This document shows, piece after piece, positions 1-28,690 of a DNA stretch of 28,690 nt. Source of the DNA: Xenorhabdus eapokensis. GTDB taxonomy: Bacteria > Pseudomonadota > Gammaproteobacteria > Enterobacterales > Enterobacteriaceae. Location: positions 1-28,690 of the forward strand of contig NZ_MKGQ01000034.1 in assembly GCF_001908105.1 (NCBI RefSeq), in the 5' to 3' direction. The number at the start of each line of letters is the position of its first letter. Position 1 is the stretch's first letter. Position numbers and translations under genes: made by a program. The notes beneath the pieces are model-generated. The model was not told the DNA's origin. It was given only the letters and a program-made list of their open reading frames with translations, and ran no database searches.

Positions 1-78
1 ATACTCTCTTTCGAAAATCTAAGCTGTAACCCATCTCATTTTATGCCTTGTCATCTTAGGTTTAGATATTATGTCATA

Positions 79-273
79 TTAGTATGATTTAGCTATATCT
101 GGGCTGATGGCTTCAATTTGTGATTTTAAAAAGCGTTGAATGTCTTGTCGTTCTTTCAGCTTTTCTGCTTCAAATGAAGTCATTTCAACTTTTATTAACG
201 TATCCTGTGCTAACTCATATATTGCCATGTTTGTACTTACACTATATTTCTTGTTATTGTTCCTTTGTGCCAT
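79..273 (-). pseudogene. N-terminal remnant of a NucS/DUF91-like nuclease gene
   Basis: The 64-residue product contains the stretch MAIYELAQDTL (residues 16-26) and then KERQDIQRFLKSQIE and AISPD. This matches, from memory, the conserved N-terminus of bacterial DUF91/NucS-like proteins, in which an ERxDLQ..L..QI segment precedes a nuclease core with an acidic residue and an ELK-type motif. Here the reading frame ends five residues after SPD, and the nuclease core is not seen in the remaining 78 bases. The gene is therefore truncated, most likely by deletion or rearrangement. Translation may start at residue 1 or at Met16 (base 228); neither has a convincing Shine-Dalgarno sequence. A functional short peptide is unlikely. 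Confidence 0.55.
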
Positions 274-302
274 ATAGTATACATAACTATTCCTACAGGC
301 TG

Positions 303-1457
303 TTAATGCAAGACACGAGTTTCAATATGGTTATTATCCTCATCCATTACTTCATCGTCGTCGAGTGAATCTTCCATTTGTTGATCGCGCAATATGGAAT
401 TTACAACATCAGCAAAACCATCTTTCATATATTGCTCTATAAAAATACCTTTCGGGTTTGGCCAAGGTAATTTAGCCATCGGCCAGTCACAATACTCTTT
501 GTAAAACAAAAACTCTTTCAGGCGCCCTTTCACTTTGTCAAAATCCCGACTCCAGTAAGCATTACCTAACCGATAATTCGTGTAGAATTCATCAAAGCTG
601 CCAAAAATTTCATAAACATAATCGGCTGTTTTGAGTATATTTTTCCACGCCGTTGCTTCACTAATATAGCCCGCAGCAAAACAATTTCGGCTTAGTACAA
701 TCGCCCGCCAAAGATCAAATCCCCAAAGTAAGGCGGGAGGGCGTCCATTAATTGAACAAGAACATTGCTGTACATATTCCTCTGGCTCTTCAATTAAACT
801 GCCAAGTACCTTAAACATGTCCCCATCGGTAAAAACTGCATCAATCGCAAAACGCTCTGAGTGCATTCCCGCCCATAAATCATGCAATACTTTCCAATAA
901 TCTTTTTCATCAAGTACTCCCCAATCTTTATAGATCCGAGATTGGTGAGGCTCTGCATCTGATAAAGGCAAGATACGATATTGGTAATTATCGTGGGAAA
1001 CACGGCTTTTTAAAGGGTAATGCTCTAATGTTTCTGTCCAAAAACCATCGTAATAACAGCTAATTATATGCAATCGCAATGCCTGACGCTTTTCTTCCGG
1101 CAAAACAGAACACTTTGCCTGTAAGTAATAACGTTTCTGTTCGGTAATCGGGAGATTTTTGATGCTCTGGAAACGATAAAAGGAGAAATATATACCAAGT
1201 AAGCTCAAGCCAATTAAGCTAGCCCAAAGTATATACCCCTTTGAAGGTACGTTATTAACATCAAAGATCAGTATTGTTACTCCGACAGATAATACACTCA
1301 GCAAAAGTGTTGCAATCCAAAGAACACCTAAACCCACTACCTGAATAGGTTTGAGAAATGTCACCCTTTTTCTTTCCTTAAGGATATTTTTGATTATCCG
1401 AAAACCATTAACAGGAAATCTTCTATTATTCGGGTGGTTTTGCAATAATTCTTTCAT
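303..1457 (-). CDS. Membrane-anchored DUF1266 domain protein
   Basis: The product (384 residues from the chosen ATG) has two hydrophobic segments near residues 38-65 and 75-94, so the N-terminus is probably membrane-anchored. The C-terminal half carries the DUF1266 signature seen in YbeU/YbeR-like enterobacterial proteins: PALLWGFDLWRAIVLSRNC, then a GYISEATAW helix, a FGSFDEFYTNY segment and GNAYWSRD. The function of DUF1266 is unknown. The frame is open for 26 further codons upstream to base 1535, but that stretch is A+T-rich and lacks a ribosome binding site, while the ATG at 1457 follows a weak GGATT and begins MKELLQNHPNN. The last residues are acidic (DSLDDDEVMDEDNN). It stands alone between the nuclease remnant and zur, in the opposite direction to zur. 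Confidence 0.75.
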   Translation of the reverse strand: MKELLQNHPNNRRFPVNGFRIIKNILKERKRVTFLKPIQVVGLGVLWIATLLLSVLSVGVTILIFDVNNVPSKGYILWASLIGLSLLGIYFSFYRFQSIKNLPITEQKRYYLQAKCSVLPEEKRQALRLHIISCYYDGFWTETLEHYPLKSRVSHDNYQYRILPLSDAEPHQSRIYKDWGVLDEKDYWKVLHDLWAGMHSERFAIDAVFTDGDMFKVLGSLIEEPEEYVQQCSCSINGRPPALLWGFDLWRAIVLSRNCFAAGYISEATAWKNILKTADYVYEIFGSFDEFYTNYRLGNAYWSRDFDKVKGRLKEFLFYKEYCDWPMAKLPWPNPKGIFIEQYMKDGFADVVNSILRDQQMEDSLDDDEVMDEDNNHIETRVLH

Positions 1458-1815
1458 TTTTAATCCATTAATTAAGTAAGATGTATTTAGAATATTTTTA
1501 ATGTTGAAGTCTTTTCCCTTCCTAAGTGGAACCATTAAAATAAACAGCTTTTTTATTAATCATTATAAATTAACTTGTTCTCGCAGACATTATCCAATAT
1601 TTTCAACTTTATTTTCTCCGTTTTTTAGCCCATTTTATTGTTCTTATCCACGGATTAATTTTATTTTCAAGTATCTCATCATGACAAGATAACCCCTTCT
1701 CTTCACAGGGATACTACACATCAGAAGAGAACTGAACATCATATCGATCCCACTCTCAGGTTAAAAAACATGATAACATTAAAGTCATTAGCATCGTGTA
1801 GGTGTGAGAGGTGTA
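1458..1815. other. A+T-rich intergenic region between DUF1266 gene and zur
   Basis: These 358 bases separate two divergent genes and should hold the promoters of both. The only clear signal is the AGAGG Shine-Dalgarno of zur at its right edge. I saw no convincing Zur palindrome and no RNA gene. A weak open frame on the plus strand (1501-1692) has a low-complexity product and no ribosome binding site, so I do not call it a gene. Confidence 0.4.
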
Positions 1816-2328
1816 ATGAAAACTATCAATCAAAAAAAGTTACTGGCACAGGCTGAAGCAATCTGCCTGTCAAGAGGGGTTCGTTTGACACCCCAACGCT
1901 TTGAAATTCTTCGTTTAATCACTGAACAGCCTAGTGCGATAAGCGCTTATGATTTGCTGGATTTATTGCGTGAAGTCGAACCACAAGCCAAACCTCCAAC
2001 GGTTTACCGTGGGTTGGAGTTTCTGCTGGAACAAGGTTTTATTCACAAAATAGAATCCACAAACAGCTATGTGCTATGTCATCATTTTGAAGAGCCTTGT
2101 CATACTTCGGCAATGTTTATCTGTGAATTTTGTGGTTCAGTAACCGAAAAGGATGCAAAAGATATTGAATCAGCTATTCAACAATTAGCGCAGGGTACGG
2201 GATTTCACTTGCGAAATAGTGTGATAGAAGTTCATGGCATGTGTTTTTCCTGCCATGAGATTAAATCCTGCACAAAGCGCGATACGTGTCAGCACGATCA
2301 TGCGGTTGAAGAAAATAAAAAGAAATAA
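1816..2328 (+). CDS. zur: Zinc uptake regulator Zur (Fur family)
   Basis: Zur is the zinc-responsive Fur-family repressor of zinc uptake genes. The 170-residue product has the winged-helix region first (RLTPQRFEILRL, then PQAKPPTVYRGLEFLLEQGF) and the metal-binding dimerisation domain after it. All ligands known from E. coli Zur are present at the same numbers: Cys103/Cys106 (CEFC) and Cys143/Cys146 (CFSC) for the structural zinc, and His77, Cys88, His96 and Glu111 for the regulatory zinc. The ATG at 1816 is chosen because it has AGAGG upstream and matches the E. coli start; an in-frame GTG lies four codons earlier. It is convergent with lexA, whereas in E. coli dinF and a small gene lie between the two. 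Confidence 0.95.
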   Translation: MKTINQKKLLAQAEAICLSRGVRLTPQRFEILRLITEQPSAISAYDLLDLLREVEPQAKPPTVYRGLEFLLEQGFIHKIESTNSYVLCHHFEEPCHTSAMFICEFCGSVTEKDAKDIESAIQQLAQGTGFHLRNSVIEVHGMCFSCHEIKSCTKRDTCQHDHAVEENKKK

Positions 2329-2360
2329 GAAAAAACGCTAAAGGCCAAATTGAGTAATGA

Positions 2361-2447
2361 GGCGGTCATAATTGATATAATCATATATTTTCAAGTGCCC
2401 GCTGAACTTAAGTTTAACGGGTTCTGGGAAAAATGACCGCCCCAGAA
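2361..2447. terminator. Convergent zur/lexA intergenic inverted repeats, probable bidirectional terminator
   Basis: Three inverted repeats are nested between the convergent zur and lexA genes. GGCGGTCAT (2361-2369) pairs with ATGACCGCC (2433-2441). A near-palindrome at 2398-2421 has CCCG and CGGG ends and an AACTTAAGTT centre. TTCTGGG (2422-2428) pairs with CCCAGAA (2441-2447). No strong T-run follows either side, so this is a plausible but not classical terminator. Confidence 0.4.
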
Positions 2448-2476
2448 TGGCAAACTGCAATTATCCGCCTTTACAA

Positions 2477-3094
2477 TCAGAACCAGTCCCCGCTACGAAT
2501 AACGCCGACAGCCAATCCTTCAATAGTGAAATTCTGCTCGCTCAAATCAACAACAATGGGTTCAAATTCCGGATTCTCAGCAATCAGTTCAATTTTGTTC
2601 CCTGTTTGTTTGAAGCGTTTTACAGTAACTTCATCTTCAATCCGCGCCACAATGACTTGCCCATTATGAACATCCTGGGTTTTATGCACAGCCAGTAAAT
2701 CTCCGTCCATAATCCCAATGTCTTTCATGGACATCCCACTGACACGTAACAGAAAATCAGCGCTTGGTTTGAATAATTCAGGATCAACCTTATAGTGACT
2801 TTCGATGTGTTCCTGAGCCAGCAGTGGTTCCCCAGCAGCAACACGACCGATCAGCGGCAACCCTGCCCCTTCATCTTGCTCTTCAAGCAGCAAACGGATA
2901 CCTCTGGATGCACCAGAAATAATCTTTATCACCCCTTTACGCGCAAGTGCCTTTAAATGCTCTTCTGCTGCGTTAGGTGAACGAAAACCAAGACGCGCTG
3001 CAATTTCAGCACGTGTTGGTGGCATACCCGTTTGCGAAATATGGTCACGCACCAAGTCATAAACTTGCTGCTGCCTGGCAGTTAATGCTTTCAT
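2477..3094 (-). CDS. lexA: SOS repressor LexA
   Basis: LexA represses the SOS regulon and cleaves itself when RecA is activated. The 205-residue protein has the N-terminal winged-helix DNA-binding domain ([20 protein letters not shown]) and a C-terminal S24-type latent protease. The cleavage site is Ala87-Gly88 (RVAAGEP). The catalytic dyad is Ser122 (SGMSMKDIG) and Lys159 (EVTVKRF), each shifted by three from E. coli because of a short insertion in the hinge (EEQDEGAG). Two SOS boxes lie directly upstream, as expected for autoregulation. The next gene downstream is convergent zur, so the dinF gene that E. coli co-transcribes with lexA is absent here. Confidence 0.98.
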
Positions 3095-3102
3095 TTCGCC
3101 CC

Positions 3103-3118
3103 CTGTTTGTTTATACAG
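3103..3118 (-). promoter_or_regulatory. SOS box 1 of lexA
   Basis: CTGT-N8-ACAG is a perfect match to the LexA operator ends. It lies eight bases from the lexA start codon. Confidence 0.9.
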
Positions 3119-3123
3119 TCAAG

Positions 3124-3139
3124 CTGTGAGTATATACAG
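3124..3139 (-). promoter_or_regulatory. SOS box 2 of lexA
   Basis: A second CTGT-N8-ACAG, with GAGTATAT in the centre, starts 21 bases from the first box. This tandem arrangement matches the double operator of E. coli lexA. Confidence 0.9.
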
Positions 3140-3212
3140 GTAAAATCGAATTGGGAACCTGTCAGCATGTAAAAGCAGCTAAATAACGTATTTGATGAAA
3201 AAATGCGCTATC

Positions 3213-3584
3213 TCAGCGCATAAAATGCGACCAAAAAATCATTCCCCAAGTGAACAACGCCAAGAATATGGTGAGCAATACAGCCGCAGATCCCATATCT
3301 TTCGCTCGACCTGATAATTCATGATATTCACTACCGATGCGATCCACGACGGCTTCTATGGCACTATTGAGGATTTCGACAATGACCACCAGCATAACAG
3401 AGCCAATCAGGAGGAGTCTCTCAAATAAGCCAAAGTCTAAAGAAAATGCAATGATGATCGCAAATATGGCAGCAATGGCTTCCTGCCGGAATGCCGCTTC
3501 ATTTTGCCATGCGGCCTTAATTCCTTTCACCGAATATCCAGCCGCTTTAATGATGCGGCTCAAACCTGTTGATTGATTTGCCAT
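3213..3584 (-). CDS. dgkA: Diacylglycerol kinase DgkA
   Basis: DgkA is the small trimeric inner-membrane kinase that phosphorylates diacylglycerol to phosphatidic acid, recycling the diacylglycerol left by periplasmic glucan synthesis. The 123-residue product has three hydrophobic helices and the family signature EILNSAIEAVVDR. Glu70 and Glu77 correspond to the catalytic and metal-binding Glu69 and Glu76 of E. coli, and SGRAKDMGSAAV follows. It lies between lexA and plsB and is divergent from plsB. The roughly 140-base gap must hold promoters for both. Confidence 0.97.
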   Translation of the reverse strand: MANQSTGLSRIIKAAGYSVKGIKAAWQNEAAFRQEAIAAIFAIIIAFSLDFGLFERLLLIGSVMLVVIVEILNSAIEAVVDRIGSEYHELSGRAKDMGSAAVLLTIFLALFTWGMIFWSHFMR

Positions 3585-3722
3585 AAAAATTTTCTTTAAT
3601 TAACTTAATGATTGTATGGTTATATAACTTTTAGCTCTTATTATTGTCTCACTTTCCACAGATCTCAAAACCTGTTTCTGGTATCCTTGCGATGCATTGC
3701 TAATAAGAGGCTTAAAGCAGTT

Positions 3723-6191
3723 ATGTCAGGTTGGCGTAAAATATATTATAAGTTATTGAATTTACCACTAAAATTATTAGTAAAAAGTAAACTAATCCCT
3801 ACAGATCCTATTGCGGAGCTGCGTCTTGATACGACTCGGCCTATTTTGTACATATTGCCGTATCACTCAAAAACAGACTTATTGACTCTACGTCAGCAGT
3901 GTCTGGCGCAAGATTTACCTGATCCATTAAATCCTTTGGAAATTGGTGACACACAACTTCCCAGTTGTGTCTTTATCGATAACGGTCCACGTGTATTCCG
4001 TTGTTATGCGCCAAAACATGAATCTGTGAGAATTTTCCACTCTTATCTGGACTTGCATCATAATAATCCCGATCTAGATATCCAGATGGTGCCAGTTTCC
4101 GTCATGTTTGGGCGTTCCCCAGGGCGCGAAGGACAAGAAGGGCATACCACCCCACAATTACGCTTACTAAATGGCGTGCAGAAGTTTTTTGCGATCTTAT
4201 GGCTTGGACGGGATAGTTTTGTCCGTTTCTCCACACCAGTGTCTCTACGCCGTATGGCCGACGAACATGGTACAGATAATATCATCGCCAATAAGCTCGC
4301 CCGTGTGGCTCGGATGCACTATTCCCGCCAGCGTCTTGCGGCTGTTGGGCCTCGTTTGCCTGCCAGGCAGGATCTGTTTAATAAGTTACTGGCATCAAAA
4401 GCAATAGAAAAAGCGATTGCTGATGAAGCCCGTAGCAAGAAAATCTCTCCCGAAAAGGCCAAGCAGAACGCCATCAATATGCTGGAAGAGATCGCGGCAG
4501 ATTTTTCCTATGAAACCGTACGCTTGACCGATCGAGTTTTAAGTTGGACCTGGAACCGTTTGTATCAAGGCATCAATGTTCATAACGCCGAACGAGTTCG
4601 CCAATTGGCACAGGACGGCCATGAACTGGTTTATGTTCCATGTCATCGCAGCCATATGGACTACCTTTTGCTCTCTTATGTGCTCTATCATCAAGGGCTG
4701 GTTCCACCGCACATTGCTGCGGGCATTAACCTGAATTTCTGGCCTGCCGGCCCGATATTCCGTCGTCTTGGTGCGTTCTTTATCCGCCGTACGTTTAAAG
4801 GCAATAAGCTCTATTCAACCCTCTTTCGTGAATATCTTGGTGAATTGTTTACCCGCGGTTATTCGGTTGAATATTTTGTCGAAGGAGGACGCTCCCGTAC
4901 TGGTCGTTTGCTGGATCCCAAAACGGGTACGCTCTCCATGACCTTGCAAGCCATGCTGCGAGGGGAATCTCGTCCAATCACGATTGTGCCGATCTATATC
5001 GGTTATGAACATGTGATGGAAGTGGCAACTTATGCCAAAGAGCTGCGCGGTGCAACCAAGGAAAAAGAAGGCTTTTTCCAGATGGTACGCGGGTTGCGCA
5101 AATTACGTAATCTGGGACAAGGTTACGTGAATTTTGGTGAACCGATCCCGTTGATACAATACCTGAGCCAGCATGTACCAGAGTGGCGTGACTCCATCGA
5201 CCCAATAGAATCCCAGCGTCCAACATGGCTGACGCCAACAGTCAGTAAACTGGCTGACAATATTATGGTCAATATCAATAATGCTGCCGCAGCCAATGCT
5301 ATCAATTTATGCACTACGGCATTGTTGTCATCGCGTCAGCGAGCACTTACTCGTGAACAGCTTATTGAACAGTTGGATTGCTATCTGCAATTACTGCGGA
5401 ATGTGCCTTACACTGACGATATCACGGTGCCAAATCAAACCGCAGAAGAGTTGCTAGATCATGCTCTTATGATGAATAAGTTTGAGGTCGAGAAGGACGG
5501 TCTGGGAGATATTATTATCCTGCCACGTGAAAGCGCGGTATTGATGACTTATTATCGTAATAATATCCAGCACTTATTAATCCTGCCATCCTTGATTACC
5601 AGCATTGTTATGCATCACCGCCGTATTAGTCGCAGTGAATTGCTTAGACAGGTAGCGCTGATTTATCCGCTGATCAAGCAGGAACTCTTCATGCGTTACA
5701 GTAAGGAAACGCTTCCCGACGTCGTCAATACCTTGATTGATGAGCTGGCACGTCAAGGCCTTATCTGCAACAAAGAGCAAGGAATACTGGTGCTAAATCC
5801 TGCACGTATTCGTCCACTGCAATTGCTGGCAGCCGGCATCAGGGAAACGCTGCAACGTTATGCTATTACGCTCTCTTTGTTAAATGCCACCCCTGAAATC
5901 AGCCGTGGTGTACTGGAAAAAGAGAGCCGGATGCTGGCACAACGTCTGTCGGTTCTGCATGGCATCAACGCGCCAGAGTTCTTTGACAAGGCGGTTTTTG
6001 CTTGCTCGGTCAATACGCTGCGCGAAGAAGGTTATATTCAAGACAGCGGTGATATGATTACAACCAGTGCCCAGGAACTCTATCATGTATTGAGTGAGTT
6101 GATGTCACCTGAAATTCGCTTGACGATTGAAAGTGTCAGTATGCCACCAGAACAGAATGAACCTGTACAGATAGCGCAAGATCAACCATAA
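3723..6191 (+). CDS. plsB: Glycerol-3-phosphate acyltransferase PlsB
   Basis: PlsB is the inner-membrane enzyme that transfers an acyl group from acyl-ACP or acyl-CoA to the sn-1 position of glycerol 3-phosphate, the first step of phospholipid synthesis. The 822-residue protein has the acyltransferase blocks in order: HRSHMD (HX4D catalytic motif), GAFFIRR, the glycerol-phosphate-binding VEGGRSRTG and PIYIGYE. The start [16 protein letters not shown] aligns with E. coli MSGW. The frame is open 37 codons further upstream, but that part runs through the dgkA/plsB promoter gap and lacks family similarity. The tail [16 protein letters not shown] is longer than in E. coli. It is convergent with ubiA across a strong hairpin. 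Confidence 0.97.
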
Positions 6192-6221
6192 CGATGCCAA
6201 ACGGGTTATGGAAACAGAAAT

Positions 6222-6245
6222 TAACGGGCGGATAACCGCCCGTTA
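6222..6245. terminator. Bidirectional terminator hairpin between plsB and ubiA
   Basis: A perfect 10-bp stem TAACGGGCGG / CCGCCCGTTA closes an ATAA loop between the convergent genes. The flanks are A+T-rich but the T-runs are short. Confidence 0.75.
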
Positions 6246-6263
6246 TATTAGAGCTACGCCATA

Positions 6264-7130
6264 CTAGATATAGCTAAAAAAGATGCCAAGGAATAGAACT
6301 AAACCAACGTAGTTATTGTTCATAAACGACTGAAAACAGGCGGCTCTCTCCCGATTTGTGATCAGTTTCTGCTGATAAACGAATAATGCGGTTGCCAGCA
6401 ATACTGTCCAATAATATATTCCCCCCAGATTCACCATCGCGCCAACTAAGACCAAAATGCCCAGCATGATGAATTGCAGAATGCCAATGATCAGTTTATC
6501 AAAGCGTCCAAAAAGCACTGCGGTCGATTTCACACCGATTTTCAAGTCATCGTCACGATCAACCATTGCATACTGCGTATCATAAATTACAGACCAAATA
6601 ATATTGGCGAAAAATAATAGCCAGCATTCTAATGGTAAGGATTCACTTACTGCGGAAAATGCCATAGGAATTGACCAGCCGTAAGCAGCACCTAATACAA
6701 CTTGTGGCAAGTGACTGACTCGTTTGACAAAAGGGTAAATCCACGCCAGTGCCAGACCGACAACCGACAATGCAATGGTCATTTTATTCAGTGTCAGAAC
6801 CAGCGCAAAAGAAATGAGTATCAGTGTGGCAAACAAGATTTTGCTTTCTTTTTCGGTAATAGCCCCACTAGGAAGAGGACGAGATTTTGTCCGTTCTACA
6901 TACCCATCAAATTTTCTGTCTGCGAAATCATTAATGCAACATCCCGCCGCACGCATGAAAAACACACCGAGAGTAAACACTAACCCTATGTGCAAATCTG
7001 GCATGCCCTTTGCGGCGATCCACAATGCCCAATAGGTTGGCCATAATAGTAATAATGTGCCAATGGGTTTATCGATACGCATTAAACGGCAATAAGCACA
7101 CCATTTATTCCGCGTCATACAGACCTTCAA
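6264..7130 (-). CDS. ubiA: 4-hydroxybenzoate octaprenyltransferase UbiA
   Basis: UbiA is the inner-membrane prenyltransferase that attaches the octaprenyl chain to 4-hydroxybenzoate in ubiquinone synthesis. The 288-residue product is strongly hydrophobic with many membrane segments. It has both Asp-rich prenyl-diphosphate sites: [10 protein letters not shown] and, later, [16 protein letters not shown]. The C-terminus keeps [14 protein letters not shown]. The longest form starts with TTG at 7130 and has the same N-terminal length as E. coli UbiA, with GGGGAG upstream. An ATG four codons later (7118) has GAAGG at good spacing, so either start is possible. It follows ubiC closely and is the second gene of a ubiCA operon. 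Confidence 0.96.
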
Positions 7131-7165
7131 TCTATTTCTCCCCTTTAATTCTGTTGATCTTAATT

Positions 7166-7672
7166 TTATTTATATACAGGTGAATTCGGTAAAAAAACCT
7201 CTGTGAGTAGCAATGGTTTGCCCGACAGCCTCAATAAAGAACGACGTACCCAACGCCCCCCTTGTCGGCCTATTTGAATATAATCCCGCGTTAGATTATT
7301 ACCACTAAAAAGATAACGTCCAAGTGGAACAGTGCCTACATCAACCAATTTTTTATCTGGGCCAGTGAGTGTTTCCTCAGGAATAACTGTGCGCCCCAAA
7401 AGCCACGGGACGTTATCCCCATACAAAACAATTTCACGTAACCAATATTTTTCACTTACAGGTAAGTGCTCACTTTCACCATTTAACTCTTCCAGAGTGA
7501 TAAAGTTTTCCCGAAAAGGAGCAACCGATACATGCTGACAATGTTGCTCAAAGCGACGTGTCATTGAGCCTACTTCCATCAGCCAATCTAAAACAGATCC
7601 AGGCAGAAGGTCGGTCTCATTTGGTGATAACCAGTGGATGGGGGTTGAATTTAATATTGTGTCATCTGCCAT
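7166..7672 (-). CDS. ubiC: Chorismate pyruvate-lyase UbiC
   Basis: UbiC cleaves chorismate to 4-hydroxybenzoate and pyruvate in the cytoplasm, the first committed step of ubiquinone synthesis, and supplies the substrate of the adjacent UbiA. The 168-residue product has the family core [35 protein letters not shown] and [16 protein letters not shown]. Arg79 and Glu158 correspond to the active-site Arg76 and Glu155 of E. coli. The start at 7672 (MADDTILNS) gives the usual family length. The frame is open 43 codons further upstream, but that extension begins inside the pgi terminator hairpin and is dominated by a hydrophobic stretch not known in UbiC. Confidence 0.95.
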
Positions 7673-7789
7673 TATTATTTTCCCATTGCGGGGAATAGCA
7701 ATTTCCCCGACAGCACAACGAATGGGGAGTGAGGATATCATGTTGCAGACCAATAAAATTAAAAGTTGATAACAAATTATGTAAATCAC

Positions 7790-7828
7790 AAAAAAACTCA
7801 CCTTAATAACTATTGCTATTAAGGTGAG
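7790..7828 (-). terminator. Rho-independent terminator of pgi
   Basis: A perfect 12-bp stem (arms 7797-7808 and 7817-7828) with an 8-base loop is followed, on the minus strand, by seven T residues (7796-7790). It lies 29 bases past the pgi stop codon. Confidence 0.9.
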
Positions 7829-7856
7829 AAAAGATTAGGTGATATGGCGGTTCAGA

Positions 7857-9780
<1,924 letters not shown>

Positions 9781-11154
9781 ATGTGTGCTGTTTCATCTCC
9801 TAATTCGCAGTATGTGGTAGCAAAATTTGGTGGTACTAGTGTGGCAGATTTTGATGCCATGAATAATTGCGCCGACATTATTTTGGCGGACACCAATGTC
9901 CGTGTGGTTGTTCTGTCAGCTTCCGCTGGCGTCACTAATTTACTGGTTGCATTGGCCGCTGGCTGCGATAGCGATAAACGGGAGAGCCATCTGAAACAGA
10001 TCCGTGACATTCAATACGCTATTATTGACCGATTGAGTGAAGCGGATGTGATCCGTGAGGAAATTGATCGTCTGCTGGAAAATATTGAGATGCTGTCAGA
10101 AGCAGCATCGCTCGCTACTTCAGAAGCATTGACAGATGAATTGGTTAGCCACGGTGAAGTCATGTCCACCTTATTGTTTGTAGAGTTGTTACGTCAACGC
10201 AATACGGGTGCCGAATGGTTTGATATCCGTCGGATCATGCGAACCAATGATAACTTTGGGCAGGCAGAACCGGATATACTCCAGCTCCATATTTTGGCAA
10301 TGGAACACCTTTATCCCCGCCTGAACGATACAATCGTCATCACTCAAGGGTTTATTGGCAGAGAAGAAAAAGGTCGTACAACCACACTGGGGCGAGGTGG
10401 CAGCGATTATACCGCGGCCTTACTGGGTGAAGCGCTGGGTTTACAGCGTGTTGATATCTGGACAGATGTTCCAGGCATTTACACGACTGATCCCCGTATT
10501 GTTCCTACCGCTAAACGCATCAATAAAATTGCTTTTGATGAAGCGGCTGAAATGGCAACTTTTGGTGCCAAAATCCTCCATCCTGCCACACTACTACCGG
10601 CAGTTCGCTGTGACATTCCGGTATTTGTCGGCTCCAGTAAAGAGCCACAGGCAGGCGGTACAATAGTCTGTGATAAAACAGGAAATCCCCCACTGTTTCG
10701 TGCATTGGCTCTGCGCCGCAAACAAACTTTACTGACATTACATAGTCTGAAAATGCTACATGCCAGGGGCTTTCTGGCAGAAGTTTTTACCCTACTGTCA
10801 CGTCATAATATTTCGGTGGATTTGATTACCACATCAGAAGTGAGTATCGCCCTGACGCTGGATACCAAAGGTTCCACCAGCACGAATGGCAACCTGCTGA
10901 CCAATGCGTTGCTAACTGAACTTTCTAAATTGTGCCGTGTGGAAGTCGAAGAAGATATGGCGCTGGTGGCGATTATCGGTAATGAACTTTCACGGGCAAA
11001 AGGATTGGGAAAAGGGATTTTTGGCGTGTTGGAACCCTTTAATATTCGTATGATTAGCTGTGGTGCAAGCAGTCATAATGTCTGTCTGCTCGTTCCTGGT
11101 AACGATGCGGAACAGGTGATTCAGACATTGCATCAGAGTTTGTTTGAAGAATAA
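9781..11154 (+). CDS. lysC: Aspartokinase III, lysine-sensitive
   Basis: LysC phosphorylates aspartate, the first step towards lysine, threonine, methionine and diaminopimelate, and is feedback-inhibited by lysine. The 457-residue protein begins with the kinase signature VVAKFGGTSVADF. The amino-acid-kinase fold continues with DELVSHGEVMSTLL, TTLGRGGSDYTAALL and DVPGIYTTDPR. Two C-terminal ACT regulatory domains follow, including HNISVDLITTSEVSIALTLD. ATG at 9781 is chosen over an in-frame TTG 11 codons upstream because it matches the family length. Gene-specific lysine control at the RNA level is not evident in the leader. It ends in a clear terminator. Confidence 0.96.
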   Translation: MCAVSSPNSQYVVAKFGGTSVADFDAMNNCADIILADTNVRVVVLSASAGVTNLLVALAAGCDSDKRESHLKQIRDIQYAIIDRLSEADVIREEIDRLLENIEMLSEAASLATSEALTDELVSHGEVMSTLLFVELLRQRNTGAEWFDIRRIMRTNDNFGQAEPDILQLHILAMEHLYPRLNDTIVITQGFIGREEKGRTTTLGRGGSDYTAALLGEALGLQRVDIWTDVPGIYTTDPRIVPTAKRINKIAFDEAAEMATFGAKILHPATLLPAVRCDIPVFVGSSKEPQAGGTIVCDKTGNPPLFRALALRRKQTLLTLHSLKMLHARGFLAEVFTLLSRHNISVDLITTSEVSIALTLDTKGSTSTNGNLLTNALLTELSKLCRVEVEEDMALVAIIGNELSRAKGLGKGIFGVLEPFNIRMISCGASSHNVCLLVPGNDAEQVIQTLHQSLFEE

Positions 11155-11181
11155 CAAAATAAAGTCAAACATAGTGCCAGA

Positions 11182-11209
11182 AAAACCCGCATAAAAAGCG
11201 GGTTTTCTT
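11182..11209 (+). terminator. Rho-independent terminator of lysC
   Basis: AAAACCCGC (11182-11190) and GCGGGTTTT (11198-11206) form a stem with a 7-base loop that runs into TTTTCTT. Confidence 0.9.
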
Positions 11210-11295
11210 GATCTTGCAAAGAGGACAGTTAATCAAACTTATGAATGAACACATCGGATGTGTTTTTCCCCTCTTTATCATCCATAATAAGAAAA

Positions 11296-11310
11296 CGAAA
11301 ATAAATTCCA
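11296..11310 (+). promoter_or_regulatory. Putative IclR box in the iclR promoter
   Basis: The 15 bases CGAAAATAAATTCCA resemble the IclR operator pattern TGGAAATNATTTCCA. They lie 59 bases upstream of the iclR start, where autorepression would be expected. Confidence 0.5.
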
Positions 11311-11368
11311 TTTTTTGTCTATCGCAGCACCTATTGTTGCAAGCAGACTATTATCCAGAGGGAATCTT

Positions 11369-12199
11369 ATGAGCACAGCCGTTGTTAGCAAACGTACAAA
11401 AAAAACTAAGATGATGACAAACAGTGCCGCTGCAAGCGGTCAGGTTCAATCTTTAAGTCGAGGACTGACACTTTTGGAATATATTTCCGATTCGCCTGTT
11501 GGTGTTGCCTTGACTGATCTGGCGATACAAGCTGGTCTACCTAACTCCACAACTCACCGTCTTTTGACCACCTTGCAGCAACATGGTTTTGTCCGCCAGA
11601 TAGGTGATTTAGGGTTATGGGTGATCGCTTCCCATGCTTTTGTCGTTGGCAGTAGTTTCTTACAGAGCCGTAATCTGATGGTGCTGGTTCATCCGATATT
11701 GCGTCAGTTAATGGAAGATTCCGGTGAAACCGTCAACCTTGCCATCCTTAATCTGGATGAATATGAAGCCGTCATTGTCGATCAAGTGCAGTGTAATGCG
11801 CTGATGAGAATGTCCGCTCCTATTGGCGGTAAGCTACCGATGCACGCTTCCGGTGCTGGAAAAGCCCTGCTGTCTACCCTATCTGAGCAAAAACGCCTCC
11901 AATTGCTGCATAAAAAAGGGATGCACGCTTATACCCAACATACCTGTACCACCGCCGCAGCATTAACAGAAAATCTCGAACAGATCCGCAAGCAAGGTTT
12001 TTCATTTGATGATGAAGAACATGCGTTAGGGTTACGCTGTATTGCTGCCTGTATCTATGATGAGCATCATGAAGCCTTTGCCGCTATTTCCATCTCTGGC
12101 CCAGTATCGCGCATCTCTGATGATCGAGTAACTGAACTTGGCGCTCTTGTCATGCGGGCCGCAAAAGCAGTTAGCCGAGAATACGGTGGAATTAAGTAA
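11369..12199 (+). CDS. iclR: Acetate operon repressor IclR
   Basis: IclR represses the glyoxylate-shunt operon aceBAK, and its own gene in E. coli. The 276-residue product has a basic N-terminal arm, a winged helix (LSRGLTLLEYISDSP through LPNSTTHRLLTTLQQHGFV) and the effector-binding IclR domain (HPILRQLMEDSGETVNL, MSAPIGGKLPMHASGAGKAL, DDEEHALGLRCIAA, ISISGPVSRI). ATG at 11369 is preceded by AGAGGGA and matches the E. coli length; an earlier in-frame start has no ribosome binding site. The gene faces its presumed target operon, which lies immediately downstream on the opposite strand. Confidence 0.96.
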   Translation: MSTAVVSKRTKKTKMMTNSAAASGQVQSLSRGLTLLEYISDSPVGVALTDLAIQAGLPNSTTHRLLTTLQQHGFVRQIGDLGLWVIASHAFVVGSSFLQSRNLMVLVHPILRQLMEDSGETVNLAILNLDEYEAVIVDQVQCNALMRMSAPIGGKLPMHASGAGKALLSTLSEQKRLQLLHKKGMHAYTQHTCTTAAALTENLEQIRKQGFSFDDEEHALGLRCIAACIYDEHHEAFAAISISGPVSRISDDRVTELGALVMRAAKAVSREYGGIK

Positions 12200-12240
12200 T
12201 TTTCGCTAAGATCTTGGCTAAAAAGCTGATTTGTTTTGTT

Positions 12241-12264
12241 CCCGCTGGGCGAATAACCAGTGGG
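12241..12264. terminator. Hairpin between convergent iclR and aceK
   Basis: CCCGCTGG (12241-12248) pairs with CCAGTGGG (12257-12264), including one G-T pair, over an 8-base loop. There is no T-run on either side, so termination is only a guess from its position between convergent genes. Confidence 0.4.
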
Positions 12265-12286
12265 CTGCAAAAGAATTTAAGGCAGA

Positions 12287-14023
12287 TCAACCAATTGAAT
12301 ACGTGATCCGCTGGCCGAACCGTTGTCTACGACGATAAGCAAAAACATCCTCTATATGCCCATTTTTAATACGCTCTTGCAGTGTTCGCCAGTACTCTGC
12401 TTTAAATAGATCACTGTGACTTTCTTCAAAATAATACTGAATACATTTGTCAGTACATAAAAAATGCCGAAATTCTTCGGGAAAAACATCGTTAACCGCA
12501 ACACTGTACCAAGGTTCACTAGCCAACTCATCTTCTGGATAACGTGGCGGAGGAATATCCCGAAAGTTCACTTCGGTCATGTAACAGATTTCATCATAAT
12601 CGTAGAAAATTACCCTTCCGTGGCGCGTCACACCAAAATTTTTAAACAACATATCACCTGGAAAAATATTTGCGGCAGCCAATTGTTTAATGGCATTTCC
12701 GTATTCTTCAATCACATCCTTCAATTGTGTTTCATTGATCTGTTCCATATAAATATTTAATGGCATCATTTTACGCTCCATATAAAGATGCTTTATTAAG
12801 ATTTTATCTCCCAAATTTTCTAACTTTTCTGGTATCTCTTTTTGCAATTCTTCCATTAACTCGGAGCTAATATGGCGTTTATCAATGACAAAGTTTTCGA
12901 ATTCCTGGGTATCAGCCATTCTTCCAACACGATCATGCTCTTTTACCAGACGATAGCACTCCTGAACACGCTCTTGAGAAACCTCTTTCTGTGGCGCAAA
13001 CTTATCTTTAATCACTTTAAATACACGATCAAATGAAGGGAAAGTGAAAACCAGCATTACCATGCCCTTCACACCGGGCGCAATCGTAAACTGTTCCTGA
13101 GTGGAATTAATGAATGTCAGATATTCACGATAATATTCTGTTTTACCGTGCTTCTGACAACCTATCGCCATGTATAGTTCTGCCGTGGATTTTGTCGGAA
13201 GAATTTCACGCAACCACTCAACTAAAGCGGCAGGCAAAGGTGCATAAACCATAAAATAGGAGCGGGCAAAACCAAAAACAATACTGGCATCATCGTAGCT
13301 GGTCAGACAGGTATCGACAAAAATTCCTCCCGATTCATTGTGATGAATCGGGAACAAAAAGGGATAAACCGTCATCCCCATCCTGATTTTTCCTACCAAC
13401 CAGGCTGCTTTATTACGATAAAATAGCTCATTAGCAATTTGGAACGTGGAATATAATAAATCGCATTGGGAAAATGTATTCTGTAAATATTGCGTGATAT
13501 AACCAATATCCCGATCCAAATCCTCCCATTTAAGACGCAGTGGCAAATCATTTAAGATGGTTCGCAACATAGATGCGAGATCCTCATTAGGAAAAAAATC
13601 CCGTGATAATGGACGAGAAATATGGCGAAAACGGGAAGAGGGTTGAGACGAAAAGATATAGAGATTTTCTGGCTTCAAATTACGATGCTTGAAAAAACGA
13701 CAATAAACCGAATTAAAAAAACTTTCGGCAATTTCAAAACGCGGATAGTCAGGCAATAAACGGGTATAAACCGCTTTAACTTCGGCAATATAATCTTCAT
13801 CATATTGTAATGGTGTATGAATGCGCTTCAATTGCTCCACTACCAATCCAACATGATGATCATATAAGTTAATTCTCTTTTTCATGGCCTGCTGTACAGC
13901 CTGCCAATCAGCCTGTTCAAAACGTTGTTGTGCCCCAGAAGTGACTTCCAGAAATCGACCATATTGCGCATCAAATCCCTGCAAAATGGTTTGTGCAATT
14001 AATTGTGCGAGATCTATTTCCAT
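12287..14023 (-). CDS. aceK: Isocitrate dehydrogenase kinase/phosphatase AceK
   Basis: AceK phosphorylates and dephosphorylates isocitrate dehydrogenase. It thereby steers isocitrate into the glyoxylate shunt when cells grow on acetate or fatty acids. The 578-residue protein has the family's ATP-binding segment APGVKGM (315-321), Lys336 in the kinase fold and Asp371, which is essential for phosphatase activity in E. coli; all three keep the E. coli numbering. It is the last gene of aceBAK, separated from aceA by 85 bases that contain a stable hairpin. It is convergent with iclR. Confidence 0.97.
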
Positions 14024-14051
14024 ATTTAGCCACCTTTATCCGACACATAAT

Positions 14052-14075
14052 GGGGTGTTCCTTGTGGAACTCCCC
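14052..14075 (-). other. Intercistronic hairpin between aceA and aceK
   Basis: GGGGTGTTCC (14052-14061) and GGAACTCCCC (14066-14075) form a 10-bp stem with one mismatch and a TTGT loop. E. coli has REP hairpins at this point, and they help keep AceK far less abundant than AceA. This hairpin is different in sequence but could serve the same purpose. Confidence 0.6.
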
Positions 14076-14108
14076 CAATCGTCTATTATCTCCATCAATA
14101 TAATGAAG

Positions 14109-15416
14109 TTAGAATTGCTGTTCTTCTGTCGATCCGGTTAATGCAGTAACAGAAGAACTCTCTCCCTGAATAATCGTGGTTACTTTATCAAAATATCCCG
14201 TTCCCACTTCCTGCTGATGTGAGGAGAATGTATAACCACGCTCAAGAGCAGCAAATTCTTGTTCCTGAACTTTTTCAACATAATGTTTCATTCCTTCACC
14301 ACGTGCATAATCGTAGGCCAAATCAAACATGTTGAACCACATGCTATGTATACCCGCAAGTGTAATGAACTGGAATTTATATCCCATAGCAGATAACTGA
14401 TCTTGAAAACTGGCAATCGTTTTATCATCCAGATTCTTTTTCCAGTTGAAAGAAGGTGAACAGTTATAGGCCAACAATTTGCCAGGATATTTAGCATGGA
14501 TGGCTTCAGCAAAACTGCGAGCCGTTTCAATATCCGGTGTAGAGGTTTCGCACCAGACAACATCGGCGTAAGGAGCATAAGCCAACCCACGGCTAATCGC
14601 TTGTTCAATGCCGGCACGTGTACAATAGAAACCTTCACAGGTTCGCTTACCAGTAATGAAGGCGTTGTCATAGGGATCACAATCTGAAGTCAGTAAGTCT
14701 GCTGCATCTGCATCGGTACGCGCAATTAACAAGGTGGGGACACCGGATACATCAGCCGCCAACCGTGCAGCTATCAGCTTCTGAATTGCCTCTTGCGTCG
14801 GAACCAAGACTTTGCCGCCCATGTGTCCACATTTTTTCACTGCTGCCAGTTGATCTTCAAAATGCACTGCGGCAGCACCAGCCTCGATCATCGCTTTCAT
14901 CAATTCAAATGCGTTGAGTACACCACCAAATCCGGCTTCCGCATCCGCGACAATCGGCAGGAAATAATCAATATATTCTTGACTATCTGGATCGATACCA
15001 TTTGACCATTGGATCTGATCTGCACGACGGAAGCTATTATTGATACGCTTGATGACATTAGGAACAGAATCAACGGGATACAGTGATTGATCAGGATACA
15101 TACTGGCTGCGGTATTTGCATCTGCCGCCACTTGCCAGCCGGAAAGATAAACCGCCTCAATACCTGCTTTCGCTTGCTGAAGTGCCTGGCCGCCAGTTAG
15201 TGCTCCAAGTGCGTTCACATAGCCTTTTTTCGAGTTGCCATTCAGCAATTCCCACAACTTTTTCGCCCCTATCTGCGCTAAAGTGTATTCAGGATTGATA
15301 GAACCACGCAATTTAACGACATCTTCAGCACTATATGGACGAGTGATATCTTTCCAACGCGGTTGTTGCCATTCTTGTTCCAGTTGAGCGATTTGTTGTT
15401 TCCGGGAGATGGTCAT
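14109..15416 (-). CDS. aceA: Isocitrate lyase AceA
   Basis: AceA splits isocitrate into glyoxylate and succinate, the first reaction of the glyoxylate shunt. The 435-residue product shows the isocitrate lyase signature KKCGHMGGK, with Lys194, Cys196 and His198 matching the E. coli active-site loop residues 193, 195 and 197. Other conserved parts are [20 protein letters not shown], the metal-binding ADAEAGFGG, the VHFEDQ strand and WCETSTPD. The start ATG has AGGAAG upstream. The gene is the middle member of aceBAK, 57 bases after aceB. Confidence 0.98.
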
Positions 15417-15473
15417 GATGTTCTACTTCCTATTCTTAATTAAACGGATGTGTTTGCTATTATTGTCTTTAAG

Positions 15474-17069
15474 CTAGTCTAATAACTGATAACCAGGTAA
15501 TGTTAGGAAATCAATTAAGTTGTCCTGAGTGGTAATTCTTTCCATCAAATCAGAAGCTTCCATAAATCGCCCTTGATTAAAGCGCGGCTCCCCGACTTCC
15601 TGCCTAATAACAGCTAATTCTTCTTTCAACATTTCTCTGAACAGTTCTTTTGTCACTTTTTTACCATTAGAGAGTGATTTTTCATGGCGAATCCATTGCC
15701 AAATAGACGTTCGGGAAATCTCTGCCGTAGCAGCATCTTCCATCAAACCGTAAATCGGTACACATCCATTCCCCGAAATCCAGGCCTCTATGTACTGAAC
15801 TGCAACACGAATATTGGCACGCATTCCCTCTTCTGTTCTTTCTCCCAAACAAGGCGCAAGCAATTGTTCAGCCGTAATCGCATCATCTCCTTCGCGCAAA
15901 ACTGTTAATTGGTTTTGACGCTCTCCCAGTTTTGCATCAAAGATCTCCATGACAATATCCGCAAGCCCTGGATGCGCAACCCATGTACCATCATGGCCGT
16001 TATTGGCTTCCAACTCTTTATCGGCTCTGACTTTGTGCAAAACTTGCTGATTTTGCACAGGATCTTTACTAGGAATAAATGCCGACATTCCTCCCATTGC
16101 AAACGCACCGCGTTTATGACAAGTTTTAATCAGCAAGCGAGAGTAGGCACTCAGGAAAGGTTGTGTCATCGTAACGGATTGACGATCCGGCAAAACGCGG
16201 TCAGCATGATTTTTCAGTGTCTTGATATAACTAAAAATATAATCCCAGCGCCCACAATTGAGACCAACGATGTGATGACGTAAGTGATACAGAATTTCAT
16301 CCATCTGGAATACGGCGGGTAATGTTTCAATCAAAACCGTTGCCTTAATCGTACCTATTGGCAAATTGAAACGTGATTCGGCAAAACTGAAAACATCACT
16401 CCACCATTGTGCTTCATGGTAGCTTTGTATTTTGGGTAGGTAAAAATAAGGACCGCTGCCTTTTTGCAGTAACTCCTTATGATTCAAGTAGAAATAGAGA
16501 GCAAAATCAAACAACCCGCCAGAAATCGGTTCGTTCTTATAGAGAATGTGTTTTTCTGGCAGGTGCAACCCTCTAACCCGAGCAATCAATACTGCGGGAT
16601 CTGCTTTCAACTCATAACGCTTACCCTGCTCATTGGTATATGAGATAGTACTATTGACAGCATCCCGTAAGTTAATTTGTCCATCGATGACCTTATCCCA
16701 TTCAGGTGCTAATGAATCCTCAAAATCTGCCATAAATACTTTTACATTTGCATTTAAGGCATTGATAACCATCTTGCGCTCTACAGGTCCCGTAATTTCA
16801 ACCCGACGATCTTTGAGATCATCGGGTATTCCCTGAATTTTCCAATCGCCATCTCTAATGGAAGCTGTTTCCGAAATAAAATTAGGTAATAAACCGTTAT
16901 CTATTTTTTCCTGCCAATGTATACGTTCATCTAATAATTTTGTACGTCTGTCAGAAAATTCGATAATTAAATCCTCTAAAAAGCGAATGGATTCAGGTGA
17001 TAACACCTGATTTTCTGCCTCTCCAAAAGGTTTAATAAAAGTTAATTTTGTTGCTAATGCCTGTTGCAT
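15474..17069 (-). CDS. aceB: Malate synthase A AceB
   Basis: AceB condenses glyoxylate with acetyl-CoA to give malate, the second glyoxylate-shunt reaction. The 531-residue product has the family landmarks FISETASIRDGDWKI, RRVEITGPVERKMVINALN, VFMADFEDSLAPEW, the signature region IETLPAVFQMDEILY with GLNCGRWDYIFS, and GMRANIRVAVQYIEAWI near the C-terminus. ATG at 17069 is chosen because GGGGAG lies just upstream and the length fits; the frame is open 17 codons further. It is the promoter-proximal gene of aceBAK. An IclR-box-like site lies upstream. Confidence 0.97.
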   Translation of the reverse strand: MQQALATKLTFIKPFGEAENQVLSPESIRFLEDLIIEFSDRRTKLLDERIHWQEKIDNGLLPNFISETASIRDGDWKIQGIPDDLKDRRVEITGPVERKMVINALNANVKVFMADFEDSLAPEWDKVIDGQINLRDAVNSTISYTNEQGKRYELKADPAVLIARVRGLHLPEKHILYKNEPISGGLFDFALYFYLNHKELLQKGSGPYFYLPKIQSYHEAQWWSDVFSFAESRFNLPIGTIKATVLIETLPAVFQMDEILYHLRHHIVGLNCGRWDYIFSYIKTLKNHADRVLPDRQSVTMTQPFLSAYSRLLIKTCHKRGAFAMGGMSAFIPSKDPVQNQQVLHKVRADKELEANNGHDGTWVAHPGLADIVMEIFDAKLGERQNQLTVLREGDDAITAEQLLAPCLGERTEEGMRANIRVAVQYIEAWISGNGCVPIYGLMEDAATAEISRTSIWQWIRHEKSLSNGKKVTKELFREMLKEELAVIRQEVGEPRFNQGRFMEASDLMERITTQDNLIDFLTLPGYQLLD

Positions 17070-17131
17070 AATCTCCCCGCTTCTCACTTTTAAATACTTC
17101 ATCTGCTTAAGAATAATCAATTAAAAAAATA

Positions 17132-17152
17132 AATCAAAAACAGTTTCCATTA
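17132..17152 (-). promoter_or_regulatory. Putative IclR box upstream of aceB
   Basis: Read on the minus strand the site is TAATGGAAACTGTTTTTGAT. As I recall it, the E. coli aceB operator has TGGAAATTGTTTTTGATTTT, which this matches with one difference over the shared part. It lies about 63-83 bases upstream of the aceB start. Confidence 0.65.
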
Positions 17153-17321
17153 TTTTTGATAATCAGAATTCATATTGTTAAATCAATAAGTTAATTAAGA
17201 TTAAAAGCAGAAGGTTCAGAGAAGTAAATTCCAAAAAATCGAACACAACGATGTTAAGTTTTTGTTATGCATGAAAAATAACGAGTGACTATTGAACAAC
17301 AACAACAGAAGGAAAATTAAT

Positions 17322-17359
17322 AAAATGAGAAGTGTCTCGCTTCAGCAACCTCTCATTTT
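17322..17359. terminator. Terminator-like hairpin left of the element
   Basis: AAAATGAGA (17322-17330) pairs with TCTCATTTT (17351-17359) over a 20-base loop, with T-rich sequence on both outer sides. It could end transcripts in either direction. No gene reading into it is visible in the window. Confidence 0.4.
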
Positions 17360-17580
17360 TATCTAAAACTTAAATTAGATTTAATCTAAGGTGGGGTTCA
17401 TAAAAGCGAGATCATATGGCGTTGTATTACTTCGCGTTCATATGCTTTCGTGATCTTAAAAATTAACATTTAAAATCAACTAATTAAATCAAAAATCACA
17501 CTGTACATTGTTCCAGTGTTTCTTGACGTTTTATCACTTTTACGCAACACTGTGTATAAACATTTATATAAAGATCTTGG

Positions 17581-18807
17581 GTGACTATGTCCGCCGAACT
17601 CAACAAACTCAGTGACAAAAAACTTAAAAATCTACACGGAAAAGAAAGGGACGCTATCGAATTTTTTGCCGATGGTGCAGGCTTAAGTGCAAAATTATCT
17701 AAAGTCGGTGGTATTAGTTGGGTCTTTACATACCGACTTGATGGCAAGAAGCTAAACCGCCTTACCATTGGACGCTATCCTGATATGCCTCTCAAGCAAG
17801 CCCGTGAAACGCGGGATAAATGCCGTAACTGGTTGGCTTCTGGTAAAGATCCAAAGTTACAGTTTAGCTTAACTATGCAGGAATCATTAAAACCAGTCAC
17901 TGTAAAAGATGCTATCGAGTATTGGATAGATAACTATGGAAAAGACAACCGCGTAAGTATTGATAAGCATATAGCTCAACTAAATAGATATATTTATCCC
18001 AATATTGGGAACATGGCATTATCAGACTGTGAAACGCGCTATTGGCTTCAATGTTTTGATAATATAAAGAAAAAATCCCCTGTTTCTGCTGGAAGTATAT
18101 TCCAATTATGCAAACAAGCTTTAAAATTCTGTCGTGTGAGAAAATTCGCTATTAGTAATGCTTTGGATGATTTAACCATTCCAGATGTAGGCAAGGTACA
18201 AAATAAAATCGATAGGTTTTTAACCGATAATGAGTTAGGTCAATTATGGAGATCTATAAATACAAATACTCACACTCCTTATTACAGTAACTTATTAACA
18301 ATCTTGATTGTGTTTGGCTGTAGAACTCAAGAGGCTATATTATCGACACATTCGGAGTGGGATTTTAATTCCATGCTGTGGACTGTTCCAAAGGAACATA
18401 GTAAGTCTGGTTGTAAAATCATTCGCCCCATACCAGCATATATGAAGGAATTTTTAGAAAAACTTATCTACCAAAACCATAAAAGCGGTTATTTACTTGG
18501 TGGATTAAAAGACGGCGCAACAGTGGCGAGATATGGGATAAAAATATGGAAAAAATTAGGCCATACTGAAAAATGGACATTACATGATTTAAGGCGCACC
18601 TTAGCAACTAAGCTAAATGATATGGGCATCGCACCACATGTCGTGGAACAGCTTTTAGGCCACGCTTTACCGGGCATCATGGCTATATACAACAAGAGCC
18701 AATACCTACCAGAGAAGCTAGACGCTTTAAACAAGTGGTGTGAGCGATTGGATGTATTGGCGGGTAATTATGAGAATGTGGTTCTTTTAAAAACGAGTCA
18801 GAAATGA
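17581..18807 (+). CDS. P4-type tyrosine integrase (DUF4102 family)
   Basis: This is a site-specific recombinase that inserts and excises the element. The 408-residue protein has the N-terminal DUF4102 arm-binding domain (FFADGAGLSAKLSKVGG, then LTIGRYPDMPLKQARETR), a core-binding domain around residues 105-200 and a C-terminal catalytic domain. The catalytic residues are intact: Arg248 (VFGCRTQEA), His335 and Arg338 (LHDLRRTLAT), His361 (LLGHALPG) and nucleophile Tyr370 (MAIYNKS). Translation may start at GTG 17581 or ATG 17587. The gene's stop overlaps the next start as ATGA, so it is coupled to the DUF6387 gene. Integrases of this family usually target tRNA genes, but none was seen here. 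Confidence 0.93.
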   Translation: MTMSAELNKLSDKKLKNLHGKERDAIEFFADGAGLSAKLSKVGGISWVFTYRLDGKKLNRLTIGRYPDMPLKQARETRDKCRNWLASGKDPKLQFSLTMQESLKPVTVKDAIEYWIDNYGKDNRVSIDKHIAQLNRYIYPNIGNMALSDCETRYWLQCFDNIKKKSPVSAGSIFQLCKQALKFCRVRKFAISNALDDLTIPDVGKVQNKIDRFLTDNELGQLWRSINTNTHTPYYSNLLTILIVFGCRTQEAILSTHSEWDFNSMLWTVPKEHSKSGCKIIRPIPAYMKEFLEKLIYQNHKSGYLLGGLKDGATVARYGIKIWKKLGHTEKWTLHDLRRTLATKLNDMGIAPHVVEQLLGHALPGIMAIYNKSQYLPEKLDALNKWCERLDVLAGNYENVVLLKTSQK

Positions 18808-18938
18808 GAATTAATAAAAAAAGTGATTTGCCAAAATGGTTTGATATTGAGAAATACAGTGTATTCCACAATATAGGTGATAATGATCTATTAAATCAAT
18901 TAATAGTTGACGGGATTATTTATCCTATGGCTCTCTAA
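18804..18938 (+). pseudogene. DUF6387-family gene, N-terminal fragment (frameshifted)
   Basis: The frame starts with ATG overlapping the integrase stop and reads MRINKKSDLPKWFDIEKY. This resembles the N-terminus of DUF6387 proteins, which often sit beside P4-type integrases; their function is unknown. It stops after IIYPMAL at 18936-18938. In the run CTCTCT (18931-18936) one CT unit appears to be extra: removing it joins this frame to the next one as IIYPMALSEGIYFCLDE. The fragment is therefore the first part of one broken gene. Confidence 0.65.
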
Positions 18939-19294
18939 GTGAAGGAATCTATTTTTGTCTGGATGAACATAAAGATATTACAGAAAAATATTATACCGAA
19001 ATATTTTCAAATGTCATTAGGCCTCTATCTAGTTCAACTTGGCATCGTAATAGAATGAAAACCAAAAAATATAATGATATGCAACTAAGTTCAACAGATA
19101 TTGTAACCCCACTACAGTTAATTGATATAAAAAAATTAGAGAACCCAGTTAACAACTATATAAATCAGAAAAATATAAAACACTCACTGAGAGGACAAAA
19201 AGCTTCAGTAAATAAACTCAATCCATATTCAAGTGAGATGATGATTACTTTAGATATGGATAGCCCAGATGAAATTTTACTAAATGACTTTTCA
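18939..19294 (+). pseudogene. DUF6387-family gene, middle fragment (no start, cut by IS630)
   Basis: This frame continues from the N-terminal fragment after the CT duplication, with SEGIYFCLDEHKDITEKYY and then IRPLSSSTWHRNRMKTKKY. It ends at DMDSPDEILLNDFS, where the IS630-family element begins. An ATG at 19055 gives an apparent 80-residue ORF, but it lies inside the older gene and has no good ribosome binding site. Base composition is clearly more A+T-rich than the core genes. Confidence 0.6.
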
Positions 19295-19296
19295 TA

Positions 19297-20411
19297 ATTA
19301 TGAGAGTTTCATATTTCCTATTCCTTTCCATTGATTTTTTGAAGCTGCATTTAAAAAAAACTTAACTCTTTTGATGAGCATCCACATATATCGGCAACAA
19401 GGGTTCCGTGTGACGGTTTCATGCAAGGATTGCCATAGCCGCTCTATTTTATTCAGCCAAGGAGAATAAACCGGAAGAAATAACAAGTTGACTGTTGGGT
19501 TTTGCTCCAGCCACGTCTTGACCCGCCGACTTTTATGAATGCTGTAATTATCCAAAATAAGGGTCAACGTTTTTGCATGACGGTGACACCGTTTTAACTC
19601 TTCTAACATACTGATAAATAAACAAGAGTTTTTCCTATCAGAACTCGTGTAAAAAATTTCCCGCGTTTGGCTATCAAAACATCCGGCAAAGTAATATTTT
19701 TGGTTTTTACCCGGTGTGATGATCCGTTTTTGTTGGCTTTTAAGATACCAGTCTGACCCTATTTTAGGATTGAAATGAATATCCACTTCGTCTTCATAAA
19801 ACACGGGATGCTCTTTTGATGCGCCCAGTAATGCCTGGTTAATTTGCTTCATCTTCTCTTCATATTCAGGATCTTTTTCATGTAATGTGGGTGCAGCTCG
19901 CCGCCAAACGATCTGATTTTTGCAGAGAAAGCGATAAAGGGTGCTGATTGAAAATTTTATATGAGTCAACTCGTTGAGTTGTATCACAAAAAGCTCAAGG
20001 CTCCAGCGAGAACGCCCATAACCGAACTGCTGAGGAGAGAGTTTCAATAAATAAAAGAGAAAAGGTAAAAAACAGGTTAAATTCCATCGTTGATGACGGC
20101 CTGAGGGCTTAGTTTGCAATCCTAACCAACCGTATGTTCTAAAAGATTTTATCCAACGCCATACAGAAGACTGAGCGACACAAAGTGTTTCAGCGACGTG
20201 AAAAACGGGCTTCCCTCGATGAATCATGAGAATGGATAGAATACGGATGGCATACTTTTTATCGGGCGTTTTTTGCGCCCTTTTTTTCATCAGGCGTCGT
20301 TCGTTGCGGGGAATAGGTGGTAGGATAACCATAACTCAGTCCTTCTTTTTGCTTTTTTGTTTCTGGGAAATCCAAATTCGCCAAAATGGGACTGAGTTTC
20401 TTTGACACTCC
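19297..20411 (-). mobile_element. IS630-family insertion sequence (ends approximate)
   Basis: A full-length IS630-type transposase gene lies inside the DUF6387 gene. IS630 elements duplicate a TA target. TA dinucleotides at 19295-19296 and 20412-20413 would give an element of 1115 bases, a normal size. However, the sequences inside those points do not form convincing terminal inverted repeats, so the limits are estimates. The right end, read inward, begins GGAGTGTCAAAGAAACTCAG; no copy of this is found at the left. Confidence 0.7.
19298..20332 (-). CDS. IS630-family transposase
   Basis: This 344-residue DDE transposase moves the insertion sequence by cut-and-paste at TA sites. It closely resembles E. 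coli IS630 transposase (343 residues). The N-terminal half has helix-turn-helix DNA-binding regions (VAETLCVAQSSVWRWIKSF). The catalytic domain has FYEDEVDIHFNPKIG (Asp181), LILDNYSIHKS (Asp261) and NKIERLWQSLHE (Glu297), with 35 residues between the last two acids. ATG at 20332 has AAGGA upstream. No frameshift or missing catalytic residue is seen, so the enzyme may be active. The stop codon lies almost at the estimated left end of the element. Confidence 0.93.
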   Translation of the reverse strand: MVILPPIPRNERRLMKKRAQKTPDKKYAIRILSILMIHRGKPVFHVAETLCVAQSSVWRWIKSFRTYGWLGLQTKPSGRHQRWNLTCFLPFLFYLLKLSPQQFGYGRSRWSLELFVIQLNELTHIKFSISTLYRFLCKNQIVWRRAAPTLHEKDPEYEEKMKQINQALLGASKEHPVFYEDEVDIHFNPKIGSDWYLKSQQKRIITPGKNQKYYFAGCFDSQTREIFYTSSDRKNSCLFISMLEELKRCHRHAKTLTLILDNYSIHKSRRVKTWLEQNPTVNLLFLPVYSPWLNKIERLWQSLHETVTRNPCCRYMWMLIKRVKFFLNAASKNQWKGIGNMKLS

Positions 20412-20413
20412 TA

Positions 20414-20745
20414 CCATTTTGAAAAGTCATTTAGAAGATATCAGAAAATTATTACCAGAGTGGAGAAAAGAATTAAATTTCAGTTCCAGAGAGCCAAACG
20501 TGCAAACTTCAAGTTCATGGGATGTGGTTAAAAGGAAAATATTAGAATATAAAATAGTTCCCATTGTTGATTTAATGTGCTGGAATAAAATAATAGGCAA
20601 AAGAATTACTAATAAGAAAATTGCTCAATTAGTTTTTCTACATGGAGAATACGACTCTACTAACATAGCTCAGACCATAAAGCCATTTATAGAAAATTTA
20701 ATGAGTGATTTTTCTATAGAAAAATATCAACGATTAATTAGATAG
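20414..20745 (+). pseudogene. DUF6387-family gene, C-terminal fragment after IS630
   Basis: The frame right of the insertion reads LKSHLEDIRKLLPEWRKELN and later VPIVDLMCWNKIIGKRITNK, which fits the C-terminal part of the DUF6387 family. An ATG at 20386 would make a 119-residue ORF, but its first codons (MGLSFFDT) come from the end of the insertion sequence. The frame is not the same as that of the middle fragment if the IS ends are placed at TA, so a small extra change or a different boundary is likely. Confidence 0.6.
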
Positions 20746-20796
20746 GAAAATTATTTTTTATTTTTCTGATGATACCCTTATCTTAAACGTAGAAAA

Positions 20797-20829
20797 TACC
20801 CTCACAAAAACAACTAAACAGTGAGGGTA
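20797..20829 (+). promoter_or_regulatory. Hairpin covering the ribosome binding site of the AlpA-like gene
   Basis: TACCCTCAC (20797-20805) and GTGAGGGTA (20821-20829) are perfect 9-bp complements with a 15-base loop. The right arm contains the GAGGG Shine-Dalgarno and ends two bases before the ATG. It could act as a translational switch in RNA or as a protein operator in DNA. A partial copy (ATACCCT) also occurs around 20772. Confidence 0.65.
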
Positions 20830-20831
20830 AC

Positions 20832-21113
20832 ATGACCATTCGATACAACACTCCTACGCCAGAAGAACGCCGCTCTATCCTTTCCGAATACGGCGAACCT
20901 TATGATCGTCTTGTACGTGAAAAGGAACGCCAGCACATCACCTCTATTTCCAGAACGTCAGCATGGAAACTGGAAAATGAAGGTCGCTTCCCTGCCCGTA
21001 AGCCATTAGGCCGCAATTCCTGTGCTTGGTTGCTCAGTGATCTGCTTCATTGGGTACGTAACCCGCCAACAGTAGAGAACGTAAATAACCCCTATAGCCG
21101 AAAATCAAATTAA
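20832..21113 (+). CDS. AlpA-family phage transcriptional regulator
   Basis: AlpA-like proteins are small MerR/excisionase-fold DNA-binding regulators. They switch on genes of P4-like prophages and phage-inducible islands, including excision. The 93-residue product has the AlpA pattern in its middle: ITSISRTSAWKLENEGRFPA (a recognition helix followed by the FP turn), then KPLGRNSCAWLLSDLLHWV. About 35 residues precede this core, longer than in minimal AlpA proteins. The ribosome binding site is inside a perfect hairpin. The next gene starts 18 bases downstream, so the two are probably co-transcribed. Which promoter it activates cannot be seen. Confidence 0.8.
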   Translation: MTIRYNTPTPEERRSILSEYGEPYDRLVREKERQHITSISRTSAWKLENEGRFPARKPLGRNSCAWLLSDLLHWVRNPPTVENVNNPYSRKSN

Positions 21114-21131
21114 TTAAGACAGGGTAAAAAT

Positions 21132-21725
21132 ATGACATCTAAAAATATGGCCTTAAATGGTCAGGGACTTGCTCACGCTGAAAACAAAAAAAAGGATATT
21201 TTAAAAGTTGATCCAGCGGATATCTCATTTATTAAATTTGAGGGCATACAGGTACAGATAATTAAAATTAATAATGAACCGTGGTTTATTGCAAAAGATG
21301 TTTGTGACGCACTGGGAATAGTTAACTCGCGTGATGCTTTAAAAGCTCTCGATTTGGATGAAAAAGATACCGTAGCTTTAACCTACGGTATTCAGGGAAA
21401 CCCTAATAGAGGTGTTATTTCTGAATCTGGGTTTTATAAGCTAATCACCCGTAGCCGCAAGGCCACCAAGCAAGGAACATTCGCCTATCGGTTCGCTAAT
21501 TGGGTATTTCGTGATGTGATTCCGTCCATTCGCAAAACAGGTTCCTACGGTGTGCCATTTGCTGCGCTGAACGACTTCACACGACGACAGAACGAATACA
21601 AAGCAATTGCGTCTCAGCGTGGGCGCGATCTCCAATCATGCAAGGGAGAGCTAGCCAGCTTAAACAAAGAAGGAAGGGAGCTTTGGAGAACATACCAGCC
21701 TGACCTTTTGGAAGAGGCAGAATGA
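21132..21725 (+). CDS. Bro-N domain phage antirepressor-like protein
   Basis: Bro-N proteins are phage regulators, often antirepressors, that bind DNA through the N-terminal Bro domain. In this 197-residue protein the domain spans about residues 30-137: FEGIQVQIIKINNEPWFIAK, DVCDALGIVNSRDALKAL, GVISESGFYKLITRSRK and FRDVIPSIRKTGSYGVP. The C-terminal part is helical and charged (ASQRGRDLQSCKGELASLNK), without the KilA-C or ANT domain typical of full antirepressors, so it may have another partner domain or be shortened. AGGG lies upstream of the ATG. Its last codons overlap the beginning of the structured region downstream. Confidence 0.82.
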   Translation: MTSKNMALNGQGLAHAENKKKDILKVDPADISFIKFEGIQVQIIKINNEPWFIAKDVCDALGIVNSRDALKALDLDEKDTVALTYGIQGNPNRGVISESGFYKLITRSRKATKQGTFAYRFANWVFRDVIPSIRKTGSYGVPFAALNDFTRRQNEYKAIASQRGRDLQSCKGELASLNKEGRELWRTYQPDLLEEAE

Positions 21726-22227
21726 TGATCGTTATGTCTGGTGGCTCCTTGGGATTAAGGAGTCCTATTGCCGAGGTCATTAACTCAGTGACCTCGAAGA
21801 ATACCGTAGTCCTCACTTTGGCTGGTCACTCAGCGAAACTTTTCGCTCAGTTCCAATCGGAGAAATATTTCGCTGATGGGTATACGAATATTTTCGGACA
21901 CCTTAATAACTCATTGATTTCCCCGCTGACCGTCAAATTGGCGTTTGGTCGTAGTTTGGGAGGCTCCCCGATAATTTCGGGGTGGCTGCTTAACTCATTG
22001 ATATTTAATCAAGCTGCAAATATGCAGTCTGCTTGTAATTTGAGCGCCTCACTTAGTGGAGCACAAACTTTGCGACTGTCATTTAGTCAGTCACAAAAAG
22101 AAAAGGATAGCACGGCGAATGCTACCCTTTGGGATGATGGCTCTTTCCATCATGAGATAAATCAATTAGTTATCTACACCCTTTTAAGAGAGGCAGTTAG
22201 GCTACCCTCTTTAAGAGGTTTGGTTGG
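21726..22227 (+). other. Stem-loop-rich non-coding region, candidate P4-type immunity RNA locus
   Basis: About 500 bases hold at least seven stem-loops. The clearest are CTCCTT/AAGGAG (21745-21762), CGAGGTCA/TGACCTCG (21772-21796), AGCGAA/TTCGCT (21832-21847), CCCCGA/TCGGGG (21966-21982), AAAGG-TAGCA/TGCTA-CCTTT (22102-22130) and ATGATGG/CCATCAT (22134-22153). TAACTCATTGAT occurs twice (21907-21918 and 21991-22002). A segment at 22159-22173 is complementary to 21906-21920 at 14 of 15 positions. Phage P4 keeps its CI immunity RNA and complementary seqA/seqC targets in the leader of its replication operon, a comparable place. A continuous open frame crosses the region but overlaps an opposite-strand gene, so I do not call it coding. 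Confidence 0.5.
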
Positions 22228-22398
22228 TTATTGTTCAATGCCGCGAGATTGCAACTCTTTACGGATAATTCTCTTTATCCATGCAGATATAGATTCATCA
22301 CCATCAATTTTCATCGCTTCCCTCATAGCTTGTTCTAATTGTGGCTCAACTCTGAATGCAATTTGTTTATTACCTCTCGGTAAATTTGTGTTTGACAT
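22228..22398 (-). CDS. Small ribbon-helix-helix (Arc-like) DNA-binding protein
   Basis: This 56-residue frame on the minus strand reads MSNTNLPRGNKQIAFRVEPQ, followed by LEQAMREAMKIDGDESISAW and IKRIIRKELQSRGIEQ. The pattern fits a ribbon-helix-helix repressor: a basic strand (KQIAFRVEP), helix A, a turn before ESISAWIKR and a second helix. It is the only leftward regulator gene in this part of the element. Its start faces the rightward icd-like/primase operon across a repeat-rich 130-base gap, the typical layout of a repressor that controls itself and a divergent operon. It is too short for many gene callers and lies opposite a long spurious frame. Confidence 0.72.
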   Translation of the reverse strand: MSNTNLPRGNKQIAFRVEPQLEQAMREAMKIDGDESISAWIKRIIRKELQSRGIEQ

Positions 22399-22422
22399 AT
22401 GTAATACTCAGGGTGTATGTTG

Positions 22423-22458
22423 TTTGTGTCTGACAGTGTACAACACATTTGTGTCAGA
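22423..22458. promoter_or_regulatory. Candidate operator between the RHH gene and the replication operon
   Basis: TTTGTGTC occurs twice in direct orientation (22423-22430 and 22448-22455). Overlapping these, TCTGACA (22429-22435) and TGTCAGA (22452-22458) form an inverted repeat around GTGTACAACAC. Short symmetrical repeats just upstream of a ribbon-helix-helix gene are a likely autoregulatory operator. Confidence 0.6.
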
Positions 22459-22534
22459 TGTAAAACAACAACGCCCCGAAGTGCTACCAACACTATCGAG
22501 GCGTCTAACCAAAAACGTAAAGGAGTCTTACGCT

Positions 22535-22783
22535 ATGGATACACCACAGCATAACCAAACTCGCCTTAAATTTACATTCCTAATTGCATCGGGCACTCAA
22601 CGGCTAGTGGATCTTCACCCTGTACGCCTGATTACTGTACTGGCAGACAACGAAGGTGAAGCCCGTCTACTGGCGGGTATTTCTTCCCTGATATTTGTTT
22701 CCCGTCAAGCATGGGATATCGGTATCGACACTCCTTTCAACTGTAGCGATATATCTACTGTTCAGGGGGTGAACCATGCGTAA
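22535..22783 (+). CDS. Host cell division inhibitor Icd-like protein
   Basis: The 82-residue product begins MDTPQHNQTRLKFTFLIASG and continues TQRLVDLHPVRLITVLADNE, then GEARLLAGISSLIFVSRQA. This matches the short proteins annotated as Icd-like in enterobacterial P4-like phages, where a KF-F hydrophobic strand precedes an E-AR-LL segment and an F-SR end. Phage Icd/Kil proteins block host division; activity here is inferred from resemblance only. AAGGAG lies upstream of ATG 22535. The frame is open to 21722, but the upstream part crosses the stem-loop region and the opposite-strand RHH gene, so the short start is preferred. The stop overlaps the next start by 8 bases. Confidence 0.65.
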   Translation: MDTPQHNQTRLKFTFLIASGTQRLVDLHPVRLITVLADNEGEARLLAGISSLIFVSRQAWDIGIDTPFNCSDISTVQGVNHA

Positions 22784-22946
22784 CCCCGAACCTCATGACT
22801 ATTACACCCACAAGAACGGGGAAGCCGTACAAGTGCTGTCAGTGGCCTTTAATCGCGTGACTTTTGTCCGTGATGGTTATCACACCCCATGCACCATGCC
22901 ATTAAGCCGTTTCACTCAAGAATACACCTACGCAGGGAGAGCCTGA
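22776..22946 (+). CDS. DUF4222-family small phage protein
   Basis: The 56-residue frame reads MRNPEPHDYYTHKNGEAVQV, then LSVAFNRVTFVRDGYHTPCT and MPLSRFTQEYTYAGRA. It fits DUF4222 proteins of enterobacterial prophages: an N-terminal P-P-D-Y-H segment, a beta strand V-F-R-GY, a C and then a F-F end. The function is unknown. GGGGGTG lies six bases before the ATG, which overlaps the Icd-like stop as ATGCGTAA, so translation is coupled. It is short enough to be missed by length-limited gene callers. Confidence 0.75.
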   Translation: MRNPEPHDYYTHKNGEAVQVLSVAFNRVTFVRDGYHTPCTMPLSRFTQEYTYAGRA

Positions 22947-22948
22947 TC

Positions 22949-23254
22949 ATGTCTGACATCTATAACCACTTGGTACGCACCAGCTTTAACGATCTGAGCA
23001 CCGAAGAACTCAAAGATCTGCGTAAAAACTCCGAAGGGGCATTGAGTAGCGTGATGGCGGCCATGTCTGCAATGGGGGAGATGGCGTTCTGGTCAGTTGA
23101 TAACGAAAGCTATGACAATCGTCAGGCAAGGGAAGATTTACGCCGTATCGGTGAAGCATTGATGTATTTACCGAGGATCGCCGAAGCGCTGAACGACACG
23201 GAACAAAACGCCCAGTTTGAAATCCATCACCGCGAGGGATTCCCAAAATGGTAA
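22949..23254 (+). CDS. Small phage protein of unknown function
   Basis: The 101-residue product (MSDIYNHLVRTSFNDLSTEE at the start, HHREGFPKW at the end) is acidic and largely helical by appearance, with no motif that I recognise. GGGAGAG precedes ATG 22949, which lies two bases after the DUF4222 stop. Its own stop overlaps the primase start as ATGGTAA. This tight placement indicates a role in, or at least co-expression with, the replication operon. Confidence 0.75.
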   Translation: MSDIYNHLVRTSFNDLSTEELKDLRKNSEGALSSVMAAMSAMGEMAFWSVDNESYDNRQAREDLRRIGEALMYLPRIAEALNDTEQNAQFEIHHREGFPKW

Positions 23255-25962
23255 GTCATATTGATATTCGTTCGGTGAAAGCAGCGGCGCAAGGGCAATG
23301 GCAAGGTTTATTGTCTGCCTGTGGGGTGGATGTTCCAGCAAAGGGTAAGCATGGCGCTTGCCCCATCTGTGGCGGTACTGATCGCTTTCACTTCATGGAT
23401 GACCACGGTAACGGTGACTGGCATTGTCGCCAGTGTGATAACCCGCATCATGGTGATGGCTTTGATTTACTGATGAAGGCCAAAGGAATAACGATCACCG
23501 AGGCCGCAAAGATGGTTTCTGAGGCGCTGTTGCTTCCTTTACCAGAACCCAAGCCCGCCAGAAAGGAGGCTCCAAAATCGGAGGCTCCTCCGATAGCCGA
23601 GAAAGTGAACAAGCTGGTGGCTCAGGCTACTATCGGACAATCCGACTATCTGACCAAAAAGGGGCTGCCATGCCCCGATCAGCGATTATTGAAAGATGGC
23701 TCTTTAGTGCTGGTCACTCAGGCACTGGACAGCACAATCACCGGTGCTCAGGTCATTAAGCCGAGTGGTGAAAAGCGCTTTGTGCCCGGCTCGAAGAAAA
23801 AGGGGAGTTTTATCCCCTTATCGCCCATCACCGGAACGCCGGACACGATCATTATTGCTGAGGGCTATGCAACGGCCTTAACCGTCAGCCAATTGCATGA
23901 GGGCTTGGTGCTGGCTGCGCTGGATGAGGGTAATTTATCGACGGTTGCCGGACTGGTGAGAGATCGGTGGCCGACAGCAAAAATCATTCTGGCGGCTGAC
24001 AATGATTGGCATGAATTGGGTGAATTAGACGACAAGGGCAAACCCAAGAAGAACGTCGGCAAGATTACAGCAGAGAAGACAGCCAAAGCTACCGACGGGT
24101 GGATCACATTACCGCCGACAGAACATAAGGCTGATTGGGACGATTATCGCCAGAGTCACGGCATTGAGGCAGCAAAGCAGGCGTTTAGTAAGGGGTTGTA
24201 TCAGGTGGGAGCGAATATGTCCGTGGTGATTAATTTGGATGCATACCGTGAGAAAGAACACGATCCGCTGATACCGTTTGTTGATGTTCGCACCGAGGGC
24301 GTTTTTTATGTCACACCGAAATTAGACAAGGAAACAGGCGAAATCGTCAAATCGGAACAGTGGCTATGTTCACCGATTGAGGTTATCGGAACGGGCATTG
24401 ATGATAGTGATGAGCAATACCTGATTGTTCGCTGGAAAGCGACAGGCCATAAAGAGCCGGTCATTAAAGGAATTGCATCGGCCGACATTGGTGAGCGCGA
24501 AGGCTGGCGGATACTCAAGGCGGGGGGTGTACAGGTGACAACTAAAAGTCATCTCAGGGCAACCCTGGCTGACTGGTTGATCCGAAGTTACACCCAGAAA
24601 ATCTGGAGTATCACAGCAACATCGGGCTGGCATAAAGGGGCTTATATCATGCCGGACGGCTCAGTGATTGGCGTACCCCAGCAACCGGTCTTGTTTAACG
24701 GGGGAAGTGCATCAGCAAATGCCTATACCGTCTCAGGAACGCCGAAAAGCTGGCGTGAGAATGTAGCAATACTGGCAAACAATAACCCCTTTATGATGCT
24801 GGGTATTGCGACCGCGTTAGCGGCTCCTTTAGTGGGCATTGTCGGGGCTGATGGCTTCGGCATTCATCTGTATGCCCAATCAACCGCAGGCAAAACGACA
24901 ACCGCCGATATTGCCACCAGTTTATACGGTGAGCCAGATAAGCAGCGCCTGACATGGTACGGAACCGCGCTGGGGATTGCCAATGAAGCATTGGCTCACA
25001 ACGATGGCCTGTTATCGCTGGATGAAGTCGGACAGGGAGCGAACCCGAAACACGTCCATATGTCAGCCTATACGCTGTTTAACGGTAAGGGCAAAATTCA
25101 GGGAGCAAAAGAAGGCGGCAACCGACCCATGTCAAGCTGGCGAACAGTCGCTATCAGTACTGGTGAGAAAGATATCCCCACGTTCCTAATCGAAGCCGGT
25201 ATTAAGGTTAACGCGGGGCAGTTAGTCAGGTTACTGAATATTCCGATGGAACGAGCCAGGGAGTTACACGGCCTGGGAAATGGTAAGGCGCATGCTGACG
25301 CTTTAAAACAGGGGTGCAGGGAACACTACGGGGCAGCGGGAAGAAAGTGGATTGATTATTTATCCTCACATCAAAAAGAAGCCAGACAAGCCTATGTTGA
25401 TGCACAGGCTCGATGGAGCCAGTTAATTCCTGAAAGCTACGGCGAGCAGGTGCAGCGGGTCAGTGATCGCTTTGCTGTACTGGAAGCTGCCATGTTGTTA
25501 GGGCGCGTTGTGACCGGATGGGATGAACGCGGGTGCAGGGATGCCCTGCAATATATCTTTAATGTCTGGGTAGCTGAGTTCGGGACAGGGAACAAAGAGC
25601 AGGAACAGATTGTCGAGCAGGCCATTTCATTTCTGAATGCTCATGGTATGAGCCGTTATGCGCCATTGCCTTATGATGAAAGGGATCTACCGATACGGGA
25701 TTTAGCGGGTTACCGGGAGAAAAAAGGGATTCATGATGATGCGCCGATTATTTTCTATACACTGCCCGCCACATTCAAACAGGAGATCGCCAAAGGGTTT
25801 AACGTGGATATGTTCGCAGATACGTTAGTGAAAAATAGCATTCTCAAGAAGCCTGCCAGTGGAAGGAGTTTTCAGGGAAAGACACCGCGCCTTAAGCACT
25901 TAGGGGGTATCCAGCAACGGGCTTATATCATGGTGTTAGTGCCTGAATCAGACGACGAATAA
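23248..25962 (+). CDS. P4-type primase fused to DUF927 helicase-like domain
   Basis: This 904-residue protein should start replication of the element. Domains in order: a primase zinc ribbon with Cys38/Cys41 (CPIC) and Cys60/Cys63 (CRQC) near residues 36-80; a Toprim domain near 195-290 with the P4 primase motif EGYATA (205-210, Glu205) and Asp251/Asp253 (AADNDW); and a DUF927 AAA-type ATPase from about 350 to 620. The ATPase has Walker A AQSTAGKTT (543-551) and Walker B LLSLDE (Asp592-Glu593). The C-terminal 250 residues may bind DNA. It is the last gene of an overlapping operon. A 10-bp iteron array begins 23 bases after its stop, as if primase and origin form one replication module. Confidence 0.9.
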   Translation: MVSHIDIRSVKAAAQGQWQGLLSACGVDVPAKGKHGACPICGGTDRFHFMDDHGNGDWHCRQCDNPHHGDGFDLLMKAKGITITEAAKMVSEALLLPLPEPKPARKEAPKSEAPPIAEKVNKLVAQATIGQSDYLTKKGLPCPDQRLLKDGSLVLVTQALDSTITGAQVIKPSGEKRFVPGSKKKGSFIPLSPITGTPDTIIIAEGYATALTVSQLHEGLVLAALDEGNLSTVAGLVRDRWPTAKIILAADNDWHELGELDDKGKPKKNVGKITAEKTAKATDGWITLPPTEHKADWDDYRQSHGIEAAKQAFSKGLYQVGANMSVVINLDAYREKEHDPLIPFVDVRTEGVFYVTPKLDKETGEIVKSEQWLCSPIEVIGTGIDDSDEQYLIVRWKATGHKEPVIKGIASADIGEREGWRILKAGGVQVTTKSHLRATLADWLIRSYTQKIWSITATSGWHKGAYIMPDGSVIGVPQQPVLFNGGSASANAYTVSGTPKSWRENVAILANNNPFMMLGIATALAAPLVGIVGADGFGIHLYAQSTAGKTTTADIATSLYGEPDKQRLTWYGTALGIANEALAHNDGLLSLDEVGQGANPKHVHMSAYTLFNGKGKIQGAKEGGNRPMSSWRTVAISTGEKDIPTFLIEAGIKVNAGQLVRLLNIPMERARELHGLGNGKAHADALKQGCREHYGAAGRKWIDYLSSHQKEARQAYVDAQARWSQLIPESYGEQVQRVSDRFAVLEAAMLLGRVVTGWDERGCRDALQYIFNVWVAEFGTGNKEQEQIVEQAISFLNAHGMSRYAPLPYDERDLPIRDLAGYREKKGIHDDAPIIFYTLPATFKQEIAKGFNVDMFADTLVKNSILKKPASGRSFQGKTPRLKHLGGIQQRAYIMVLVPESDDE

Positions 25963-25984
25963 TTTCTCATGTGAGGGCTAAACC

Positions 25985-26096
25985 TGTTGTCTCAGTTGTC
26001 TCGGTTGTCTCATTTTTATTAACTATATGAATTGTAATTATTTTTATTTTTAAATTGAGACAACATGAGACAACAAACAGGGGTTTTGAGACAACA
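25985..26096. other. Candidate replication origin: six 10-bp iterons around an A+T-rich core
   Basis: The 10-mer TGTTGTCTCA occurs at 25985-25994, with close copies at 25994-26003 and 26003-26012 (9-base period). Its complement TGAGACAACA occurs exactly at 26056-26065, 26066-26075 and 26087-26096. The two opposed groups flank 43 bases (26013-26055) that are almost pure A and T, a likely melting region. Position directly after a P4-type primase-helicase gene argues for an origin; a regulatory operator is the alternative. Confidence 0.7.
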
Positions 26097-26135
26097 TCAA
26101 ACGGGAAACCGAAAGGACAGTACAGCAGAGGCATT

Positions 26136-26216
26136 ATGAAAAAATTACTTAACTTACACTGTCAGAAAGAGAGTGGCTTCATGGGGATGTTGGTGGGGGA
26201 GTGTGCGAATGCGTGA
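26136..26216 (+). CDS. Possible 26-residue leader peptide before Q
   Basis: A short frame with AGAGG five bases upstream reads MKKLLNLHCQKESGFMGMLV and ends GECANA. Its stop overlaps the Q start as ATGCGTGA, so ribosomes finishing it could restart on Q. No family is recognised. It may only couple translation, or be a remnant of a larger gene. Confidence 0.35.
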   Translation: MKKLLNLHCQKESGFMGMLVGECANA

Positions 26217-26607
26217 TATGCGGATGATACTCAGCCAATGGGGCGCATGGGCTAACGAAGGGAATAGTGATGTTGACTGGTCACCCATTGCGGCGGGATT
26301 CAAAGGGTTGACGGCCAGCACCCGAAAGAGCCGTGCACAATGTTGTGATGATGACGGGATAGCGATTGATGCGGCTGTTTTGCGATTGAAGAAGCACAAC
26401 GCTTATTATTTTCAACTGATCGTGATGCACTACATTAAGGCGCTGCCATTAAGGGTGATGGGCAATAAATTAGGCATATCCCATAACGAAGTTGCCAAAA
26501 GATTACAGGCGGCCGAGGGATTTATTGAAGGCGTTTTGGCAGTCTCCGGGGTTATTTTGGAATTTGATAAAGGCGTACAAAAAAAAGTCGTCAATCAGGT
26601 TGCGTAA
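26209..26607 (+). CDS. Phage antitermination protein Q
   Basis: Q proteins bind near the late promoter and let RNA polymerase read through the terminator behind it, switching on late genes. The 132-residue product matches the Phage_antitermQ family from its first residues: MRDMRMILSQWGAWAN, VDWSPIAAGFKGL, then SRAQCCDDDGIAID and LRLKKHNAYYFQLIVMHYI. A helix-turn-helix-like end follows (MGNKLGISHNEVAKRLQAAE GFIEGVL). ATG 26209 has GGGGGAG at good spacing. A strong terminator stands about 120 bases after the gene, as expected for a Q-controlled late region, and cargo genes follow it. Confidence 0.88.
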   Translation: MRDMRMILSQWGAWANEGNSDVDWSPIAAGFKGLTASTRKSRAQCCDDDGIAIDAAVLRLKKHNAYYFQLIVMHYIKALPLRVMGNKLGISHNEVAKRLQAAEGFIEGVLAVSGVILEFDKGVQKKVVNQVA

Positions 26608-26992
26608 TTACAAAAGTCGATATATTGTGATAAGAGTGATAGCTATGTCACGTAGCTTATTGGCTTTTCTCGACAGATGAGAAACAGTGATGTAGCGTTA
26701 TCATCTGGTTTATTTATTTCAGACATTTTACCTCGCTTCGGCGGGGTTTTTTGTTGCCCTGTATTCAATAAAGATACCCAGAATCAGCCGCAAATTTCAA
26801 ATTTACACTCCAGCGGATGATTCTCTTAGCGAATAGGCGGATTTTATAATGCATCACCACATATTCGTGCGTATTAGCTGTTGTGTGGCTGCATCCCATT
26901 GAGATAAAAATTTGCCTTAAGTAATATCAACTGGCGGTTTAGCTGTAGGATGAAATGACCTTTAACTTTAACGATAAATAAGTGAGGAAATG
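26608..26992 (+). other. Non-coding region between Q and the Tad2-like gene
   Basis: This 385-base stretch includes a rho-independent terminator (26731-26752) and, beyond it, a TATAAT (26845-26850) without a good -35 element. The part before the terminator is where a Q-dependent late promoter would be expected, but none is clear. The part after it probably carries the cargo gene's own promoter. No gene was seen. Confidence 0.4.
26731..26752 (+). terminator. Rho-independent terminator after Q
   Basis: CCTCGC and GCGGGG form a 6-bp stem (one G-T pair) with a TTCG tetraloop, followed by six T residues. Confidence 0.9.
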
Positions 26993-27700
26993 ATGTCTGA
27001 TGTTAATAAGCTGGATAATAAACAATGTCCGTTTGATCCTGACCAATACAAAACGAAGGTTAAGATTGATAATGATATAGCTGCACCAGAAAGCTCTTTT
27101 CCGTGGGCTATTATTAAAGCGTATTTAGGAAATAAAGTGTATCGTAGTAATTGGAATTTTCCTGTTGAATACATACGTCTTGCTGGCATACCTGATAACG
27201 ATCCTTATATTGAAAAGCATAAACCGGAAAACACCACGTCTTGGAATCCAACTCAAGAAGATTTGGTTGCTTGTGACTGGAAAGTCATGTGTCCAGACGA
27301 TAGCATGCTGTCTTTCGATCTTAAGATAGGGACTAGCTGTGGTATCGGTTGGTTTCAATATTGGGGATGTGCGACGGAAAAGACTACAAGTTACTCCCCT
27401 TTTGGTACTCTGACTAATCTTCAAAACACTCTAGGTATTAGAAAAATGACATATTTTGGGATTTTGGAAGACCCTGTCGGTACTTTTTCCGATGTGGCTT
27501 TGTCGTTTGATACCTTAGGCCTATCAGACTTAGGGAATAAGAATCTTGAAGTAATAGTTAATGGTTCAATTTATAATCTTGGCTTAAGTTTTAACGATAC
27601 AGATTATATCGGCTATCAATCTGATGGTGCAAAACTACTAGGCGACCTACTGAAACAAAACGTAGGTAATACACTGTCTTTTTGTTTCAACTGGAAATAA
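26993..27700 (+). CDS. Tad2 (DUF2829)-like anti-Thoeris domain protein with extra C-terminal domain
   Basis: Tad2 proteins, formerly DUF2829, are phage proteins that bind and sequester the cyclic-ADP-ribose-type signal of the Thoeris defence system. In this 235-residue product the Tad2-like part covers about residues 35-100: FPWAIIKAYLGNKVYRSNWN, a YIRLAG strand and the hallmark WNPTQEDLVACDWKVM. The remaining 135 residues (SFDLKIGTSCGIGWFQYWG, FGTLTNLQNTLGIRKM, SDGAKLLGDLLKQNVG, ending LSFCFNWK) form a separate domain that I do not recognise. ATG 26993 has GAGGA just upstream; another ATG lies one codon earlier. The gene is A+T-rich and enclosed by two near-identical terminators. Anti-defence activity is inferred from the motif only. 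Confidence 0.6.
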   Translation: MSDVNKLDNKQCPFDPDQYKTKVKIDNDIAAPESSFPWAIIKAYLGNKVYRSNWNFPVEYIRLAGIPDNDPYIEKHKPENTTSWNPTQEDLVACDWKVMCPDDSMLSFDLKIGTSCGIGWFQYWGCATEKTTSYSPFGTLTNLQNTLGIRKMTYFGILEDPVGTFSDVALSFDTLGLSDLGNKNLEVIVNGSIYNLGLSFNDTDYIGYQSDGAKLLGDLLKQNVGNTLSFCFNWK

Positions 27701-27725
27701 CCTCAAATCTATACCAGTATCCAAA

Positions 27726-27747
27726 CCTCGCACTCGCGGGGTTTTTT
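27726..27747 (+). terminator. Rho-independent terminator after the Tad2-like gene
   Basis: CCTCGC and GCGGGG form the same stem as the terminator at 26731, here with an ACTC loop, followed by six T residues. Confidence 0.9.
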
Positions 27748-27778
27748 GCTATCTACCCGTAGTCAACGCAGGGTTTAC

Positions 27779-27872
27779 AATTCGAATTAATCGGGATCGG
27801 TACTAATGAAAGATGAATTCGAATGGTGCGATGAGTTCGATGGATTTTAATTCCCCCGAATTCGAGGGAATT
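27779..27872. repeat. Cluster of GAATTCGA-type repeats ending in a hairpin
   Basis: Related sequences occur at 27779-27788 (AATTCGAATT), 27815-27824 (GAATTCGAAT), 27833-27842 (GAGTTCGATG) and 27857-27866 (CGAATTCGAG). The last lies inside an inverted repeat at 27849-27872, with arms AATTCCC and GGGAATT around CGAATTCG. It is placed just after the higA stop and could end higBA transcription. Confidence 0.5.
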
Positions 27873-27880
27873 ACGAACCC

Positions 27881-28168
27881 TTAACCTTGCAGGTGAACGA
27901 ATATCGGCCTGATTTCAGGGCGCTGTTGTTGGGAAGCCTGCCACAACTCATATTGGGACTGCATATTCGTCCACATTTCGGCACTGGTTCCCAATGCCGC
28001 TTCTAAACGAAGTGCCATATCTGCTGATATACCCGTGTTGCCATTTAAAATACGGGATAAAGCCACACGGGTTACGCCCAGTGCTTTTGCTGCTTCTGTA
28101 ACAGAAATGTCGCCTAAATATTCGCGCAAAACAATTCCGGGATGTGCGGGGTTATACATTTTATTCAT
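27881..28168 (-). CDS. higA: HigA-family antitoxin
   Basis: HigA neutralises HigB and represses the operon. The 95-residue protein opens with the HigA-family signature [13 protein letters not shown], followed by an XRE helix-turn-helix ([20 protein letters not shown], then [19 protein letters not shown]) and the usual [12 protein letters not shown] segment. GAGGA lies before ATG 28168. The gene starts 11 bases after the toxin gene. This toxin-first order is the rule for higBA and unlike most type II systems. Confidence 0.92.
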
Positions 28169-28179
28169 AGTATTATTCC

Positions 28180-28461
28180 TCAGTGATAATCTTGATAATT
28201 AACCAAAATGGCATCTTCGCCTTCAAAGCGAAATGTCAGCCGCCAGTTCCCGTTGACAGAAATAGCCCAGTGGCCTTTTAAATCAGCCCCCTTTAATGGA
28301 TGTAATTTCCAGCCGGGTGCGTTCATGTCATCAGGTTTTTTAGCGGTGTTTAACGCGGTTAATTGAATATTCAGTTTTACAGCGTGATTTGTTTGAATGC
28401 CTGCTGTAGAGCCTGTTTTAAAGAATTTTTCTAATCCTTTATGTTTAAAACTTTTGATCAT
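28180..28461 (-). CDS. higB: HigB-family toxin (RelE-like mRNase)
   Basis: HigB toxins are RelE-fold ribosome-dependent mRNases that stop translation when the antitoxin decays. The 93-residue product begins [18 protein letters not shown] and has the family core [20 protein letters not shown] followed by WRLTFRFEG and an acidic VNYQDYH end. These residues match HigB proteins linked to HigA of this type. It is the first gene of the pair and has a strong promoter with an overlapping operator. The system can stabilise the element in the population or act against phages. Confidence 0.92.
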
Positions 28462-28471
28462 TGCGCACCGC

Positions 28472-28517
28472 CGTATATTGTATAGCGTCAGTATACGCAG
28501 GGTATGTGCAGTGTCAA
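28472..28517 (-). promoter_or_regulatory. higBA promoter with overlapping operator
   Basis: On the minus strand TTGACA (28517-28512), a 16-base spacer and TATACT (28495-28490) form a near-consensus sigma-70 promoter. The inverted repeat CGTATA (28472-28477) / TATACG (28492-28497) overlaps the -10 element and is a likely HigA binding site. Confidence 0.75.
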
Positions 28518-28602
28518 CTCAATTCGCCACCGCAATCACCCCCAGAACCTCAGTCTCTCCTATTGCGGCTGGCAACCTATTAACTCGCTAACGAGGTGAA
28601 TG

Positions 28603-28690
28603 ATGGAAAAGCGTATTGAAGAACCTTACTTTTTTAATCCAAATATGGATAGTGAAGAGCTGGAATACTGGTTAGGGCAGCAGAAAGTGT
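28603..28690 (+). CDS. Unidentified gene, 5' part only
   Basis: A frame with GAGG six bases upstream starts at ATG 28603 (another ATG lies one codon earlier) and runs off the window edge. The visible residues are MEKRIEEPYFFNPNMDSEEL followed by EYWLGQQKV. They are acidic and not assignable to a family. It is divergent from higBA and probably belongs to the element. Confidence 0.6.
   Translation, partial: MEKRIEEPYFFNPNMDSEELEYWLGQQKV

What the first reader, a model, noticed from the sequence alone, without database searches (positions are those of the whole stretch)
25985..26096. Six-copy opposed iteron array next to the primase gene: candidate new origin
Three direct and three inverted copies of TGTTGTCTCA flank 43 bases of nearly pure A+T, 22 bases past a P4-type primase-helicase gene. 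P4 uses different iterons for its alpha protein. This repeat unit would define another specificity of the same replication scheme.
Basis: partly seen in the sequence, partly recalled or inferred. Interest (0 to 1): 0.78.

Follow-up and report, generated by a model that had tools for sequence, protein, structure and literature searches.

The report
Satellite's own DNA replication start site
Six copies of a short DNA word around a soft A+T stretch, just after a primase-helicase gene, look like the replication start site of a phage satellite; relatives keep the layout but change the word together with a small part of the protein that probably reads it.

Summary
The array is real: six GTTGTCTC cores (three direct, three inverted) at 25985-26096 around a 43-bp, 93% A+T spacer, 22 bp after a DUF927 primase-helicase gene; 0 of 60 shuffles gave the like. 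Best reading: the replication origin of a Gram-negative phage-inducible chromosomal island (PICI), not P4-type: the helicase is of the SaPIbov1-Rep/Cch kind; only the primase half resembles P4 alpha. This origin type is known and one case was tested by others. What comparison adds: 43 of 44 related primases have opposed sets just after the stop, 51-55 or 63-65 bp apart, but the word differs (GTTGTCTC, GTTGGTTC, GTGGTCTC, ACCGACAA...). Word distance follows a 27-residue wing near the primase C-terminus (r 0.83); given the wing, the helicase body adds little (partial 0.10; raw 0.74). Natural recombinants differ in C-terminal domain and array together. The C-terminus folds like SaPIbov1 Rep and, less surely, TcpK, which reads 9-nt repeats with its wing. 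Binding and replication are not shown. Against exclusive linkage: 8 array places of the genus lack a primase.

The parts
25985..26012 (+). Proximal iteron set: three direct copies, cores GTTGTCTC at 25986-25993, 25995-26002, 26004-26011 (9-bp spacing)
   Evidence: sequence and repeat search
26013..26055 (.). 43-bp A+T-rich spacer (40 of 43 A/T), probable melting region
   Evidence: an A+T-rich region between two iteron sets is the published PICI origin layout (PMC6092414)
26056..26096 (-). Distal iteron set: three inverted copies, cores at 26057-26064, 26067-26074, 26088-26095 (spacing 10 and 21)
23248..25962 (+). Primase-helicase (904 aa): zinc ribbon (res. 33-72), Toprim (201-306), DUF927 helicase (348-627), C-terminal winged-helix domain
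   Evidence: Pfam and PHROGs; SaPIbov1 Rep 8tch
25657..25959 (+). C-terminal domain of the primase (about residues 804-904), probable iteron-binding domain
   Evidence: AlphaFold model of residues 690-904, mean pLDDT 87; PDB matches
25843..25926 (+). Wing segment (residues 866-893, with S871-G-R-S-F-Q-G877) whose sequence best predicts the iteron word
   Evidence: partial Mantel and residue partition
17581..18807 (+). Tyrosine integrase, left end of the satellite
   Evidence: PF00589, PF13356
20832..21113 (+). AlpA-type regulator/excisionase
   Evidence: PF05930, phrog_2790
21132..21725 (+). Bro-N antirepressor-like protein
   Evidence: PF02498
21722..22783 (+). 353-aa protein of unknown function, kept in part by relatives upstream of the primase
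22889..23254 (+). 121-aa protein of unknown function just before the primase; does not follow the iteron type
   Evidence: phrog_6805; 96% identical in L231, which has a different iteron
26173..26607 (+). Q-type antiterminator following the origin
   Evidence: PF06530; also after the origin in L228, L204, L205, L232, L236

Best explanation
The array is the replication origin of a Gram-negative PICI (phage satellite) in a Xenorhabdus-like chromosome. The primase-helicase encoded just before it binds the 9-bp iterons through its C-terminal winged-helix domain, probably mainly with the beta-wing (residues about 866-893). The two opposed sets place two helicase assemblies on either side of the A+T-rich stretch, which melts; the DUF927 helicases load and the fused zinc-ribbon/Toprim domain primes. 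Iteron word and wing change together and can be exchanged as one C-terminal-domain-plus-origin cassette, giving separate specificities on one scaffold. Shown here: the array, its conserved layout, the association of word with wing, the cassette-like recombinants, the predicted fold. Inferred: binding, melting, loading, replication, separateness of specificities.
Against: No replication or binding data for this array. Eight array places of the genus have no primase beside them. The loci are related by descent and the permutations ignore that; r(body, C-terminus)=0.91; segment 808-834, outside the wing, also has partial r 0.47 and 628-654 0.42. L206 has 20 further private residues in 340-799. 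L266 is a 2,183-bp low-coverage contig marked unverified. L300 against L001 does not return to high identity beyond the array (38, 80, 50% per 60 nt). The TcpK match is weak by Foldseek (E 0.1-0.3). Some GTTGTCTC rows came in through the word itself (L124, L159, L189, L191 by pattern; L001 by array similarity). As RNA the stretch folds well (z -4.8). I saw no circular record with the GTTGTCTC word.
Confidence: 0.87

Rival explanations
1. The repeats are operator sites for another element-encoded DNA-binding protein (AlpA, Bro-N antirepressor or the 121-aa protein) controlling the genes after the primase.
For: Short opposed operators before a downstream gene (Q at 26173) are common (recalled); AlpA and Bro-N proteins are encoded nearby.
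Against: The word does not follow these proteins where compared: L231 and L234 have 96% and 94% identical 121-aa proteins but ACCGACAA, while L230 has 81% and GTTGTCTC; L205 and L206 both have 98% identical AlpA but different words. It follows the primase wing. No sigma-70-like promoter in 25700-26400. Bro-N was not compared this way.
Confidence: 0.06
2. The opposed repeats act as RNA: a large hairpin in the transcript that ends or regulates transcription between primase and the following gene.
For: RNA fold -48.2 kcal/mol, z -4.77, 0 of 200 shuffles as good.
Against: Such folding follows from any opposed repeats. The two sets have different spacings; larger relatives have 10-14 counted copies in unequal numbers per orientation, so not all can pair; no terminator-like site was found at the array (the one found lies at 25887-25899 on the other strand); and the word follows the protein's wing. 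Changes on both sides of a stem are no test here because all copies change together.
Confidence: 0.03
3. The array is a relic without present function, like the primase-less array places elsewhere in the genus.
For: Eight such places; a transposase gene sits inside the element; the right half of the larger 12-14-copy arrays is absent here.
Against: The primase frame is open over 904 codons; the six-copy layout has the same spacing in L228, L203, L204, L205, L229 and L232, and nearly the same with another word in L258, L302 and L303.
Confidence: 0.08

Closest known systems
Origin of Gram-negative PICIs, e.g. EcCICFT073 (Fillol-Salom 2018, PMC6092414)
   Same: Two iteron sets around an A+T-rich stretch just after the pri-rep gene; integrase, AlpA and primase in one direction
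   Different: Other iteron word (TGTCTACC in EcCICFT073). The paper's Fig. 2a shows the words of several E. coli PICIs; figures are not held, so I cannot say whether GTTGTCTC is among them
SaPIbov1 Rep/ori (Ubeda 2007, as told in PMC7581432; structure 8tch)
   Same: DUF927 helicase; SaPI Rep recognises iterons directly downstream by its C-terminal domain; similar predicted fold
   Different: Gram-positive; SaPIs encode a primase apart from Rep; sequence match limited to residues 374-799
Phage P4 alpha and its origin
   Same: Zinc-ribbon and Toprim primase half (31% over residues 5-313)
   Different: Match to P4 alpha stops at residue 313; helicase is DUF927; P4's iteron sequence was not compared here
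PLE RepA/ori of Vibrio cholerae satellites (PMC8263062, passages)
   Same: Initiator DNA-binding domain and origin vary together and are swapped as a module; only cognate pairs replicate
   Different: Another initiator (RepA_N), N-terminal binding domain, about 30-bp iterons, origin in a noncoding region apart from repA
TcpK / oriT of pCW3 (5vfx, PMC6137059)
   Different: Conjugative transfer, not replication; a separate small dimeric protein; Foldseek match alone is weak

Membership tests
Gram-negative PICI replication module | Two iteron sets flanking an A+T-rich stretch immediately 3' of pri-rep | tested here: met
   definition from PMC6092414
Gram-negative PICI | Integrase, AlpA and primase, transcribed in one direction | tested here: met
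   17581-18807, 20832-21113, 23248-25962, all + strand
Gram-negative PICI | Own attachment sites flanking the element | tested here: inconclusive
   no att-like direct repeat found between 17100 and 28690; the right end may lie outside the window
Gram-negative PICI | Induction and packaging by a helper phage | not testable with these tools
   needs infection experiments
SaPIbov1-Rep/Cch-type DUF927 helicase | DUF927 helicase core | tested here: met
   PF06048 E 1.1e-47; 8tch E 1e-11 over 374-799
SaPIbov1-Rep/Cch-type DUF927 helicase | C-terminal domain of the same fold | tested here: met
SaPIbov1-Rep/Cch-type DUF927 helicase | C-terminal domain binds the downstream iterons | not testable with these tools
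   only statistical association
P4-type satellite | P4 alpha-type helicase | tested here: not met
   match to P4 alpha ends at residue 313; helicase is DUF927
P4-type satellite | C4/CI-type immunity RNA (Rfam) | tested here: inconclusive
   no Rfam family at gathering score in the window, but the element is not shown to lie wholly inside it

The most novel reading that the evidence does not exclude
Gram-negative satellites carry an open set of mutually distinct origin specificities on one rigid scaffold, written in a short wing of the primase that reads the 9-bp iteron colinearly: residues 873-874 go with base 3, residue 877 with bases 5-7. C-terminal domain and origin move as one cassette by recombination, letting elements escape cross-replication by co-resident satellites or origin-directed phage nucleases, as shown for PLEs. 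Half-origins kept without a primase at several places in the genus may be copied in trans.
Probability: 0.4. Interest if true: 0.68.

Novelty: new member of a known kind. Interest (0 to 1): 0.46.

Why it matters
It places the array in a known, partly tested origin type and turns one odd array into an allelic series. The natural alleles make a concrete question testable: how a satellite initiator changes its origin word, and whether different words let several satellites share one cell. If wing and word really match one to one, the incompatibility of satellite replicons could be read from sequence.

Tried and rejected
One search (distant blastn of the array against phage records) gave 25 records, none covering more than 22% of the query in the 20 listed, mostly over the A+T spacer. 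One search (text search for TGAGACAAC) found 142 papers; the 15 listed have titles unrelated to phage or satellites; figures and supplements are not searched. L091 (Alistipes) and L123 (metagenome contig) have opposed copies without a primase match; not followed beyond Pfam of L123 neighbours. An att site was sought and not found.

Rows dropped: of the 82 loci, 17 lie below 410 bits (two of them without any repeat motif) and were left out of the alignment (65 loci). The 44-locus counts use only those at 560 bits or more; many of the others also show repeat arrays after the gene, but their motif calls are less sure. The 51 loci have at least five copies, first copy 15-60 nt after the stop and at least 300 of 346 body positions aligned. 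From the E. coli similarity listings (40 and 20 rows) I fetched 11 loci of my choosing, for divergence.

Papers: PMC6092414 passages and section 11; PMC10111431, PMC7581432, PMC8263062 and PMC6137059 passages (the last including its abstract); all others in search listings only. I found no report of this word or of the wing-word association in the ten paper searches, which cover open-licence PMC only and whose listings were mostly cut.

Full report
What is there. The array stands as described: six GTTGTCTC cores, three direct and three inverted, at 25985-26096, with 43 bp of 93% A+T between the sets, beginning 22 bases after the stop of a 904-aa primase-helicase. The exact 10-mer TGTTGTCTCA is in four of six copies; the 8-mer core is in all six. 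In 60 shuffles of the window nothing comparable arose.

Where it lies. To the left are genes for malate synthase, isocitrate lyase, AceK and an IclR-type regulator. Integrase 17581-18807, AlpA, a Bro-N protein, two unknown proteins, the primase, the array and a Q-type antiterminator follow in one direction; a transposase gene on the other strand (19298-20332) interrupts the series. Related loci with organism names and the opposed array are Xenorhabdus (L027, L038, L094, L095), so the host is probably of that genus; the window's own assembly is not held.

What it is like. The helicase part is DUF927, whose solved relatives by sequence are SaPIbov1 Rep (8tch) and SCCmec Cch (5dgk). The N-terminal half resembles P4 alpha, but that match ends at residue 313. 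Gram-negative PICIs have two iteron sets flanking an A+T-rich stretch just 3' of pri-rep, and for EcCICFT073 pri-ori supports replication in E. coli DH5alpha; without rep there were no colonies, without ori significantly fewer (PMC6092414, passages and section 11). I read that region in CFT073: exact TGTCTACC at 9011, 9020 and 9088 of L298 and its complement at 9068 and 9229, with an A+T-rich stretch between 9027 and 9068. The window array is a further allele of this origin type.

Conservation with the primase. An E. coli element between yicC and dinD (L001) has the same word and layout, 77% identical over the 112 bp, although its primase is only 52% identical. I took the fetched loci that encode a relative of residues 325-904, removed duplicates, and examined the DNA after the stop codon (82 loci). 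Of the 44 at 560 bits or more, 43 have opposed sets; the 44th, L236, reads into its array. The sets are 53 bp apart in 19, 55 in 8, 51-52 in 3 and 63-65 in 13: two clusters about one turn of DNA apart. Larger forms have 10-14 counted copies over about 250-380 bp (L001, L206, L207, L189); the window, like L258 and L302 with another word, has the six-copy form. Some rows with the window's word came in through the word itself (L124, L159, L189, L191, L001), so the share of that type means nothing.

Alleles and what they follow. The words include GTTGTCTCA, GTGGTCTCA (L206), GTTGTCCCA (L307, L308), GTTGGTTCA, GTGGGTTA (L266), GGTCGGTT(C/T), ACCGACAA and CGGGATAA. Over 51 loci, word distance correlates best with the wing (r 0.83); the helicase body has 0.74 by itself. 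Given the body the wing keeps 0.57 (0 of 2000 permutations reach it); given the wing the body keeps 0.10 (55 of 2000 reach it). Of the 27-residue segments tried, 868-894 has the highest partial correlation; 808-834 (0.47) and 628-654 (0.42) come next. Residue 877 separates the GTTGTCTC, GTTGGTTC and GTTGTCCC groups without exception among the 44 loci (16, 16 and 2); K or R at 877 also goes with the four other loci whose word holds GGTT, and V with five ACCGACAA loci. In 800-904, L206 is unlike all ten compared GTTGTCTC loci only at residues 873 and 874; it has 20 more such residues in 340-799. Relatedness is not corrected for, so these figures are suggestive, not proof.

Natural recombinants. 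L304 (E. coli chromosome) and L266 (short unverified low-coverage contig from a phage sample) are 96-100% identical per 60 nt up to about 300 nt before the stop, 37-71% from there to 360 nt after it, then 95-96% again, and bear different words. L309 against L001, both E. coli chromosome records, shows the same less sharply: 80-98% upstream, 55-68% over the last 300 nt of the gene, 65-75% over the array, 76-90% beyond. L300 against L001 has the upstream step but no clean return beyond the array. Conversely L231 shares 96% of residues 1-320 with the window but only 27% of 831-904, and has another word. Specificity therefore appears to sit in a cassette of C-terminal domain plus origin.

Results against. 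In 30 genomes of the genus, array places with the word fall into 7 next to a primase match, 1 (G024 contig 78, L343) next to a primase C-terminal remnant (50% over residues 852-903), and 8 without a primase: G029 at 662888, G006 contig 74, G024 contig 89, G012 contig 54, two on G027 contig 77 (one of them only three direct copies), G023 contig 92, G020 contig 96; single one-mismatch pairs in G005, G009, G014 and G030 look like chance. Seven of the eight keep the layout of the far half of the large array, next to tail-fibre, integrase, glycosyltransferase or Tad2-like genes, so they may be relics; what keeps them is not known. There is no binding or replication evidence for this array.

Verdict. 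A PICI-type origin with its own iteron word: known kind, new member. The more novel part, a wing-word match exchanged as a cassette, has a precedent in spirit in PLE satellites, where RepA domain and origin vary together and only cognate pairs replicate (PMC8263062, passages), but with another kind of initiator.

Noticed in passing
L340 (G029), L341, L342, L344, L345, L346, L347 (genus of the window, probably Xenorhabdus): Half-arrays with the window's word and a constant layout (three direct, 53 bp, one inverted, 22, 77) without a DUF927 primase, in varied contexts such as tail-fibre, integrase or Tad2-like genes.
   Followed up: partly
L309:3979-6966 (E. coli 19AR0656): After a GTTGGTTC origin come three tandem units of about 713 bp, each with a single-stranded-DNA-binding-protein fragment and a ten-copy GTTGTCTC array; real amplification or an assembly effect.
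   Followed up: no
window 26990-27700; also L341, L346, L347: A Tad2-like (anti-Thoeris) domain, with DUF7823 in the window, L341 and L346, recurs near these arrays, with and without a primase.
   Followed up: partly
window 26173-26607; L228, L204, L205, L232, L236: A Q-type phage antiterminator directly follows the origin in these loci.
   Followed up: partly
window 19298-20745: A transposase gene (DDE_3; IS630-like by recall) lies between integrase and AlpA; beside it is only the C-terminal part of a DUF6387 gene.
   Followed up: no
window 27881-28461 (- strand): HigB-like toxin and HTH antitoxin pair.
   Followed up: no
G016 contigs C1, C2 (two), C4: Four primase matches with identical score in one genome, as if one element were present in several copies.
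   Followed up: no
L189: A primase with the large array lies about 1.8 kb before a tail tape-measure gene, perhaps a satellite inside a prophage late gene.
   Followed up: partly
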